This document shows, in pieces, positions 1 through 64,000 of a stretch of 64,000 nucleotides of DNA. The notes beneath the pieces are model-generated. The model was not told the origin of the DNA, did not search any database, and saw only the letters and a program-made list of their open reading frames with translations. Origin of the DNA: Acinetobacter baumannii (lineage in GTDB: Bacteria; Pseudomonadota; Gammaproteobacteria; Pseudomonadales; Moraxellaceae); assembly GCF_009759685.1 (NCBI RefSeq), contig NZ_CP046654.1, forward strand, positions 1,798,001 through 1,862,000, written 5' to 3'. A program made the position numbers and the translations under genes. The stretch's first letter is position 1. Every line of letters begins with the position of its first letter.

Positions 1-409
1 TTAAGGCTTTGAGTTGCTCAGCGTTATTTAAACTTGATAATTCAATGGTGAGGTCAGGGTGTTGTAAGCGCAGATTTGGAAGTACGTATGGAAAAATTTT
101 CATTTCTGCTATGGGGACGAAACCGATACGTAATAATTGTTGTTTAGCCTTTGAGACTTGGCGGGCCATCGCTACTGCTTTATCAGCTTGAGCAAGCGTT
201 AAACGGGCATGCTCTAAAAATACTTCACCTTCTTCTGTTAACTCAACTTTACGTTTTGTGCGGTTTAAAAGTCGTACCCCGACATCTTCTTCTAAATCTT
301 TAATTTGTTGGCTAAGGGAGGGTTGAGCAGTATAGAGTTTGAGAGCGGCCTTACTAAAATTTAATTCTTCAGCAACTGTAATGAAATATCGAAGATGGCG
401 TAATTCCAT
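1..409 (-). CDS. LysR-family transcriptional regulator, N-terminal part (cut by window edge)
   Basis: The reading frame starts at the ATG on the minus strand at 409 and is still open at base 1, so about 136 residues are visible. It begins MELRHLRYFI and carries the winged helix-turn-helix typical of LysR regulators (FSKAALKLYTAQPSLSQQIKDLE at about residues 18-40), followed by the start of the effector-binding domain. The N-terminus resembles the BenM/CatM-type subgroup that is common in Acinetobacter. The target genes and inducer cannot be read from the fragment. The gene faces away from the metallo-hydrolase gene at 1143, with a 733-bp gap between them. Confidence 0.85.
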   Translation of the reverse strand, partial: MELRHLRYFITVAEELNFSKAALKLYTAQPSLSQQIKDLEEDVGVRLLNRTKRKVELTEEGEVFLEHARLTLAQADKAVAMARQVSKAKQQLLRIGFVPIAEMKIFPYVLPNLRLQHPDLTIELSSLNNAEQLKAL

Positions 410-1142
410 AAGACTAATCCAAAAAATGTCTTACTATGATTTAAGTAAAGTATAAAGCATAAAACTATATAGCGTGAAGGTGCTTTAGGTATTTATAAAA
501 TAAATGAAAATTTATAAATCATTATGAAATTAATATGAAATTTTATTTAATTATTAATTTGTAAAATATATTAATTCATATTCATAACCAAAGTGATTTT
601 AAATTTAGAAAAGAAATTTAAATTACTTTTCAGAAATTCACTTAAAGTTTTCTCATATTATGAAAAAAAGTATTGTTAATTTAACAATTGAGAATCTTAA
701 TTTCTAACAAAAAATGTGTAAGGAGTATTTTGTTAATAAATGTTTCGGTTCATCTTGCTATTTTTTTTAATTTTTTCAATGCATGTGCTACTTGGTTTAA
801 TAGTTTATATATGAAGCAAAATTGATAAAATTGAGCAGTTTTAAAAATAAGAGATTAACCACAAAGAAACTAGCTCACCTCTGTTGTAAGTCTTTGCTTA
901 TTATATTCTATTGTTATGTTATACAGTAGCTTTTAATAAGAATAGTAATTAACGAATCACAAACTCAACACATCTAAACATTTTTTGTGGCACTTTAGAT
1001 TGATCTATGTCGGCTGTGACAAAAATAAAAGGGATATTTATATGATAAATAAGTGTAAGTGTCATAGCTTAATTTATTTAAATCGCTAAGATAGAAAACT
1101 GAATGATTCATCCTCCTGATGCTACAACCATAGAATAAGCCC
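410..1142. other. Long AT-rich intergenic region
   Basis: This 733-bp stretch between two divergent genes is clearly richer in A+T than its neighbours, with many A and T tracts at 480-680 and 750-850. It must contain the promoters of the LysR gene (left) and possibly of the hydrolase gene (right). I see no RNA gene or convincing terminator. The only coding candidate is the very short hydrophobic frame at 740-814, listed separately. The composition would suit binding by H-NS-like silencers, but that is inference. Confidence 0.5.
740..814 (+). CDS. Candidate 24-residue hydrophobic small protein
   Basis: An ATG-initiated frame of 24 codons encodes an almost entirely hydrophobic peptide (MFRFILLFFLIFSMHVLLGL...) that could be a single membrane helix. 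An AAGGAG ribosome-binding motif lies at 720-725, but the 14-nt spacing is long. A TTG codon at 730 in another frame is closer to that motif. In such AT-rich DNA a short hydrophobic frame can arise by chance, so this is a candidate only. No family was recognised. Confidence 0.22.
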   Translation: MFRFILLFFLIFSMHVLLGLIVYI

Positions 1143-2195
1143 ATGAAAGACAAGCCGACATTAACTTATCAATTGCCGACTCAGTCCTGTTGGACGCATA
1201 CATGGATAAAACCACCTTTTTGTCATCCTGAACTGGGCCATGAAAATGATACCCGTTTTTATAATCAGCAGCCTAGATCGCCTGCACGAGGATCGAAAGA
1301 GTTATTGCGTTGGTTAGTCACTCGTGAGTCTTATACTTGGAATGTTGATATTCAGAATGAATATGATGTACGTGTTAATACACCAATTGCTTTACCACAA
1401 AACCGTCCACATGCGGATTTAGATGATTGGCAAGTTTGGTTTGTAGGGCATGCTACGGTACTCATTCAAATTGGACCTTATAACTTTATTACCGATCCGG
1501 TATGGTGTGACTACGCAAGTCCTTTACATGGCCGTGGTCCACGCCGTGTATGCCCAGCGGGTTTTGCTTTAGAACAGTTACCTACCATTCATGGGGTATT
1601 GTTGAGCCATAACCATTATGACCATATGGATTTAGCAACGCTTGAGTGGCTGCATAAGAAGTTTGCTATGCCGATTTATACAGGGCTTGGCAACGGATTT
1701 TACTTACCTAAAGAGTTCCATGTAATTGAAATGGATTGGTGGCAGGAAATTCCTTATCACGAATTAAGAATTGTTTATACACCTGCTCAGCATGGCTCGG
1801 GGCGGGGTTTACGTGACCAAAATAAGGCACTTTGGGGCGGTTTTTCGGTTTTGGCCAAAACAGGACATTGTTTCTTTGCGGGTGATACCGGTTATGCGGG
1901 CCACTTCAAACAAATTCATACGCGCTATGGCGCGCCGCGTGTGGCCTTACTTCCAATCGGAGCTTATGAACCTCGTAAATTAATGAGCTATGTTCATATG
2001 AATCCGCAAGATGCAGTTCATGCGCATTTAGATTTACAAGCACATCGGTCTGTGGCAATTCACTATCGAACTTTTCAGTTAACGGATGAGGGGCGTGAAG
2101 ATCCTGAACATGCGTTAGCTCAAGCCATTAAAGCTTCATCAAAGCTTGCTAATCCTTTTTATTGCATTCGAGAAGGGCATAAATTGACTGTCTAA
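1143..2195 (+). CDS. Metallo-beta-lactamase-fold hydrolase (NAPE-PLD/UlaG-like)
   Basis: This 350-residue protein has the MBL-fold zinc signature HNHYDH (His156, His158, Asp160, His161). Further metal-ligand regions are GDTGYAGHF near residue 250 and a late His (AIHYRTF). The N-terminal extension before the VGHATVLI strand and the overall length match bacterial relatives of N-acylphosphatidylethanolamine phospholipase D. Family knowledge therefore suggests a zinc-dependent phosphodiesterase or phospholipase-like activity in the cytoplasm, but the substrate is unknown. No signal peptide is visible. It is a single gene that ends at a bidirectional terminator shared with katG. Confidence 0.85.
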   Translation: MKDKPTLTYQLPTQSCWTHTWIKPPFCHPELGHENDTRFYNQQPRSPARGSKELLRWLVTRESYTWNVDIQNEYDVRVNTPIALPQNRPHADLDDWQVWFVGHATVLIQIGPYNFITDPVWCDYASPLHGRGPRRVCPAGFALEQLPTIHGVLLSHNHYDHMDLATLEWLHKKFAMPIYTGLGNGFYLPKEFHVIEMDWWQEIPYHELRIVYTPAQHGSGRGLRDQNKALWGGFSVLAKTGHCFFAGDTGYAGHFKQIHTRYGAPRVALLPIGAYEPRKLMSYVHMNPQDAVHAHLDLQAHRSVAIHYRTFQLTDEGREDPEHALAQAIKASSKLANPFYCIREGHKLTV

Positions 2196-2213
2196 AATTC
2201 ATTGTTTTGTATT

Positions 2214-2246
2214 AAAAAAGCCAGTTCAATTTGAACTGGCTTTTTA
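2214..2246. terminator. Bidirectional rho-independent terminator
   Basis: The palindrome GCCAGTTCAATTTGAACTGGC is flanked by an A-run on the left and a T-run on the right. It lies between the convergent hydrolase gene and katG and can serve both. Confidence 0.9.
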
Positions 2247-2261
2247 TTATTTTGGCTTAAA

Positions 2262-4418
2262 TTAAGCTAAGTCAAAACGGTCAAGATTCATGACTTTAGT
2301 CCATGCAGCAACAAAGTCTTGAACAAATTTTTCTTTACCATCTGCCTGAGCATAAACCTCTGCTAATGCACGTAAGATAGAATTCGAACCAAAGACTAAA
2401 TCATTACGTGTTGCGGTAAATTTCACTGTGCCTGATTTACGGTCTTTACCTTCAAATACTTCACTTGTTGAATCAACAGGTGCCCATACATTCGACATGT
2501 CGAGTAAGTTTGTGAAGAAGTCTGTGCTGAGTACACCAACTTGCTGAGTGAAGACACCATGTTGAGAACCATCCCAGTTAGTGCCTAGTACACGTAAACC
2601 ACCAATCAATGCAGTTAACTCTGGTGCAGTCAAAGTCAGTTGTTGTGCTTTATCAATTAATAAGACTTCAGCTGGTGTGTTGACTCCCTGTTTTTTCCAA
2701 TTTCTGAAACCGTCAGCAAGACCGAGCAGTAATTGGAATGATTCAACATCGGTTTGACTTTGTAATGCGTCAACACGACCAGGGGCAAACGGAACGGTAA
2801 TATTGAAACCTGCTGCTTGAGCAGCTTGCTCTACACCAACATTACCAGCTAACACGATTAAATCCGCCAATGACAATTGGGTTGATGCCTTGAGCTCTTC
2901 AATTTTAGTTAAAGTCTCAACAGCTTTTTTGTTTACTTCCCACTCACGTTGTGGTGATAAAGCAATACGTGCACCGTTTGCACCACCACGTTTATCTCCA
3001 CCACGGAATGTTGATGCAGATGCCCATGCAAGGGAAACCAACTCACCAGCAGATAACCCTAGAGCAACGATTTTTGCTTTTGCATCAGCAATGCTTGCAG
3101 AAGATGGTGTAGCGCTAGCAGCAGGTAATGGATCTTGCCAAATTAAATCTTCAGCAGGAACTTCTGGACCTAAATAACGTGCTTTTGGTCCCATATCGCG
3201 GTGAGTTAATTTAAACCAAGCACGAGCAAAAGCATTGGCAAAGGCTTGTGGATCGTTAAGGAAACGACGAGAGATCTTTTCAAACTCAGGGTCAAAACGT
3301 AAGGTCAAATCTGTAGTAAGCATGGTTGGCTTACGTTTAATTGATGGGTCGAAAGGATCTGGAATGATTGCTTCAGCATCTGCCGCTACCCATTGAATTG
3401 CGCCAGCAGGTGAACGTTCTTGTACCCATTCGTATTTGAAGAGGTTTTCAAAGAAGTAATTGCTCCATTGTGTTGGCGTTTGTGACCAAATAACTTCTAA
3501 ACCTGAAGTGATCGCATCTTTACCGACACCTGTGCCATAGCTGTTTGCCCAACCAAAGCCCATTTGTTCAATTGGTGCACCTTCTGGGTCTGCTTGGACA
3601 TGGTCAGCAGAGGCAGCGCCGTGAGTTTTACCTAAAGTATGACCGCCAGCAATCAAGGCAACAATTTCTTCATCATCCATTGCCATGTTGCCGAAAGTGG
3701 CACGAATAAACGGTGCTGCTGATCGTGGGTCACCACTCGCTTGTGGTCCTTCAGGGTTCACATAAATTAGGCCCATTTCGGTTGCAGCAAGATTACTGCC
3801 CGCCAATGCTTCAGAGTTACGATGAGCTAACCATTCTTTTTCATCGCCCCAGTTTACATCGTTGTCTGGTTCCCAAACATCTTCACGACCGGCACCAAAA
3901 CCAAAGGTACGGAAACCAGAAGACTCAAGTGCGATGTTCCCGGCAAGAATAAATAAATCGGCCCAAGATATTTTTTGACCGTATTTTTGTTTAACTGGCC
4001 ATAGTAAACGGCGTGCTTTATCTAAACTTGCATTGTCAGGCCAACTATTTAATGGAGCAAAACGTTGTTGACCACGACCGGCACCACCACGGCCATCGCC
4101 CATACGATATGTACCGGCAGCATGCCACGCTAAACGGATAAATAAGCCCGTATAATTTCCCCAGTCGGCTGGCCACCAGTCTTGGGAATCGGTTAATACA
4201 TTTTTGATATCGGCTTTAAGTGCGTAGTAGTCGAGTTTTTTAAATTCTTGACGGTAATTAAAATCTTTACCGAGTGGATTAGAGCGTTCTGAATGTTGAT
4301 TAAGTAAGTCAACACGTAATTGATTTGGCCACCAGTGTAAATTAGCCGTGCCACCACCGACTGTTACTTGCGGTTTTGAGTTATGACCTGAAAAAGGACA
4401 TTTTGATTCGTTTGACAT
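2262..4418 (-). CDS. katG: Catalase-peroxidase KatG
   Basis: This 718-residue bifunctional haem enzyme removes hydrogen peroxide (catalase) and has broad peroxidase activity. Two peroxidase-like domains are visible. The N-terminal one has the distal triad Arg95-Trp98-His99 ([11 protein letters not shown]), the Tyr219 and Met245 that together with Trp98 form the family's Met-Tyr-Trp crosslink, and the proximal haem ligand His260 ([10 protein letters not shown]). The C-terminal domain lacks haem ligands, as is usual. Length matches the family (about 715-750). No signal peptide is present, so it is cytoplasmic. OxyR control is typical for katG, but I did not identify a convincing OxyR site. Confidence 0.97.
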
Positions 4419-4895
4419 GATTATATTCTCTCTGGGTAATATTTATTGAGCTCTTAATAAAACTGAAGGCTCATTTTCCTGGACTTCTGGGTTAAAAAAA
4501 TGATGCGTATCGAATAAAGAAATGAGAGAACAAATGGTGAGAGAAACCGTTTTAAAAATTTTTCACTGTTATGTCAGCTCATCAGTTTTATTCAACAATA
4601 CATGAGTTTCCTTTGTTTATTATTCCTTCAATTTACTGCATGAAGGCTAAAAAACAAGAGGGAAAATGGTTCAAATTTTGCAAATAATGACGCATAGCAT
4701 GAGCTCCTTAATCATTGAAACATCGCAATATCTTTCAATTTCGTTCTTTAAATATACTAGAATCTGATTGTTTATTTTTCAAATGGATTAAATTGTCCAT
4801 ATTAATTGGTAAAACCGATTTTTGGGGGATTAAAGATCAGGAGTGCGCTAAGTGGAAGCTTAAAAATGAAGAGAAAATTTAAAAATAGATGAATT
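4419..4895. other. katG upstream region
   Basis: This is about 480 bp between katG and the ptsP terminator. It should hold the katG promoter and any peroxide-responsive operator. A very short frame with a good ribosome-binding site (4633-4695, minus strand) lies about 215 bp upstream of katG and is listed separately. I see no RNA gene. Confidence 0.5.
4633..4695 (-). CDS. Candidate 20-residue peptide upstream of katG
   Basis: Reading the minus strand, AAGGAG is followed 8 nt later by an ATG that opens a 20-codon frame (MRHYLQNLNHFPSCFLAFMQ) ending in TAA. It has the same orientation as katG and lies in its upstream region, so it could be a leader peptide or small protein on the katG transcript. 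The good Shine-Dalgarno spacing is the main support. No family is recognised. Confidence 0.35.
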   Translation of the reverse strand: MRHYLQNLNHFPSCFLAFMQ

Positions 4896-4929
4896 GAAAA
4901 AGGAGAGCTTTTTGACTCTCCTTTTTTAA
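4896..4929 (-). terminator. Rho-independent terminator of ptsP
   Basis: The arms AGGAGAG and CTCTCCT enclose an 8-nt loop and are flanked by A- and T-runs. It is placed just after the ptsP stop codon on the minus strand. Confidence 0.85.
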
Positions 4930-4933
4930 ATAT

Positions 4934-7228
4934 TTATACGCTTACAAGGCGGTTAGATTTAACCATATCGGCTAGACCGTGAGTTTTAAAGTAGTACTCA
5001 AGCCAGCTTTTTACAATAAGCGGATTATTCATTTTCATGACATCATCAAGCAGCTTTTGGGCATCTGACATTGGGACATGGCAAATTGCTTTTCGGACAC
5101 GCAGGATGTTACTTGAACTCATCGAAAGGGTATTAAAGCCCATGGCCATCAGTAAGATTGCCGATAACGGATCACCCGCCATCTCACCACAAATACTTAC
5201 CGGTTTTTGGTATTTATGACATTCCTTCACGAGTCGAGTTAAAGCCCGCAAAATAGACGGATGGAAGTGTGAATAGACGTTTGCGACATGCGGATTATTA
5301 CGGTCCACAGCAAGTAAGTATTGAGTTAAGTCATTTGAACCAACCGAGAAGAAATCGACAAGTTCTGCGAACTCATCAATTTGTAGCAGTACACTCGGTA
5401 CCTCAACCATAATCCCGATTTTTGGTTTAGTAATTTTAACTTGTTCTTCTTCTTGTACTGCAATCCAGTCACGCTCAAGTAAATAAAGTACTTCTTCGAC
5501 TTCACTTACTGTCGTTACCATTGGCAATAGGATATGCAAATTATTTAAACCAATACTGGCTTTAAGCATTGCCCGGATTTGTGCTGAGAAAATCTCCGGA
5601 TGGTCGAGCGTGAAACGAATACCGCGCCACCCTAATGCCGAGTTCTCTTCTTCAATACTGAAGTAAGGTAAGTCTTTATCGGCACCAATATCTAGGGTAC
5701 GCATGACTACCGGCTTATTGGCAAAGTGACTCAACTGTTGGCGATAGATGGCACGTTGTTCTTCTTCACCCGGGAAACGTTCCCGTAACATGAATGGAAT
5801 TTCACTACGGTACAAACCCACACCTTGAGCGCCACGTTGTACACCGCGGACTACATCGATCATGAGGCCCGTGTTCACAAACAGTTGAACAGAGACACCA
5901 TCTGGTGTAATCGCTTCTTTGGTCTCATATTGTTTGAGATCTTTTGCGATTTGCTCGTCTTCTTTTTGAATTTCTTTATAACGTTGACGTAAACGACGTG
6001 GAGGGTTTACAAAAACACGGCCCTGATAGGCATCCACAATCATTTCTGCATCATCAAGCGTATTTACAGGCAGTTCGGTTACGCCGACCACCTTTGGAAT
6101 CCCTAATGCACGGGCAACAATCACCATATGCGAATTGGCTGCGCCTTCTGACGTCACAATCGCTGCGATATTATCTACTGGTAATTCTACTAGCGCAGCG
6201 GTACTAATTTCTTCACCAATTAAAATACTGTCTGGGCTAAGTTCACGATGGCTTGAATCTTCTTCTTGTAAGCACGCTAGAATACGTCGCCCTAAGTCTT
6301 TAAGGTCAGAAACGCGTTCACGAAGATAATCGTCCTCCATTTGTGCAAATAGGGCAGTGTGTTTTTCAATTACACGGCGCACTGCACCTTGTGCCCAATG
6401 CCCATCACGGATCAGTTCTTTAATTTCTGCAGGTAAGGCATTTTCATCTAGCATTCTTAAGAATACGCTAAACAAAGCACGTTCTTCTGCCATGAGCGAG
6501 TCATGCATTTTTTCATCTAAAGAACGAATCTCTGAACGTACCGATGAAATAGCTTGATCTAAAATGCGGAGTTCATCGCTGATATCTTCTGCTTCGCGGT
6601 CAGGTACTGAACCTAAGTCGGCAGGCGGATATAAAATAATAGCGCGACCTAAAGCCACCCTACCTGCACCGGAAACGCCTTGAAAGGTCTTATAGGCAGG
6701 CCCATTGCTTGGCTTACGAAATACATCAATATTTCCAACCGCATGCGCATGTGCAATAACACCTGAGAGCTGTGCACATAAGGTGACTAAAAATGATTCG
6801 GCAGCTTCACTAAAATCTTGAGGAAGTCGATTTTGGACAACTAAAACACCCATAACCTTACGGCGATACATGACGGGTACGCCAAGGAATGAGTTATAAA
6901 TTTCTTCGCCCGTTTCAGGTAAATACAAAAAGCGTTCGTGCTTTGGCGCATTGTCAAGGTTAACAATTTCTTCACGTTGCCCAACCAGACCCACCAAGCC
7001 TTCACCTAACTGCAATGAAACATGCCCAACAGATTCTGGATTTAAGCCTTTTGAGGCCATCAATACATAACGTTGATTGCGTTCATCGAGTAAATAAATA
7101 GAGCAAACATCCACTTTCATGGCCTCAGCAACCTGATTGACCATAATGTCTAACGATTCATGCAAACTCACGGACGCATTAATCTCTTGGACAATGCGTC
7201 TTAGAGTGTCGAGTTGCATGTTTGACAT
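4934..7228 (-). CDS. ptsP: Nitrogen phosphotransferase system enzyme I (EI-Ntr)
   Basis: This 764-residue protein has an N-terminal GAF domain (about residues 1-165) followed by the PTS enzyme I module. The phosphorylated histidine is His367 in GAANSHMVIVARALG. The PEP-utilising signature DFFSVGSNDLTQYLLAVDR and the CGEMAGD motif are both present. It transfers phosphate from PEP to NPr and then EIIA-Ntr, a regulatory chain linked to nitrogen and potassium status rather than sugar uptake. The start is set by a GGAG motif 9 nt upstream of ATG. The gene follows rppH with an 85-bp gap, the same order as nudH-ptsP in Escherichia coli. Confidence 0.95.
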   Translation of the reverse strand: MSNMQLDTLRRIVQEINASVSLHESLDIMVNQVAEAMKVDVCSIYLLDERNQRYVLMASKGLNPESVGHVSLQLGEGLVGLVGQREEIVNLDNAPKHERFLYLPETGEEIYNSFLGVPVMYRRKVMGVLVVQNRLPQDFSEAAESFLVTLCAQLSGVIAHAHAVGNIDVFRKPSNGPAYKTFQGVSGAGRVALGRAIILYPPADLGSVPDREAEDISDELRILDQAISSVRSEIRSLDEKMHDSLMAEERALFSVFLRMLDENALPAEIKELIRDGHWAQGAVRRVIEKHTALFAQMEDDYLRERVSDLKDLGRRILACLQEEDSSHRELSPDSILIGEEISTAALVELPVDNIAAIVTSEGAANSHMVIVARALGIPKVVGVTELPVNTLDDAEMIVDAYQGRVFVNPPRRLRQRYKEIQKEDEQIAKDLKQYETKEAITPDGVSVQLFVNTGLMIDVVRGVQRGAQGVGLYRSEIPFMLRERFPGEEEQRAIYRQQLSHFANKPVVMRTLDIGADKDLPYFSIEEENSALGWRGIRFTLDHPEIFSAQIRAMLKASIGLNNLHILLPMVTTVSEVEEVLYLLERDWIAVQEEEQVKITKPKIGIMVEVPSVLLQIDEFAELVDFFSVGSNDLTQYLLAVDRNNPHVANVYSHFHPSILRALTRLVKECHKYQKPVSICGEMAGDPLSAILLMAMGFNTLSMSSSNILRVRKAICHVPMSDAQKLLDDVMKMNNPLIVKSWLEYYFKTHGLADMVKSNRLVSV

Positions 7229-7313
7229 GGATGTATACTCCAGTATTTTTTTAGACTATGAATGTATTTATAACAGCACTTTTAATAAAAATCATTTGCT
7301 AGATAAATGATTT

Positions 7314-7799
7314 TTAGGGTAATTGTTGCACTGGCAACTGTGTACACAACTCCACCATGGCTTTACGGTAAACATCACGTTTGAAGTTCACCACTTGACC
7401 AAGAGGATACCAATAGCTAACCCACTGCCATTCATCGAATTCAGGCGGGTCGGCGAGGTTTAACTGAATGTTTTTTGCAGGCGCAGTTAACTTCAGTAAA
7501 AACCATTTCTGTTTCTGTCCGATACATACGGGGTCAGAGTCTGACCGAATATACCGATGTGGCAAACGATAACGCAGCCATCCTTTGGTTTGCGCAATAA
7601 TCTGGACATGCTCGGGCAATAAGCCGATTTCTTCTCTCAGTTCTCGAAAAAGTGCCTGTTCAGGGGTTTCTCCAAACTGGATGCCTCCTTGTGGAAATTG
7701 CCAAGCATTGTGACCAATGCGCTTTGCCCATAAAACCTGTCCATCATCGTTTGCCAAAATGATCCCGACATTGGGTCGGAAACCTTCTGAGTCGATCAT
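7314..7799 (-). CDS. rppH: RNA pyrophosphohydrolase RppH (Nudix)
   Basis: This 161-residue Nudix hydrolase has its full Nudix box at about residues 38-60 ([20 protein letters not shown]). RppH removes pyrophosphate from the 5' end of transcripts and so starts 5'-dependent mRNA decay. The length (E. coli 176) and the [12 protein letters not shown]-terminus are diagnostic. It lies upstream of ptsP on the same strand, an association conserved in many gamma-proteobacteria. Confidence 0.95.
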
Positions 7800-7981
7800 T
7801 TGGCTACCTAAATATTGTCTATATCGTTGACTTCGATCACGGGGACAAACACTTTTTTATGTCCAGCTCGAAAAGATCAAAGTAAAATGTTTAAATTGTT
7901 ACGATCTTAACGAATTTCTATCGACTAGCGGAGATAGATTTACATTTTTTTTCTTAAATTTCAGTTTAAACGAGAATTTTC

Positions 7982-8632
7982 ATGAAACTGGCGTTGTTTG
8001 ATTTAGACCATACCTTGTTAAATACCGATTCAGACCACTCGTGGGGTGAATTTTTAGTCAATGAAGGTTTGGTTGATCCGGTTCATCATCGTCAGATGAA
8101 TGATAAATTTTATGAAGACTACAAAGCAGGGCAACTAGATCCATATGCTTATAATGAGTTTGTTTTCGGCTTTTTAACAAAGCATGACAATAACTACTTA
8201 ACTGAGCTTCATCAGTTGTTTATGGAAAAAGTGATCCGCCCTCAAATGCGACCAAAAGGTTTTGATGCAATCAAAAAACATCAAGATTTAGGCCATACCA
8301 TTGTAGGTATTACAGCAACAAGTGATTTTATTACTGCGCCGATTTTCCGTGAATTTGGAATTACTGAAATCTTAGCAACTAACGCCGAGGTTGCTGATGG
8401 TAAATATACAGGTAAAGTGGCGGGTTTAGCGTGTTATCAAAAGGGCAAACTTGCACGTCTTGAGGCATGGCTGGACGGTCGTAGCGTTTCTGAGTCTTGG
8501 GCTTATTCAGATTCAATTAATGACCGTTTTTTACTTGAATATGCAACGCATGCGATTGCAGTCAACCCTGATGATCGCCTTGAAAAGTTAGCTCAAGAGC
8601 ACAACTGGGAAATTCAGGACTGGTCGATTTAA
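7982..8632 (+). CDS. HAD-superfamily (SerB-like, HAD-IB) phosphatase
   Basis: This 216-residue protein has HAD motif I DLDHTL with nucleophile Asp7 and acid Asp9. Motif II lies in GITATSDF (around residue 111), a lysine follows at about 154-156, and motif IV is YSDSIND (around 175-181). The helical cap after motif I and the size place it with HAD-IB hydrolases such as phosphoserine-phosphatase-like enzymes. The true substrate is not predictable. It is a stand-alone gene divergent from rppH, with a 182-bp promoter region between them. Confidence 0.88.
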   Translation: MKLALFDLDHTLLNTDSDHSWGEFLVNEGLVDPVHHRQMNDKFYEDYKAGQLDPYAYNEFVFGFLTKHDNNYLTELHQLFMEKVIRPQMRPKGFDAIKKHQDLGHTIVGITATSDFITAPIFREFGITEILATNAEVADGKYTGKVAGLACYQKGKLARLEAWLDGRSVSESWAYSDSINDRFLLEYATHAIAVNPDDRLEKLAQEHNWEIQDWSI

Positions 8633-8641
8633 TTTAAAGCA

Positions 8642-8678
8642 AGAGCTTCCTAGAAAAATGTAATATTCCGGAAGCTCT
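8642..8678. terminator. Stem-loop between convergent genes
   Basis: Perfect 9-bp arms AGAGCTTCC and GGAAGCTCT enclose a 19-nt AT-rich loop. It lies between the HAD gene and the convergent gene at 8687. The flanking T-runs are weak, so it may be an imperfect terminator for either side. Confidence 0.5.
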
Positions 8679-8686
8679 CTAATAAA

Positions 8687-9283
8687 TTATTTAACTTTCT
8701 CTGTGGTAAGCCAAATATTTGAATCAGGATTTTGTTGATGCCAAAGCTTGAATTGAGCTCGCCATTGTTGAAAAGGAACCGATAAAGTAGGTCGTGGGTC
8801 ATCACTTAAGCTATAAGCCATGCCTTCTACCAGCCATTTAGGTTTAGTTAGCATTGCTATATTTCCCCATTCTTCTACTTGTCGATGATGAATAAGCTCA
8901 TGAGTGATATAGAAATCTTTCCAGCCTCGCGGTGCAACCAATAACCCCAAATTACCAACCGCTTTAGCGGCTGCTTTTTCCATACCAAAGGTATTTGCAC
9001 ATTGTGGAGTTGAGCAAAAAACCATAGTGGGTTGTTGATGAAAAGCACCTACTTTATTTTGGGTCTCTTTTAATGCCTGATTATAAAGTGTCTTTGCAAG
9101 AGGCTGTGTCTTTGGATCATCTACACAGACTTGACCATCACAATGTAACAATGAAAGGTGATGGGCGAAAATAACACGTATCGGTTTAAACCAAATAAAT
9201 GTAACTAGAACTAAGATAGCTAAAGTTATAAATATATATAAACCGATTTTAATTATCTTTGAATATTGATTCTTCACGCTCAT
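8687..9283 (-). CDS. Membrane-anchored protein with HExxH metallopeptidase-like motif
   Basis: The start is the ATG at 9283 (MSVKNQYSKII...), giving 198 residues. An upstream in-frame ATG would add 23 unconvincing residues. An N-terminal membrane helix (about residues 10-32) leaves a periplasmic domain with HELIHHRQ followed about 23 residues later by WLVEGMAYSL. This spacing looks like the zinc site of gluzincin-type peptidases (HExxH plus a downstream Glu). Several cysteines (HCDGQVC, FCSTPQC) suggest disulphides. Substrate and role are unknown. Confidence 0.65.
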   Translation of the reverse strand: MSVKNQYSKIIKIGLYIFITLAILVLVTFIWFKPIRVIFAHHLSLLHCDGQVCVDDPKTQPLAKTLYNQALKETQNKVGAFHQQPTMVFCSTPQCANTFGMEKAAAKAVGNLGLLVAPRGWKDFYITHELIHHRQVEEWGNIAMLTKPKWLVEGMAYSLSDDPRPTLSVPFQQWRAQFKLWHQQNPDSNIWLTTEKVK

Positions 9284-9378
9284 GAATCTTAAGTGAAAAG
9301 TATAATGATAGTAGAGTAAAGGGTATATATTTATAGTATTATTTCTAATCAATATATAAATTTATTAATTAAAATAGC

Positions 9379-9615
9379 ATGACTAAAAATAAGCGCACTA
9401 AAAGTAAAGGTAGCAATGGTTTCTTTCAAGAATTTATAGATCAGCTCATTACCGCTATTTTTGGTGAGTTACTTATTTATATCATTGCTTTACTGTTTAT
9501 GAGTGCACTTGGCGGAATTATTTTCGCTGCTATATGTTTCAGTTGGGGCGTTCTATTTTTACTACTACCTTTCGCGGCTTTGATTTATATCCTTGTTAAA
9601 AAATATAGCCATTAA
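9379..9615 (+). CDS. Small two-helix membrane protein
   Basis: This 78-residue protein has a basic N-terminus (MTKNKRTKSKGS) and two strongly hydrophobic segments (about residues 25-50 and 52-73). No family is recognised. It starts 95 bp from the divergent anchored protein and ends 5 bp before the LysR stop on the opposite strand. The coding signal is moderate and the function unknown. Confidence 0.55.
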   Translation: MTKNKRTKSKGSNGFFQEFIDQLITAIFGELLIYIIALLFMSALGGIIFAAICFSWGVLFLLLPFAALIYILVKKYSH

Positions 9616-9620
9616 TACCG

Positions 9621-10481
9621 TTATTCTTGCATCATTTTAATCAACTCTTGCATGGCTCTAGATTGAGTACGTGCAGGATGCCATACCATACCTAGCTGAC
9701 GGTTCATCTCGACATTTAAATCAAGCTGCTGCATATCTTGATTCAGCAGAGTTTTTGGTAAAACTGACCAACCTAAACCAATAGAAACCAACATACGAAT
9801 TGACTCTAGTGGGTTATTGCTCATGGTAATTTTCGGTTTAAGGCCTTGTTTTTCAAACTCAGCTAAAGTGATTTGAGCTGTATAAGTCTGTGCGGCAGGT
9901 AGCAAACTTGGATATTCAATTAAATCTTGTAAGGTTAAATTCTTTTTTTGAGCCAATGGATGAAATGGAGCAGCTACAAAAACTAAAGGATCATTCCAGA
10001 TCGTAATATAGTTAAGACGCTCATCACCTGAGGGCGGGAGTGTTAAAAATGCTAACTCTAAATCGCCAGCAAGTACCTGTTCGTGTGCTTGTTCGGAATC
10101 AACAAAATGTACGTCTAGCGTGACTTGAGGAAACTGCTGAACAAAGTGTTTAAGCGGAGCAGGCAAGTGATGCAAACCGATGTGATGACTCGTCCCGATT
10201 TTTAAACGACCTTGTATTTGGGTTTGTTCATGACTTAGCGTGTGGTGAATATCACGAAGTTCATTTAACCAGCTTTTAACTTTTGGTAATAATGAATGCG
10301 CAGCATGAGTTGCTTGAACCCCACGGCCTGCCGATTCAAATAACTTTACGCCAAAGTACTCTTCTAGGCTATGAATACGTTTGGTGACAGCAGGTTGGGT
10401 AATAAATAGTTGATCCGCAGCCACAGAGATCGAACCTGTTTCCATAACTTTTACAAAAGCTTCAAAGGCTGCAAGATTCAT
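9621..10481 (-). CDS. LysR-family regulator next to the leucine cluster
   Basis: This 286-residue LysR protein has an N-terminal winged helix (VAADQLFITQPAVTKRIHSLEEYFG, about residues 20-45) and a complete substrate-binding domain (about 90-286). The homologous order LysR, leuC, leuD, X, leuB occurs in Pseudomonas, so a link to leucine synthesis is plausible. That is inference from gene position. Here a DUF2061 gene lies between it and leuC. Confidence 0.88.
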   Translation of the reverse strand: MNLAAFEAFVKVMETGSISVAADQLFITQPAVTKRIHSLEEYFGVKLFESAGRGVQATHAAHSLLPKVKSWLNELRDIHHTLSHEQTQIQGRLKIGTSHHIGLHHLPAPLKHFVQQFPQVTLDVHFVDSEQAHEQVLAGDLELAFLTLPPSGDERLNYITIWNDPLVFVAAPFHPLAQKKNLTLQDLIEYPSLLPAAQTYTAQITLAEFEKQGLKPKITMSNNPLESIRMLVSIGLGWSVLPKTLLNQDMQQLDLNVEMNRQLGMVWHPARTQSRAMQELIKMMQE

Positions 10482-10598
10482 AATACAACTCTACTTGGAA
10501 TAGAAAAATCGAGAGAGGCTAAAGTTGCCAAGCCAAAATCGTATCATGCTTGCAGCTTAACGTTCTATAAAGTTGTGATTTAGCGTATTAATCTTAAT

Positions 10599-10853
10599 CT
10601 AAGCAGTCGTCTCGTTTTCGCTTAAAGCTGATATACGGCGGTCTTTTGCTGCCCATACTTTTTCATGAAAGAAAAATGCAAAAGCTTGTACTGTTGGTTC
10701 TAACATACTTAATGTTAAAGCCATCCAAATATTACCCGTTACAAAGTAGGCAACTAACATGGCTACCGTAATATGCATTATGTAGTAACTTAAGGTTTTC
10801 TTTAATGTACGTTGATTATTAACAACGAATTTTTGAATATTAGCCATAACCAT
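10599..10853 (-). CDS. DUF2061-type small membrane protein
   Basis: This 84-residue protein has the DUF2061 pattern: a KKTLSYYIMHITVAMLVAYF helix, the VTGNIWMAL turn, a second helix and the motif FFHEKVW. The function of the family is not known. The start is ATG 10853 or the in-frame ATG 10847, which is 6 nt from a GAGAG motif. A near-consensus Fur box lies 65-83 bp upstream and overlaps a plausible promoter (TTGCAT, 16 bp, TATACT), which suggests iron-repressed expression. Confidence 0.75.
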   Translation of the reverse strand: MVMANIQKFVVNNQRTLKKTLSYYIMHITVAMLVAYFVTGNIWMALTLSMLEPTVQAFAFFFHEKVWAAKDRRISALSENETTA

Positions 10854-10917
10854 TCTCTCTACCTGTATTTGATATTTTTAGTATAGAGATGAGAGTATAA
10901 GATTAAAAATGGATTAT

Positions 10918-10936
10918 GCAAATGATAATCATTAAC
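10918..10936. promoter_or_regulatory. Fur box candidate between DUF2061 gene and leuC
   Basis: The 19-mer GCAAATGATAATCATTAAC matches the classical Fur consensus (GATAATGATAATCATTATC) at 16 of 19 positions and contains a perfect 13-bp palindromic core. It overlaps the putative -35 element of the minus-strand gene at 10853. It is about 155 bp from the leuC start, so the DUF2061 gene is the more likely target. Confidence 0.65.
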
Positions 10937-11090
10937 AAATCCGATTTATATATTTTGACCGATATTAAAACATTCAGGAATGATTCCTAAAAGTTTTCTA
11001 ATTTATAAAAATGATAAATTAGATTTATGTAAAACTCTGGCTATAATCGAAGAAAGATTAGAATTACCCAGTCCAATGGAGCAAGACGAC

Positions 11091-12509
11091 ATGGCAGGCA
11101 AAACTTTATATGACAAATTGTGGGATGACCACGTAGTTACTCAGCGTGATGATGGTTCGTGCTTACTTTATATCGACCGTCATTTATTGCATGAAGTAAC
11201 AAGTCCACAAGCATTTGAAGGTTTGCAACTTGCTGGTCGTCAACCATGGCGTTTAAGTGCAAACGTAGCTACCCCAGACCACAACGTTCCAACCTCTAAA
11301 AAAGAACGTGATCAGGGCATCGCTGGTATTGAAGATGATACATCTCGTATTCAGGTTCAGACCTTAGATGATAACTGTAAGGCATTTAATATCGTTGAAT
11401 TCGGTATTAATGATATTCGCCAAGGTATTGTGCATGTTGTTGGTCCTGAACAAGGCTTAACTTTACCGGGTATGACTGTGGTGTGTGGTGACTCACATAC
11501 AGCGACTCACGGTGCTTTCGGTTGCTTGGCACATGGTATTGGGACATCTGAGGTTGAACATGTATTAGCAACACAATGTTTGGTTCAGAAAAAATCTAAA
11601 AACATGTTAGTTCGCGTCGATGGCGTATTGGGTAAAGGTGTAACACCAAAAGATGTAGTGTTAGCCATTATCGGTAAAATTGGTACCGCTGGCGGTACGG
11701 GCTATGCAATCGAATTTGGTGGTCAGGTATTCCGTGATATGTCGATTGAAGGACGTATGACAGTATGTAACATGGCGATCGAAGCTGGTGCTCGTGTGGG
11801 TATGGTTGCTGTTGATGATAAAACCATTGAATACGTAAAAGGTCGTAGCTATGCACCAAAAGGTGAGCAATGGGATCAAGCAGTTGCTTACTGGAACACA
11901 TTGCATTCAGACGATGATGCTGTGTTTGATGCAGTTGTTGAATTAAATGGTGCGGAGATTGAACCACAAGTGTCTTGGGGTACTTCACCTGAGATGGTTA
12001 TTCCTGTCTCGAAAGCTGTACCAACTTTAGAACAAGCGAAAGATGACGTACAACGCAATGACTGGACACGTGCTTATCAGTATATGGGCTTAAATGCAGG
12101 TCAGGCATTAGCTGATATTCAGCTTGATCGTGTCTTTATCGGTTCTTGTACGAATTCACGTATTGAAGATATTCGTGCTGCTGCTGAAGTAGTTAAAGGC
12201 CGTAAAGTGGCACCTAGCATTAAGCAAGCCATGATTGTTCCAGGTTCTGGTTTAGTTAAACAACAGGCTGAAAAAGAAGGTTTGGATAAAATTTTCTTGG
12301 AAGCTGGCTTTGAATGGCGTGAGCCGGGTTGCTCAATGTGTTTAGCAATGAACGCAGACAAGTTACAACCGGGTGAGCATTGTGCATCAACCTCGAACCG
12401 TAACTTTGAAGGTCGTCAGGGTAATGGTGGCCGTACTCACTTGGTCAGTCCGGCAATGGCAGCAGCGGCTGCGATTGCAGGTCATTTTGTTGACGTTCGT
12501 TCATTTTAA
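11091..12509 (+). CDS. leuC: 3-isopropylmalate dehydratase large subunit
   Basis: LeuC pairs with LeuD to isomerise 2-isopropylmalate to 3-isopropylmalate in leucine synthesis. The 4Fe-4S ligands are Cys353 (IGSCTNSR), Cys414 and Cys417 ([10 protein letters not shown]). The frame is open from 10980, but the conserved start [16 protein letters not shown] is at 11091, preceded by GGAG at good spacing; this gives 472 residues, the normal length. The stop is 18 bp before leuD. Confidence 0.97.
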
Positions 12510-12527
12510 TTCGGTCTGGAGCAAACC

Positions 12528-13175
12528 ATGAAAGCTTACACAGTTGAACAAGGTATCGTTGCACCATTAGATCGTGCCAATGTTGATACAGATTTAATTA
12601 TTCCAAAACAGTTTTTAAAATCGATTAAACGTACTGGGTTTGGCGACAACTTATTTGATGAACTTCGTTATTTAGACGAAGGCTATCCGGGACAAGACAA
12701 TTCAGTACGTCCAAAAAATCCGGATTTCGTTTTAAATCAGCCACGTTATCAAGGGGCAACCGTTTTAATTGCTCGTACTAACTTTGGTTGTGGTTCAAGC
12801 CGTGAGCATGCACCTTGGGCATTAAATGAATATGGTTTCCGTACCGTTATTGCGCCAAGCTTTGCTGATATTTTCTTTAATAACTGTTTTAAAAACGGTA
12901 TGTTGCCAGTCATTTTGCCTGAAGACATTGTTGATCAGTTATTTAAGGAATGTGCTGCGCAAGAAGGGTATCAATTAACAATTGATTTGGCTGCGCAAGA
13001 AGTTCGTACACCAACTGGAGAAGCATTTAAATTCGAAGTGGATCCATTTCGTAAGCATTGCTTGTTAAATGGTTTGGATGATATTGGCTTGACACTTCAA
13101 AATGCGGACGCAATTCGCGCTTATGAAGAAAAAACCAAACAGGTTCGTCCTTGGGTATTCCAAGAGATAAATTAA
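12528..13175 (+). CDS. leuD: 3-isopropylmalate dehydratase small subunit
   Basis: This 215-residue swivel-domain subunit has the hallmarks [27 protein letters not shown] and an [22 protein letters not shown] stretch. It completes the LeuCD hydro-lyase. It is translated from a GGAG site almost identical to that of leuC and is co-transcribed with it. Confidence 0.97.
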
Positions 13176-13287
13176 CCTTTCGGTACATTTTAAACATAGT
13201 CATGGCGTCGTGTTCAAACTCTTGCTAACATGCTAAAGCATAACAACAGCTTAAAATTATGCACTAGATGAGGATTGGGCTTGAACA

Positions 13288-13878
13288 ATGAAGAGGAACG
13301 TTACTCATAGCTTTTTGTTGAGCCTGTGCGCGATAACACTAAGTGCTTGTCAGAGCACTTACAATGTAGTGGATACTGTTCGTATTAAGCAGGCTGAACA
13401 AGAAAATTTGGGGCAGAATGCAGCAATATATTGTTCGGGCGCAAAAAGTTGCGAATTTGAACGGCTAAATGATATTACTGTTGTTGATGCACAGACACGT
13501 CGTATTAGTAATCAGGCAATTCATCAAGGAATTGTGAGATTAAATGGTTCGGTGTTAAGTCAAAGCAATAGTTTGTATCTATCTGTGCCTGCCAAACAAT
13601 ATGAAGTGGTGATTCGTTACTATCCGATTTCTCCAGATCGGGCTGAAACGATTCATGTTATTCACCAATTCAAAGCTAACCATCGCTATATGTTTAAAAT
13701 GTACCGAGACAAATCTAACCGTTCGGGTAGTTTGCTGAATGTTTCTGTACCAGATCCATTATGTGTTGACTTAGAGCAGGATGGGCGGGTAATTCGCCGT
13801 TTTTGTCGACCATTTGATGTCACCACAGGACTAGGTGAATTTCTCGAACAGAAAAAACTAACACCACGGCAGTCGTAA
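13288..13878 (+). CDS. Lipoprotein of unknown function inside the leucine cluster
   Basis: This 196-residue protein has a signal peptide ending in the lipobox LSAC (Cys21), so a lipidated envelope protein is predicted. The body is beta-rich with cysteine pairs ([31 protein letters not shown]). No enzymatic motif is recognised. It sits between leuD (112 bp) and leuB (31 bp to the chosen start), in the same orientation, so it is probably co-transcribed. Nothing in the sequence links it to leucine. Confidence 0.75.
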
Positions 13879-13909
13879 CGCTGTCTTGTCTTTGAAAATG
13901 GAAAACTTC

Positions 13910-14989
13910 ATGTCTAAACAGATTTTAATTTTGGCTGGCGATGGGATTGGTCCTGAAATTGTTGGGGCAGCAGAAAAAGTATTAAATAAAGTAAATGAAA
14001 AATTTAATTTGTCGTTGACTTGGGAACATGGCTTGTTAGGTGGTGCAGCGATTGATGCTCATGGAGAACCGTACCCAGCAGTAACTAGCGAGCAAGCAAA
14101 GAAGGCTGATGCCATTTTATTAGGTGCTGTTGGCGGACCAAAGTGGGACACTATTGAACGTTCTATCCGTCCTGAACGCGGTCTTTTAAAAATTCGTAGT
14201 GAACTTAACTTATTTGCTAATTTGCGCCCAGCAATCTTATATCCACAATTAGCCGATGCTTCTAGCTTAAAACCTGAGATAGTTGCTGGTTTAGATATTT
14301 TGATCGTTCGTGAATTGACTGGTGGTATCTATTTTGGTCAACCACGTGGTATTCGTGAACTCGAAAATGGTGAAAAACAGGGCTATAACACTGACGTTTA
14401 TTCTGAAAGCGAAATTAAGCGTATTGCAAAAGTTGCTTTTGAACTTGCAGGATTGCGTGGCGGTAAAGTGTGTTCTGTAGATAAGGCCAATGTTTTAGAA
14501 GTAACAGAGCTTTGGAAGCAAACGGTCACGGATTTACAGCAAGCCAACTATCCAAATATTCAGCTTTCACATATGTATGTGGACAATGCTGCCATGCAGC
14601 TTGTACGTGCGCCTAAACAGTTTGATGTAATCGTGACAGGTAACTTGTTTGGCGATATTTTGTCTGATGAAGCAGCAATGCTTACCGGCTCAATTGGTAT
14701 GTTGCCATCGGCTTCTTTAGATGAAAATGGCAAAGGCATGTATGAACCTTGTCATGGTTCAGCGCCTGATATTGCAGGGCAAAACGTTGCAAACCCGTTG
14801 GCAACCATTCTTTCAGTTGCGATGATGCTTCGTTATACCTTCCGTGAAGAAGCTGCTGCTAAAGCAATTGAAGATGCAGTAGGGCAAGTACTTGATCAAG
14901 GTTTACGTACAGCCGATATTATGTCTGAAGGCATGACTAAAGTTGGTACAGCCGAGATGGGTGAAGCAGTTGTTGCTGCTCTTGCTTAA
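13910..14989 (+). CDS. leuB: 3-isopropylmalate dehydrogenase
   Basis: LeuB oxidises and decarboxylates 3-isopropylmalate to 2-oxoisocaproate with NAD+. It has the GDGIGPEIV start, [21 protein letters not shown] substrate-binding segment, a VDKANVLE motif and the late [12 protein letters not shown] loop. I chose ATG 13910 ([12 protein letters not shown], 359 residues, the usual length). The frame extends to a TTG at 13886, which would add eight untypical residues. It ends at a strong terminator. Confidence 0.97.
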
Positions 14990-15002
14990 TCGCTACTTTG
15001 CT

Positions 15003-15032
15003 AAAAAACGCAGCTTAAAGCTGCGTTTTTTT
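15003..15032 (+). terminator. Terminator after leuB
   Basis: An A-run is followed by CGCAGCTTAAAGCTGCG and seven or more Ts. It may also serve the convergent lipoprotein gene at 15043. Confidence 0.9.
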
Positions 15033-15042
15033 ATGGTTGTGT

Positions 15043-15450
15043 TTAGCAAGCTTTACCTTCGTATTGAATAGATTCGGCAATGTCATTTTTGAGCTTAAAA
15101 ATAACCTTGCAATTAAAGTTAATATCATAAGAGTTGCCGCTCAAATTACCTGATTGTATGGGAACAGAACCACCTCTCATATCGACATTACTCACCATCG
15201 GAATTGGGATGCTTAAGGGCCGTAAAATCGTATAAATAAGTTGATCAGAAGTTTTTTGTGGTGTGCGGGCGACTTGAAAGCCAAGACTCTGTAAGTTGAG
15301 ATCTTGCTGAATCGTTGTAGATGATTTGCCTATAAAATTTTTTAAATATTCTTGCAAATCTACAGATTGGCGTGGATGACTAGCACAGCCGTTAATATTA
15401 AGCAGCATGAATGAAAGCAAACTCATTTGACATAAGGTAGATGTATTCAT
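15043..15450 (-). CDS. Small lipoprotein, unknown function
   Basis: ATG 15450 with an AGAGA motif just upstream gives 135 residues. The N-terminus is a signal peptide ending at INGC (about residue 22), a plausible lipobox. The rest has no recognised domain. A late segment, NFNCKVIFKL, is followed by a C-terminal Cys, so a disulphide is possible. It is a single gene convergent with leuB. Confidence 0.65.
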   Translation of the reverse strand: MNTSTLCQMSLLSFMLLNINGCASHPRQSVDLQEYLKNFIGKSSTTIQQDLNLQSLGFQVARTPQKTSDQLIYTILRPLSIPIPMVSNVDMRGGSVPIQSGNLSGNSYDINFNCKVIFKLKNDIAESIQYEGKAC

Positions 15451-15618
15451 TTTTTCTCTATATAGAATTATATTTATCATTAAAGAACAATAGGTTGGAT
15501 TTGCTAACTTGTAAAGTAAAAAAGCAGGATTATGATAAATAGAAGGTGAGTTTACCTTTAGACTTATTCTTATATTTACAGACTAATAATAATTGCCCAA
15601 AACTTAAGGAAGAAGAGT

Positions 15619-15987
15619 ATGAAAAAAATAGTTTTTGCCTTTTTGTGTTTCGGAATAACCGCGGTCTATGCTGATAACTGTGATAGTGCTCGTAATACTT
15701 ATGATGATATTTACTGTACCAATAAAATCTATGCGAGTGCTGATGCAGACCTGAATAAGAATTATCAGGCATTAAGAGCGAAATTAAATACAGTACAAAG
15801 AAATACACTTAAGAGGTCGCAGCTTGCTTGGATACGCCAACGTGATGCTGAATGTACAGATTCTAATAGAAATAGCGTAGACGTGCAGTGTCGTTTACAG
15901 ACAACGCAAGAAAGAAACCATTGGCTGCAAGAAAGATTGCGTGAATGCCAAACGGTGGGATGTAAAACCAGTCGATTAAGTGAATAA
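15619..15987 (+). CDS. Secreted LprI/DUF1311-like protein
   Basis: This 122-residue protein has a clear signal peptide (MKKIVFAFLCFGITAVYA, then DNCD). The mature part has the DUF1311/LprI pattern: a conserved Cys pair, ADADLNKNYQALRAKL, and SQLAWIRQRDAEC. Some relatives are reported as lysozyme inhibitors, but inhibition here is inference. It is convergent with infA and shares its terminator. Confidence 0.75.
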   Translation: MKKIVFAFLCFGITAVYADNCDSARNTYDDIYCTNKIYASADADLNKNYQALRAKLNTVQRNTLKRSQLAWIRQRDAECTDSNRNSVDVQCRLQTTQERNHWLQERLRECQTVGCKTSRLSE

Positions 15988-15996
15988 AAAACGCAA

Positions 15997-16028
15997 TAAA
16001 AAAGCCACATGATGAAGTGGCTTTTTTG
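15997..16028. terminator. Bidirectional terminator, LprI-like gene / infA
   Basis: The stem GCCAC/GTGGC with extra pairing is flanked by A-runs and T-runs. It lies between convergent genes. Confidence 0.85.
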
Positions 16029-16038
16029 CATTCACTAA

Positions 16039-16260
16039 TTAGCGAGCACGGTACGTAATACGACCTTTGGTTAAGTCATATGGAGTCATTTCGACTTTCA
16101 CACTGTCGCCAGTAAGAATACGAATATAGTGTTTACGCATTTTACCAGAAATGTGTGCAATAACTTCGTGACCGTTTTCAAGACGTACACGGAACATCGT
16201 ATTAGGAAGCGTTTCGGTGACAACGCCTTCGAACTCAATGAGTTCCTCTTTATTGGCCAT
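16039..16260 (-). CDS. infA: Translation initiation factor IF-1
   Basis: This 73-residue single S1/OB-fold protein ([25 protein letters not shown]...[17 protein letters not shown]) is essentially the universal IF-1 sequence. It binds the 30S A site and assists IF-2 and IF-3 during initiation. It is a stand-alone gene. Confidence 0.98.
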
Positions 16261-16508
16261 AGCCTACCTGATGATCAAATTGGAAAGGCGCAAATTATAG
16301 TCAATTTATTTAAAAAAAACAAGATAGACATCTTCTTGTGAAAGCATCTGGTTAAAGTATGACTAATAAAAAAGATGTAATTTTTTTCACAAAAGAACTC
16401 TAATTCTGTTGTCAGTTTGGTCAATCAACGCTAATCTAAAATCATAGTTATTAGGGACTGTTCATGCATAAAGAGTCAACAGCTCCTAAGTATCAATGAA
16501 GTATCTAC

Positions 16509-17534
16509 ATGGAAGGGCACTGCGTGGGTCAGCTAACAGATGCATCAGTTGTATTACGTTTTGGCTATCAAGCAATTCGTCGTGCAGGATTGCCAACAGA
16601 AGAAATATTAACTAAAGCGGGAGTCGCTTTAAATCAGGTCGATACAAACGCACGTACTCCGTTAAGTGCGCAGTATGCCTTTTGGACTGCTGCTCAGGAA
16701 GTCAGTAAAGATCCAGACATCGGTTTGCATTTAGGTGAGCATTTACCTTTGTACCGTGGTCAGGTGATTGAACATTTATTTATTAGTAGTGAAACTTTTG
16801 GTGAAGGGCTTAAACGAGCTTTGGCTTACCAGCGTCTCATTAGTGATGCATTTGATGCAAAACTGGTGGTTGAAGATGGACGCTGCTATTTGACCAATGG
16901 TGAGCAGGTAGGGGCAGACAACCTTGTTAATCGTCATTTTTCAGAATGTGCGATTTCAGGTGTGCTCAGATTCTTCAAATTTATTACCGAAGGCCAGTTT
17001 CATCCGATCTTCATTGATTTTAATTTCAGTGAAGGTGCTTCTGAAGATGAATACTTCCGTGTCTATGGCTGTCCGGTAAGCTTAGGGCAGAAAGAAACAC
17101 GGCTATATTTTGACCCTGCCATTTTAGATTTTCAGCTTTGGCAGGCAGAGCCTGAATTACTTCAATTGCATGAACAATTGGCGATTGAAAAGTTACAAGA
17201 ACTTGCCCGTTATGATTTAGTGGGTGAGGTTCGTCGTGCGATTGGTTCGACACTTGAAAGTGGAGAAACGACGCTAGAAACCGTAGCGGCACAATTAAAT
17301 ATTACGCCGCGTCGTTTACGGACGCAGTTAAGTGAAGCAAATACCAGCTTCCAGCAAATACTTTCTGACTACCGTTGTCGTTTAGCTAAAAAACTTTTAG
17401 CTAACACTAATGAGAGTGTTGAGCGTATTGTGTATTTAACAGGTTTTTCTGAACCGAGTACATTCTACCGCGCGTTTAAGCGCTGGACTAACGAAACACC
17501 GGTTGAGTACCGTAAGCGTAAGCAACATCGTTAG
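16509..17534 (+). CDS. AraC-family regulator with arabinose-binding-like N-domain
   Basis: This 341-residue regulator has an N-terminal ligand domain (about residues 20-200) of the kind seen in OruR/ArgR-like AraC proteins of Pseudomonas. A C-terminal pair of helix-turn-helix motifs follows, ending in the family signature GFSEPSTFYRAFKRWTNETPVEYR. A GTG at 16524 preceded by GGAAGGG is an alternative start with a better ribosome-binding site. Ligand and targets are unknown. Confidence 0.88.
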   Translation: MEGHCVGQLTDASVVLRFGYQAIRRAGLPTEEILTKAGVALNQVDTNARTPLSAQYAFWTAAQEVSKDPDIGLHLGEHLPLYRGQVIEHLFISSETFGEGLKRALAYQRLISDAFDAKLVVEDGRCYLTNGEQVGADNLVNRHFSECAISGVLRFFKFITEGQFHPIFIDFNFSEGASEDEYFRVYGCPVSLGQKETRLYFDPAILDFQLWQAEPELLQLHEQLAIEKLQELARYDLVGEVRRAIGSTLESGETTLETVAAQLNITPRRLRTQLSEANTSFQQILSDYRCRLAKKLLANTNESVERIVYLTGFSEPSTFYRAFKRWTNETPVEYRKRKQHR

Positions 17535-17538
17535 AACT

Positions 17539-17576
17539 AAAAATTGGTTAAGCCTACTCAGGTAGGTTTAACCAAT
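17539..17576 (-). terminator. Terminator overlapping the end of truA
   Basis: The long stem TTGGTTAA-CCTAC / GTAGG-TTAACCAA ends in a T-run on the minus strand. Its left half is outside truA, but the right half is inside the last codons and stop of truA. Confidence 0.75.
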
Positions 17577-18351
17577 GTGGCCCGAGCGGTGGTTGTGGTA
17601 AGTCAAACTGCTCGGGATAATAACATTGAATAAAATAGAGACCATCAGGTGGGGCGGTAATTCCTGCTGCCTTTCGATCTTCGGCTGCGAACATTGTATC
17701 AATATGGTCGATTTCATACATGCCTTGCCCAATTTCAAGTAAGCAACCCATAATGTTTCGAACCATATGATGTAAAAAGCCATCAGCTTGAATATCTAAA
17801 ACCAAATAACGTCCATGTTCAAACAAACGGCAATGCTTTACATGTCGTACAGGTTGATTTGACTGGCAGGCTGCTGCACGGAAGGTTTCAAAGTTATGCG
17901 TACCTTCAAATTTGCTGGCAGCTTTAATCATTTTTTGCACGTCTAATTTTTGATAAATATGCGTGACTTGTTTATGTAAAAGTGCAGGGCGATGTGGAGC
18001 GTTATATACAACATAGCGGTAGCGACGAGCAGTGGCTTTAAAACGTGCATGGAACTCTTCATCCATCTGTTTAATCCACTGAATTGAAATATCCTTAGGA
18101 AGTTGGCTATTTGCTCCCATGATCCATCCACGCTCTGGACGAATTGCATTGGTGTCAAAATGGGCCACCATATTTGTTGCGTGTACTCCTGCATCTGTTC
18201 GACCTGCACCGTGAAGTGTGATCGGTTCATCCGCGATTTTGCTGAGTACACGCTCTATAGTTTCCTGAACGCTGGCAACGCCTGGCTGTTGTGTTTGCCA
18301 ACCTCGATATTGAATACCACTAAATTCAATACCGACCGCATAACGTTGCAT
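17554..18351 (-). CDS. truA: tRNA pseudouridine(38-40) synthase TruA
   Basis: This 265-residue enzyme has the catalytic Asp53 in GAGRTDAGVHA and the usual TruA motifs (HMVRNIMGCLLEIG). It isomerises uridines 38-40 in the anticodon arm of many tRNAs. It follows the asparaginase gene by 14 bp and belongs to the conserved asd-fimV-truA neighbourhood. Confidence 0.97.
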   Translation of the reverse strand: MQRYAVGIEFSGIQYRGWQTQQPGVASVQETIERVLSKIADEPITLHGAGRTDAGVHATNMVAHFDTNAIRPERGWIMGANSQLPKDISIQWIKQMDEEFHARFKATARRYRYVVYNAPHRPALLHKQVTHIYQKLDVQKMIKAASKFEGTHNFETFRAAACQSNQPVRHVKHCRLFEHGRYLVLDIQADGFLHHMVRNIMGCLLEIGQGMYEIDHIDTMFAAEDRKAAGITAPPDGLYFIQCYYPEQFDLPQPPLGPHWLNLPE

Positions 18352-18365
18352 GGCTTCACCTCTAT

Positions 18366-19337
18366 TTAATGCAGATTTTCATTCCAATGGTTCAACCATT
18401 GTTCGGGGGTTGGGTATTTTAAATAGATTTGAAGCGCTTTTGCATAGAGATCTGCATGGCTATGGGCATCATTAATGACAATTTTTGCAATTTTGGCCCA
18501 AGCACTAATTGCATAACGTTGGTCAATACCCCCAAAAGTGACTTGTGTCGCCAAAATTGGTACACATCCACGAGCATAGAGTTCATCTAATGTTGCCAAA
18601 AATTCATCGTTTACGGCGATATTACCTGTACCGAAACCTTGCAACACTAAAAAGTGTGGTGGGGCAGGCAGTAAATGACGTAATTGTTGTACTAAATGCT
18701 GTGTTGCAATCGGTTGCATCATCCAGTTTAAAATCTGAAAGGAAGCAGCTTTTTCAATTTGAGCATCTTGTACGATCAATTCATTTTGCTGAGGCGTAAA
18801 CTCAACGTTACTACTTAACCCTGAAAATGCATCAAGTTCAGTGGTATGCGTTTTTAATGCAGTTTGTGCGTGAAATACTTGATGGTGGAAAGCGAGATAA
18901 GCACCAACCGGAAGTGCAATGACCTTCTCTAATGCAAGATATAAGTTTTCAATTGCATCAGTAAATTCACGGGTGTTATCACCTTGAATATTGAGTAACG
19001 GGTATTGGCTACCAGTAATCACAATATGACAGCTTTGCCCTAAAAAGCGAGCTAAAGTCGCAGCTGCATAACTGAGCGTATCTGTACCATGAATCACAAC
19101 AAAATGCTGATAGCCTTCTAGTTGTAGTTGTTGTATGCGTTGAATTAGGCGTAACCAGTCAGGTGCTGTACATGCACTGCTATCGACAATATTGGGCGCA
19201 GCAAAGCAATCAACTGTTAAGTGTGGGGGAATCACTTTCTCAAGTTGAGGTAGGAATTGGTCATAAGGCATAGGAGCTAAAGGTTCACCAATGCAACCAA
19301 AAGTACCACCCATATAAAATAAAGCTATTTTTTTCAT
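18366..19337 (-). CDS. L-asparaginase family protein
   Basis: This 323-residue protein has both catalytic threonine motifs: YMGGTFGCIGEP with Thr12 and HGTDTLSYAA with Thr85-Asp86. No signal peptide is visible, so it is a cytoplasmic type I-like enzyme hydrolysing asparagine to aspartate and ammonia. A terminator hairpin lies only 15-39 nt upstream of its start and leaves no obvious promoter, so expression may rely on readthrough from the fimV-like genes. Confidence 0.88.
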   Translation of the reverse strand: MKKIALFYMGGTFGCIGEPLAPMPYDQFLPQLEKVIPPHLTVDCFAAPNIVDSSACTAPDWLRLIQRIQQLQLEGYQHFVVIHGTDTLSYAAATLARFLGQSCHIVITGSQYPLLNIQGDNTREFTDAIENLYLALEKVIALPVGAYLAFHHQVFHAQTALKTHTTELDAFSGLSSNVEFTPQQNELIVQDAQIEKAASFQILNWMMQPIATQHLVQQLRHLLPAPPHFLVLQGFGTGNIAVNDEFLATLDELYARGCVPILATQVTFGGIDQRYAISAWAKIAKIVINDAHSHADLYAKALQIYLKYPTPEQWLNHWNENLH

Positions 19338-19351
19338 CTTTTTGCAGGCAT

Positions 19352-19376
19352 AAAAAAGCAGTCATCTCTGACTGCT
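19352..19376 (-). terminator. Terminator between fimV-like gene and asparaginase gene
   Basis: A perfect 8-bp stem AGCAGTCA/TGACTGCT with a 4-nt loop is followed by a T-run on the minus strand. Confidence 0.85.
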
Positions 19377-19395
19377 TATGGTAAATCGAACAGTT

Positions 19396-20655
19396 CTAAG
19401 AAGCTATGCGATTAAGTAGGTTTTTCGCATGTTGTTGTTGTTCTGTGTTGAATTTTTGCTCATTACTCTGTAGTAAATTACGCGCTGCTTGGTTCGCTCC
19501 AAACTTAATGTATTGTTCAGCTAATTTTAAATCGAGTTCATTTTCATTTATTTGTTTTAATTCTGGAAAAGCTTCTAAAAGCGGATCCTCTATTTGGGTT
19601 TGAGTAACCCTTTCGTTTACTACCTCATTATTTTGAATTTCAATCTCTGGCGCTGTAACTAAGGCAGGCTCATCTAATGAAAACTCAAGAGGTGCGATAG
19701 AAGTCGCTTCTAATGGGGTTTGTTCTATGAGCTTAATTTCATCTAATGATGGAGCTTGTTCAACAGATTTCGTCTCTGGACTTGAAGGATTTAAGTCAAG
19801 GTTAAAATCTAATGCATTGATGCTATTTTCTTGGTCTGCTTTTACCTCTACTGCTTGAGATTTTTCCTCAGTTTCATGCAGAGGGGCCAAGTCAAAAGAA
19901 AACTCTAAATCGGCCAGCTCATTTGTTTCTTGAGTGGATGATAACTCAGGTTGTTGTGCTGGTCGGTTGGTATTTTCCGTAGCCGAAGTCTGTTCGAATG
20001 AAAAGTTAAACTCTAAAGGTTCAATTTCAACAGCAGGTTCTTGTTTTACCGGCGTATAGTCTTTCTGTAGGCCATCAAAAGAAGCCTCGGAAGAACTTGT
20101 TGTTAATTCATCGAACTGAGCCGTTGTGTCTGTGTTTTTCGGTTCTTCATATGTTTGAGCTTGAGGGAAATCAATAGCATCAGGTTGTCTGGATGATTCA
20201 TATTCTTTTTGTCGAGTTTCTGCTTGAGCTGCTATTTCATTTAAACCTAAGCTACGAATATGGCTAATCAACTGTTGAATTGCAAATTCATCTTTCTGAG
20301 CAATATGAATTTCAAGAAGTAATAAATACAGTTCATGTTGAGTATTATCTTTTTTTAGCGCCTGATTGACTTGAGCTTCAGCTGCTGAAAACTGTTTTTC
20401 TTGAATGAGCTGTTGAATATTGTGTCGTAAAGCTTCCGGTACAGGATTACTTTGAGGGATAGCAGGAATATTTTCCTCAATGACCTTGGCTTTTATTTTT
20501 TCACGCGAGCTTTTGCTTGATTTAGCACTCGCTTTTTTGCCGGATTTTCTATTTATATTTTTTGGGGAAGTGGCCTCTTGTTTTTGACTATTCTCGCGTT
20601 TTTTTAAAATAACGGCGACCACGAGTAATATGATAAACGGAATCACATATAACAT
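19396..20655 (-). CDS. FimV C-terminal-like protein (membrane anchor, TPR-type, acidic linker)
   Basis: This 419-residue protein starts with a membrane helix (MLYVIPFIILLVVAVILKKR), then has a basic segment, a helical TPR-like region (about 75-150) and a long acidic, Pro/Glu-rich linker. Its C-terminal helical domain (DLKLAEQYIKFGANQAARNLL) is the FimV C-terminal domain. In Pseudomonas, FimV is one long protein needed for type IV pilus function and polar signalling. Here the matching part is a separate gene with its own AAGGGGA ribosome-binding site. Confidence 0.8.
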   Translation of the reverse strand: MLYVIPFIILLVVAVILKKRENSQKQEATSPKNINRKSGKKASAKSSKSSREKIKAKVIEENIPAIPQSNPVPEALRHNIQQLIQEKQFSAAEAQVNQALKKDNTQHELYLLLLEIHIAQKDEFAIQQLISHIRSLGLNEIAAQAETRQKEYESSRQPDAIDFPQAQTYEEPKNTDTTAQFDELTTSSSEASFDGLQKDYTPVKQEPAVEIEPLEFNFSFEQTSATENTNRPAQQPELSSTQETNELADLEFSFDLAPLHETEEKSQAVEVKADQENSINALDFNLDLNPSSPETKSVEQAPSLDEIKLIEQTPLEATSIAPLEFSLDEPALVTAPEIEIQNNEVVNERVTQTQIEDPLLEAFPELKQINENELDLKLAEQYIKFGANQAARNLLQSNEQKFNTEQQQHAKNLLNRIAS

Positions 20656-20714
20656 TACTTTCCCCTTAAAAAATAAATATTTGCAATATAAAGCGTGCTA
20701 ACTCTGGTTTTAAC

Positions 20715-22079
20715 TTAATGTTTTTGCTTGTGAGTTTGTTGCTGTGCCTGTAATTGCTGTTGTAACTCTGCCAAACGCGCATTCAAGAGTTGAATACGTT
20801 GGTCTTTTAAACTTAAAGTTTGATTTAGTTTGGTTACATTCCTTTGTAATGTAACGGTTTTTTTGCGAGTTGTCATAACTTTTACTGCTAACTCAGTATT
20901 GTTTTGACTTTGTTGTGTGCTCTTTTTTGCACTTCCATGAGCAAAATTTGGGCTGTTCTCTGCCACAATGCTCATTTCAGCTTGTTGTAAACGATATTTA
21001 GCTCTGCCAGAAGAGGGTTTTGCCAAGTGAGCTTCACTCGATTTAGGTTTTAAATGGGAAGCTTTAGTTGTATTTGTTGTTAAGTTTAGCGAACTTCCCT
21101 GACGTAAACGGTTTACATCGCCTTGAATAAAAGCATGTCGATTTTGAGCTTGGATATCTCTCATGACTTTAGCTACAGGTTGTTTAGTTTGTGCTGCAAT
21201 ACGATTGGCAATACTCCATAAAGACTCGTTACGTTGTACGATATATTTACCTGTAGGTGCCGGGCCTTTATAAGTGCTAATTTTTTGCTTTTTCGACGCA
21301 TTTTTACTTAATACATTTTTTTGTTGAGCAGTTTTAGATTGCGCTGCTTTTTTGACGGTAGTTGTTTGATTGCCACCACTTGATTTGAGTGAAGTCGAGG
21401 GTTGTTTCTCTACAGCCGATGATTCGATATTCATTGTAGCTATAGTTGGCTGAGGTGTTTGAGTCGAAGGTTTTTCGGTAAAAGGAGCCACAGGAGCAGG
21501 GCTAGAACTATTCAAAGCTGGAGCAGTACCAGTGCTAATATTTAGATTATGTTCATTACCTGTGGTTTCAGCCACGTTTGATGTATTTTCAGTAGGTGTG
21601 TACTGAGTACTTTCAGGTAAATTTAGTGCGATATCTTTTTCATTTACGATAAATTGCGGTGAAAGTGGACTTTCGTTAATGGCGGCTTTTTTTATAGGCG
21701 ATGGCTTTAAAACGGTTTTAATATGTTGAAGACGGGTTGCGTTACCTTCACTGACTTTTACGACAATATTCAGTTCAGGATCGATAATAGGACGCGATGA
21801 GGTAATCACAATAACGCCAGAACCCTGACCATTTTGGCGTGTATAAAAGTTTAGGTTACCCGGAGGTTGATGAGTTACTCCCAAACCATTGAGATCATCT
21901 TGAGTGGCCAAACTGACTTGCAATGGGGTATTAGGATCTGCTTGCTGAAAATTCATTTCTGCATAAAGTAATTCCCCAGGTGCAGATTGAATTTGAATAG
22001 GATCTAATGTAATCGCATAAATAGAAGGCGAAGACATAATGGTGAAAATGGCAATTTTTAATTTGTTATATGCAGTCAT
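20715..22079 (-). CDS. FimV N-terminal-like periplasmic protein with LysM domain
   Basis: This 454-residue protein has a signal peptide, a FimV-type beta domain (LDPIQIQSAPGELLYAEMNFQ..., about 25-130), a low-complexity linker, and a LysM peptidoglycan-binding segment (about 278-330, YIVQRNESLWSIANRIA). It ends in a C-terminal coiled coil (LNQTLSLKDQRIQLLNARLAEL). This is the periplasmic half of FimV; the cytoplasmic half is the next gene, 59 bp downstream. The order asd-fimV-truA is that of Pseudomonas. Confidence 0.82.
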   Translation of the reverse strand: MTAYNKLKIAIFTIMSSPSIYAITLDPIQIQSAPGELLYAEMNFQQADPNTPLQVSLATQDDLNGLGVTHQPPGNLNFYTRQNGQGSGVIVITSSRPIIDPELNIVVKVSEGNATRLQHIKTVLKPSPIKKAAINESPLSPQFIVNEKDIALNLPESTQYTPTENTSNVAETTGNEHNLNISTGTAPALNSSSPAPVAPFTEKPSTQTPQPTIATMNIESSAVEKQPSTSLKSSGGNQTTTVKKAAQSKTAQQKNVLSKNASKKQKISTYKGPAPTGKYIVQRNESLWSIANRIAAQTKQPVAKVMRDIQAQNRHAFIQGDVNRLRQGSSLNLTTNTTKASHLKPKSSEAHLAKPSSGRAKYRLQQAEMSIVAENSPNFAHGSAKKSTQQSQNNTELAVKVMTTRKKTVTLQRNVTKLNQTLSLKDQRIQLLNARLAELQQQLQAQQQTHKQKH

Positions 22080-22171
22080 CTCAATCCATGACCTGATCAG
22101 TCGTAAAGTCGTTCAAAATTATACAATAATGGAATGTAAATAAATTGTTAATTTTTTACAAACCAGTTACG

Positions 22172-22206
22172 AAAAAGCCGATCAAATGTGATCGGCTTTT
22201 TATTTT
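22172..22206 (-). terminator. Terminator after asd
   Basis: The stem AGCCGATCA/TGATCGGCT is flanked by A- and T-runs. It separates asd from the fimV-like genes. Confidence 0.88.
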
Positions 22207-22227
22207 GACTGAATAATTCAGATCAAA

Positions 22228-23346
22228 TTATGAGCTTTTGTATTCTACTAAAATACGTAACATACGACGTAGAGGCTCAGCAGCACCCCAAAGTAACTGA
22301 TCGCCTACTGTGAATGCGCCGAGGTACTCTTTACCCATATTGAGTTTACGTAAACGACCTACAGGTACAGTTAGGGTACCAGTTACAGCAACAGGTGTAA
22401 GATCAGTCATTGATGCTTCACGTGTATTTGGTACAACTTTAGCCCACTGGTTTGAGTTGCGAATCATATCTTCGATCTCATCAAGCGGAACATCTTTTTT
22501 CAATTTGATGGTTAATGCTTGAGAGTGGCAACGCATTGCACCGATACGAACACAGTGACCATCGATAGGAACGATTTGAGAGTTACCTAAGATCTTGTTG
22601 GTCTCAACTTGTCCTTTCCATTCTTCTTTTGACTGACCGCTTTCAAGTTGTTTATCAATGTAAGGAATTAATGAACCAGCAAGTGGCACACCAAAGTTCG
22701 CAGAAGGGAAACCTTCACCGCGTTGTAACTCGGCAACTTGACGGTCAATATCAAGAATTGCAGATTTAGGATCGTCTAACAAAGTCTTGGTATTGTTATA
22801 TAAATAACCCATACCTGTTAACAACTCACGCATGTTTTGTGCGCCAGCGCCTGATGCCGCTTGATAAGTCATTGCAGTCATCCACTCAACCAAATTATTT
22901 TGGAAAAGTGCGCCAACACCCATCAACATGAGTGATACTGTACAGTTACCACCAACGAAAGTTTTAGTACCTTTCGCTAAGCCGTCTTTAATTACATTAA
23001 GGTTAACCGGATCAAGAACGATGATTGCATCATCAGTCATACGTAAAGTAGATGCCGCATCAATCCAGTAGCCATCCCAACCAGTTGCTTTTAACTTTGG
23101 GAAAACTTCAGACGTGTAGTCACCACCTTGACAGGTAATAATGACATCCATTTGCTTCAGACTGGTAATGTCTGTAGCTTCCATAAGTGCTGGGGCAGTC
23201 TTACCACCAAATGAAGGAGCTTCACCACCTGCATTACTGGTAGAGAAGTAGAATGGCTCAATATGAGCAAAATCATTCTCTTCAACCATACGTTGCATAA
23301 GGACGGAACCGACCATCCCGCGCCAACCGACCAGACCTACTTTCAT
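22228..23346 (-). CDS. asd: Aspartate-semialdehyde dehydrogenase
   Basis: Asd reduces aspartyl phosphate to aspartate semialdehyde, the branch point for lysine/diaminopimelate, threonine and methionine. It has the NADP-binding start [16 protein letters not shown], active-site Cys135 ([10 protein letters not shown]) and the [14 protein letters not shown] segment. I chose ATG 23346 (372 residues) because the family starts there and a GAGG motif precedes it. The frame extends upstream to 23409 with untypical residues. Confidence 0.96.
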
Positions 23347-23535
23347 GTCATTTTGCCTCGGTGCGTTAAAATTGTTAAAGGGGGAGTTGAGTGTATCAAA
23401 AGTGCTCACAACTGCAAGCGTTACAGAATCAAAACAGCAATTTTATTGAGTAGAATATCTTGTTTATGTTACATACAAAATTGATAAAGATGACAAAAAC
23501 ATTAAAAAACAAATCATCTTAAAAGAGTAATTTCA

Positions 23536-24657
23536 ATGATTTATATCGAAGTACTGGCAGTAGTGGTGATTTGGTTAAGCTTCTGGTCACTTATTCCTCG
23601 TGATGAGTGGTGGTTTCGAGGTGCAGATTTTCCAAGATTACAAATTCTGTTTATTGGCTTAATTGCTTTAATTGGTATGTTGTTTTGGCCGACCGAATGG
23701 GATGTATGGCGTGAGCTTTTGCTTGCGGTACTCATCGCAGCGATTGCCTACCAACTTAAAATGGTTTTACCGTATACGCTGTTTTGGAAAAAACAGGTTA
23801 AAAAGGTCAAACAGCATCAGCTAGATCCTACAAAACAGATTTCACTGATAGTTTCTAATGTGCTCACCCCGAATGATAAATATCATTTATTACTTGAGCA
23901 TGTACGGACGTTGAAACCTGATTTATTGCTTACTTTAGAGAGCGATACAACTTGGGAAAATGCTTTAAAAGAGATCGAGAAAGATTATCCATACCGTGTG
24001 CCCGTACCTTTAGATAATTTATACGGGATGCATTTATATAGCCGGTTACCGCTTAAAAATACTGAGGTTAAATTCATTTTAAGTAATGAAATACCTTCTA
24101 TTCATACCACGGTAATTTTGCGATCTGGCATGCCTGTTCAGCTCTACTGTTTACATCCTAAGCCACCTAGCCCAACTGAAGCAAAAGATTCAACACTGCG
24201 TGACGCTGAGCTTTTAATTGTCGGAGACCAAATTAAAGATCTTGATGAAAGTTGTATTGTGATGGGGGATTTAAACGACGTAGCGTGGTCACGAACAACC
24301 CGTTTATTTCAACGTATTAGTGGGCTACTCGATCCACGAGTGGGGCGACATTTTATTAATACTTTTCATGCGGACTATCCTTTATTGCGCTGGTCACTTG
24401 ACCATATCTTTCATAGTACAGACTTCGGTTTAGTAAAAATGCAGCGTTTATCTCATATTGGATCAGACCATTTTCCTGTCTATGTCGTTTTACAAACAGG
24501 TCGAATATTTGAAGAGATTCACGAGGAATTAGAACAAACTCAAGCCGATGAAGAAGAAGCTCAAGCCGCGATACAAGAAGGTATTGCTAAAGCTGAAAAA
24601 GAAGAAAAAATCGTGACTGATGAAATTGCACAGCCTTATAAAGAGAAAAATATATAA
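23536..24657 (+). CDS. YafD-like endonuclease/exonuclease/phosphatase-family membrane protein
   Basis: This 373-residue protein has three N-terminal hydrophobic segments (about residues 1-20, 33-53 and 60-80). An EEP-fold domain follows with MGDLNDVAWS (Asn/Asp metal motif), SLDHIFHS and the final IGSDHFPVYV histidine motif. This is the arrangement of YafD-type proteins. The C-terminal 40 residues form an acidic, Glu/Ala-rich coiled coil. The catalytic fold suggests phosphodiesterase activity, but the substrate is unknown. Confidence 0.85.
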   Translation: MIYIEVLAVVVIWLSFWSLIPRDEWWFRGADFPRLQILFIGLIALIGMLFWPTEWDVWRELLLAVLIAAIAYQLKMVLPYTLFWKKQVKKVKQHQLDPTKQISLIVSNVLTPNDKYHLLLEHVRTLKPDLLLTLESDTTWENALKEIEKDYPYRVPVPLDNLYGMHLYSRLPLKNTEVKFILSNEIPSIHTTVILRSGMPVQLYCLHPKPPSPTEAKDSTLRDAELLIVGDQIKDLDESCIVMGDLNDVAWSRTTRLFQRISGLLDPRVGRHFINTFHADYPLLRWSLDHIFHSTDFGLVKMQRLSHIGSDHFPVYVVLQTGRIFEEIHEELEQTQADEEEAQAAIQEGIAKAEKEEKIVTDEIAQPYKEKNI

Positions 24658-24664
24658 AGTGAGT

Positions 24665-24682
24665 TGTAAGCAATAACGTACA
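24665..24682 (+). promoter_or_regulatory. GacA-box candidate (TGTAAG-N6-CGTACA)
   Basis: TGTAAGCAATAACGTACA matches the GacA upstream activating sequence TGTAAG-N6-CTTACA at 11 of 12 defined bases. Its centre is about 65 bp upstream of the predicted start of the sRNA at 24739, the spacing known for rsmY/rsmZ-type promoters. Confidence 0.7.
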
Positions 24683-24726
24683 AAGATTTGAGTCTAGGTC
24701 CAATAGGCAGACAGAGTTAAAACCCG

Positions 24727-24732
24727 TATTCT
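24727..24732 (+). promoter_or_regulatory. Predicted -10 element of the sRNA
   Basis: TATTCT, about 7 nt before the predicted start at 24739. No clear -35 is seen, which is expected for an activator-dependent promoter. Confidence 0.5.
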
Positions 24733-24738
24733 ACATTC

Positions 24739-24910
24739 ATCGGCACACGGAAGCGGGAATGGATAATCCCAAGTAAGGATGCACTAAGCTGATATGGAAC
24801 GACATCACGGATAAGATGTTAGAACGGAAGCGATAAAAAGAATTATATACCCTGAAAGCACAACCTCATTTACCCGAGTTTTGCAGGACGCAGAACTCGG
24901 GTTGATATTT
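24739..24910 (+). ncRNA. Csr/Rsm-type sRNA (CsrA-sequestering RNA) candidate
   Basis: About 170 nt without a good reading frame carry seven GGA motifs: ACGGAA 24747, ATGGAT 24759, AAGGAT 24775, ATGGAA 24794, ACGGAT 24807, ACGGAA 24824 and CAGGAC 24884. Three sit in hairpin loops: GGGA/TCCC around ATGGATAA (24755-24770), ACATC/GATGT around ACGGATAA (24802-24819), and the loop of the terminator. ANGGA in a loop is the CsrA/RsmA binding signature. With the GacA-type box upstream and the terminator, this has the architecture of RsmX/Y/Z and CsrB/C RNAs, which titrate CsrA. The exact 5' end is inferred. Confidence 0.75.
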
Positions 24911-24912
24911 TA
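24872..24912 (+). terminator. Terminator of the Csr/Rsm-type sRNA
   Basis: Nine-bp arms ACCCGAGTT/AACTCGGGT continue into a TGC/GCA pair with AGGAC at the tip, followed by TGATATTTT. The loop contains a GGA motif, as in known Csr RNAs. Confidence 0.8.
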
Positions 24913-25346
24913 TAGATATATCATTTAATTCGTTGTAAATAAAACCAATATTTTTAAGGTATTCTTAATTTTAAAATCTACTTAATTATAAGTCATCGTC
25001 CATAAATTTTTTTATATATCTGAGCAATTTTTAATGAAAATGGATACAAAAAACTTTTTTGTTAAGTTTTTGTTTTTATAGATTATTGACGGATAAATCT
25101 AGGCTTTGACCTATTTAGATATAAATTGGACTTGTTTAATTGGCAAATCTCAATAGAATGTGCCGATCGTTGACATGTTGGATCGTCAACAGGCATTGTT
25201 GTTTACTTCGCCGGATCGGCGGGTTGTGATTTGCTTGTGCATTTAAATTTCTGTTTGGAAATTCGTGTACATATTGAGGTTTCACTCTAAAGTAGTGGTC
25301 TTCTCCCTCTCATATTTGATACTTTGCGGTGCATAAGGATTGTCTT
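24913..25346 (+). other. Intergenic region and structured leader of the symporter gene
   Basis: The first 220 bp are AT-rich without visible signals. From about 25160 the sequence can fold: GTTGAC (25169-25174) pairs with GTCAAC (25185-25190), CGCCG pairs with CGGCG around GAT (25209-25221), and GCCGATC (25162-25168) is fully complementary to GATCGGC (25214-25220). The last two pairings exclude each other, so two alternative folds are possible in the presumed 5' UTR. The promoter was not identified. Confidence 0.45.
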
Positions 25347-26633
25347 ATGAAGAATTTTAAATTTAGCCTTGCATGGCAAATTTTAATTGCTTTAATCCTA
25401 GGGATAGTTGTCGGGGCTGTTTTACATAACCAGCCTGAAATCAAAGATAGTATTGTAAATAACGTTCTTACTCCATTAGGTAAGATCTTTATTAGCCTGA
25501 TTAAAATGATTGTAATCCCAATCGTTTTCTCTACATTGATTTTAGGTATTGCTGGTGTTGGCAGTACAAAAAGTCTAGGGCGTCTTGGTTTTAAAACCAT
25601 TCTCTATTTCGAAATTATTACTACTATTGCTATTTTGGTTGGCTTGTTTGCAGCGAATATCTTCCATCCAGGTTCAGGCATTGATATGTCTCAACTGGTA
25701 CAAACTGATATTTCTCAATATAAGCATACAACTGAAGAAGTACAGTCACAGTCTCATGGTATTATCCAGACGATATTATCGCTTATCCCAACGAACATTA
25801 TTAGTTCAATGGCGCATGGCGAAATGTTGCCAGTGATTTTCTTTGCTGTGCTATTTGGTATTGGTTTATCTTCATTACCAGCAACAACAAAAGACCCATT
25901 ATTAAATGTATTTCATGCTGTATCGGAAACAATGTTCCGTGTAACACACATCATCATGAAATATGCGCCAGTGGGTGTATTTGGCTTAATCGCTGTAACT
26001 GTTGCAAACTTCGGTTTTGCTTCGCTTATTCCATTGGGTAAATTGGTTGTATTGGTTTATGGTGCAATCTTATTCTTTGCTTTAGTGGTTTTAGGTATTA
26101 CTGCAAAAATGTTCAGCATCAATATCTTTACTTTGTTTAAGATTTTGAAAGATGAATTAATTTTGGCGTATTCGACTGCAAGTTCGGAAACAGTTTTACC
26201 GCGTATTATGCAAAAAATGGAAGCTTATGGTGCGCCAAAAGCGATTTCTAGTTTTGTAATCCCAACTGGTTATTCATTTAACCTTGACGGTTCTACGCTT
26301 TACCAAAGTATCGCAGCAATCTTTATTGCACAGCTTTACGGTATTGAAATGTCAATCAGCCAACAAGTGATTTTAGTTGTAACGTTAATGATTACTTCTA
26401 AAGGTATTGCAGGTGTTCCTGGGGTATCATTTGTTGTGTTATTGGCGACATTAGGCAGTGTTGGTATTCCTGTAGAAGGCTTAGCATTTATTGCTGGTGT
26501 TGACCGTATCATGGATATGGCTCGTACTGCGTTGAACGTTGTAGGTAACGCGCTTGCTGTACTTGTAATCAGTAAATGGGAAAAACAATACGACTATGAA
26601 AAAGCTGCTGCTTATGAAGCATCTCTTAAGTAA
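25347..26633 (+). CDS. gltP: Dicarboxylate/amino acid:cation symporter (GltP/DAACS family)
   Basis: This 428-residue membrane protein has about eight helices. It carries the family hallmarks ASSETVLPRIM (the serine-rich hairpin), NLDGSTLYQSIAAIF in place of the NMDGT motif, and GIAGVPGVSFVVLLATL. It probably imports glutamate, aspartate or C4-dicarboxylates with protons or sodium. The start at 25347 is set by AAGGA seven nt upstream. The upstream in-frame ATG at 25329 has no such site. It is a single gene with its own terminator and a structured leader. Confidence 0.9.
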   Translation: MKNFKFSLAWQILIALILGIVVGAVLHNQPEIKDSIVNNVLTPLGKIFISLIKMIVIPIVFSTLILGIAGVGSTKSLGRLGFKTILYFEIITTIAILVGLFAANIFHPGSGIDMSQLVQTDISQYKHTTEEVQSQSHGIIQTILSLIPTNIISSMAHGEMLPVIFFAVLFGIGLSSLPATTKDPLLNVFHAVSETMFRVTHIIMKYAPVGVFGLIAVTVANFGFASLIPLGKLVVLVYGAILFFALVVLGITAKMFSINIFTLFKILKDELILAYSTASSETVLPRIMQKMEAYGAPKAISSFVIPTGYSFNLDGSTLYQSIAAIFIAQLYGIEMSISQQVILVVTLMITSKGIAGVPGVSFVVLLATLGSVGIPVEGLAFIAGVDRIMDMARTALNVVGNALAVLVISKWEKQYDYEKAAAYEASLK

Positions 26634-26652
26634 TAGAGAAGTTTTTTAGTCG

Positions 26653-26684
26653 AAAAAACCCGCGAACATCGCGGGTTTTTTTTA
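26653..26684. terminator. Bidirectional terminator, symporter gene / lpsB
   Basis: An A-run, CCCGCGA, a short loop, TCGCGGG and a T-run lie between convergent genes. Confidence 0.92.
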
Positions 26685-26689
26685 TTGGG

Positions 26690-27790
26690 TTATTTCAATA
26701 CACTTTGATATAGCTCAAGGGTTTGGTCACACATATCTTTTAAACTAAACATTGTCACAGGAGCGACTGTTTGAGGTTGTTCAATATGATGCTTTACTAT
26801 TTCTAATAAAGCTTTTTCATTTTCTGCTTCAACAAGACCCTGCGGGTACACATGAGATAAAATCTCGGCAACACCTCCACGGTTCCAGCCAATGACCGGC
26901 GTACCGACAGAGAGCGCTTCTAATGCTGTTCTACCGAATGTTTCTGCTTGATTGGATAGAGAGAGCACTATATCGCTAAAAGCGAGCCATTCGCGTATAT
27001 CTGAGCGATGTCCTACAAATGTAATTTTATCTGCAAGTCCTTTGCTTTGAATGGTGTTTTGCAACTCACTTAAATAGGCTTGTTTTTTTACATCAGCCCC
27101 ACCTACAACAACAGCATGCAGTTGAGGATATTGCGAATGAAGTTGCTGCATCAGTTCAATTAAACTTTCATGTCCTTTTAAACGAGTAATACGGCCAGGT
27201 AGGCAAAGTAAAAATTTATTTTCAAGTTCGGGAAAGTCGTTAAAGACTTGGTTAAACCACTGTGCTGAAGGTTGATAGTTATGCGGAAAAGCGGCAGGGT
27301 CAATTCCTCGATAAATCCGGATAATATCTTGTGGTGGACAGTTTTTATAATGGCCTGTGATGTATTTAACTACGCTGTCAGAAACAGCGATCACTTTTTC
27401 TGCCTGAGTCATGATCGCACTATAACGATTAACTGAATAGAAACCATGTACCGTGCTAATGAGGTGAGGGCGTTTATTCGCTGGTATTTTTCTTAAAGCG
27501 AAGTGGGTTAGCCATGCAGGTACGCGAGAGCGCACATGTACAATGTCTGGTTGGTGTTCTTCAATAAGCTGACGTAATGGACGGATTTGCCACAAGCTCG
27601 ACAATGATTTTTTATGAATCGGCAGTGTTAAGTGTGTGGAACCTTCAGCTTCAAGTTGTGAGACCAAACGCCCGCCATTAGACACAACTAGAGACTGATG
27701 ACCTTGTGCAACCAGTGCACGTGCAATTTCCAGTGTGCCGCGTTCTACGCCACCGCTATTGAGTTCTGGGAGAAGTTGCATCACTTTCAT
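26690..27790 (-). CDS. lpsB: LPS/LOS core glycosyltransferase, LpsB-like (GT4)
   Basis: This 366-residue GT-B glycosyltransferase has the N-terminal acceptor domain start LLPELNSGGVERGTLEIARAL. Its donor-domain signature is SLSNQAETFGRTALEALSVGTPVIG, with the paired Glu of family GT4. Length and position next to a lipid A acyltransferase match the LpsB core glycosyltransferase of Acinetobacter baumannii, which is needed for complete lipooligosaccharide. The sugar transferred cannot be read from the sequence. It lies 265 bp downstream of the acyltransferase gene on the same strand. Confidence 0.85.
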   Translation of the reverse strand: MKVMQLLPELNSGGVERGTLEIARALVAQGHQSLVVSNGGRLVSQLEAEGSTHLTLPIHKKSLSSLWQIRPLRQLIEEHQPDIVHVRSRVPAWLTHFALRKIPANKRPHLISTVHGFYSVNRYSAIMTQAEKVIAVSDSVVKYITGHYKNCPPQDIIRIYRGIDPAAFPHNYQPSAQWFNQVFNDFPELENKFLLCLPGRITRLKGHESLIELMQQLHSQYPQLHAVVVGGADVKKQAYLSELQNTIQSKGLADKITFVGHRSDIREWLAFSDIVLSLSNQAETFGRTALEALSVGTPVIGWNRGGVAEILSHVYPQGLVEAENEKALLEIVKHHIEQPQTVAPVTMFSLKDMCDQTLELYQSVLK

Positions 27791-27880
27791 TATTTTTTGC
27801 CTTATACGTTCATAAAAGATGGATCATCCATAGATACATCATCTCAAACTAAATCATTATCCAGAGTTTACTATCGTGAT

Positions 27881-27973
27881 AGCGACATGGATGTCGCTGT
27901 TGCGTTGTGTTACAAGGATGTAACATCAGCGGAACAAAGGATTTTTGCTTACTTTTTATCCCTAAAAAGTAAG
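27881..27973. repeat. Cluster of three perfect hairpins between lpxL-like gene and lpsB
   Basis: Three consecutive perfect inverted repeats occur within 93 bp. AGCGACA/TGTCGCT has loop TGGA (27881-27898). TGTTACA/TGTAACA has loop AGGA (27908-27925). CTTACTTTTTA/TAAAAAGTAAG has loop TCCC (27948-27973). Such a tight hairpin cluster in an intergenic gap is typical of REP/MITE-like short repeats. The rest of the 265-bp gap (27791-28055) shows no gene that I can support. Confidence 0.6.
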
Positions 27974-28055
27974 GTCTGCCTATCCGAAAGTCTTTGAATA
28001 TCACTTTAAATCGAGGCTGTGCCTATTACTAATCTAAAATTATTACAGCCTTATC

Positions 28056-28991
28056 TTAATAAATCTCTTCATATCCCTCTGGACGTGTTTTAAAGCGACG
28101 GTGAAACCACATATATTGAGTTGGTGCGATACGAAGCTGGTTCTCAATAATCTTATTCACACGCGTTGCATCATCGACTTCATCTTCACTTGGCATATTG
28201 TCAACCGCTGGCTCAATCAAGATATGATATTTAGGGTTCTGTACATCGCCATGACGATAAAAATATAAAGGCACAGCAACCGCCTTGGAAATTTTTAATA
28301 AACGACGGTGAGCGGTTACAGTGGCAGCTGGCACTCCAAAAAATGGTGCCATAACACCTTGTTTAAGCCCAAAGTCTTGATCGGGACTATACCAAATTGC
28401 ATCACCCTCTTTAAGATGACGAATCAAACCACGCATGTCATCATGATCAATTTGTGCTTTATAAATTGTGCCGCGGCAACGATAAATTAGCATATCGAGG
28501 AGGGGGTTGTTTTGAGGGCGATACACAACATCCGGCTCGAAATATTGGGCGCATACATAACCACCTGCATCGAGTAAAGTACTATGTGTACCAAGCAATA
28601 AAACACCTTTGCCTTGAGCTTGTGCATTGGTAATGTGTTCTAAGCCTTCAATAGTGACGCGGTTTTTAAACCAGTAAGGTTTATACCATGCATTTAAGGT
28701 CTCAAAAATACCAAGCATCATATCTACAAAAACTTGTTTTGCTTGTTGCTGTACTTTTTCAGGTGACCATTCAGGGAAACAAACTTCTAAATTACGAATT
28801 GTGGTTTTACGACGAGACTTTAAATATTTCCAAGCAAGGTTTGCCAATCCATGAGCTAAGCGCCATTGAACTGCCCACGGTAAAATAGCCAAAAGCATCA
28901 GGAAAGTAATCGCAATCCACACACCCCAATATTTAGGCAACAAAAAGGACCATTGAAACTCACCGGGCGTATAAGGCTGCTTTTGGCTCAT
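28056..28991 (-). CDS. lpxL: Lipid A late acyltransferase (LpxL/LpxM family)
   Basis: This 311-residue inner-membrane enzyme has one N-terminal hydrophobic helix (about residues 24-45) and the catalytic H-x4-D motif His136-Asp141 in GTHSTLLDAGG. Further family blocks follow, such as YRPQNNPLLD and YSPDQDFG. It transfers a secondary acyl chain, typically laurate, from acyl-ACP to lipid A. Its position before lpsB favours LpxL over LpxM, but the two are hard to separate by eye. An intergenic hairpin cluster separates it from lpsB. Confidence 0.85.
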   Translation of the reverse strand: MSQKQPYTPGEFQWSFLLPKYWGVWIAITFLMLLAILPWAVQWRLAHGLANLAWKYLKSRRKTTIRNLEVCFPEWSPEKVQQQAKQVFVDMMLGIFETLNAWYKPYWFKNRVTIEGLEHITNAQAQGKGVLLLGTHSTLLDAGGYVCAQYFEPDVVYRPQNNPLLDMLIYRCRGTIYKAQIDHDDMRGLIRHLKEGDAIWYSPDQDFGLKQGVMAPFFGVPAATVTAHRRLLKISKAVAVPLYFYRHGDVQNPKYHILIEPAVDNMPSEDEVDDATRVNKIIENQLRIAPTQYMWFHRRFKTRPEGYEEIY

Positions 28992-29110
28992 AACGATATA
29001 AAGAATTTAAAAAGTTAAAACTGCCAAAAGTGTATCACGAACTGAATTTATCGTCGTAATACACAGGAGTAAATTGAAGGTTTAGACGCGATAAAGAAAA
29101 ATAAAGCGGG

Positions 29111-29743
29111 TTATCGGCGGTGTTCTAGAAGAATACGAACCGCAAGGCCGGCTAATACTGTACCCATGACCCAGCGTTGAATGCTTGCCCAAAGTGGTTT
29201 TTTTTGTAGAAAAAGAGCAATGCTACCAGCAGAAAATACAATCAGCGCATTTACTGAAACGCTTACAAAAATTTGTATAGTCCCGAGTTGGATAGACTGC
29301 GCTAAAATACTGCCTTGTTGTGGGTGAATAAACTGAGGTAATAAAGATAAATACATAATCGCAATTTTAGGATTAAGTAAATTAGTCAAAAAGCCCATTA
29401 AAAATAACTTTAATGGTGAGTCAACCGCTAAATCTTTAACATTAAAAATAGGTGTGGCATTGGGGCGTAAAGCTTTCCATGCTAACCAAAGTAAGTACAT
29501 CGCACCGGCAATACGAATAGTGTCATAGGCATATGGAACTGCGACCACAAGTGCCGTAATCCCGAAAGAAGCGCAGAGCATATAAAATACAAAACCAACC
29601 GCAACGCCACCGAGAGAAATAAAACCTGCGAGTTTGCCCTGACTAATGGAACGAGAGATAAGATAAATCATGTTTGGGCCAGGGGTGAGTACCATCGCCA
29701 GACAAATGAATCCAAATGCCAAAATTTGAGAGAGATCTAGCAT
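29111..29743 (-). CDS. LysE/RhtB-family exporter
   Basis: This 210-residue protein with about six membrane helices has the family start LVLTPGPNMIYLISRSISQGK-like motif (here AMVLTPGPNMIYL). The conserved FLMGFLTNLLNPKIAIMYLSLLPQF follows at about 112-136. The family exports amino acids such as lysine, threonine or homoserine lactones. The substrate here is unknown. It is a stand-alone gene. Confidence 0.88.
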   Translation of the reverse strand: MLDLSQILAFGFICLAMVLTPGPNMIYLISRSISQGKLAGFISLGGVAVGFVFYMLCASFGITALVVAVPYAYDTIRIAGAMYLLWLAWKALRPNATPIFNVKDLAVDSPLKLFLMGFLTNLLNPKIAIMYLSLLPQFIHPQQGSILAQSIQLGTIQIFVSVSVNALIVFSAGSIALFLQKKPLWASIQRWVMGTVLAGLAVRILLEHRR

Positions 29744-29831
29744 GGAAATATCCTTAAATATTATTATACTGATAGGTATAACATAATTATTTTTATAAAT
29801 CTTATTTGAAAAAATATCTTAAATTATATTT

Positions 29832-29862
29832 AAAAAAGCCCCCTAATCTAGGAGGCTTTTTA
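29832..29862 (-). terminator. Terminator after uup
   Basis: The stem GCCCCCTA/TAGGAGGC with one mismatch is flanked by A- and T-runs. It lies 23 bp beyond the uup stop. Confidence 0.85.
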
Positions 29863-29884
29863 AATTAATCAGCAGGTAAAAAAA

Positions 29885-31795
29885 TTAATTCCCTTTACTC
29901 ATTTGCTCAAGTTCATCCCAGCGCTCTAACTTTTCAAGGAGTAACTCTTCAATTTCTGCTAGACGCTGGCTTGCTTTGGTTGCCGCATCGGCATCCGTTA
30001 CGAACCATGAGCCGTCAGCAAGTTTGTCAGAAAGTTCAGCTTGCTCATTTTCTAACTTTTCAATTTCTGCCGGTAATTGCTCAAGTTCACGTTGATCTTT
30101 GTAGCTTAGTTTGACCTTTTTTACGTTCGTTTGAGCTGCATTTTTTTCAGCTTCTGCTTTAGCCTGAGCTTTTTTTACATCGCCTTTTTGGTCAACGACT
30201 CTCTCGTTTGGACGCTGAATCAAATAGTCCTGATAACCACCGATATATTCTGCAATACCGCCTTTGCCATCAAATACCCAAGTTGATGTCACAACGTTGT
30301 CCATAAAAGCACGGTCATGGCTAATTAGAAGCAAAGTACCTTTATATTCAGACAACATCTCCTCAAGTAGCTCAAGTGTGACCATATCTAAGTCATTCGT
30401 TGGCTCATCCATTACAATCAGGTTCGATGGCTTGAGCAATAGTTTTGCTAACAGGACACGATTACGCTCACCACCAGAAAGTGCTTTTACCGGTGTACGA
30501 GCTCGTTCCGGAGAGAATAGGAAGTCTTGTAAGTAACTGAGAATATGGCGACGTTGACCATTTACATCAACGAAATCTGAACCTTCAGAAACGTTTTCAG
30601 AAACCGACTTTTCAAGGTCAAGCTGATTACGTAATTGGTCGAAGTAAGCAATTTCAAGCTGAGTTCCTGTTTTGACAACACCTTCGTGCTGAACTTCGCC
30701 TAAGATCGCTTTAATTAAAGTAGTCTTTCCGACGCCATTATCACCGACCAAACCAATGCGGTCACCGCGCATAACAATGGCAGAGAAATCTCTAATGAGG
30801 GTTTGTCCATCGTAGCTTACGCTTAAGTGTTCAATATCAAATACAAGTTTGCCTGAGCGCTGTGCTTCTTGAACGCCCATATTGACTTTGCCTTGTTGGA
30901 AACGGCGAGCTTTTGACTCTTCTCGTAATGCTTTAAGGGCACGAACACGACCTTCATTACGTGTACGACGTGCTTTAATACCTTGACGAATCCATGCTTC
31001 TTCTTCGGCAAGTTTCTTTTCAAACAAGGCATTTTGTTTTTCTTCAGCTTCAAGCTGCTGAGCTTTTAGGTCAAGATAACGAGAATAGTTTCCTTCATAG
31101 CTGCGTAATATGCCGCGATCCAATTCCACAATACGAGTTGCAAGGCGGTCTACAAAAGAACGGTCATGCGAAATAAAGAGTAAGGTTAAATTATTTTGAT
31201 CAAGCAGGAATTTCTCAAGCCACTCAATACTTTCAACATCTAAGTGGTTAGTTGGCTCATCGAGTAATAACACATCTGGTTGGGTAAGTAGGGCGCGGGC
31301 GAGTAAAACGCGACGTTTACGACCACCTGATAGGTCTGCTAGATCTGCATTCGGATCTAACTCCATTTTACCTAAAATCGTGTTGACCTTATTTTCTAAT
31401 GCCCATCCATCAAGTTGGTCAAGTTTATGCTGTAAAGATCCCATACGATCGCAAGCTTCCATGTCACCAAGTACACAGGCATCACTTGCTTCATGATAGG
31501 CTTTAAGTACGGCAGCGGCTTCTCCTGCACCTTCTGCTACAATATCTGCAACTTTGCCCGATGACATTGGAACATCCTGAGCTAACATAGAAACAGTTAA
31601 ACCATTTTGGACAGAAACTTCACCAGAATCTGGTAGTAGGCTTCCCTCAATGAGTTTAAGTAAAGTAGACTTACCTTCACCATTACGACCAATTAAACAG
31701 ACTCGTTCGCCACGTTCTAGGTTGAAGTTCGCGCCATCGAGCAGGGCAGGTCCGCCAAAAGCAAGTTGGACATCCCTTAAAGTAATATAGGCCAT
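29885..31795 (-). CDS. uup: ABC-F family ATPase Uup
   Basis: This 636-residue soluble protein has two ABC domains: Walker A GRNGEGKS at residues 36-43 and GDNGVGKTT near 350. Signatures are LSGGRKRR and LSGGERNR, and LLLDEPTNHLD and IVMDEPTNDLD are Walker B motifs. A C-terminal coiled coil (about 545-636) identifies Uup. ABC-F proteins act on the ribosome or DNA, and Uup affects transposon excision and ribosome function in E. coli. ATG 31795 with GGAA upstream is preferred to the TTG at 31807. It is divergent from slyX. Confidence 0.93.
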   Translation of the reverse strand: MAYITLRDVQLAFGGPALLDGANFNLERGERVCLIGRNGEGKSTLLKLIEGSLLPDSGEVSVQNGLTVSMLAQDVPMSSGKVADIVAEGAGEAAAVLKAYHEASDACVLGDMEACDRMGSLQHKLDQLDGWALENKVNTILGKMELDPNADLADLSGGRKRRVLLARALLTQPDVLLLDEPTNHLDVESIEWLEKFLLDQNNLTLLFISHDRSFVDRLATRIVELDRGILRSYEGNYSRYLDLKAQQLEAEEKQNALFEKKLAEEEAWIRQGIKARRTRNEGRVRALKALREESKARRFQQGKVNMGVQEAQRSGKLVFDIEHLSVSYDGQTLIRDFSAIVMRGDRIGLVGDNGVGKTTLIKAILGEVQHEGVVKTGTQLEIAYFDQLRNQLDLEKSVSENVSEGSDFVDVNGQRRHILSYLQDFLFSPERARTPVKALSGGERNRVLLAKLLLKPSNLIVMDEPTNDLDMVTLELLEEMLSEYKGTLLLISHDRAFMDNVVTSTWVFDGKGGIAEYIGGYQDYLIQRPNERVVDQKGDVKKAQAKAEAEKNAAQTNVKKVKLSYKDQRELEQLPAEIEKLENEQAELSDKLADGSWFVTDADAATKASQRLAEIEELLLEKLERWDELEQMSKGN

Positions 31796-31827
31796 AATGT
31801 TTTCCAAAATCTCAAATGAGGACTTAA

Positions 31828-32073
31828 ATGACTAAACCACCATATCATGATGATCAAGCGTCATTTTCCGCACCCATTGAAGATTTGCAAGTGCGAATTG
31901 CATTTTTAGATGATTTAGTTGAGGAATTAAATCAGCAACTCGCGATTCAAACTTTAGAAATAGCTGATTTAAAAAAACAAATGCAATTACTTTATCAACG
32001 TGTGGAATCTGCAGATTTATCAGAGGGTGTTGCACCTTTTGATCCATTAACGAATAAGCCACCGCATTATTAA
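31828..32073 (+). CDS. slyX: SlyX-family coiled-coil protein
   Basis: This 81-residue protein has a single coiled coil (about 17-60, LQVRIAFLDDLVEELNQQLAIQTLEIADLKKQM) and the typical ending PPHY. SlyX function is unknown. The start lies only 32 bp from the divergent uup start. Confidence 0.9.
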   Translation: MTKPPYHDDQASFSAPIEDLQVRIAFLDDLVEELNQQLAIQTLEIADLKKQMQLLYQRVESADLSEGVAPFDPLTNKPPHY

Positions 32074-32080
32074 ATAAAAT

Positions 32081-32106
32081 GGCAAGCGTTACGCTTGCCA
32101 TTTATT
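32081..32106. terminator. Terminator after slyX
   Basis: The perfect stem GGCAAGCGTTACGCTTGCC is followed by TTTATTTT on the plus strand and an A/T-run on the other side. It lies between convergent genes. Confidence 0.82.
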
Positions 32107-32120
32107 TTCGTAAGTGCAAC

Positions 32121-33131
32121 TTAAAATCCGTGTAAAACGATTTTCCCTTTGGTTGAACCACTTTCAATTTGCTCATGAACCCGTGTTAAGTTTTCAGCAT
32201 TAATTGGGCTTAAAACCTGAGTTACAGTTGTTTTGATTTTACCTTCATCCACCAGTTTACTGACTTCATTTAGTAGCGCACTTTGTTTTTCCATATCTTC
32301 AGTCTGGAACATTGAGCGCGTAAACATAAATTCCCAGTGAACTGAGACAGACTTAGATTTAAACGGTTTAATATCTAACTGATCAGGGTCATCAATAAGT
32401 CCAAAATGACCTTGTGGAGCAATTAACTCTACAATATTTGATAAATGTTGATCTGTTTCAGTGGTTGAGAATACATATAAAGGTGCACTTAAACCTAATT
32501 GTTTAATTTGTGCAGCTAAAGGCTGACGGTGGTCTAATACATAATCAGCACCTAGTTGTTCTACCCATTCTTTTGTTTCGGGGCGTGAAGCTGTAGCAAT
32601 AATCGTGAGGTGAGTTAATTGCTTAAGAAGCTGAATGGTAATTGAACCTACACCGCCAGCTCCACCAATCACTAAAATAGTCGTATTAGCAGGCGCAGTC
32701 TTTGGAACTTGGAGACGATCAAATAACATTTCCCAAGCTGTGATTGCTGTTAAAGGAAGAGCCGCAGCTTCAGTCGCTTCTAAAGTTTTTGGTTTATGAC
32801 CGACAATACGTTCATCAACTAATTGCAATTCACTATTACTGCCTTGGCGATTTAAAGAACCTGCATACCAAACCACATCACCAATTTTAAATTGAGTAAC
32901 TTTATCGCCAATCGCTTCTACCGTGCCTACAGCATCCCATCCAAGAACTTTCCAGCCAGATTGTTCAGCACTTACATTTTTACGTATTTTGGTATCGACT
33001 GGATTTACTGATACAGCTTGAACACGAACAAGTAAATCATGTCCTTTAGCTACTGGAGTGTCGAGTTCAATATCTACGAGTGCCTCTGGCAATGTAATAG
33101 GCCCCGCTTTTTGATATGCCACAGCTTTCAT
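32121..33131 (-). CDS. Zinc-type alcohol dehydrogenase / quinone oxidoreductase (MDR superfamily)
   Basis: This 336-residue medium-chain dehydrogenase has a GroES-like N-domain and a Rossmann motif VIGGAGGVGSITIQLLKQ at about 155-172. The structural zinc cysteines are absent, as in the ZBDH/QOR-like subgroup that reduces quinones or enones with NADPH. ATG 33131 (MKAVAYQKAG) with AGAGGA upstream is the likely start. The HxlR regulator is divergent, 99 bp away, and probably controls it. Confidence 0.88.
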   Translation of the reverse strand: MKAVAYQKAGPITLPEALVDIELDTPVAKGHDLLVRVQAVSVNPVDTKIRKNVSAEQSGWKVLGWDAVGTVEAIGDKVTQFKIGDVVWYAGSLNRQGSNSELQLVDERIVGHKPKTLEATEAAALPLTAITAWEMLFDRLQVPKTAPANTTILVIGGAGGVGSITIQLLKQLTHLTIIATASRPETKEWVEQLGADYVLDHRQPLAAQIKQLGLSAPLYVFSTTETDQHLSNIVELIAPQGHFGLIDDPDQLDIKPFKSKSVSVHWEFMFTRSMFQTEDMEKQSALLNEVSKLVDEGKIKTTVTQVLSPINAENLTRVHEQIESGSTKGKIVLHGF

Positions 33132-33230
33132 AATCATCATTCCTCTTGTTGAGAGTTTGATCATAACGTAAGCTTAAAAATAGTGACTACAGACAAATAA
33201 CGCTCATAGTGTCAAAAAGGATACTGTAAA

Positions 33231-33608
33231 ATGGCAAAAGCTCGACATTCAAGTTTTGACTGCTCACCAGGTTGTTCAGTTGAGGCCGCAATAAGTTTGA
33301 TTGATGGCAAATGGAAATGTGTCATTCTTTGGCATTTATTAAATGAAGGAACTTTACGATTTAATGAAATTCGTAAACGAGTTCCAAGCATTACACAAAG
33401 AATGCTGACCAATCAGCTTCGGGAATTAGAACAAGATGGCATTATTCATCGTGAGGTTTATCCTCAAGTGCCTCCTAAAGTGGAATATTGTCTAACTGAT
33501 TTAGGGCGCGGGCTTGAGCAGATACTTCTTGCTTTAAAAACTTGGGGAGATGCGCATCTGGATCGGTTTGGTAAGTTAACTACTCTTGAAACTGAAAAGA
33601 GCGCCTAA
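33231..33608 (+). CDS. HxlR-family transcriptional regulator
   Basis: This 125-residue winged-helix protein has the HxlR pattern CSVEAAISLIDGKWKCVILWHLL, LRFNEIRKRVPSITQRMLTNQLRELEQDG and YPQVPPKVEYCLTDLGRGL. N-terminal cysteines (CSPGC) could sense thiol stress, as in QorR/YodB relatives. It is divergent from an NADPH oxidoreductase gene, its likely target. An imperfect repeat (TGACTA... TAGTGTCA) lies in the shared promoter. Confidence 0.9.
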   Translation: MAKARHSSFDCSPGCSVEAAISLIDGKWKCVILWHLLNEGTLRFNEIRKRVPSITQRMLTNQLRELEQDGIIHREVYPQVPPKVEYCLTDLGRGLEQILLALKTWGDAHLDRFGKLTTLETEKSA

Positions 33609-33755
33609 ATATTCTGCCTAGATTGTTAAAAATATCTATGAGGAAATGTTGTAGTTTTTAGCCTTGTCGGTTAATTGGACATTATTTTTATGATGTAACT
33701 TGCGTTTTCTGGTCAGCTTATGCAACTCTAATAAAAGAGATTAATAGGTTTTGCT

Positions 33756-34205
33756 ATGGACAATATCGGAATTTGGGTTACCGTTATCATTGTTCTTTTC
33801 GTGCTAGGCTCCATTTTTGGTTTAAGAGTGAGTCCACGTGAAAAGGCGCTGGGAATTATGCGAGACAAAGCCCGCAAAATGGGGCTACATCCACGCGTAA
33901 TTGCTGCACCTGAATGGACACATGTCCCGATGGCAACTGAAAAGCGTGCCAGCATGGTTGCTTACTATAGTGTATTAATCCCCGATGCTCGTTTACCGCT
34001 CATGCGTGCTCGCGTTATAGACGGAAAATTAAAAGTTGTGCAAGGCGATGAGAAATTTAATGATTCTCCCATTGCATTAAAAGGGATTTATGCTATTGAT
34101 ATGCAGGCAAACTGTGTAGGCCTTTATTGGGATGAGGAATCGGACCTGAAAGCTACGCAATTAGATGAGATGAAGGCTTATCTGTTGGCCTTGGCTGAAG
34201 CCTGA
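33756..34205 (+). CDS. Membrane-anchored protein upstream of topA, unknown function
   Basis: This 149-residue protein has an N-terminal membrane helix (residues 4-24) and a cytoplasmic or periplasmic domain with no recognised motif. The stop is 35 bp before topA, so the two may be co-transcribed. A similar small gene precedes topA in Pseudomonas, which suggests a conserved neighbourhood. The function is unknown. Confidence 0.7.
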
Positions 34206-34240
34206 TTTTTAAATTTATTGGTATAGGAATAACATTTTAT

Positions 34241-36877
34241 ATGGCGAATACCTCGCGCTCTGCATCTCAAAGCACAGCATCTTCTGCCTCTGCTGCACAT
34301 AAACGTGCCTTAGTGATTGTGGAGTCGCCTGCCAAAGCGAAAACCATCAACAAATATTTAGGTTCGCAGTACATTGTTAAGTCTTCTGTAGGTCACGTAC
34401 GTGACTTGCCAACAGGTGGCAGTAAAGCAACAGAGAAAAAGCCGGCTGCCCGGACAAAACTCACTGAGGCTGAAAAAGAACAAAAAGCGAATCAGGCTTT
34501 AATCAATCGTATGGGCGTCGATCCGGAACATGGATGGCAAGCGCATTACGAAGTTCTGCCTGGCAAAGAAAATGTTGTTGCTGAACTCAAGAAACTTGCT
34601 AAAGATGCAGATGCAATCTATCTCGCAACGGACTTGGATAGAGAAGGGGAAGCAATCGCTTGGCACTTACGCGAAGTGATTGGTGGTGACGATAGCCGTT
34701 ATCATCGTGTGGTATTTAACGAAATTACTAAAAATGCCATTCAAGAAGCATTTAAACAGCCAACACGTCTCGACTTAAACCGTGTTAATGCACAACAAGC
34801 ACGTCGTTTCTTGGACCGTGTAGTAGGCTTCATGGTTTCGCCATTATTATGGGAAAAGATTGCCCGTGGTTTATCGGCAGGTCGTGTACAGTCTGTAGCG
34901 GTAAAGCTTGTTGTTGAACGTGAACGTGAAATTCGTGCTTTTATTCCAGAAGAATATTGGCAAGTCTTTGCAGACACTAAAGCTAAAAAAGATGACATTC
35001 GTCTTGAGGCTGTTAAACAGGCGGGTAAAACGCTTAAATTAAAAAATAAAGCTGAAACAGATGCCCTGTTAGATGTATTAAAAGGCGCTGAATATAAAGT
35101 TGCTCAGCGTGAAGATAAACCAACTAAGGTGAATCCAAGCGCCCCATACATCACTTCGACTTTGCAACAAGCTGCAAGTACACGTTTAGGTTTCTCTGTA
35201 AAGAAAACCATGATGTTGGCGCAGCGCTTGTATGAAGCTGGTTTCATTACTTATATGCGTACTGACTCAACGTTTTTGAGTGATGATGCTGTAAGTATGG
35301 TACGTGCGCATATTGAAAGCCAATATGGCGAAAAATATTTACCAGCTAAGCCAAATCGCTATGGTAATAAAGCAGGTGCTCAAGAAGCCCACGAAGCTAT
35401 TCGTCCATCAAATGTTGCGCTGACTGGTGATCAACTTGCTGGTGTAGAGCGTGATGCTCAGCGTTTGTATGATTTAATTTGGCGTCAGTTCGTAGCTTGC
35501 CAAATGACTCCGGCAGAATATTTATCTTCAACTTTAACAGTTGAAGCTGGCAATGTGGAGTTAAAGGCAAAAGGCCGTACGCTTGTATTTGATGGCTTTA
35601 CTAAAGTTCGTGGTGCCAATAAATCTGATGACGATATCATTTTACCTGCAATTAAAGTGGGTGAAATTTTAAAGCTCGAAAAGCTAGATCCAAGTCAGCA
35701 TTTTACCAAACCGCCAGCTCGTTTTACTGAAGCATCTTTAGTAAAAGAACTTGAAAAACGTGGTATTGGTCGTCCGTCGACTTATGCTGCCATTATTTCT
35801 ACGATTCAAGAACGTGGTTACGTTAAGTTAGAAAATCGCCGTCTCTTTGCTGAGAAAATGGGTGAGATCGTAACGGATCGTCTTGATGAAAGTTTTAATA
35901 ACCTGATGAACTATGCATTTACAGCAGACCTTGAAGGTCAGCTCGATAAAGTTGCAACAGGTGAGCGTAACTGGAAGGAATTGCTAGACACATTCTATGG
36001 TGATTTTAAAAAGCGTTTGACCAATGCTCAAGGTGAGCAGGGAATGCGTCGTAACCAGCCAGTTGAAGTACCAGCAGTACATTGCCCTGAATGTTCACGT
36101 CCAATGCAGATTCGTACGGGCACTACAGGCGTATTCTTAGGGTGTTCTGGCTATAACTTGCCGCCTAAGGAACGCTGTAAAGGGACCTTGAACTTAACGC
36201 CAGTTGAGTCTCTAGCAGCGTTATCTGATGATGATAGTGCTGAAACAGCAGACTTGATGTCAAAACATCGTTGTCCGAAATGTGGTACAGCAATGGACAG
36301 CTACGTCATTGATGGTGGCCGTAAGTTACATGTTTGTGGTAACAACCCGGATTGCGATGGCTATGAGCTTGAAGAAGGCGAGTTCAAGATCAAAGGTTAT
36401 GATGGCCCAACCATTCCATGTGATAAATGTGATGGTGAAATGCAGCTTAAGACTGGTCGCTTCGGCCCATATTTCGCTTGTACAAGCTGTGACAATACTC
36501 GTAAAGTCTTGAAAAATGGTCAACCTGCGCCACCACGTGTAGAACCAATCAAGATGGAACACTTGCGTTCAACCAAGCATGATGATTATTTTGTGTTACG
36601 TGATGGCGCGGCTGGTCTGTTCTTGGCTGCAAGTAAGTTCCCGAAAATTCGTGAAACACGTGCACCAAAAGTTGCTGAGCTTCGTAGCGTAGCTGATCAA
36701 CTTGATCCAAAATACCAGTTTATTTTACAAGCTCCAGATGTAGACCCTGAAGGTAACCCAACCATTGTGAAGTTTAGTCGTAAGAACCAATCACAATATG
36801 TGGGTTCTGAAACACCAGAAGGTAAACAAACCAAATGGAGCCTAATTTATCAAGACGGTAAATGGATTGAAGGCTAA
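34241..36877 (+). CDS. topA: DNA topoisomerase I
   Basis: This 878-residue type IA topoisomerase relaxes negative supercoils. It has the TOPRIM domain ([15 protein letters not shown]... [14 protein letters not shown], residues about 22-145) and catalytic Tyr338 with Arg340 ([11 protein letters not shown]). C-terminal zinc-ribbon repeats with Cys pairs follow (CPECSRPM near 610, CPKCGTAM near 677, CDKCDGEM near 728). Length matches the family. It has its own terminator. Confidence 0.97.
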
Positions 36878-36888
36878 ATAAGACAGAT

Positions 36889-36919
36889 AAAAAATGCTAG
36901 CTCAGCTAGCATTTTTTTC
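36889..36919 (+). terminator. Terminator after topA
   Basis: An A-run, ATGCTAGCTCAGCTAGCAT and a T-run form a clear stem-loop. Confidence 0.9.
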
Positions 36920-36964
36920 ATCTACAACAATAAAAGAAAATATTAATTTTTATGGGGAAAAAGA

Positions 36965-37723
36965 ATGTGGAAAAACATTCGGATTTTATGTCTATTAATT
37001 GTTTTATTAATCGTTGCAGTTCAAGCGTGGCGTGACCAAAACCAAGACTGGAATCAGCCTATTGTGGTGGTATTGCACCCAATAAATGCAGATGGCTTAC
37101 AAACCACACAAGCTTATATTCATCAGTTACAAAACACTGATTTCCAGACGCTTAAAAGCTATTTAAGTGAATGGTCGCAACATTATCGGGGGCAATCAGC
37201 AAACTTTGAAATACGTTTGGGGCAACAGTTACAGCAGCGTCCACCTGAGGTGCCACAAAATGCTGGTATTTTTCATGTGGTTTGGTGGAGTTTAAAGTTT
37301 CGTTTTTATGCCTGGCGACAACAACAGCCTGAAGATAATGGAGCATCACTCAAACTTTATTTAAATTATTACGATCCCAATTATCAAAAAGTTTTGGTGC
37401 ATTCGACTGCTTTAGAAAAGGGCCGTATTGGTAGTGTTAATTTGTTTGCTACACGTGGACAAGCACTACAAAATCGGGTTGTAATCGTTCATGAGCTATT
37501 GCATGGCTTTGGGGCAAAAGATAAATATGATTTAAAAACAGGTCAGCCCATATATCCATTAGGATATGCACAACCTGAAAAAGTACCTCTTTATCCACAA
37601 AAGCGAGCAGAAATCATGGGTGGTCGAACGCCATTATCTGAGCAGACCAGCAAAATGCCAAGTGATTTACAAGAAACCGTCATAGGTTTACCAACAGCTC
37701 AAGAAGTGGGGTGGCTGAAATAA
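36965..37723 (+). CDS. Membrane-anchored metzincin-like putative metalloprotease
   Basis: This 252-residue protein has an N-terminal membrane helix (residues 5-21). The zinc-protease motif HELLHGFGAKD has the spacing HExxHxxGxxD (His176, Glu177, His180, Gly183, Asp186). About 35 residues later comes KRAEIMGG, which could be the methionine turn. This is the metzincin pattern, so a periplasmic zinc protease is likely. No substrate or closer family is recognised. It stands alone after topA. Confidence 0.7.
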   Translation: MWKNIRILCLLIVLLIVAVQAWRDQNQDWNQPIVVVLHPINADGLQTTQAYIHQLQNTDFQTLKSYLSEWSQHYRGQSANFEIRLGQQLQQRPPEVPQNAGIFHVVWWSLKFRFYAWRQQQPEDNGASLKLYLNYYDPNYQKVLVHSTALEKGRIGSVNLFATRGQALQNRVVIVHELLHGFGAKDKYDLKTGQPIYPLGYAQPEKVPLYPQKRAEIMGGRTPLSEQTSKMPSDLQETVIGLPTAQEVGWLK

Positions 37724-37860
37724 AATTGTGGATAAATACTATTTTATCCACATCAATTGTTAATAAACGATGCACATCTTATACAGACAATAAATGTGAA
37801 GTACATCACTATAATGACATTATATAAACTTCCTAATACCTGATAATAAGAGTCGCCGTC

Positions 37861-38433
37861 ATGAAAACTGTAGGTAATGATTTGGTTCGTAATCAGCTAC
37901 ATGCTGATCGTAAATGGTATCTAATATTAGGCTTTGTGCTCATTATTTTTGGTTTGGTGTTATTTAGCTCACTGCCATTTGCCACATTTTCGGTTGTTTT
38001 TCTGTTTGGTATTTTAATGATGGTGGGTGGTGTATTGCATTTAATTGCTGCCTTAAGTGTATTTAAAGGCGGTAGCCGATGGCTGTGGGCACTTTTTGGA
38101 GTGCTGTATTTAATGGCAGGCTATTATGCATTTTCTACGCCTGTTACTACGGCTGTGGTTTTAACAAGCTTATTATCAATTGCTCTGATTATTGCGGGAG
38201 TAATCCGCACTATAAATGCATTTTTATTAAGACCAATTGCAGGGTGGGGCTGGACCTTATTTTCAGGATTATTAACCCTTGCTACAGGTATTTTAATTTT
38301 AGTGTCTAAAGATTCTCCGTTTTGGGTGTTAGGAATGTTTTTGGCAGTAGATATTTTATTTCAGGGCATTAACTTTTTAGGACTCGCTTCTGCGATTAAG
38401 TATTTACCTTCTAGCTCAAAAACAGTTTCTTAA
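37861..38433 (+). CDS. HdeD/DUF308-family membrane protein
   Basis: This 190-residue protein has about six membrane helices in pairs, with the HdeD-type pattern (KWYLILGFVLIIFGLVLF... FGILMMVGGVLHLIAAL). E. coli HdeD is linked to acid stress at high cell density. The role here is inferred from the family only. Confidence 0.8.
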   Translation: MKTVGNDLVRNQLHADRKWYLILGFVLIIFGLVLFSSLPFATFSVVFLFGILMMVGGVLHLIAALSVFKGGSRWLWALFGVLYLMAGYYAFSTPVTTAVVLTSLLSIALIIAGVIRTINAFLLRPIAGWGWTLFSGLLTLATGILILVSKDSPFWVLGMFLAVDILFQGINFLGLASAIKYLPSSSKTVS

Positions 38434-38447
38434 AATAAATAACGAAC

Positions 38448-38474
38448 AAAAGAGCACTTAGGGTGCTCTTTTTT
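38448..38474 (+). terminator. Terminator after the HdeD-like gene
   Basis: An A-run, GAGCAC, a short loop, GTGCTC and a T-run. The downstream helicase frame is open across it, so the helicase start must lie beyond. Confidence 0.85.
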
Positions 38475-38549
38475 GTTTTTAGTGAGCGAAGGTCCATCTC
38501 ATGGCATGGGTCTGTTAAACTAAGCCTTGGTGTTTTAGCGATATGTGTT

Positions 38550-40529
38550 ATGAGTCTTGCAAAGTTAATTAATGAATTAAATGCTCAGCAAAAAAAAGCA
38601 GCGACGACTATGGCTCAAAACTGTTTGGTTTTGGCTGGAGCGGGTTGTGGCAAGACGAAAACTATTGTTGCTCGCGCAGCTTATTTAATTGATCAAGGTT
38701 TGCCTGCAAATCAAATTCAGATTTTAACGTTTACCCGCCGAGCTGCGAGTGAAATTGTTGCAAGGGTCGAACAGCATGTTGGAGCACAAGCCAAAGGTCT
38801 TCGTGCATCCACTTTCCATACCTTTTGCATGTATTTATTGCGTCGTAATCCGCAAGCGTTTGGTTTAACCCAATTTAGTATTATTGATCGTGATGATCAG
38901 TTACTCATGTTTCGCTTATTAAGAGGCAAAGACAAAGATAATGTTTTGCCTAAAGCGGCAGAGCTGTGTGATTTATATTCTTATGCCCGAAATACGCAAT
39001 CGAAGCTTTCTGAAGCATTACTCAAGCAATTACCTGAAGCATATGAATATAAATCACAAATTGCTGAGTTAATGAAAACCTATGAACAGCGTAAAAGAGA
39101 GCGTAATTTTTTAGACTATGATGACATTTTGTCGATCGTCGCTGTTCATTTACAAAACTCGGAAGCACTGACGAACTGGGTTGCTGGTTTCTGCCAAGCT
39201 TTGTTAGTTGATGAGATGCAAGATACCAACCCTTTACAGTGGGCACTTTTGCAGCCACTGATTGGTAAGGTGAAATTATTTTGTGTGGGAGATGACGCCC
39301 AGTCGATTTACGGTTTCCGTGGGGCTGATTTTGAAAACATTCATTCTTTTAAAGAACGTATTCCAGATGCAGTGATTCATACCTTGGATCTGAATTATCG
39401 CTCGACTCAAGAAATATTAGATTTATCAAATTGGTTACTCTCCCACAGTCCAATCGATTATCAAAAACAGTTACAGGCTCATCGTGGCAAAGGACAAAAG
39501 CCACAACTCCATTTGTTTGGTAATGAATTTGAAGAAGCCAACTGGATTGCACAAGACTTAATAGAGCGACACCAACAGGGCGCAAATTGGTACGACCATA
39601 TGGTGTTAGTCCGCTCAGGCTATAGCGCACGCTATTTGGAAGGAGCATTTATTGCCGCTGAAATTCCGTATCGTTTTATTGGTGGCGTAAAGTTACTTGA
39701 ATCAGCGCATGTAAAGGATGTGCTCAGTTTATTGCGTATTGTGAGTAACCCGCAGGATGACTTGGCTTGGATGCGCTTTTTAACCTTATGGGATGGAATT
39801 GGAGATGTGGGTGCCAGCAAGTTAGCGCAAGAGTTAATGAGCATTAGTGAGGTCGAAGAGCGTTGTCAGCGTTTGGAGCGTCATGGAAAAGTTCCTTTAC
39901 AGGCCATTTTGATTTTGAAACAGCTTGATGTGCTACAGCAGCATGTTGAGGCAAGTATTGGTCTAGCACTTGATGCATTAAGTGAACAGTTAGAGCAAAA
40001 CTATAAAACTAAAGACTGGTCACGTCGTGCTAGGGATTTCGACCTAGTTAAACAACTTGCGCGTAAACATGCATCTCTTGGTGAATTTCTTGAAGAATAT
40101 GTGCTTGAACCAATTTCAATTTCTGAAATTGAAAAAGCGGGTGATGATGATTTAGTGACCTTAATTACAATTCACTCCGCTAAAGGTGCAGAACAGAAAG
40201 TGTGTTATGTACCGCATGTCTCACCAAACCAATATCCCTATGCGCGTGCACAGGGCGATTTTGATGAAGTCGAAGAAGAGCGCAGAGTATTGTATGTTGC
40301 ATTAACACGTGCGGAAAATGAATTGATTTTGACGAAGCAAAATCTCAATACATGGTCACAAGACACGTATGACGAACAAGGCCGCAAAATCGAAAGCTAT
40401 TTTCTAAATGATTTACCTGCCCATTTGGTTCAGGCCAAAATTCATCGTCAGGTGCCACAGCCATTTGCCAAAAAACAATGGAATACTTCACGAACAGTAA
40501 ACTTAGGTTTTGGTATCGATCTTGACTAA
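38550..40529 (+). CDS. UvrD/Rep-type SF1 DNA helicase
   Basis: This 659-residue ATP-dependent helicase has Walker A AGAGCGKT (residues 29-36), the Q-motif-like LNAQQKKAAT before it, and Walker B LLVDEMQDTNPLQW. QSIYGFRGAD, LDLNYRSTQEI, ITIHSAKGAE and the final LYVALTRAENELIL are further SF1A motifs. It is shorter than UvrD (720) and lacks nuclease domains. The start ATG 38550 (MSLAKLINEL) follows the upstream terminator. Role in repair or replication restart is inferred. Confidence 0.9.
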   Translation: MSLAKLINELNAQQKKAATTMAQNCLVLAGAGCGKTKTIVARAAYLIDQGLPANQIQILTFTRRAASEIVARVEQHVGAQAKGLRASTFHTFCMYLLRRNPQAFGLTQFSIIDRDDQLLMFRLLRGKDKDNVLPKAAELCDLYSYARNTQSKLSEALLKQLPEAYEYKSQIAELMKTYEQRKRERNFLDYDDILSIVAVHLQNSEALTNWVAGFCQALLVDEMQDTNPLQWALLQPLIGKVKLFCVGDDAQSIYGFRGADFENIHSFKERIPDAVIHTLDLNYRSTQEILDLSNWLLSHSPIDYQKQLQAHRGKGQKPQLHLFGNEFEEANWIAQDLIERHQQGANWYDHMVLVRSGYSARYLEGAFIAAEIPYRFIGGVKLLESAHVKDVLSLLRIVSNPQDDLAWMRFLTLWDGIGDVGASKLAQELMSISEVEERCQRLERHGKVPLQAILILKQLDVLQQHVEASIGLALDALSEQLEQNYKTKDWSRRARDFDLVKQLARKHASLGEFLEEYVLEPISISEIEKAGDDDLVTLITIHSAKGAEQKVCYVPHVSPNQYPYARAQGDFDEVEEERRVLYVALTRAENELILTKQNLNTWSQDTYDEQGRKIESYFLNDLPAHLVQAKIHRQVPQPFAKKQWNTSRTVNLGFGIDLD

Positions 40530-40602
40530 ATTACTGTATAAGACACTGTGAATACTCAAATGTATATTGGCCTTTCTTTTGATGGTCAATGAAGGTTGGA
40601 AA

Positions 40603-40842
40603 ATGAAAATATTAGTTCGTAATTTAGATCGTTCAGTGACTGAAGCTGAAGTTTTAGAGCTGTTTAAAGCTTATGGTAAAGTTGAGTCTTGTGTCGTTGT
40701 AACCGATAAAGATACGGGTAAATCAAAGGGCTTTGGTTTTGTCGAAATGCCGAATCCGCGTGAAGCCATTAAAGCAATCAAAGGTCTAAATACACTTAAA
40801 GTAAAAGGTTACGGTATTCGGGTTAAGGCAGCTGAAGAGTAA
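40603..40842 (+). CDS. Small RNA-binding protein with a single RRM
   Basis: This 79-residue protein is one RNA-recognition motif, with RNP2 ILVRNL (residues 3-8) and RNP1 KSKGFGFVEM (about 42-51), like the glycine-poor RRM proteins of Pseudomonas and cyanobacteria. ATG 40603 follows AAGG closely. The stop is 7 bp before the ASCH gene, suggesting co-transcription. The RNA target is unknown. Confidence 0.88.
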   Translation: MKILVRNLDRSVTEAEVLELFKAYGKVESCVVVTDKDTGKSKGFGFVEMPNPREAIKAIKGLNTLKVKGYGIRVKAAEE

Positions 40843-40849
40843 GGCTTTT

Positions 40850-41209
40850 ATGCAACAATTTTTAGCTCTTTCTGTGGTTGCTCCAAATGGAACACGTATA
40901 GCTCAGGGAATAAAAACACTTGAAGTTCGTTCATGGGTCCCTGCACAGCTGCCTCTTAAAGATCTATTCATTGTTGAGAACCAAAATTTTTTAATAAATG
41001 ATGGTGATGAAGAAGAGGGAGTTGCCGTCGCTTTGGTCGATGTTGATTCTATTCATGTTTGGCGAAACGATGAGATTGAACCTGCCTGTGCCTCTGGTTG
41101 GAGTGAAGGATATTTTGCTTGGGTTCTAAGTAATGTGCGTCCTATGAAGCGACAGTTGAAAGTTCCGGCTAAACGTAAAATTTATCAAGTCTCTCTGGAT
41201 TTACCATAA
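40850..41209 (+). CDS. ASCH-domain-like protein
   Basis: This 119-residue protein has the small beta-barrel pattern of ASCH/PUA-related domains: LALSVVAPNGTRIAQGIKTLEVRSW at the N-terminus and EGYFAWVLSNVRPM later. ASCH domains are linked to RNA. Together with the RRM gene just upstream this suggests an RNA-related pair, but that is inference. Confidence 0.7.
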   Translation: MQQFLALSVVAPNGTRIAQGIKTLEVRSWVPAQLPLKDLFIVENQNFLINDGDEEEGVAVALVDVDSIHVWRNDEIEPACASGWSEGYFAWVLSNVRPMKRQLKVPAKRKIYQVSLDLP

Positions 41210-41289
41210 ATAACGTTGATTTTATCAATGGAGTCGTTAAGCTAAGAATAGCCATATAGATGGCAATTTTAGAACAGGAAAGTTTAGTT

Positions 41290-41793
41290 ATGTCACGTGT
41301 TGCTCGTTATCATGCCGATCGTACCAATCAAAAACTCTATTTTGCACGCTTAGCGTGTCAACAAGCAGAGCAAACTGATCATGTACAGCAGGTACAAGCG
41401 TATCGTGAAGCAGCTGTATTTCATTTACATGGTGCGATGTTGGCATTTTTGCAAGAATTGGTACGTTATTACCGTTTAAATGACTTGCAACCGACATTAA
41501 AATCTATTGAAGAGCATATGGCGGCAAAAGGACAAGTTTCTCCGGAAGTTTCTGTTTTGCAGCAATTGGCAAAAGATGGCTTCGTTGCAGAATTAAAACG
41601 TGCTTACCGTATGTGCCAATATGCACCGGAACCAACTGAACCGACACCGGAAGAAGAAACTTCTTCTAATTTGATCATTAAAGTGACTCAGGGACCACAA
41701 TCATGGTTACCTGATGTGAAAATTTTGCGTGAATGGCATAGAGAGTTAAGTCATTTAATTGATGGTTTTCGTAACGAAATGGTCGAGTTCTAA
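41290..41793 (+). CDS. DUF6586-like cytoplasmic protein
   Basis: This 167-residue helical protein (MSRVARYHADRTNQKLYFARLACQQAEQ...) starts at ATG 41290 with AGGAAAG seven nt upstream; the frame is open from 41260. It resembles the uncharacterised DUF6586 proteins of Pseudomonas and Acinetobacter. Function is unknown. It precedes another small gene of unknown role. Confidence 0.75.
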   Translation: MSRVARYHADRTNQKLYFARLACQQAEQTDHVQQVQAYREAAVFHLHGAMLAFLQELVRYYRLNDLQPTLKSIEEHMAAKGQVSPEVSVLQQLAKDGFVAELKRAYRMCQYAPEPTEPTPEEETSSNLIIKVTQGPQSWLPDVKILREWHRELSHLIDGFRNEMVEF

Positions 41794-41905
41794 AATTAAA
41801 CTATCTGAGCGCTTGAAATTTAATCCCAGTGCGCCTATATAAATAAGACGAGAGATGCAAAGTGCAAGGGTGCTTTGCCACCATGTTGAAACATGGAGGA
41901 AGTAT

Positions 41906-42184
41906 ATGTCTATACAGCAATTGAAAGAGTTATTTGGAAATCAAGAAGCAGTGTTGGAATTAGTCCAACTAGAAGGTGGTGAGCTCGCCTTGCGTAATGC
42001 TGGTTCTGAAAAAGAGCCCTTGGTTAAAATTCAGTTTAGTGATGAACTAAAGGCAATATTAGGTGAACAGACGCCTATAGTTGCACAACATATGATTCAA
42101 GCTGCTTTGTTTGGGCTGTTAGAAAAGCAGGTCAATGAATGGCAGGCTGAAGTTGTGGATGAGCAGCCTAAATTCTTAAGTTAA
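41906..42184 (+). CDS. Small acidic protein, unknown function
   Basis: This 92-residue protein starts at ATG 41906, directly after a strong GGAGGA site; the frame is open from 41855. It is acidic, with helices (GEQTPIVAQHMIQAALFGLLEKQVNEWQ) and no recognised domain. The 5' leader has two short stem-loops, GCAAAG/CTTTGC and CCATGTT/AACATGG, the second ending at the ribosome-binding site. Confidence 0.7.
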   Translation: MSIQQLKELFGNQEAVLELVQLEGGELALRNAGSEKEPLVKIQFSDELKAILGEQTPIVAQHMIQAALFGLLEKQVNEWQAEVVDEQPKFLS

Positions 42185-42215
42185 AAAAAGCGTACTCTTG
42201 AGTACGCTTTTTTTG
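42183..42215. terminator. Bidirectional terminator before the YbaL-type gene
   Basis: An A-run, AGCGTACTC, loop, GAGTACGCT and a T-run lie between convergent genes. Confidence 0.9.
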
Positions 42216-42221
42216 TATGCA

Positions 42222-43931
42222 TTAATGATGTGTGGACTGATGCGCAAGTTCGATTTGATTTAAAATATGATGGCTCATATTCTTAGCCATTTCTTCTTTC
42301 GCATAGAATACTTCACCAATGTGTTCGTCTCTAATCACTGCGGCTTCTTCTTTACTTTCTGCACAAATTAAAACCTGAATTTGAGGGTTCAATTGCTTCG
42401 CAATATCTACAATCCGATGAATATCTAAAATATCCATAGGTGAAATTACCAAGAGTCGTGCGTGCATGATATGTGCTTGAATTAAAACGCCAGGTTCGGT
42501 TGCTACACCACTTACAGCTGCAATATTTGCCTGACGTAGTTTTTCTACGATTTCACGATTCTCTTCTGCAATTACGACTTTAATATTTTGATTAATTAAA
42601 TTTTCAGTAATACGTCGTCCAACGCCACCATACCCTACAATCACCACTTGATCGCGTAGATAAGATTGATCGACTTCATCGGGCAGCATGGCTAATGGGT
42701 CGCCACTACGTTCAAGAAGTCGTGCTAAATGAGAGCGTTCACGAATCCAACGTTGTACCGGCTCAATTGCTGAGAAGATGAAAGAGTTTAGTGTAATTGA
42801 GAATAATGCGCCTGCTAAAATCAGGTTTTGAGCTTCTAACGTTAGTAGACCTAAAGAGACACCAAGGGTAGCCAAAATAAATGAAAACTCACCAATTTGA
42901 GCAAGGCTGGCCCCGACTGTTAAAGCAGTATTGATTGGATAGCGGAAGAATAAAACCAAGGCCATTGCAGCAAGTGTTTTACCCACCATAATAATCGCGA
43001 TAACAGCCAAGATATGTAGTGGACGTTCAATAAGGATATGTGGATCAAACAACATTCCTACTGAAACGAAAAATAAAATCGAGAAAATTTCACGTAGTGG
43101 TAGCGTTTCTTCTTCTGCGCGATGGCTAAAATCTGATTCTTTAACGACCATTCCGGCAAAGAATGCCCCTAATGCCATTGAAACTCCAAAGATGGCATAA
43201 GAACCATAGGCAATCGATACAGCAGCAGCGACTACAGTAAGCGTAAATAGCTCTCTTGAACCTAAGCGAGCAACAAACTGCATAATAATAGGCACAACGC
43301 GCTTACCGACAATCAGCATAAAGGCGATAAAGCCAATAACCTTTAATAGGGTGATTCCAAGTGTTAGCCAGATGTTACCTTCTGCGCCTGCTGGGGCTTT
43401 TCCGCCAAGTAAAACAGCTGTAGCTGGAAGAAGTACCAAAACAAGTACCATGACTAAATCTTCAACTAATAGCCAGCCCACAGCAATTTTGCCGTTTACA
43501 GAATCTAGAAGACCACGGTCTCCTAAAGCTTTTAATAATACAACTGTACTCGCACATGACAGGCTTAAGCCAAAAACGAGTGCGGAGCCAAAGCTCCAGC
43601 CCCATAACATTGAAACGCCAATACCCAGTAAAGTTGCAACAGCAATTTGTAAGATTGCACCTGGCAAGGCAATGCGGCGAACAAGTAAAAGATCATTTAA
43701 GGAAAAATGCATACCAACGCCAAACATGAGGAACATTACACCGAGTTCAGCAAGTTGGTTTGCAAGATGAATATCTGCTTCAACACCAGGAGTATTAGGA
43801 CTAATAATAATTCCGGCAATGAGATAGCCAATAAGAGGGGGAAGTCGTAGTCGGGCGGCAATATAGCCAAAAAACAGGGCAACGCCGAAACCAACAGCAA
43901 GTAAAATAATTAAATCTACGTCATGCGGCAC
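42222..43931 (-). CDS. ybaL: YbaL/KefB-type potassium:proton antiporter
   Basis: This 569-residue protein has about 12 membrane helices (CPA2 family, for example LPPLIGYLIAGIIISPNTPG and AELGVMFLMFGVGMHFSLNDL). A C-terminal RCK/TrkA-N domain has the Rossmann motif VVIVGYGGVGRRITENLI at about 428-445. Length and sequence match YbaL, a putative K+ efflux antiporter. The gene name is by similarity. Confidence 0.85.
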   Translation of the reverse strand: MPHDVDLIILLAVGFGVALFFGYIAARLRLPPLIGYLIAGIIISPNTPGVEADIHLANQLAELGVMFLMFGVGMHFSLNDLLLVRRIALPGAILQIAVATLLGIGVSMLWGWSFGSALVFGLSLSCASTVVLLKALGDRGLLDSVNGKIAVGWLLVEDLVMVLVLVLLPATAVLLGGKAPAGAEGNIWLTLGITLLKVIGFIAFMLIVGKRVVPIIMQFVARLGSRELFTLTVVAAAVSIAYGSYAIFGVSMALGAFFAGMVVKESDFSHRAEEETLPLREIFSILFFVSVGMLFDPHILIERPLHILAVIAIIMVGKTLAAMALVLFFRYPINTALTVGASLAQIGEFSFILATLGVSLGLLTLEAQNLILAGALFSITLNSFIFSAIEPVQRWIRERSHLARLLERSGDPLAMLPDEVDQSYLRDQVVIVGYGGVGRRITENLINQNIKVVIAEENREIVEKLRQANIAAVSGVATEPGVLIQAHIMHARLLVISPMDILDIHRIVDIAKQLNPQIQVLICAESKEEAAVIRDEHIGEVFYAKEEMAKNMSHHILNQIELAHQSTHH

Positions 43932-44034
43932 TAAAAACTCCTTTTACGTGAGTTAGGCTAAAGACAAGCATAAAAAATGCCAAGGCGGAATATGTGGAAA
44001 GTTTAACAAAAAGGCTGGTATAAAAAAAATGCAA

Positions 44035-44067
44035 AAAAAAACGACTTCATAAAGAAGTCGTTTTTTT
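44035..44067 (-). terminator. Terminator after rpmG
   Basis: The stem CGACTTC/GAAGTCG is flanked by A- and T-runs. Confidence 0.88.
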
Positions 44068-44078
44068 CGAGGCTAAAA

Positions 44079-44234
44079 TTATTTGATTTTAGCTTCTTTG
44101 AAAATCACGTGTTGACGGATTTTTGGATCAAATTTTTTGATTTCCATTTTTTCCGGCATAGTACGTTTGTTTTTAGTCGTGGTATAGAAGTAACCTGTAC
44201 CAGCTGAAGAAACGAGGCGAATCTTATCACGCAT
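44079..44234 (-). CDS. rpmG: 50S ribosomal protein L33
   Basis: This 51-residue protein reads [23 protein letters not shown]..., the standard L33 sequence of the cysteine-free type. It lies 12 bp after rpmB, the usual rpmB-rpmG operon. Confidence 0.97.
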
Positions 44235-44246
44235 TGCTCAGACTCC

Positions 44247-44483
44247 TTAGATCTTTTGACCTTGAGCACGAAGGTCTGCAACAACCTTTTCGATACCCAA
44301 TTTGTCAATAATACGCATACCTTTAGTGGTTAAACGAAGACGTACAAAACGTTTTTCGCTTTCTAACCAGAAACGGTGGTGGTGCAGGTTCGGCTCGAAC
44401 CGGCGCTTGGTTTTGTTGTTGGCGTGTGAGACGTTGTTACCAACGACTGGACGCTTGCCGGTAACTTGGCAAACCTTAGACAT
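44247..44483 (-). CDS. rpmB: 50S ribosomal protein L28
   Basis: This 78-residue protein ([29 protein letters not shown]...) is the standard L28 sequence. It is the first gene of the rpmB-rpmG operon. Confidence 0.98.
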
Positions 44484-44605
44484 GGTGTAACTCCATTGAT
44501 TTAGCCAACAGCAAATCTGTGGCCAGTCATACTAAATGTAAACGGATGAATTCATTCAAGGGGCGTTTTATACCAAAAATACGATTAAAAGACAAGCGAA
44601 ATTGG

Positions 44606-44642
44606 TAAAAACGAGGCATGATCTAGTATAACAGATCATGCC
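44606..44642 (-). terminator. Terminator after the aldehyde dehydrogenase gene
   Basis: Nine-bp arms GGCATGATC/GATCATGCC enclose a 10-nt loop. On the minus strand they are followed by TCGTTTTT. Confidence 0.75.
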
Positions 44643-44650
44643 TTGATCAG

Positions 44651-46099
44651 TTAACGCAACAAGGTTTTCGAAATGAAGCGATGAATCGGTTTATTGAACG
44701 GTGGAAGAATATATTTCAAGCTATAAAGTTTTGGATTTGACATGACCGAACGTTCATGCGAAAGCCCAAAAAAGCCCTCCGGTCCGTGATATTTACCCAT
44801 ACCTGACGCACCAATACCGCCAAAAGGTAAATCATCTTGTGCTACATGGGTAATCACCATGTTAATTCCGAAATGCCCTGAATGAGTATGCTGAGAGATA
44901 TAATCGGCGCGTGCCTGATCATAGTCAAAATAATACATCGCCAAAGGACGTGGTCGACTATTAATAAATTCGATGACTTCTTCGATTTGGTCATATTCTA
45001 AAATTGGTAGAACAGGACCAAAAATTTCATTTTGCATAATATCCATTGCAGTTGTTACACCAGTAACCAGAGTCGGTGCAATTTTGCGGACATCATCTAA
45101 AATTTCATTTTGAGGATTAATTTCAATAATACGAGCACCCTGATCACGGGCATTTTCTAGATAACCCTGAATACGGTTGTACTGCTTATCATTAATAATA
45201 GAAGTGTAGTCTTGATTGTTACGAAAATGAGGATACATTCCAGCCACAATCAATTTAAAGTTTTCAATGAACTCGGCAGTTTTACCACGCGGCAAGAAAA
45301 TATGGTCTGGCGCAACGCAAGTTTGGCCTGCATTCCATAATTTACCCACAGCAATACGCTGTGCGACATCTTTCATGTCTACGGAAGCATGTACAAGCGC
45401 AGGAGATTTACCACCCAACTCAAGAATGACTGGCACAAGGTTTTGAGCTGCAGCCGCCATGACTGTTTTACCGACAGAAGTCGAGCCTGTGAAAATCATT
45501 TTGTCAAAAGGCAGGTGACTAAACGCATCAGAGATCACACCACCGCCATTAACCACAGCAACCAATTCTTGTGGAAAAGCTTCAGAAAGAGCATTTTCAA
45601 GAACCTGTCCAAAATTTGGAGAAGCACTCGAAATTTTGATCATGGCATGGTTACCAGCCGCCAAAGCACAGATGAGTGGGCCAACGGAAAGTAGTAATGG
45701 ATAGTTCCAAGGTGTAATAATGCCAATAACACCCATTGGTTGATATTGTACCCAACCTTTTGCTGGCTGATGTAATACACTGATATGGCGTTTTGATGGT
45801 TTCATCCATCCGGTCAGGTTCTTACTGTAATACTTGATTTGTTCAAGACAGGTAAGTAACTCACCAATTTTGGTTTCCATAATGGCACGATTGCCATAAT
45901 CAAGGTTAATTGCTTCGGCAATCTGATCTTGATATTTTACCAAGACTCTTTTAAGACGAGCTAAACGATCAATACGCTCTTTAGCAGTGGGTACCGGATG
46001 ACGTAAGTAGGCAATCTTTTGCTGCTCAAGCAAATCATGTAAATGCTTAACATCATAAGGAACCTGAGTCTCTGGATTTGTTTTTGTTTGACTGTTCAT
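44651..46099 (-). CDS. NAD(P)-dependent aldehyde dehydrogenase (coniferyl aldehyde type)
   Basis: This 482-residue enzyme has the general base Glu227 (VILELGGKSPALV), catalytic Cys261 (WNAGQTCVAPDH) and the cofactor motif FTGSTSVGK. The overall form is that of coniferyl aldehyde dehydrogenases, and in Acinetobacter it may act on fatty or aromatic aldehydes. It is divergent from a TetR regulator, with a perfect palindrome in between. Confidence 0.88.
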   Translation of the reverse strand: MNSQTKTNPETQVPYDVKHLHDLLEQQKIAYLRHPVPTAKERIDRLARLKRVLVKYQDQIAEAINLDYGNRAIMETKIGELLTCLEQIKYYSKNLTGWMKPSKRHISVLHQPAKGWVQYQPMGVIGIITPWNYPLLLSVGPLICALAAGNHAMIKISSASPNFGQVLENALSEAFPQELVAVVNGGGVISDAFSHLPFDKMIFTGSTSVGKTVMAAAAQNLVPVILELGGKSPALVHASVDMKDVAQRIAVGKLWNAGQTCVAPDHIFLPRGKTAEFIENFKLIVAGMYPHFRNNQDYTSIINDKQYNRIQGYLENARDQGARIIEINPQNEILDDVRKIAPTLVTGVTTAMDIMQNEIFGPVLPILEYDQIEEVIEFINSRPRPLAMYYFDYDQARADYISQHTHSGHFGINMVITHVAQDDLPFGGIGASGMGKYHGPEGFFGLSHERSVMSNPKLYSLKYILPPFNKPIHRFISKTLLR

Positions 46100-46132
46100 C
46101 GGTACTTACCAAATATACTGATATACTTATTT

Positions 46133-46152
46133 TTTAGAGTAAATACTCTAAA
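46133..46152. promoter_or_regulatory. Likely TetR operator (perfect palindrome)
   Basis: TTTAGAGTAAATACTCTAAA has 9-bp arms around AA. It lies 33-53 bp upstream of the aldehyde dehydrogenase start and about 60 bp before the tetR start, so it can control both. Confidence 0.65.
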
Positions 46153-46211
46153 TAGTCAAGTTGGTTTCTGTGTGCAAGTCTTAACCATATGAATTAACGA
46201 AGGTTATTAAA

Positions 46212-46904
46212 ATGTCTCTACCTAAAGCTCTGAAGACAAAAGACCGGATTTTACAAATCAGTTTGCAGCTTTTTAATGAGCGTGGCGAACGGTCTGTCAC
46301 TACCAATCATATTGCTGCAGAGTTGGGGATTAGTCCTGGAAACTTGTATTATCACTTTCGAAACAAGCATGAAATCATTAAGGAATTAATGCACCAATAT
46401 CAGGTCGAGACTTTAGAAATGCTCTCTTTACCTGAGGACAGACCATTAACGACCAATGACAAAATTAATTATTTTCAGGTACTCAGTGGTCAGCTATGGA
46501 ACTATCGTTTTATTCACCGTGATGTTTATCATTTAGTTGAAAGTAACGAAGACTTTAAAAAGATCTATCCCCGCTTTGCAGGGCTGGTCATGCAGCAAGG
46601 GCAAAGAATTTATCAGGCCTTTGTTGATGCCGGGCTTATGAAAATGACGCCATCGGAAATTGAAGCGCTCATTATTAACCTCTGGATTGTCTTAACCAAC
46701 TGGACCAACTTTCTATATATGTCCGGACACATTAGTGACAATAACCACCTTGAAGAAAAATGGGTTTGGCAAGCTTTACGTCAAATGGTTTTTTTAGAAG
46801 GCCCTTATTTAATGGGGGAAAGCCGTGCGACTTATGAGCAATTATTGGAGTCGCTTGGACCTTCTGATCTTTTTGCCAGCTTATCGTCCCTAAAAGATGA
46901 ATAG
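46212..46904 (+). CDS. TetR-family transcriptional regulator
   Basis: This 230-residue protein has an N-terminal helix-turn-helix (RSVTTNHIAAELGISPGNLYYHFRNKHEII, about residues 28-57) and a helical ligand domain. It is divergent from the aldehyde dehydrogenase gene and probably represses it until an aldehyde or related compound binds. Confidence 0.9.
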   Translation: MSLPKALKTKDRILQISLQLFNERGERSVTTNHIAAELGISPGNLYYHFRNKHEIIKELMHQYQVETLEMLSLPEDRPLTTNDKINYFQVLSGQLWNYRFIHRDVYHLVESNEDFKKIYPRFAGLVMQQGQRIYQAFVDAGLMKMTPSEIEALIINLWIVLTNWTNFLYMSGHISDNNHLEEKWVWQALRQMVFLEGPYLMGESRATYEQLLESLGPSDLFASLSSLKDE

Positions 46905-46978
46905 TTGTGCTTGTTTATTTAGAGCGCTAGAATACTCGGCTTATCAAAATTTTGTCTCAATTAAGTGATATTAACCAA

Positions 46979-47842
46979 ATGAATATGACCACTGCCAATA
47001 CAGCCCGTTTACTGATTACTTGTGAAGACAAGCCTGGGATCGTACAGGCTGTATCGAGCTTTTTGTACCATCAGGGTGCAAACATTACCGCGCTTGATCA
47101 GTATGCGACGGAAGCTCAAGGCGGACGTTATTTCATGCGTGTTGAATTTGAACTTGATCATTTACAGTCTCGTAAAGATGCTTTAATTCAGACTTTCGCA
47201 GCAAATGTAGCGGAACGTTATGGCATGCAATGGCGTCTTGCTTTTGTTAATGATATTAAAAAGGTTGGTATTTTAGTTTCTAAAGTTGACCATGCTTTGC
47301 TTGAGCTATTGTGGCGTCATGCACGTGGTTCTTTACCGTGTGAAATTACCCACGTAATTTCTAACCACGAAGATTTACGTGAAGCGGTTGAAAACTTTGG
47401 TATTCCATTTACAGTCATTAAAGTAACCAAAGACAATAAAGCGGAAGCTTATGCTCAAATTCATGAAATGATGCAAGGCAATGACTTATTAGTTCTAGCA
47501 CGTTACATGCAGATTTTAAGCGAAGATTTTGTTTCTAAATGGGAAATGAAAATTATCAATATTCACCACTCATTCTTACCTGCTTTTGTGGGCGCAAACC
47601 CATACAAGCAAGCATATGAAAAAGGTGTAAAGTTGATTGGTGCAACAGCTCACTATGTGACTGCTGACCTAGACCAAGGCCCAATTATTGAGCAAGACGT
47701 TGAACGTGTGAGCCATGATTATAATGTTGAGCAGTTACGTGAGCTTGGCGAAGATGTTGAACGTAATGTATTAGCTCGTGCTGTTAAATGGCATTTAGAA
47801 GACCGAATTATTGTAGATGGCAATAAGACTGTTGTTTTCTAA
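46979..47842 (+). CDS. purU: Formyltetrahydrofolate deformylase
   Basis: PurU hydrolyses 10-formyl-THF to formate and THF, balancing the one-carbon pool. It has an N-terminal ACT domain (LLITCEDKPGIVQAVSSFLYHQGANI) and a formyltransferase-like domain with the IINIHHSFLPAFVGANPY and GATAHYVTADLDQGPIIEQDV motifs. ATG 46979 gives 287 residues. The frame also has a TTG at 46952 and an ATG at 46985, so the start is uncertain by a few codons. Confidence 0.92.
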   Translation: MNMTTANTARLLITCEDKPGIVQAVSSFLYHQGANITALDQYATEAQGGRYFMRVEFELDHLQSRKDALIQTFAANVAERYGMQWRLAFVNDIKKVGILVSKVDHALLELLWRHARGSLPCEITHVISNHEDLREAVENFGIPFTVIKVTKDNKAEAYAQIHEMMQGNDLLVLARYMQILSEDFVSKWEMKIINIHHSFLPAFVGANPYKQAYEKGVKLIGATAHYVTADLDQGPIIEQDVERVSHDYNVEQLRELGEDVERNVLARAVKWHLEDRIIVDGNKTVVF

Positions 47843-47858
47843 CAACTTATATTCCTTT

Positions 47859-47888
47859 AAAAGCATGCTTTTGAGCGTGCTTTTTTTA
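47859..47888 (+). terminator. Terminator after purU
   Basis: AAAGCATGC, loop, GCGTGCTTT with one G-T pair, then a T-run. Confidence 0.82.
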
Positions 47889-48233
47889 TGGCTAAAATAA
47901 ATTTAAAATGTTATAACATAACTAGAGTCTGTTGCTCTATAGAATACTTTTAATATCTAGCTACTTAATTATTTTTTAAGCTGAGCGCGATCTGATAAGT
48001 GAAAATAGGGAACTTACAAATTTTAGTGCGTTGTCTAAGCATGAGAAAACTAAGGTGATATCACTTTATCAAGTTAGACTTCGCGATAATGCGGAATGTT
48101 TTCATAAAAAAGTAGTTGCAAATGAAAACACTTCTCATTTATTATTGTGGCACTTTATTGTTCTATCCGATGTTTGAAATCGTTTCTATAAATTGAAAAC
48201 CGAAATCATCATCCATTAGGTAATTAGATTCTT
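47889..48233. other. Upstream region of tonB
   Basis: This is 345 bp without a gene. It holds a perfect 10-bp palindrome (GTGATATCAC at about 48056) and a weak Fur-like dyad (AAATGA... TCATTT at 48120-48140). Iron control of tonB is typical of the family, but no site matches the Fur consensus well. Confidence 0.4.
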
Positions 48234-48989
48234 ATGAGTCAATCTTCCGCAGCCTTAAACTCTCCCAATCCGATGAAAAAGAAAGTCATCACGGCACTAA
48301 TTGCGGTTGCAATTGGTCATATCGGGGTCTTATGGGCAGTCAGCCACATTAAGCCTGCTGAACTAAAGCCAATTGAAAAGAAACCTTTACAAGTCCGTTT
48401 TGTAAAAATTCAAGAGCAACCAAAACCTTTACCACCAAAACCAAAAGAACCGCCTAAAAAGCCGGAGCCTAAAAAAGAAGTGAAAGAGGTTAAAGTTGTC
48501 GAGAAACCTGTAACTCCACCTAAGAAAGTGGAAAAAATTCAGCAGGTCAAAAAGGCTGAAACACCTAAAGAAACAGTAAAAACAGAACCTAAAGTTGAAC
48601 CAAAAATAGTAACGCCAACGACTACTGTGACTGAAAAAGTCGTTGAAAAGCCAAAGCCAGTGGTTCAAGAAGCACCTAAAGCTCAACCTGCTCCAGATCC
48701 ATCGCCAAAACGCGTTTCAATTGGCGGTTCAGGTGTACAGTGGAGCCGCTCACCACGTTTGACTGTTTCACCAAAAGATTTACAGGGCGAAGCACGCTCG
48801 GTTGTTGTACTTATTGAAGCCGATGAGAAAGGCAAGATTACTAACGTGCGCGTAACCCGTAGCAGCGGTATTCCAAGTCTAGATGACAAAGTAGTCCGTG
48901 CTGTACGTACTGCAAAATTTAAACCTTATATGGAAAACGGTGTTGCTTATCCAATTAAAGCAGAGCAACCGTTTGACTTAACCCCTTAA
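48234..48989 (+). CDS. tonB: Energy transducer TonB
   Basis: This 251-residue protein has an N-terminal membrane helix (about residues 18-34), a long Pro/Lys/Glu-rich periplasmic spacer (about 55-150) and the C-terminal TonB domain (about 170-251, with SRSSGIPSLDDKVVRAVRTAKFKPY-like RSSGIPSLDD). It couples the proton gradient, harvested by ExbB-ExbD, to outer-membrane siderophore and vitamin receptors. It is followed by exbB and exbD, forming a complete system. Confidence 0.95.
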   Translation: MSQSSAALNSPNPMKKKVITALIAVAIGHIGVLWAVSHIKPAELKPIEKKPLQVRFVKIQEQPKPLPPKPKEPPKKPEPKKEVKEVKVVEKPVTPPKKVEKIQQVKKAETPKETVKTEPKVEPKIVTPTTTVTEKVVEKPKPVVQEAPKAQPAPDPSPKRVSIGGSGVQWSRSPRLTVSPKDLQGEARSVVVLIEADEKGKITNVRVTRSSGIPSLDDKVVRAVRTAKFKPYMENGVAYPIKAEQPFDLTP

Positions 48990-49033
48990 ACGAATTTGAG
49001 TCCCAACGGCTAACCTTAATCAGGAGTTCGAAT

Positions 49034-49654
49034 ATGAACTTTTCAATCTATTGGCAACATGCAGATGCAGTGAGTAAAACCCTGTATTTCATCTTATTGG
49101 CAATGTCGATTGCTACCTGGACAGTTTTCATCTTACGTTTGATGGGGACTCGCCAACTAAAACAACAAGCTTATGCTCAACTCTCTCAGGCTATTACTTC
49201 GCTCAAAGCAAAGTTACAACCTTTGAGTTTTGAACAACGTAAAGCAGTTGCAGAGCAAGCATTATTGCGTCAGATTTCTGCTGAGAAAGCCAATGCTGAT
49301 AAAGGTATTTCAGTTTTAGGAACAATTGCTTCAATTGCACCATTCGTTGGTTTGTTTGGTACAGTATGGGGTATTTTCCACGCGTTAGTTGCCGTTGGTA
49401 AGAGCGGACAGGCAGGTTTAGCTCAAGTGGCTACACCAGTAGGTGAAGCACTTATTATGACTGGTCTTGGTCTTGCAGTTGCGATTCCAGCGGTATTGGC
49501 TTATAACATCTGTTTACGTGCGAATCGTGGCCTTGCTCATGATTTACAAGATCAAGCACACAGTTTGTTAATCGACACCATGTTGCAGCAAGACTCAACT
49601 GTAAAGTCTGATGTTAAAACTGCACAGCAAAGTTATGTTGGAGGTCAAGCTTAA
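49034..49654 (+). CDS. exbB: TonB-system proton channel subunit ExbB
   Basis: This 206-residue MotA/TolQ/ExbB-family protein has an N-terminal helix and a pair of C-terminal helices, with the motif GTIASIAPFVGLFGTVWGIFHAL and then GEALIMTGLGLAVAIPAV. It forms the pentameric channel with ExbD. The stop codon overlaps the exbD start. Confidence 0.96.
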   Translation: MNFSIYWQHADAVSKTLYFILLAMSIATWTVFILRLMGTRQLKQQAYAQLSQAITSLKAKLQPLSFEQRKAVAEQALLRQISAEKANADKGISVLGTIASIAPFVGLFGTVWGIFHALVAVGKSGQAGLAQVATPVGEALIMTGLGLAVAIPAVLAYNICLRANRGLAHDLQDQAHSLLIDTMLQQDSTVKSDVKTAQQSYVGGQA

Positions 49655-50058
49655 TGGCTTTTCAATTGGGTGAAGACCACGATAGTGGCATGAATGAGAT
49701 GAATCTCATTCCGCTAATCGACATTATGTTGGTGTTAATGATCATCTTTTTGGTCACAGCAACAGTTGCCAACCCATCGATTCCATTAACGCTTCCTAAA
49801 ACAACTGCTGAAATTATTGATCCACCACCAAAAGCAATTACGATTAGTATCAATGCAAATGGTGAAGTGGCTTGGGATACTCAAGTAATTAGCCTTGATG
49901 AGCTTCAAAAACGTTTCCAAGAAGCAGGTCAAGGTGCGGTTAAACCGACAGTTCAACTTCGCGCTGATAAAGAGTCGAAGTACGATACTGTTGCTCAGGT
50001 AATGTCTCGCGCCAGTGAAGCCGGACTGAGCGATATTGCCTTTGTAAGTGAAAATTAA
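49654..50058 (+). CDS. exbD: TonB-system subunit ExbD
   Basis: This 134-residue protein has one membrane helix with the essential Asp in NLIPLIDIMLVLMIIFLV (Asp24) and a periplasmic domain. It uses the proton gradient together with ExbB to energise TonB. Translation is coupled to exbB. Confidence 0.96.
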   Translation: MAFQLGEDHDSGMNEMNLIPLIDIMLVLMIIFLVTATVANPSIPLTLPKTTAEIIDPPPKAITISINANGEVAWDTQVISLDELQKRFQEAGQGAVKPTVQLRADKESKYDTVAQVMSRASEAGLSDIAFVSEN

Positions 50059-50076
50059 AATCTAGTTTCACGTAAT

Positions 50077-50107
50077 AAAAAAGCAACCAATTCGGTTGCT
50101 TTTTTAT
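50077..50107. terminator. Bidirectional terminator, exbD / msrA
   Basis: An A-run, GCAACCAATTCGGTTGC and a T-run lie between convergent genes. Confidence 0.9.
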
Positions 50108-50118
50108 TTTCTCATTTA

Positions 50119-50640
50119 TTAATTTTTCATGAGATGTTGGAATTTACTATGTAACTTTAATAGCTTAGGTGGAATTGCAAAGTTGCAGTAACCTTGTGAA
50201 GGGTTCTTTTCATAGTAATTTTGATGATAGTCTTCTGCTGGATAGAATGTAGGAGCAGGAGATAATTCAGTCACAATATCAAGATCGTCATCTTTTAACG
50301 TCTGAATGGTGTGTTCTGCTGCCTGCTTTTGCTCTTCATTAAAATAGTAAATAACAGAGCGGTATTGAGTACCAATATCATTACCTTGGCGGTTTAAAGT
50401 CGTTGGATCATGCGTTGCAAAGAACACATCAAGTAACTGAGAATATGTAACTTGTTGTTCATCAAAGTCGATAAGGACCACTTCAGCATGCTGAGTGTCA
50501 CCTTGACATACTTGCTCATAAGTTGGGTGAGTTGTATGCCCACCAGCATAACCACTTGTTACTTTTTCTACACCACGTATTTGTAAAAATACGGCTTCGA
50601 CGCACCAAAAACAGCCGCCGCCAAATAATGCCTGTTGCAT
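50119..50640 (-). CDS. msrA: Peptide methionine (S)-S-oxide reductase
   Basis: This 173-residue enzyme has the catalytic motif GGCFWC (Cys10) and VTSGYAGG. It repairs oxidised methionine in proteins using thioredoxin. No signal peptide, so cytoplasmic. It is a single gene. Confidence 0.96.
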
Positions 50641-50740
50641 TGTTTTTTCCTCTATTTCCTGCCTATTACAATAGGGTTTATCTAGTTAGATTACAAAGTA
50701 AAGCGTGTATAAAAAAGTAAAGAAAAGTGCATTACTTATT

Positions 50741-51796
50741 TCATTTTACTTTAGGTAGACCCTGTCGAACGATTTGAGAAAAATGCTCACTGCTTTGGTC
50801 TGCAAATTGTTCAAAATGTTCAGTACGTGGGTTAATGTGTGCAATTTGGTACCACTGTTTCAAGCTAATATTTTGATCGAGTGCTTTAAGATCATATAAA
50901 TAATTAGGTAAGTAACCAGAGGCAATTAACCGATAATCTTTAGGAAGCTGATATGGGTTAATGGCTTGAACCATATCAAAAATTAAAGTTGTACAATTAC
51001 TTGTGAGGGTATTGTACCACTTTGGTTCTGCGCGTAGTTCATCTGCTTTTTTAAGATATTCTAAAAATAGCGCTTTTTGCTCAGAGCGAGGCATATTGAC
51101 TGGGAAATTATAAACTTGCTCTTTACGGATATTGCTACGCGTGTAGACAATATCTTTTTCATCAGATGCAATTAAGCTCAGTTCATATTTTCTAAAGAAG
51201 CCGCCAATTGCTGAAAACTCTTCGGTCTTTTCTTTTCGAATTTCGATCGAAAAAACTAAAGGTTGTTGATTTTTAAATTCGAAACTGACTAGCGTATGGG
51301 CAATTTGTGGCCCCATCCAGTAAGAAGTAATAATATTTATGCCATTTAACTGGTTCAGGTCAAAAGTACGGGTTTCCCAGCGAACATCATAGGTTCCATC
51401 AGGATGCCAGTTGAAGTTACGGACATTATGCAAAGTAATAACATCGCCGTGTTTTTCGTAACTTAGCATATTGGCAACTTCAGGGTTCCAGTCACGGTCT
51501 TGACGTGCAGTAATCGAAAAGTACCAAACCAAAGAGCAGGCAAAAGCTAACAGGTAGATTAAAACGTCTGTACGACGGCTAATGATATGCCCATTAAAAT
51601 ATAAACCCGCCATACTTAAAGCAAAGGCAATCCATATGCCAATAATAATACGGCTGCCTAACCAGCCAAAAGGTTGTTGGACCCATAGGGCTAAGCATAC
51701 CCAAATGCTGGAAAGCACAATAAACAACGTGAATAAACTATGTAAAGCGCCGAAGAGGAGGGCGATAATAAATTCACGTGTTCCGATATTGTGCAT
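50741..51796 (-). CDS. DUF4105-domain membrane protein (Lnb-like)
   Basis: This 351-residue protein has four N-terminal membrane helices (about residues 10-95) and a periplasmic DUF4105 domain with the Cys motif LTSNCTTLIFDMV (about 265-277). Relatives include the lipoprotein N-acylation enzyme Lnb, in which a similar Cys is catalytic. It starts 14 bp after the folA stop and so probably belongs to the folA operon. Acyltransferase activity is inference. Confidence 0.75.
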   Translation of the reverse strand: MHNIGTREFIIALLFGALHSLFTLFIVLSSIWVCLALWVQQPFGWLGSRIIIGIWIAFALSMAGLYFNGHIISRRTDVLIYLLAFACSLVWYFSITARQDRDWNPEVANMLSYEKHGDVITLHNVRNFNWHPDGTYDVRWETRTFDLNQLNGINIITSYWMGPQIAHTLVSFEFKNQQPLVFSIEIRKEKTEEFSAIGGFFRKYELSLIASDEKDIVYTRSNIRKEQVYNFPVNMPRSEQKALFLEYLKKADELRAEPKWYNTLTSNCTTLIFDMVQAINPYQLPKDYRLIASGYLPNYLYDLKALDQNISLKQWYQIAHINPRTEHFEQFADQSSEHFSQIVRQGLPKVK

Positions 51797-51810
51797 AGGC
51801 GACCAGAAAA

Positions 51811-52320
51811 TTATTTTTTATAAGTGGCAAATTCGAATGAAGTTCCTGATTTTTCATCTACTTGCTGCTCACTTGCAGTTTTATGGAATTCATTCGGTAT
51901 TGTTGGATAATGTGCATCACCTTGTACATCTAAGTCAACATGAGTGAGCTCAAGACGGTCTGCAATTGACAAGGTTTGCTTAAAGATTTCACCACCACCA
52001 ATAATGAACAAAGCTTGCTTTTCGGTATTTTTGGCATCTTCTAAAGCAGCATTTAAAGCATCTTCAATTGAATACGCAATTTTTACGCCGTCAAAATGCC
52101 AGTTAATGTCACGGGTAATCACCCAGTTCACACGGTTCGGTAGAGCACGGCCCATAGACTCAAGCGTTTTGCGGCCCATGATCACCACACCACCTTGTGT
52201 GATTTCTTTAAAGTGTTTTAAGTCGGCAGAGATATGCCATGGCAACGCATTGCCTTTACCAATACAGTGATTTTTGTCCATTGCGACAACGTGGACAACT
52301 TCTACATTTTGCCATGCCAT
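51811..52320 (-). CDS. folA: Dihydrofolate reductase
   Basis: This 169-residue enzyme has the DHFR pattern: IGKGNALPWHISADLKHFKEIT, VIMGRKTLESMGRALPNRVN and FIIGGGEIFKQTL. It reduces dihydrofolate to tetrahydrofolate and is the trimethoprim target. It lies 44 bp downstream of thyA, the usual pairing. Confidence 0.97.
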   Translation of the reverse strand: MAWQNVEVVHVVAMDKNHCIGKGNALPWHISADLKHFKEITQGGVVIMGRKTLESMGRALPNRVNWVITRDINWHFDGVKIAYSIEDALNAALEDAKNTEKQALFIIGGGEIFKQTLSIADRLELTHVDLDVQGDAHYPTIPNEFHKTASEQQVDEKSGTSFEFATYKK

Positions 52321-52364
52321 AATCTTATTCTCTAAACCGTAATCTAATGAAATTTAAGCCGTCG

Positions 52365-53207
52365 TTATACTGCAACTGGTGCTTTAATTGCCGGATGTGA
52401 CTCGTAACCTACAATCTCGATATCTTCAAATTTGAAGTCGAAAATATCTTTAACATCCGGATTAAGTTTTAATTGGCAAAGTGGTAATGGCTCACGCGTC
52501 AATTGTAGTTTTGCCTGCTCAAAATGGTTGGCATAAAGATGCGTATCGCCACCTGTCCAAACAAAATCACCAACATCTAAGCCACACACTTGAGCAATCA
52601 TATGAGTGAGTAAGGCATAACTGGCAATATTAAATGGCACACCTAAGAATACGTCAGCACTACGTTGATAAAGCTGGCATGACAACTTGTTGTCTTGTAC
52701 GAAGAATTGGAAGAGCGTATGGCAAGGCGGTAAAGCAACTTGTCCGGCCTCATTTGGGTTCCAGCCAGAGACAATTAAACGGCGTGAATTTGGGTTGGTT
52801 TTAATTTCATTAATTAACCATTTAATTTGGTCAAAACCATCTTGGTTATAAGTACCATCGGCATTTTTAGTTGCGCCGAAATTACGCCATTGATGGCCAT
52901 AAACTGGGCCAAGCTCATGTTCTGGGCGGCCGAAACGGGCAGTTTGTTCTGCTGTTGCCCATTCATCCCAAATGGTGACTTTATTGTCTTGTAAGTACTT
53001 AACGTTAGTATCGCCTTTTAAGAACCAAAGTAACTCAATCACGATAGAACGAAAGTGAACTTTTTTTGTGGTGAGTAAAGGAAAACCCTTAGAGAGATCA
53101 AAACGCATTTGATGACCAAATACAGAACGGGTTCCTGTGCCTGTACGGTCGCCTTTGTCACCGCCATTATCAAGGATATGTTGTAGAAGGTCTAAATATG
53201 CACGCAT
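52365..53207 (-). CDS. thyA: Thymidylate synthase
   Basis: This 280-residue enzyme makes dTMP from dUMP with methylene-THF. It has the active-site Cys162 ([11 protein letters not shown]), the folate- and dUMP-binding [10 protein letters not shown] and [15 protein letters not shown]. It is followed by folA, which regenerates the folate it oxidises. Confidence 0.98.
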
Positions 53208-53329
53208 AACACTCTCGAGTTCGGATTAATTTCCATAAAATAAAAGGGGAGACGGTTCATGGATTAATAAACCGTGGAAGATAATAGCATGCTTTAACGA
53301 TAGGTAGGAAAGAGAGCTACATTTACTGT

Positions 53330-53692
53330 TTAAAAACGTTTGGCCCGATTTTGATAAATCGAAACAAGAAAAAATCCATCCAGTACAAAGCCTAAAGCTT
53401 GTATTGTTGCAATCCAATTGTGTTGAGGGGGCAGTAACCACATTATAATAGCAACAATAATGAGAGGGTAAATTCTAAGCAGATACGGGAGCTTAAGTTT
53501 ATATGAACTGTGCTCTGGAATTTTTGTTTGTAAATATTGCCCGAAATGAAGCCCGGACCCTAACACGAGACTAAGAACAGTGTAAGTCGGCGATAAAGGC
53601 TGTACTTGATTGGCTGCATAAATTGCAGCACAAACGACAATAATGAAGATGAGTTTGATGTGACGCGGTGCGTTATACCAATAAGCCAACAT
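53330..53692 (-). CDS. Small membrane protein, unknown function
   Basis: ATG 53692 (MLAYWYNAPRHIKLIF) gives 120 residues with about four hydrophobic segments. No family recognised. It follows the similar-sized gene at 53703 by 10 bp and is probably in one transcription unit with it. The frame extends upstream over that gene's end without a good start. Confidence 0.6.
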   Translation of the reverse strand: MLAYWYNAPRHIKLIFIIVVCAAIYAANQVQPLSPTYTVLSLVLGSGLHFGQYLQTKIPEHSSYKLKLPYLLRIYPLIIVAIIMWLLPPQHNWIATIQALGFVLDGFFLVSIYQNRAKRF

Positions 53693-53702
53693 AAAAATGA
53701 GC

Positions 53703-54062
53703 CTATTTGTTAAATAACGATTGTGGTGAAAAAATAAAAGCAGCAAGCGCCATAAATGCGATTCCTTGAACGCCCCAGATCAGCAAGTTAGGCATGGTTT
53801 TTACAAAGATAAGTGCAAATAAAAGAGCGATAGGAACCCACGTAAATAGGCGGTAAAGTAAACCAGTCGGGTTACTTTGAGCAAAATGCAATTTAAAGTA
53901 ACGGCAGATTAAAAAAATAATCCCAGTTCCTGTAAACATTAAAATGGTATCTAAAGGCAATGGTTGATATTGATATAACCCAATACAGATTAAGAGGGTA
54001 ATAATTAAAATGATTAATTTTTTAAAAGTCGGGACTTGCGTATTAAACCAGAATTCCAGCAT
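53703..54062 (-). CDS. Small membrane protein, unknown function
   Basis: This 119-residue protein has about four hydrophobic segments (TFKKLIILIITLLICIGLYQ..., DTILMFTGTGIIFLICRYF, ...). It resembles the next gene in length and helix pattern, so the two may be distant paralogues. It starts after the lgt terminator. Confidence 0.6.
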   Translation of the reverse strand: MLEFWFNTQVPTFKKLIILIITLLICIGLYQYQPLPLDTILMFTGTGIIFLICRYFKLHFAQSNPTGLLYRLFTWVPIALLFALIFVKTMPNLLIWGVQGIAFMALAAFIFSPQSLFNK

Positions 54063-54100
54063 GGCGAATCTTCTTTTTTGGGAGATAAAAACTGTAGCAT

Positions 54101-54127
54101 AAAAAAGAGGAGCCGAAACTCCTCTGA
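54101..54127 (-). terminator. Terminator after lgt
   Basis: The stem GAGGAG/CTCCTC with loop CCGAAA is followed by a T-run on the minus strand. Confidence 0.88.
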
Positions 54128-54135
54128 TTTAGATG

Positions 54136-54954
54136 TTAACTGTTCTTTTGAGGGCCCCAGTCATAAATTTTCTTTTGGTAGGCATACCACATCATCCAAA
54201 GGCCTATCAGTAGCATTGGAACGGTGAGGATTTGTCCTTTCGTCATCCAGCCAAACAAGATGAAACCTTGGTCGGCATCCGGCTGACGGAAGAATTCCAT
54301 CACAAAGCGTGCAACACCATAACCCATTAAAAATAGGGCAGATACAGCCATACGTGGGCGTGGTTTTGAACTAAACCACCACAAAATAATAAAGAGTAAT
54401 AGCCCTTCGCAAAGTGCTTGATAGATTTGTGATGGGTGGCGAACCAAATGTAATGGATCGGTTGGGAAAATCATTCCGAATGGATAATTTGGATCTGTGA
54501 CCGCACGGCCATATAACTCTCCGCCAATAAAGTTACCAATACGTCCGAACATTAAGCCTGTCGGTACACAAGGGGCAATAAAGTCGAGTGTCTGGAACCA
54601 TGTTTTTTGATATTTTTTACACCAGAATAGCATTGCGATCATGACGCCTAAGAAGCCGCCGTGGAAGCTCATACCACCTGTCCAGACTTGGAATAACCAG
54701 ATTGGGTTTTCAAGGAATTTATCAAACTCATAGAAAAGCACATAGCCGATACGTCCGCCGAGTACAACACCTAAGGCACCGTAAAACACCAGATCGGAAA
54801 CCATGTCCGATGTCCAGCCATCACGCTGTTTGGCACGGTAGGAAGCAAGCCCCCAAGCACATAAAAATGCCAATAAATACATGAGTCCATACCAATGGAC
54901 TTGAAGAGGTCCTAGATGTATTGCGACCGGATCGATATTAGGATAGGTCAGCAT
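54136..54954 (-). CDS. lgt: Phosphatidylglycerol:prolipoprotein diacylglyceryl transferase
   Basis: This 272-residue inner-membrane enzyme has about seven helices and the Lgt signature GRIGNFIGGELYGR, plus HGGFLG. It attaches diacylglycerol to the lipobox Cys of lipoproteins, the first step of their maturation. The prophage recombinase gene ends only 51 bp upstream, so the natural promoter region of this essential gene abuts the insertion. Confidence 0.96.
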   Translation of the reverse strand: MLTYPNIDPVAIHLGPLQVHWYGLMYLLAFLCAWGLASYRAKQRDGWTSDMVSDLVFYGALGVVLGGRIGYVLFYEFDKFLENPIWLFQVWTGGMSFHGGFLGVMIAMLFWCKKYQKTWFQTLDFIAPCVPTGLMFGRIGNFIGGELYGRAVTDPNYPFGMIFPTDPLHLVRHPSQIYQALCEGLLLFIILWWFSSKPRPRMAVSALFLMGYGVARFVMEFFRQPDADQGFILFGWMTKGQILTVPMLLIGLWMMWYAYQKKIYDWGPQKNS

Positions 54955-54976
54955 TGCTGCTCCTTGATCTTACGTT

Positions 54977-55009
54977 TTGACAGATTGTAGATACCATCTT
55001 GGCTGTCAA
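54977..55009. repeat. Dyad around the left junction of the prophage
   Basis: Seven-bp arms TTGACAG (54977-54983) and CTGTCAA (55003-55009) are centred on TAGATACCAT (54988-54997). The same 10-mer occurs again at 56066-56075. It lies between lgt and the IS110-family gene and may be part of a recombination site. Confidence 0.45.
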
Positions 55010-55998
55010 CAAGGAATCTTTGCAAAACCTATAAGATTTTCATTGTAAGGCTTTTGGTGTTTGAGGACACCAAACGCAATATGGATTAATTTTCGCATCG
55101 CAGCACAAAGAGCAGCCATCTTTGCTTTGCCATTTCTTAGTAGTCGATCATATACGATTTTAATATGAGGATTATGACGAATTGCAACTACAGCTGCCAT
55201 ATACAATTTAGACCTAATTTTAGAAGAGCCCGAACGTGAGATTTTTGAAACACCACGAATTGAAGAGCCAGATTGCCTTTGTAGAGGAACAAGACCGCAA
55301 AATGCAGCAGCTTGACCAGCATTTGTAAAACTTTTACCTTTGAATAAAGTTAATAATGTCAAGGCAGTACGTTTTCCAATAGCTGGTATAGATTCAAGTA
55401 AACATAAATCTTGTTTTAAAGAAATATCATCATTAATAGTTTCATCTATCAATTTATCAAGATATTGAATCCTATTGTTAATATTCTCAATATCTAATTG
55501 AATAATCTCAATAAGTTTAGAATTCGTATTGTTTGAATATGCTTGATCTAATCTATTTTTCTCCCTATTTAATTCAGAAGTATAAGCGTCCCGACGGAGT
55601 ATTAATTGTTTTAATAAACGAAGTTGGTCTGAATCAGGCTGCCAAATGTTATACGGAGCGAGTTCACCATATTTAACCAAAACTTCTGCATCTACTTCAT
55701 CGGTTTTAGTTAGAACTGAGATACCAGCAGCAAACTTACGTACTCGCGCGGGATTAGCAACACAAACTTTAATGTTATTAGAGTAGAGAAAATAAGCTAA
55801 ATTTTCATGATAAATAGAGGTTGCTTCCATAACTGCAACTAACTCTAATATCTCAATTTCTAACTTTTGTAACCACTCATTTAATTTAATAAAACCAGAG
55901 TGGTTATTATCAAATACTTTAGTTTTCTTTTTTTGATTATTCAAAAAAATACAACAATCAAATTTATTTTTAGAAATATCTATACCTAGATATTGCAC
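55006..55998 (-). CDS. IS110-family (DEDD) transposase/recombinase
   Basis: This 330-residue protein has the RuvC-like DEDD N-domain (MQYLGIDISKNKFD, then VAVMEATSIYHENLAYFL and KTDEVDAEVLVKYG) and the C-terminal transposase_20 domain (SIPAIGKRTALTLL, AAAFCGLVP, GGxS-like SGSSKIRSKLYMAA) with a conserved serine. Its start is probably the ATG or GTG region at 55998. Neisseria Nf prophages carry a related Piv-type gene, so it most likely integrates this phage. It could also be an IS inserted beside the prophage. Confidence 0.88.
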   Translation of the reverse strand: MQYLGIDISKNKFDCCIFLNNQKKKTKVFDNNHSGFIKLNEWLQKLEIEILELVAVMEATSIYHENLAYFLYSNNIKVCVANPARVRKFAAGISVLTKTDEVDAEVLVKYGELAPYNIWQPDSDQLRLLKQLILRRDAYTSELNREKNRLDQAYSNNTNSKLIEIIQLDIENINNRIQYLDKLIDETINDDISLKQDLCLLESIPAIGKRTALTLLTLFKGKSFTNAGQAAAFCGLVPLQRQSGSSIRGVSKISRSGSSKIRSKLYMAAVVAIRHNPHIKIVYDRLLRNGKAKMAALCAAMRKLIHIAFGVLKHQKPYNENLIGFAKIPC

Positions 55999-56309
55999 AA
56001 TTACATCCCCAAGAGAAACCGTTCACACTACTTAGCTTGTTAATACAGCATCATAAAAATGTGCTTAGATACCATTCAGTTTTTTTCGTGTGAAAAGAGT
56101 AGATTATGGTTTTTTCTACAATACAAACTAAATTTAGCGGAATGCGAAACTCAATAATCTACAGTTGTAATAGCTAATTACAACTTAATTAATATAACAG
56201 AAATTTGAGAATATAAAATTAAATAAAATCTCAAAAATCCATAAATAACTTTAATTTTCAATATAGTAAGTGGATTAATTAAAAACCTACTCAAATGTTC
56301 AGACACTAA
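55999..56309 (-). other. Non-coding region upstream of the IS110-family gene (candidate bridge-RNA locus)
   Basis: This is 311 bp without a frame. It has two stem-loops: GTAGATTAT (56099-56107) pairs with ATAATCTAC (56154-56162), and GTTGTAA (56164-56170) pairs with TTACAAC (56178-56184). A copy of TAGATACCAT is at 56066-56075. IS110-group elements encode their bridge RNA in the left end, upstream of the transposase gene, which is this place. RNA expression is not visible from sequence. Confidence 0.45.
56066..56075. repeat. Second copy of the 10-mer TAGATACCAT
   Basis: Direct repeat of the 10-mer at 54988-54997. The two copies bracket the recombinase gene. Confidence 0.5.
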
Positions 56310-56399
56310 TTATCTTACTGACCCTTGATGCAAAAAAGCTCCTAAAATGAGAATAGAAATAGGTGCAAAAATAATTAAATACAACAAAAAATGTTTCAT
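56310..56399 (-). CDS. Candidate 29-residue membrane peptide downstream of zot
   Basis: An ATG at 56399 preceded by GGAG opens a 29-codon frame (MKHFLLYLIIFAPISILILG, then AFLHQGSVR). It is one hydrophobic helix with a charged end, the typical form of tiny inovirus membrane or coat proteins. It is on the same strand as, and 68 bp after, the zot gene. No family was recognised. Confidence 0.5.
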   Translation of the reverse strand: MKHFLLYLIIFAPISILILGAFLHQGSVR

Positions 56400-56467
56400 A
56401 AAATTCTCCAAATATTCGGCGAGCGTAGCTCGGTTAAACTCGTTTATGCTCAACTGGGAGCTTGTAA

Positions 56468-57583
56468 TCAGAGAGAAAAGGTTGAAGGTTTTTCTTGTGT
56501 CTGTTCACTCGTAGACACTCGTTCTGTTAATGCAGGTTGTGCAAGTTGTTCTTGATGAACACTAGCTACTGGCTCAGGAGTCTTAGACTGAGCGAAATAG
56601 TTAAACGGTCGATCATTCTGTTCTATTAGCTTTTTACAGTCAGATTGCGCCACATCGTGCAAAATAGTGCCTTGCTGTGTGTATGCAACATAACGACCAT
56701 TCTTTTTAATACAACCACTGAAAACAGGCTTAGAAGTGACCGTATACTCGATTTGGGATTGGTCAACGTCAAAGGGTTTATTCGGATTATATTTAATCGC
56801 AATTGTCTCCATCCGGACATCGTTTTTAGCTTGAAGCTCTGCATTTCTTTTATCTGGATTTTCAAGATCTTTGCGTTGATCTGGAGTTAATCCAGACCCA
56901 TCGATTTGCTTAGGTTTTTTATCATCTTTTGACTGTGTAAAAGCAGATGGGTTAATCATTTTCTGAGTGGAAGGCTTCAAGAATGCATTGATTCCATATC
57001 CCACCAAACAAGCAATACCCAATAGAACCCACCCAAGTTTTTTCGGTAGTTTCAGCTTAACGTGATGAGCAGTTGCAGACTTGTAGTAGCTGAACAGGTT
57101 TTTAGGGTATTTAAATAAAAATTCGTTCTCTGCTAGCTCTCGAGACGATAAAGATTGGGGCTGTTTACGCACAGATCTCCAGTAGTAAACACTTGCCAAT
57201 TTTGCCCCATATGGACGGTGTAAATGATAGTGTTCACCGACCAGATCTAAAACAAATGCATTTAGGAATCGTGGGCTTTGTGTGATGAACCAAATATCAT
57301 GACCAGTATGACGATGTACTTGTAATTTCTGTACTACTTCGTCTTTGTTTGCTGATGTTCCAGATCTAAAGCGCTCATGTTGTTGGGCTTCGTCATAGAT
57401 AACAATTGAGTTGTCTGGAGTAGTTCTCCAATCTTCTGGTGACTTCTCAACGCCATCGATCTGTAAGCCTTCAATATCGGCAAAGATTTGACGTTCAGGG
57501 AATTGTTTTTGTAGTTCTAATATCTTTGAAACAACAAATAGGCTTTTCCCCGAGCCTGGAGTACCTGTGACTAGAATTATCAT
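56468..57583 (-). CDS. zot: Zot-family (pI-like) phage assembly ATPase
   Basis: This 371-residue protein has the Walker A motif GTPGSGKS (residues 7-14) and Walker B SIVIYDEAQ (59-67), followed by a membrane helix (about 184-201) and a periplasmic tail. This is the layout of the zonula occludens toxin/gene I family, which drives export of the filament through the envelope. The C-terminal region is Pro/Glu-rich and Cys-containing. The toxin name refers to the Vibrio homologue; a toxin role here is not implied. Confidence 0.9.
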   Translation of the reverse strand: MIILVTGTPGSGKSLFVVSKILELQKQFPERQIFADIEGLQIDGVEKSPEDWRTTPDNSIVIYDEAQQHERFRSGTSANKDEVVQKLQVHRHTGHDIWFITQSPRFLNAFVLDLVGEHYHLHRPYGAKLASVYYWRSVRKQPQSLSSRELAENEFLFKYPKNLFSYYKSATAHHVKLKLPKKLGWVLLGIACLVGYGINAFLKPSTQKMINPSAFTQSKDDKKPKQIDGSGLTPDQRKDLENPDKRNAELQAKNDVRMETIAIKYNPNKPFDVDQSQIEYTVTSKPVFSGCIKKNGRYVAYTQQGTILHDVAQSDCKKLIEQNDRPFNYFAQSKTPEPVASVHQEQLAQPALTERVSTSEQTQEKPSTFSL

Positions 57584-57598
57584 TTTATAAACTCCGCC

Positions 57599-57655
57599 AA
57601 GCTAATCTATTTCGTTATGTGCGTGCACGGCACGCCAAACGAAATAGATCAGCTT
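57599..57655. repeat. 57-nt near-perfect hairpin between pVI-like and zot genes
   Basis: Eighteen-bp arms (57599-57616 and 57638-57655, one mismatch) enclose a second small stem, GCGTGC/GCACGC. The structure fills almost the whole gap and overlaps the last codons of the upstream gene. It has no terminal T-run. It may be the phage packaging signal, an origin hairpin or a processing site. Confidence 0.7.
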
Positions 57656-57933
57656 GATAATTTCTGTATGCCTATTTGGGCAGATTTAATAATTGCATAA
57701 GTGCTTAAAGCGCCTATGAGAATGCCAATTGCTTTATCCCCACCACACATCCCCAAAAATGCAAGTGCAGTAGAAGGACCAAAGCTCATATTTGAAGTTG
57801 CACGGGCGATATACATGCTGATAAATCCCTGTACAACACTTGTTGTAAAGATGCCTATTCCTGCCCCTAAAAGGAGGCGCTTAATTGCAGATCCGAGCAG
57901 TAAAGTTAATGCTGTATAGATTATTTTTCCCAT
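57649..57933 (-). CDS. pVI-like minor coat/assembly protein (DUF2523)
   Basis: This 94-residue hydrophobic protein has two to three membrane helices, a glycine-rich pattern (LLLGAGIGIFTT) and a small size, as in the DUF2523 proteins next to Zot in many inoviruses. Its start overlaps the pIII-like stop by one base, indicating coupled translation. Confidence 0.8.
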   Translation of the reverse strand: MGKIIYTALTLLLGSAIKRLLLGAGIGIFTTSVVQGFISMYIARATSNMSFGPSTALAFLGMCGGDKAIGILIGALSTYAIIKSAQIGIQKLSS

Positions 57934-59282
57934 TACTCACTATTCCCCCTTGATAAACCCATAACGATATAAGCTCCGATTAAATAGGCAGATCCAATCA
58001 CAAAAGGTCTAATCATGATCATGAAATTACAAAGAGGTTCAAAAGAGAAATTCGTCTCAGATGAAACGCCCTTAATAGTGATTTCTATAGGTTCGGCTTG
58101 TGGGCAAGTCTGGTCGAAAGAGACACGATCACCATCGTCAAAATTTAGTTGTAGATCCTTAATTTCTGGTTTTGTATCAGTTGAATCTGTAGCTGACTCA
58201 TTCATCCATTTATTAAAAGTAGTCCAATAGCCCGCGACAGTAGTTGGGAAGTTAATGGCAACTTGTGCAGCCTGACAAACAACAGGTGCCCAATCACAGA
58301 AAACAGGAAAATTTAATTTAATATCATAAGGTGGAGTAGCTGCAGCAGGATCACCAGTTGTAGGCTCACCAGTTGTTGGAGCAGGTACAGCAGTACCAGT
58401 ACCCGTACCAGTAGTAGGAATTGCTTGTGATTGGGTTAATTGTTGGATCATATCGTTAGCAGGAACGATTTGTTTTTGTTCGTCTTCTTCTAGTGCAGTG
58501 TCAGCGACTGAAGAAACATAAGCTTTGCCTTCAGATTTATCTGCTGTGGCATCACTTACAATTTGAGTAGCTACAGCATCATAGGGTAAATATCTTTCCT
58601 CTCGATTAGGTTGTGCGTTTGGATTGTATGCAGGGTTATTGACACGAGCAACACCAGAATTACCATCGTAACTAGTTGTTGTACTAGATAAATAACAAAC
58701 AACTGATGTTGTTGAAGATGATGAAAGAGCAACTTTGTCATACTTCCAAGGAGTTTTACCAGACCACATAGTAAGGATTGATTGACAAATTGATGAAGGC
58801 ACACCCGGATAACGAAAATAAGTTGTACCAGTTACACTGCTTTCATACTTCCACATATAGAGATCAGTGGGTTGCGGTGTGTTACTAGTAGGCTCAACAT
58901 AATATTTAACGCGATTGTTTGCAGGATCCATTACGTAATCAACAGCACCAATCAAAGTTTTAATTGCCAAATCAACAGCAAGTACAGCGCCAGTTCTAAC
59001 AATCATTTTAGAAACTTGACTAGCCGCAGGTGTAATTTTAGCTGCTCCAGTAGCAGCGTAATTCTTGCCATTCAGAACAATATTTTTAGTGCCATCGTAG
59101 AATGTTGTAGCACCCTGAACTAAGCGTTTAGTAACAGACCAACCCTCACCCGCGACAGAGGTTGCATTGGCTGATTGATAGAAAATGAAGTTAGGCGCAA
59201 TGGCTATAATGAAGATCTGTAGCCATGTAATTAATTTAAAATTATCAAAAGACAAATTACGAAAACTATAACGATTAACCAT
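57933..59282 (-). CDS. pIII-like adsorption protein
   Basis: ATG 59282 gives 449 residues. The protein has an N-terminal signal sequence, a long Ser/Thr-rich middle with low-complexity PTTGEPTTGDPAAATPP, a Cys-containing domain, and a C-terminal membrane helix (FMIMIRPFVIGSAYLIGAYIVMG). This matches the attachment (virulence factor TspB-like) proteins of Neisseria-type filamentous phages, which bind the host pilus and TolA. GAGGGG precedes the start, and the extension to 59315 would lie in a terminator. Confidence 0.75.
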   Translation of the reverse strand: MVNRYSFRNLSFDNFKLITWLQIFIIAIAPNFIFYQSANATSVAGEGWSVTKRLVQGATTFYDGTKNIVLNGKNYAATGAAKITPAASQVSKMIVRTGAVLAVDLAIKTLIGAVDYVMDPANNRVKYYVEPTSNTPQPTDLYMWKYESSVTGTTYFRYPGVPSSICQSILTMWSGKTPWKYDKVALSSSSTTSVVCYLSSTTTSYDGNSGVARVNNPAYNPNAQPNREERYLPYDAVATQIVSDATADKSEGKAYVSSVADTALEEDEQKQIVPANDMIQQLTQSQAIPTTGTGTGTAVPAPTTGEPTTGDPAAATPPYDIKLNFPVFCDWAPVVCQAAQVAINFPTTVAGYWTTFNKWMNESATDSTDTKPEIKDLQLNFDDGDRVSFDQTCPQAEPIEITIKGVSSETNFSFEPLCNFMIMIRPFVIGSAYLIGAYIVMGLSRGNSE

Positions 59283-59298
59283 GACATACAAACCCCTC

Positions 59299-59325
59299 AA
59301 AGAAAGATGGGGCAACTAGTGCCCC
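59299..59325 (-). terminator. Terminator between major coat gene and pIII-like gene
   Basis: Stem GGGGCA/TGCCCC with a 5-nt loop, then a T-rich run on the minus strand. A terminator after the major coat gene is a classical feature of filamentous phages, where it sets high coat and low pIII expression. Confidence 0.65.
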
Positions 59326-59342
59326 GATTACATCTTGTTTTA

Positions 59343-59591
59343 TTACAAAGCTCGGCGGATAATTTTCCATCCTTTGATCGTTACTAGAACAACCAAGAAT
59401 GCAGCACCAACCAAGCCGATCGGAGTTGTTAAACCGCTTAATTCAGTTGTAACTGGTGTTACATCGATATCAGCGTGAGCAGCATTTGCCATAGCTAAAG
59501 CAGACAATACAAGTGAAGTAGCTAAAGCACGAGATGGAACGCCTTGGCGTTTAGTTTGTGGTTGAGTTTGAACAGTAGTAAGTTCGCCCAT
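59343..59591 (-). CDS. Major coat protein (pVIII-like)
   Basis: This 82-residue precursor has a signal sequence ending AHA (cleavage after about residue 40) and a mature part of about 42 residues: acidic start DIDVTPVTTELSG, one membrane helix (VGAAFLVVLVTIKG) and a basic end WKIIRRAL. This is exactly the inovirus major coat design. It is preceded by a GGGGAAAA site. Confidence 0.88.
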   Translation of the reverse strand: MGELTTVQTQPQTKRQGVPSRALATSLVLSALAMANAAHADIDVTPVTTELSGLTTPIGLVGAAFLVVLVTIKGWKIIRRAL

Positions 59592-59603
59592 GGTTTTTCC
59601 CCT

Positions 59604-59780
59604 TTATTTGAGCAGTTGACCAATTTTTTTAAAGCCCCAAGCTAAGCAAATACAAATGCCTATCTTGATGGCTATATCACCCGCTTGGCCGTTAGTGATT
59701 TCGGGTAATCCTAGAAAACCAACTTGTACCCATGTAAGGCACTGATTTGTGACTTCGTCTAGTTGGGCACATTGGTACAT
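59604..59780 (-). CDS. Small phage membrane protein (possible minor coat)
   Basis: A 58-residue frame begins at ATG 59780 after AAGGAT. It has three cysteines in MYQCAQLDEVTNQC and CICLAW, and a membrane helix near the C-terminus (IAIKIGICICLAWGFKK). It is in the position of the pVII/pIX-like or accessory coat genes, just upstream of the major coat gene. Confidence 0.7.
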   Translation of the reverse strand: MYQCAQLDEVTNQCLTWVQVGFLGLPEITNGQAGDIAIKIGICICLAWGFKKIGQLLK

Positions 59781-59860
59781 TTTTTAATCCTTTATTATTT
59801 ACTGATCTGCTTTTAAAGCCCCCAAAAATCAGTAATCTTTTAGTCGTTATACTAAATAGC

Positions 59861-60172
59861 CTAAGCTAACTTTGCAGAAGTGGATTGGGAAACTTTGCTT
59901 AGGTCTAAATCAACCAAAATCAGTACTGAAGATTTACCATTAGAAACTTGTTCCATTGTGGCAGTGCAGGTAAATGGAAATGGTAGATTTTTAATACGCT
60001 CAAAATTAAATGATGTACCCCATTTAATTGATTCACCAACCTGACCTACAAAGTTTTCGCCTGATTGCAAATCCGCTTGATAAAACACAGTAGTTGAATC
60101 ATATGGTTTACCGTTAAATTCACCTTTAGATGACTTTGCCCCCAAGATGATCATTTCAGTTTTAAATTGCAT
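59861..60172 (-). CDS. Phage single-stranded DNA-binding protein (pV-like)
   Basis: This 103-residue protein is predicted to be an OB-fold-type ssDNA binder (MQFKTEMIILGAKSSKGEFNGKPYDSTTVFYQ), in the place of gene V. It coats the phage single strand and switches replication to packaging. The start overlaps the Rep stop by 11 bp, which is typical of the operon. Confidence 0.75.
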   Translation of the reverse strand: MQFKTEMIILGAKSSKGEFNGKPYDSTTVFYQADLQSGENFVGQVGESIKWGTSFNFERIKNLPFPFTCTATMEQVSNGKSSVLILVDLDLSKVSQSTSAKLA

Positions 60173-61385
60173 GAATAAAATCCTTATATTGAGTTTGATT
60201 AACTAAAGGGACACCCACGAATAGCGAGTAGTCTTCATTTAGTGATTGAATAGGTTGATTGATACGTAACGACTGCATCACAGCAGCATGAGAAAACTTA
60301 AGGCGTTTTGGCACTTCATCTTTTGAAGATGAAAGCATTGCTACCAGTTCATCACTGGCAATAATTTTTGAGAATTGACGAATATATTTGCCGAACTGAT
60401 GTTTCATAATTTCGATTGATTTATCAAAATTAATCACGGATTGCTTTTTAACGATTTCAGGTTTTTCTGGTGAAATCATTTCTTGAGTAAGTTCTTTAGC
60501 AAGCCATTCAAAACATGGGTAAGCCCCAATGAAATATGAGCTTGGATTGAGTAAAACATCAAAAGGGATGAAGCGGTCAGAACCTTTAAATTCGACCTCT
60601 GCACGAGTCCAAAGGCTTAGTACATCACCTTCCTTTTTGCCACGTTCATAAATACGGCAGAATTTACCGCTATCACGGTTGCCAATATTGAGGGTTCTAC
60701 CTTTACCGTTTGGACGCTTCCAAGCACCTTTATGCTCTACATTAGGTTCACGACCACCACACCAGAAACCATCAATATTGTCCCATGAATCAGCTAAATC
60801 AACTGTTAAGTGATTGCCTTCGAAATCATCATGAGCAAGGTCAATTCTATTAAGCTTAGGACGTTTACATCCACGCATTAAGAATTTATAAAGTTGTGAT
60901 TCCCAACCTTTACGAGCTAAGGCACAACCAGTACCGTTGATTTGTACAGAAATCTTTTTGTTAGCATGACCATATAAGACCATGCCCAAATTATCTTGTA
61001 ATTCGTATGAGCAAGTATGGAAATGCATACCTTTGTCACGTTTAACGGCAAGTCCAAAGCCAAAGATTTCAAAAAGAATCTGATCCAGCCATGTTTCAAT
61101 CGCTTCAGTAAGCGATTCGTCAACTTCCTCTGGTTCAAGGAATGCATATTTTTCGCCAAAGGTTTCTTGACCAAAACTAAAAGTCACCCAATCAACAGCA
61201 GCTATGCCATGAATATCGCATGGAACTGAATGTAATACTGGCAATACGCCATCTTCAGTTTTAATTAATTTCTGATTATCGAGATTTCTAGGGAAAGTGA
61301 ACTCTTCAGATGCCATGCGAGAATTCGTTACCCCCATCTTATAAAAGGGGGTGATTTCTGCCGTATTTTTACGTGTATTGATCAT
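60162..61385 (-). CDS. Rolling-circle replication initiator (Rep_trans type)
   Basis: This 407-residue protein resembles the PF02486 family of inovirus and plasmid initiators: IHGIAAVDWVTFSFG, RPKLNRIDLAHDDFEG, GRTLNIGNRDSGKFCRIYERGKKEG and WTRAEVEFKG. It nicks the origin to start rolling-circle replication. GGGGAAG precedes the start, 3 bp from the upstream stop. Confidence 0.85.
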   Translation of the reverse strand: MINTRKNTAEITPFYKMGVTNSRMASEEFTFPRNLDNQKLIKTEDGVLPVLHSVPCDIHGIAAVDWVTFSFGQETFGEKYAFLEPEEVDESLTEAIETWLDQILFEIFGFGLAVKRDKGMHFHTCSYELQDNLGMVLYGHANKKISVQINGTGCALARKGWESQLYKFLMRGCKRPKLNRIDLAHDDFEGNHLTVDLADSWDNIDGFWCGGREPNVEHKGAWKRPNGKGRTLNIGNRDSGKFCRIYERGKKEGDVLSLWTRAEVEFKGSDRFIPFDVLLNPSSYFIGAYPCFEWLAKELTQEMISPEKPEIVKKQSVINFDKSIEIMKHQFGKYIRQFSKIIASDELVAMLSSSKDEVPKRLKFSHAAVMQSLRINQPIQSLNEDYSLFVGVPLVNQTQYKDFIHAI

Positions 61386-61388
61386 TTT

Positions 61389-61643
61389 TTATTCTTCCCC
61401 GTAAGCGTCTTGAAATTCGCTATTTGCTTTTTTATAAGTTTCTAAATGGGCATCAATAAATGAGTAGTCATAGCCATATTCAGATGCAACAAATGCCAGA
61501 TGTTCTAAACATTGCTGAGTATTTAAAGCTGGGACTAGACAATCCAGTACAGAAACGCCATGCTGAGAGATGATGCGAGTTACTTCATTGAAGGCAGCTT
61601 GCGTAAAACTGACTTGATCTTGAAAAATAATTTTTGAATTCAC
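61389..61643 (-). CDS. Small hypothetical phage protein
   Basis: This 84-residue protein is mostly helical, starts with GTG (61643), and has no recognised domain. It is the first gene of the minus-strand phage operon, so a role in regulating replication is possible. It is 12 bp from the divergent DUF2726 gene start. Confidence 0.55.
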   Translation of the reverse strand: MNSKIIFQDQVSFTQAAFNEVTRIISQHGVSVLDCLVPALNTQQCLEHLAFVASEYGYDYSFIDAHLETYKKANSEFQDAYGEE

Positions 61644-61655
61644 GGGGATACCTTC

Positions 61656-62210
61656 ATGTCTATGCTGATTGGCATTTTCTTATTGGTAATAATTGCTGTT
61701 GCTGTTATGAATGTTTTAAAGAAAGGGGAAACAAAAAGGGGAACGCGCAATCCGATCAAAGGAAAGCGGATTATTACAATGAATGAACAACCAACATTTT
61801 TAAAGTTAAGAGAAGCATTACCAGAACACATTATTTTGGCACAAGTTGCATTCAGTGCTTTTATGACAGCACAGGGATATACAACACGTAATTTATTTAA
61901 TCGTAAAGTAGCTGATTTTGTAGTGCTTGATAAATCTTTCAATATTATTGCAATTGTTGAATTAGATGATTCAAGCCATAAAGGAAAAGAGCATACTGAT
62001 GCTGAAAGAGACGCTTTAATCAATGAGGCAGGTTTTAAGGTAATTCGGTATAAACGAACTCCAGAAACTGAACAGGTACATTTAGATTTTGGCATTACTA
62101 ACATATCAACCACTCTACCCCCTATTCCAGAAACTAAAACGAAATTTGTATCGGATTCAATTATTGTTGAAAGGGATGATCTATCAGTTCAAACACCCGA
62201 ATTAAAGTAG
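61656..62210 (+). CDS. DUF2726-domain protein (nuclease-like)
   Basis: This 184-residue protein has an N-terminal membrane helix (residues 4-20) and a DUF2726 domain: FLKLREALPEHIILAQVAFSAF, NRKVADFVVLDKSFNIIAIVELDDSSH and AERDALINEAGFKVIRYK. The D-x(n)-E-L-D pattern looks like a restriction-endonuclease-type fold. It is the only gene on the plus strand of the prophage and is divergent from the operon. Nuclease activity is inference. Confidence 0.75.
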   Translation: MSMLIGIFLLVIIAVAVMNVLKKGETKRGTRNPIKGKRIITMNEQPTFLKLREALPEHIILAQVAFSAFMTAQGYTTRNLFNRKVADFVVLDKSFNIIAIVELDDSSHKGKEHTDAERDALINEAGFKVIRYKRTPETEQVHLDFGITNISTTLPPIPETKTKFVSDSIIVERDDLSVQTPELK

Positions 62211-62337
62211 AACATTTTTCTAAGTGTTGAAGATTCATGCCTCTATTCGACTGCACTAAACCATGGAGTCAAGATACAAGCGGAATGATGTGAAAAATGT
62301 TGTACATTCAATGTGTAAACATAGGGAACAAGAATCA
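62211..62337. other. Right junction of the prophage
   Basis: This is the 127-bp interval between the last phage gene and the NRDE gene. It must hold the right attachment junction and the NRDE promoter. I could not locate the boundary by a repeat of the left end. Confidence 0.45.
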
Positions 62338-63117
62338 ATGTGTATTGTGGCTTTAGCATGGCATGTTCTGGATGATATGCCCTTGTGTCTGATTTCAAAT
62401 CGTGATGAATTTTATCATCGACCAACCGCATTGTTGCATCAATGGGAACATACGCCAATCATTGCAGGGCAAGACTTACAGTCGGGTGGTACTTGGATGG
62501 GTGTTACGCCGCAGGGCCGATGGGCTGTGTTAACCAATTTCCGTGATGGACGTGATAAAAAACAATATGAGACCTCTCGTGGTCATTTGGTTCAGGCTTT
62601 TTTAGAGTCTGATTTGTTACCGATTCGCTTTGCTCAGCAATTAGAACAACAGCAACAGAACTTTGCTGGTTTTAACCTGTTTATGGGAACTGCTGATCAG
62701 GCGGTCTATATAAGTAACCGCGGTGAGGCTCCTCAAGTATTAGCCAACGGCGTATATGTGGTTTCGAATGGTTTAATGTCCGATCACTGGGAAAAAACCA
62801 GACATTTACGTACACGTTTTACGCAAGAGTTCCTGCCTATGCATCAGCACAAAACAGAAGAGTTAAGTTTGCAGCATGCAGCGTGGGATATTTTAGAAGA
62901 TGAGCGTAAGGTCACCACAGCATTGTTGCCAAACACGGGCATTCAGCCGGAAATGGAAGAATTATTGTCATCGACTTTTATTCAAAGCCCCGTATATGGA
63001 ACACGGTGTTCGAATTTTTTAAGAATGACCAATAATGAATGGATATGGTTGGAAAAGACCCAGCAAGGTGAACATAGTGGTCAAATTGTGCAGCAACAGG
63101 TGCTTTTAAACCGTTAG
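62338..63117 (+). CDS. NRDE/TANGO2-family protein
   Basis: This 259-residue protein starts at ATG 62338 (MCIVALAWHVLDDMPL) with GGGA upstream, and has the family signature SNRDEFYHRPT, GGTWMGVTPQGRWAVLTNFRD. The N-terminal Met-Cys suggests an Ntn-hydrolase-like maturation with Cys2 exposed. The human homologue TANGO2 is linked to haem or lipid metabolism. The activity here is unknown. It is a host gene flanking the prophage. Confidence 0.88.
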   Translation: MCIVALAWHVLDDMPLCLISNRDEFYHRPTALLHQWEHTPIIAGQDLQSGGTWMGVTPQGRWAVLTNFRDGRDKKQYETSRGHLVQAFLESDLLPIRFAQQLEQQQQNFAGFNLFMGTADQAVYISNRGEAPQVLANGVYVVSNGLMSDHWEKTRHLRTRFTQEFLPMHQHKTEELSLQHAAWDILEDERKVTTALLPNTGIQPEMEELLSSTFIQSPVYGTRCSNFLRMTNNEWIWLEKTQQGEHSGQIVQQQVLLNR

Positions 63118-63149
63118 AAAAATGCCGATCAAGTGATCGGCATTTTTTT
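63118..63149. terminator. Bidirectional terminator, NRDE gene / phoX
   Basis: Ten-bp arms ATGCCGATCA/TGATCGGCAT with A- and T-runs lie between convergent genes. Confidence 0.92.
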
Positions 63150-63160
63150 GGGTAAATCAA

Positions 63161-64000
63161 TTAACCGACAATAACGCCACCATCTTTACGGGTAATCACA
63201 ACAGTTGCTGAGCGTGGGCGCGCAGTTTTATTGCTTGGGTCTTTTTGTGTGGCAGGCCAGTTACTTTCTGGTTTCGCGTAACTTGGTGAATCTTCACCAG
63301 GGTGCTGAACATTAATGAAAATTGCTTTGTAGTCAGGAGTCATGGCAATACCAGTAATTTCACATTGCTTTGGTCCGACTAAGAAACGACGTAATGTTGC
63401 GTCTGTAACTTTGGCACCTGTTATGGTCTGCTGACCATTTGAAGTTGTTGCTGTACTACCATCACCGATTTGACCCGGCAGAGCTGCAAGCATCATACAG
63501 TTAGTAACATCAGTGTAAGCGCCGTCATCGGTTTCAATCCAGAGAACACCGCGTGGGTCAAACCACATACCATCCGGAGATGAAAAATCATTGTTATCTG
63601 TTAAGCCGGATAAGTTGATGTTTGAAGCCATTGCTGCTTCTGCGCCAAATAAATAGATATCCCATTTGAAGGTTTCAGCAGTCGTTTTATCATCAGTTTC
63701 TTTAAAACGGATAATATGACCGTTTACGTTTCCTTTTTGTTCTTTTGTGCCTGCATATAGGTCTGTGTAGTTACGTGGGTTAGCTGCATCAGTTGCATAG
63801 TCTTTACCACGATTTGAGTTATTGGTGAGTGTGACATAAATTTCACCATTTAATGGATTGACCGTACACCATTCTGGGCGGTCCATTTTTGTAGCGCCTA
63901 CAGAATCTGCTGCTAAGCGTGCAAATGTAACAACGTCTGCCTGTGACTTAAACGGGTAGGTGGTGTTGCTTTCATTTAAGCCATTTTTGCCATAAGCAAG
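63161..64000 (-). CDS. PhoX-family alkaline phosphatase, C-terminal part (cut by window edge)
   Basis: The frame is open to base 64000, so 279 C-terminal residues are visible; the ATG at 63886 is internal. Diagnostic segments are MDRPEWCTVNPLNGEIYVTLTNN, FSSPDGMWFDPRGVLWIETDDG, GPKQCEITGIAMTPD and NVQHPGEDSP. PhoX enzymes (DUF839) are calcium- and iron-dependent phosphatases exported by the Tat route. The N-terminus with the signal peptide is outside the window. Confidence 0.9.
   Translation of the reverse strand, partial: LAYGKNGLNESNTTYPFKSQADVVTFARLAADSVGATKMDRPEWCTVNPLNGEIYVTLTNNSNRGKDYATDAANPRNYTDLYAGTKEQKGNVNGHIIRFKETDDKTTAETFKWDIYLFGAEAAMASNINLSGLTDNNDFSSPDGMWFDPRGVLWIETDDGAYTDVTNCMMLAALPGQIGDGSTATTSNGQQTITGAKVTDATLRRFLVGPKQCEITGIAMTPDYKAIFINVQHPGEDSPSYAKPESNWPATQKDPSNKTARPRSATVVITRKDGGVIVG

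Follow-up and report, generated by a model that had tools for sequence, protein, structure and literature searches.

A putative Csr/Rsm-type RNA gene under a conserved GacA-type box in Acinetobacter baumannii, and its boxed sister units

Does a short intergenic stretch of the Acinetobacter baumannii chromosome encode an RNA through which the Gac system could act on CsrA? The question arose from a prediction made on a 64,000-nt stretch of DNA (the window, whose numbering is used below for features of the forward strand), in which a GacA box, a promoter and a set of GGA motifs appeared to follow one another. In this species GacSA is reported to control 674 genes (PMC5295007), and growth on rich media is reported to require csrA (PMC12802169), though a csrA deletion has been made in strain ATCC 19606 (PMC8567240). 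The features described below make it highly probable, in our judgement, that the unit is a Csr/Rsm-type RNA gene, activated by GacA and titrating CsrA.

The palindrome TGTAAG-CAATAA-CGTACA at 24665-24682 agrees at 11 of 12 positions with the published GacA site consensus, TGTAAG-N6-CTTACA (PMC4950607), so that the box with one mismatch is confirmed; a scan of the 64-kb window found no further site at 11/12 and two at 10/12. The proposed -10 hexamer, TATTCT, is present at 24727-24732, and a start near 24738-24740 puts the centre of the box about 65 nt upstream, in agreement with the distance given in the original prediction. A consensus promoter scan listed no -35/-10 pair at TATTCT (2 sites found, 3.5 expected). 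In 30 homologous loci the palindrome is always present, with 12/12 consensus positions in 4 of them, 11/12 in 22 and 10/12 in 4, and since the blastn match begins 3' of the box in 19 of the 30 (query start >43), the box is not what retrieved these loci. The distance from the box centre to the first aligned base of the RNA is 61 nt in 29 loci and 62 nt in one, and a TANNNT hexamer stands exactly 45 nt past the box in 29 of the 30. Between the box and the -10 hexamer, the 30 promoters aligned from the box share a further element with the column consensus CgaATag (24700-24706).

Downstream of this promoter lies a predicted non-coding RNA of about 170 nt at 24738-24912, delimited by an alignment of the homologues (A1; 30 rows, 29 of them distinct), with the start inferred at about 24738-24740; the covariance model R1, for which the window sequence is one of the 30 sequences used, matches 24735-24909. 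The unit was said to have no reading frame, and its longest closed frame is indeed only 6 codons. Seven GGA motifs had been claimed, six of them as ANGGA; the six ANGGA stand, while the full count is eight (24749, 24756, 24761, 24777, 24796, 24809, 24826 and 24886), the additional one at 24756 being in a stem. The number of ANGGA is clearly above that in dinucleotide shuffles (6 against 1.9, 16/5000 as high, p 0.0032), and for GGA alone the excess is smaller (8, compared with 5.3; p is 0.06 when dinucleotides are shuffled and 0.012 when mononucleotides are). No other stretch of 170 nt on either strand of the window has six ANGGA. The homologues carry 5.6 ANGGA per RNA against 1.8 in shuffles, and the eight GGAs, from 5' to 3', are kept in 30, 22, 28, 30, 13, 29, 21 and 30 of the 30 rows, that is, five of the eight in at least 28 loci.

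These motifs tend to be exposed. The mean unpaired probability of the GGAs is 0.74 against 0.50 in shuffles and is the higher value in all 30 sequences. Folding places GGAs in the loops ATGGATAA and ACGGATAA and in the terminator loop AGGAC, which is how the three short-stem loops had been described. Two motifs kept in all 30 rows, ACGGA (GGA at 24749-24751) and AAGGA (GGA at 24777-24779), have unpaired probabilities of 0.78-0.87 and 0.24-0.93, respectively. The segment 24738-24905 has a minimum free energy of -40 kcal/mol with a z of -2.46, and none of 200 shuffles is as good.

A structure of four helices was derived from A1, the same alignment on which it was then tested, and pairs 97.7% of the cells, and in 6 of its pairs both partners have changed; shuffles of A1 give 94.7% (0/500 as high) and 2.7 such pairs (2/500 as high), figures which are not probabilities because the rows are related. 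Versions of the structure slid along the alignment pair at most 45% of the cells, and further pair types are not above shuffles on A1 (15 against 13.6, 90/500 as high). Compensatory changes are found in three of the four helices. In the first, 24740-24744 pairs with 24788-24792 (99.3% of cells, 2 two-sided pairs). The second is the hairpin GGGA-AUGGAUAA-UCCC at 24755-24770, with the GGA of 24761 in its loop; 90.5% of its cells are paired, pair 23-36 is GC, AU or CG across the rows, and the outer pair 22-37 is broken in 9 of the 29 distinct rows. The third, CAUC-ACGGAUAA-GAUG at 24803-24818, exposes the GGA of 24809 (kept in 29/30) and is 99.1% paired, with no pair changed on both sides in A1. 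The fourth is an intrinsic terminator of 13 pairs at 24872-24902, paired in 98.9% of the cells with 3 pairs changed on both sides, which presents AGGA (24885-24888) in its loop, the GGA being kept in 30/30, just as predicted; the T tract 3' of it is broken (TTGATATTTTA). Before the terminator, the near-invariant GCACAACCUCAU (24858-24869 in A1) is single-stranded in the consensus; it resembles an anti-Shine-Dalgarno stretch.

The features by which Csr/Rsm RNA genes are recognised are found together here: several GGAs in loops or unpaired, a promoter that carries a GacA upstream activating sequence, present in every homologous locus and held at a fixed spacing, and, at the level of the predicted transcript, a non-coding unit closed by an intrinsic terminator. 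The architecture of RsmX/Y/Z and CsrB/C RNAs that had been proposed for the locus is supported by this conservation, which takes in the box and its spacing as well as the GGAs, their loops and the terminator.

The RNA is largely a possession of the genus. A blastn search with 24640-24930 hit 30 genomes out of 37 in the genus and none out of 21 others in the order; the seven genomes of the genus without a match nevertheless have a GacA-like gene, as do all 37. Among A. baumannii records the locus is 99.7-100% identical. Two records labelled as Acinetobacter phage contain the chromosomal locus and are probably mislabelled, as are probably four "plasmid" records with the locus, which are of 1.0-4.1 Mb and chromosome-like. 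The model R1, built without the promoter columns, was run over 149 genomes of the family and matched 35 of the same genus; among the same-genus genomes itemised, 41 in all, 6 have no match, and a further 88 genomes, not itemised, are also without one. Outside the genus it matched 6 genomes in three genera (g26, g31 and g32), one further g32 genome having no match. The promoters of these six and of five weaker same-genus matches have a box of 10-12/12 at exactly 61 nt in 10 of 11 cases (5/5 in the same genus, 4/4 in g31 with perfect boxes and 1/1 in g32), and the g26 match (L102) has no box at the expected place. Genus g31 appears to be Alkanindiges, three of its four genomes corresponding to named records of that genus and the fourth to a Moraxellaceae MAG; the RNA stands there behind a perfect box at an unchanged distance. 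The conservation called for across Acinetobacter is found and extends beyond it. A pattern scan of named genomes requiring a perfect box returned six stretches, from three Alkanindiges, two Moraxellaceae MAGs and Acinetobacter sedimenti, and in five of them the phosphatase-family gene that precedes the RNA in A. baumannii also stands upstream, the sixth ending before that position.

The unit appears not to be alone. In its own genome the pattern TGTANG-N6-CNTACA has 13 sites against 2 for the reversed pattern, and the strict consensus with one mismatch gives a weaker excess (13 against 7). Summed over the 37 same-genus genomes the sites number 286 against 97 for the control, which they outnumber in 36 of these genomes, and 34 against 43 in the 21 others; the excess is therefore specific to the genus. 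Ten of the 13 sites, including that of the window unit (A), precede RNA-like units, one of which is plasmid-borne, and the window RNA seems to belong to a set of about ten boxed RNA genes carried by this genome. Two of the units stand in tandem, B at C1:1747617 with 4 GGAs and C at C1:1747170 (L079:671-895), of about 155 nt with 3 GGAs. Six further chromosomal units, at C1:2240806, 1466351, 1467531, 1468200, 1572397 and 1079953, belong to one family (D), three of whose copies stand in a row. Three box sites were rejected as RNA genes: that at C1:3394119 is formed by the arms of a terminator hairpin, that at C1:3223112 lies inside a reading frame, and the perfect box at C1:1029 (1029-1046) is not followed at the usual distance by a convincing unit. 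By eye, a GGA-loop hairpin is present about 200 nt downstream of this last box, near the contig start, with a -10 spacing that does not fit.

Family D is CsrB-like. Its units are of 122-133 nt and have 4-6 GGAs, most of them following ACA, with CAGGA or CAGGAUG repeats, the latter of which we take to be the CsrB repeat, and ACAGGATGT in the terminator loop. A TANNNT at +45 is found in 6 of the 9 sister units, namely in all six of D and not in B, C or the plasmid copy. Matches to the family at E of 0.001 or less occur in 34 of the 37 same-genus genomes, some of them over the terminator only. A box of at least 10/12 stands at the expected place in 28 of 30 family D loci, compared with 3 of the 232 control windows. 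L058, one of the two loci lacking it there, is clipped, and a rough scan found a box of 11 in it. TANNNT at +45 is present in 26 of the 28 boxed loci. The B/C query matches 36 of the 37 genomes, spanning the box through C in 28 and covering only stretches close to the end of C in four, and C, despite being poor in GGA, keeps 76-100% identity from box through RNA in 28 of the 37.

The plasmid unit, at C2:2635 (2635-2870), is a family D copy on a pMAC-type plasmid; in a comparison over 271 bases, the genome's second contig (9,540 bases) proved identical to plasmid pMAC, which points to ATCC 19606 or a near relative as the strain. The family D copy matches 303 plasmid records, 302 of them named Acinetobacter. 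Six plasmid copies were examined, of which four are of the pMAC type with 1-3 GGAs and the others have 5 and 3; the four GGA-poor ones keep box and terminator. In four of these six plasmids the D copy is closely followed by an annotated RelE/ParE-type gene. On another stretch, an Rfam C4 antisense RNA (RF01695, 57 bits) is found at L076:4301-4386; the D copies located there lie some 1 kb away. Since B, C and the four pMAC-type copies are poor in GGA, the box alone need not mean a CsrA sponge, and the regulon defined by the box reaches beyond such sponges. As a tentative generalisation, which we offer without leaning towards it, the Csr system of Acinetobacter may be an expanded and mobile Gac-boxed set, made up of one long genus-wide RNA, a multicopy and partly plasmid-borne CsrB-like family and GGA-poor boxed RNAs, with plasmids tapping the host Gac signal to sponge CsrA or for another RNA function.

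That the window unit is transcribed, is activated by GacA and titrates CsrA we infer from this architecture. In the proposed mechanism, phosphorylated GacA would bind the palindrome and switch on a sigma-70-type promoter, the -10 hexamer of which is fixed 45 nt downstream of the box. The resulting transcript of about 170 nt would stop at the conserved terminator and, as covariation and folding suggest, would expose some 6-7 GGAs, in two hairpin loops, in the terminator loop and, for the rest, in linkers. By analogy with the known CsrB/RsmZ mechanism, CsrA dimers would bind these GGAs and so be drawn off their mRNA targets. The RNA would presumably act together with the further boxed RNAs, that is, the multicopy family with CAGGAUG repeats and the two less GGA-rich units.

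One element of the RNA is not accounted for by CsrA binding, namely GCACAACCUCAU, and we know of no near-invariant stretch of this type in Rsm RNAs. Its 12 nt, left unpaired in the consensus, and the existence of boxed units such as B and C that are not rich in GGA would suit a GacA-controlled RNA which acts mainly by base-pairing through this stretch, CsrA binding being secondary or absent. We regard this as improbable: the complement of GCACAACCUCAU with at most one mismatch is not clearly enriched on the two strands (7 + 10 sites, counting the gene of the RNA itself, against 7 + 3 for the reversed sequence), and such a function would leave five conserved, exposed GGAs unaccounted for.

A CsrA and a GacA-like regulator, partners for the proposed mechanism, are encoded in the genome. 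The single CsrA, of 84 aa and above the cut-off, keeps L4, R6, V42 and R44, which we take to be the RNA-binding residues. The regulator most similar to E. coli UvrY, at 48% identity, scores 267 bits with NCBIfam NF007018, its best of 98 families (the next gives 165 bits), and, as it does not reach the curated threshold of 280, is here named GacA-like. Its orthologs are found in all 37 same-genus genomes at 73-100% identity. The next frame on its strand resembles, by eye, a histidine kinase, an arrangement also described for gacA of A. baumannii (PMC5295007) and in favour of the assignment. With 15 UvrY matches in the genome, the best of them just under the GacA cut-off, one may ask whether the RNA is a CsrA sponge whose palindrome is read by some other NarL/LuxR-type regulator. 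This seems quite unlikely, as the best UvrY match reaches 206 bits and the second only 70, and the box equals the published GacA upstream activating sequence but for one base (PMC4950607, PMC4353343).

The gene upstream, of the endonuclease/exonuclease/phosphatase family (PF03372, 23536-24657, outside the RNA), precedes the RNA in 30 of 30 loci, and downstream lies gltP (NF008440, 25329-26633), which was found in only 5 of the 30 loci within the flank of about 1.5 kb examined. It is very improbable that the unit is merely a 3' UTR of the former or a leader of gltP lacking its own promoter: although the box begins 8 nt past the stop codon of the upstream gene, which is on the same strand and is the same gene in every locus, and the RNA follows at about 80 nt, the box, the -10 hexamer and their fixed spacing are all intergenic, a conserved terminator closes the unit, and gltP is, within that flank, too seldom the neighbour for a leader. 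The reading of the locus as a GacA-activated Csr/Rsm-type RNA gene is accordingly the one retained here.

With its promoter, predicted start, GGAs and terminator placed at defined positions, and its sister genes identified, the locus makes the step from GacSA to CsrA directly testable. Weak effects of single knock-outs would be accounted for by redundancy among the boxed RNAs, and the presence of copies on plasmids points to a route by which these may touch a global regulator.

The original prediction saw in this RNA the missing link between GacSA and CsrA, which overstates the case, since Csr RNAs of Acinetobacter had been predicted earlier and the genome has about ten boxed units, not one. 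A table in PMC7366521 gives RsmX, RsmY and RsmZ, along with CsrA, for A. baumannii by genome inspection, citing Kulkarni 2006, and PMC5568370 reports two predicted RsmA/CsrA-regulating RNAs in strain ADP1, at ACIAD0018/0019 and ACIAD2750/2751; the window locus itself has perhaps already been among such predictions. A literature search, covering few subscription papers, returned no experimental Csr RNA of Acinetobacter, and term searches of the accessible text of PMC11472050, PMC12802169 and PMC8567240, recent RNA interactome papers included, found none named. Compared solely through the names of neighbouring genes, none of AbsR1-31 (Sharma 2014, PMC3976366) resembles the locus.

In class membership the RNA stands apart from described families. 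No Rfam family matched the window at gathering score, and a permissive scan with E up to 10 gave two snoRNA matches far below gathering, while the same kind of scan recovered E. coli CsrB (RF00018) at 380 bits as a positive control; by sequence, therefore, the RNA belongs to no family so far described, and the proposed covariance check came out negative. Units B, C and D1 gave only below-gathering matches with E up to 5. The model R1, run with stricter filters over 194 genomes of the order, matched its own genome only and so offers no bridge to the Pseudomonas Rsm RNAs. With RsmX, RsmY and RsmZ of Pseudomonas the window RNA shares the 18-bp GacA upstream activating sequence, located at -75 in rsmY and -196 in rsmZ (PMC4950607), and its short length. 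Some species have several copies of RsmX (PMC7911923), and RsmY and RsmZ of SS101 likewise have eight GGAs, three of them in loops (PMC4353343). It differs from these RNAs in having no Rfam match and in being longer (about 170 nt against 118 and 133 nt; PMC4353343). E. coli CsrB, in contrast, is 369 nt and is found by its Rfam model, the window RNA being half as long and not found; the likeness lies in the multiple GGAs, by which the window RNA, too, would be expected to titrate CsrA. The RNAs predicted in ADP1 (PMC5568370) share with it the genus and the proposed function and, at 119 and 139 nt, are nearer in size to family D.
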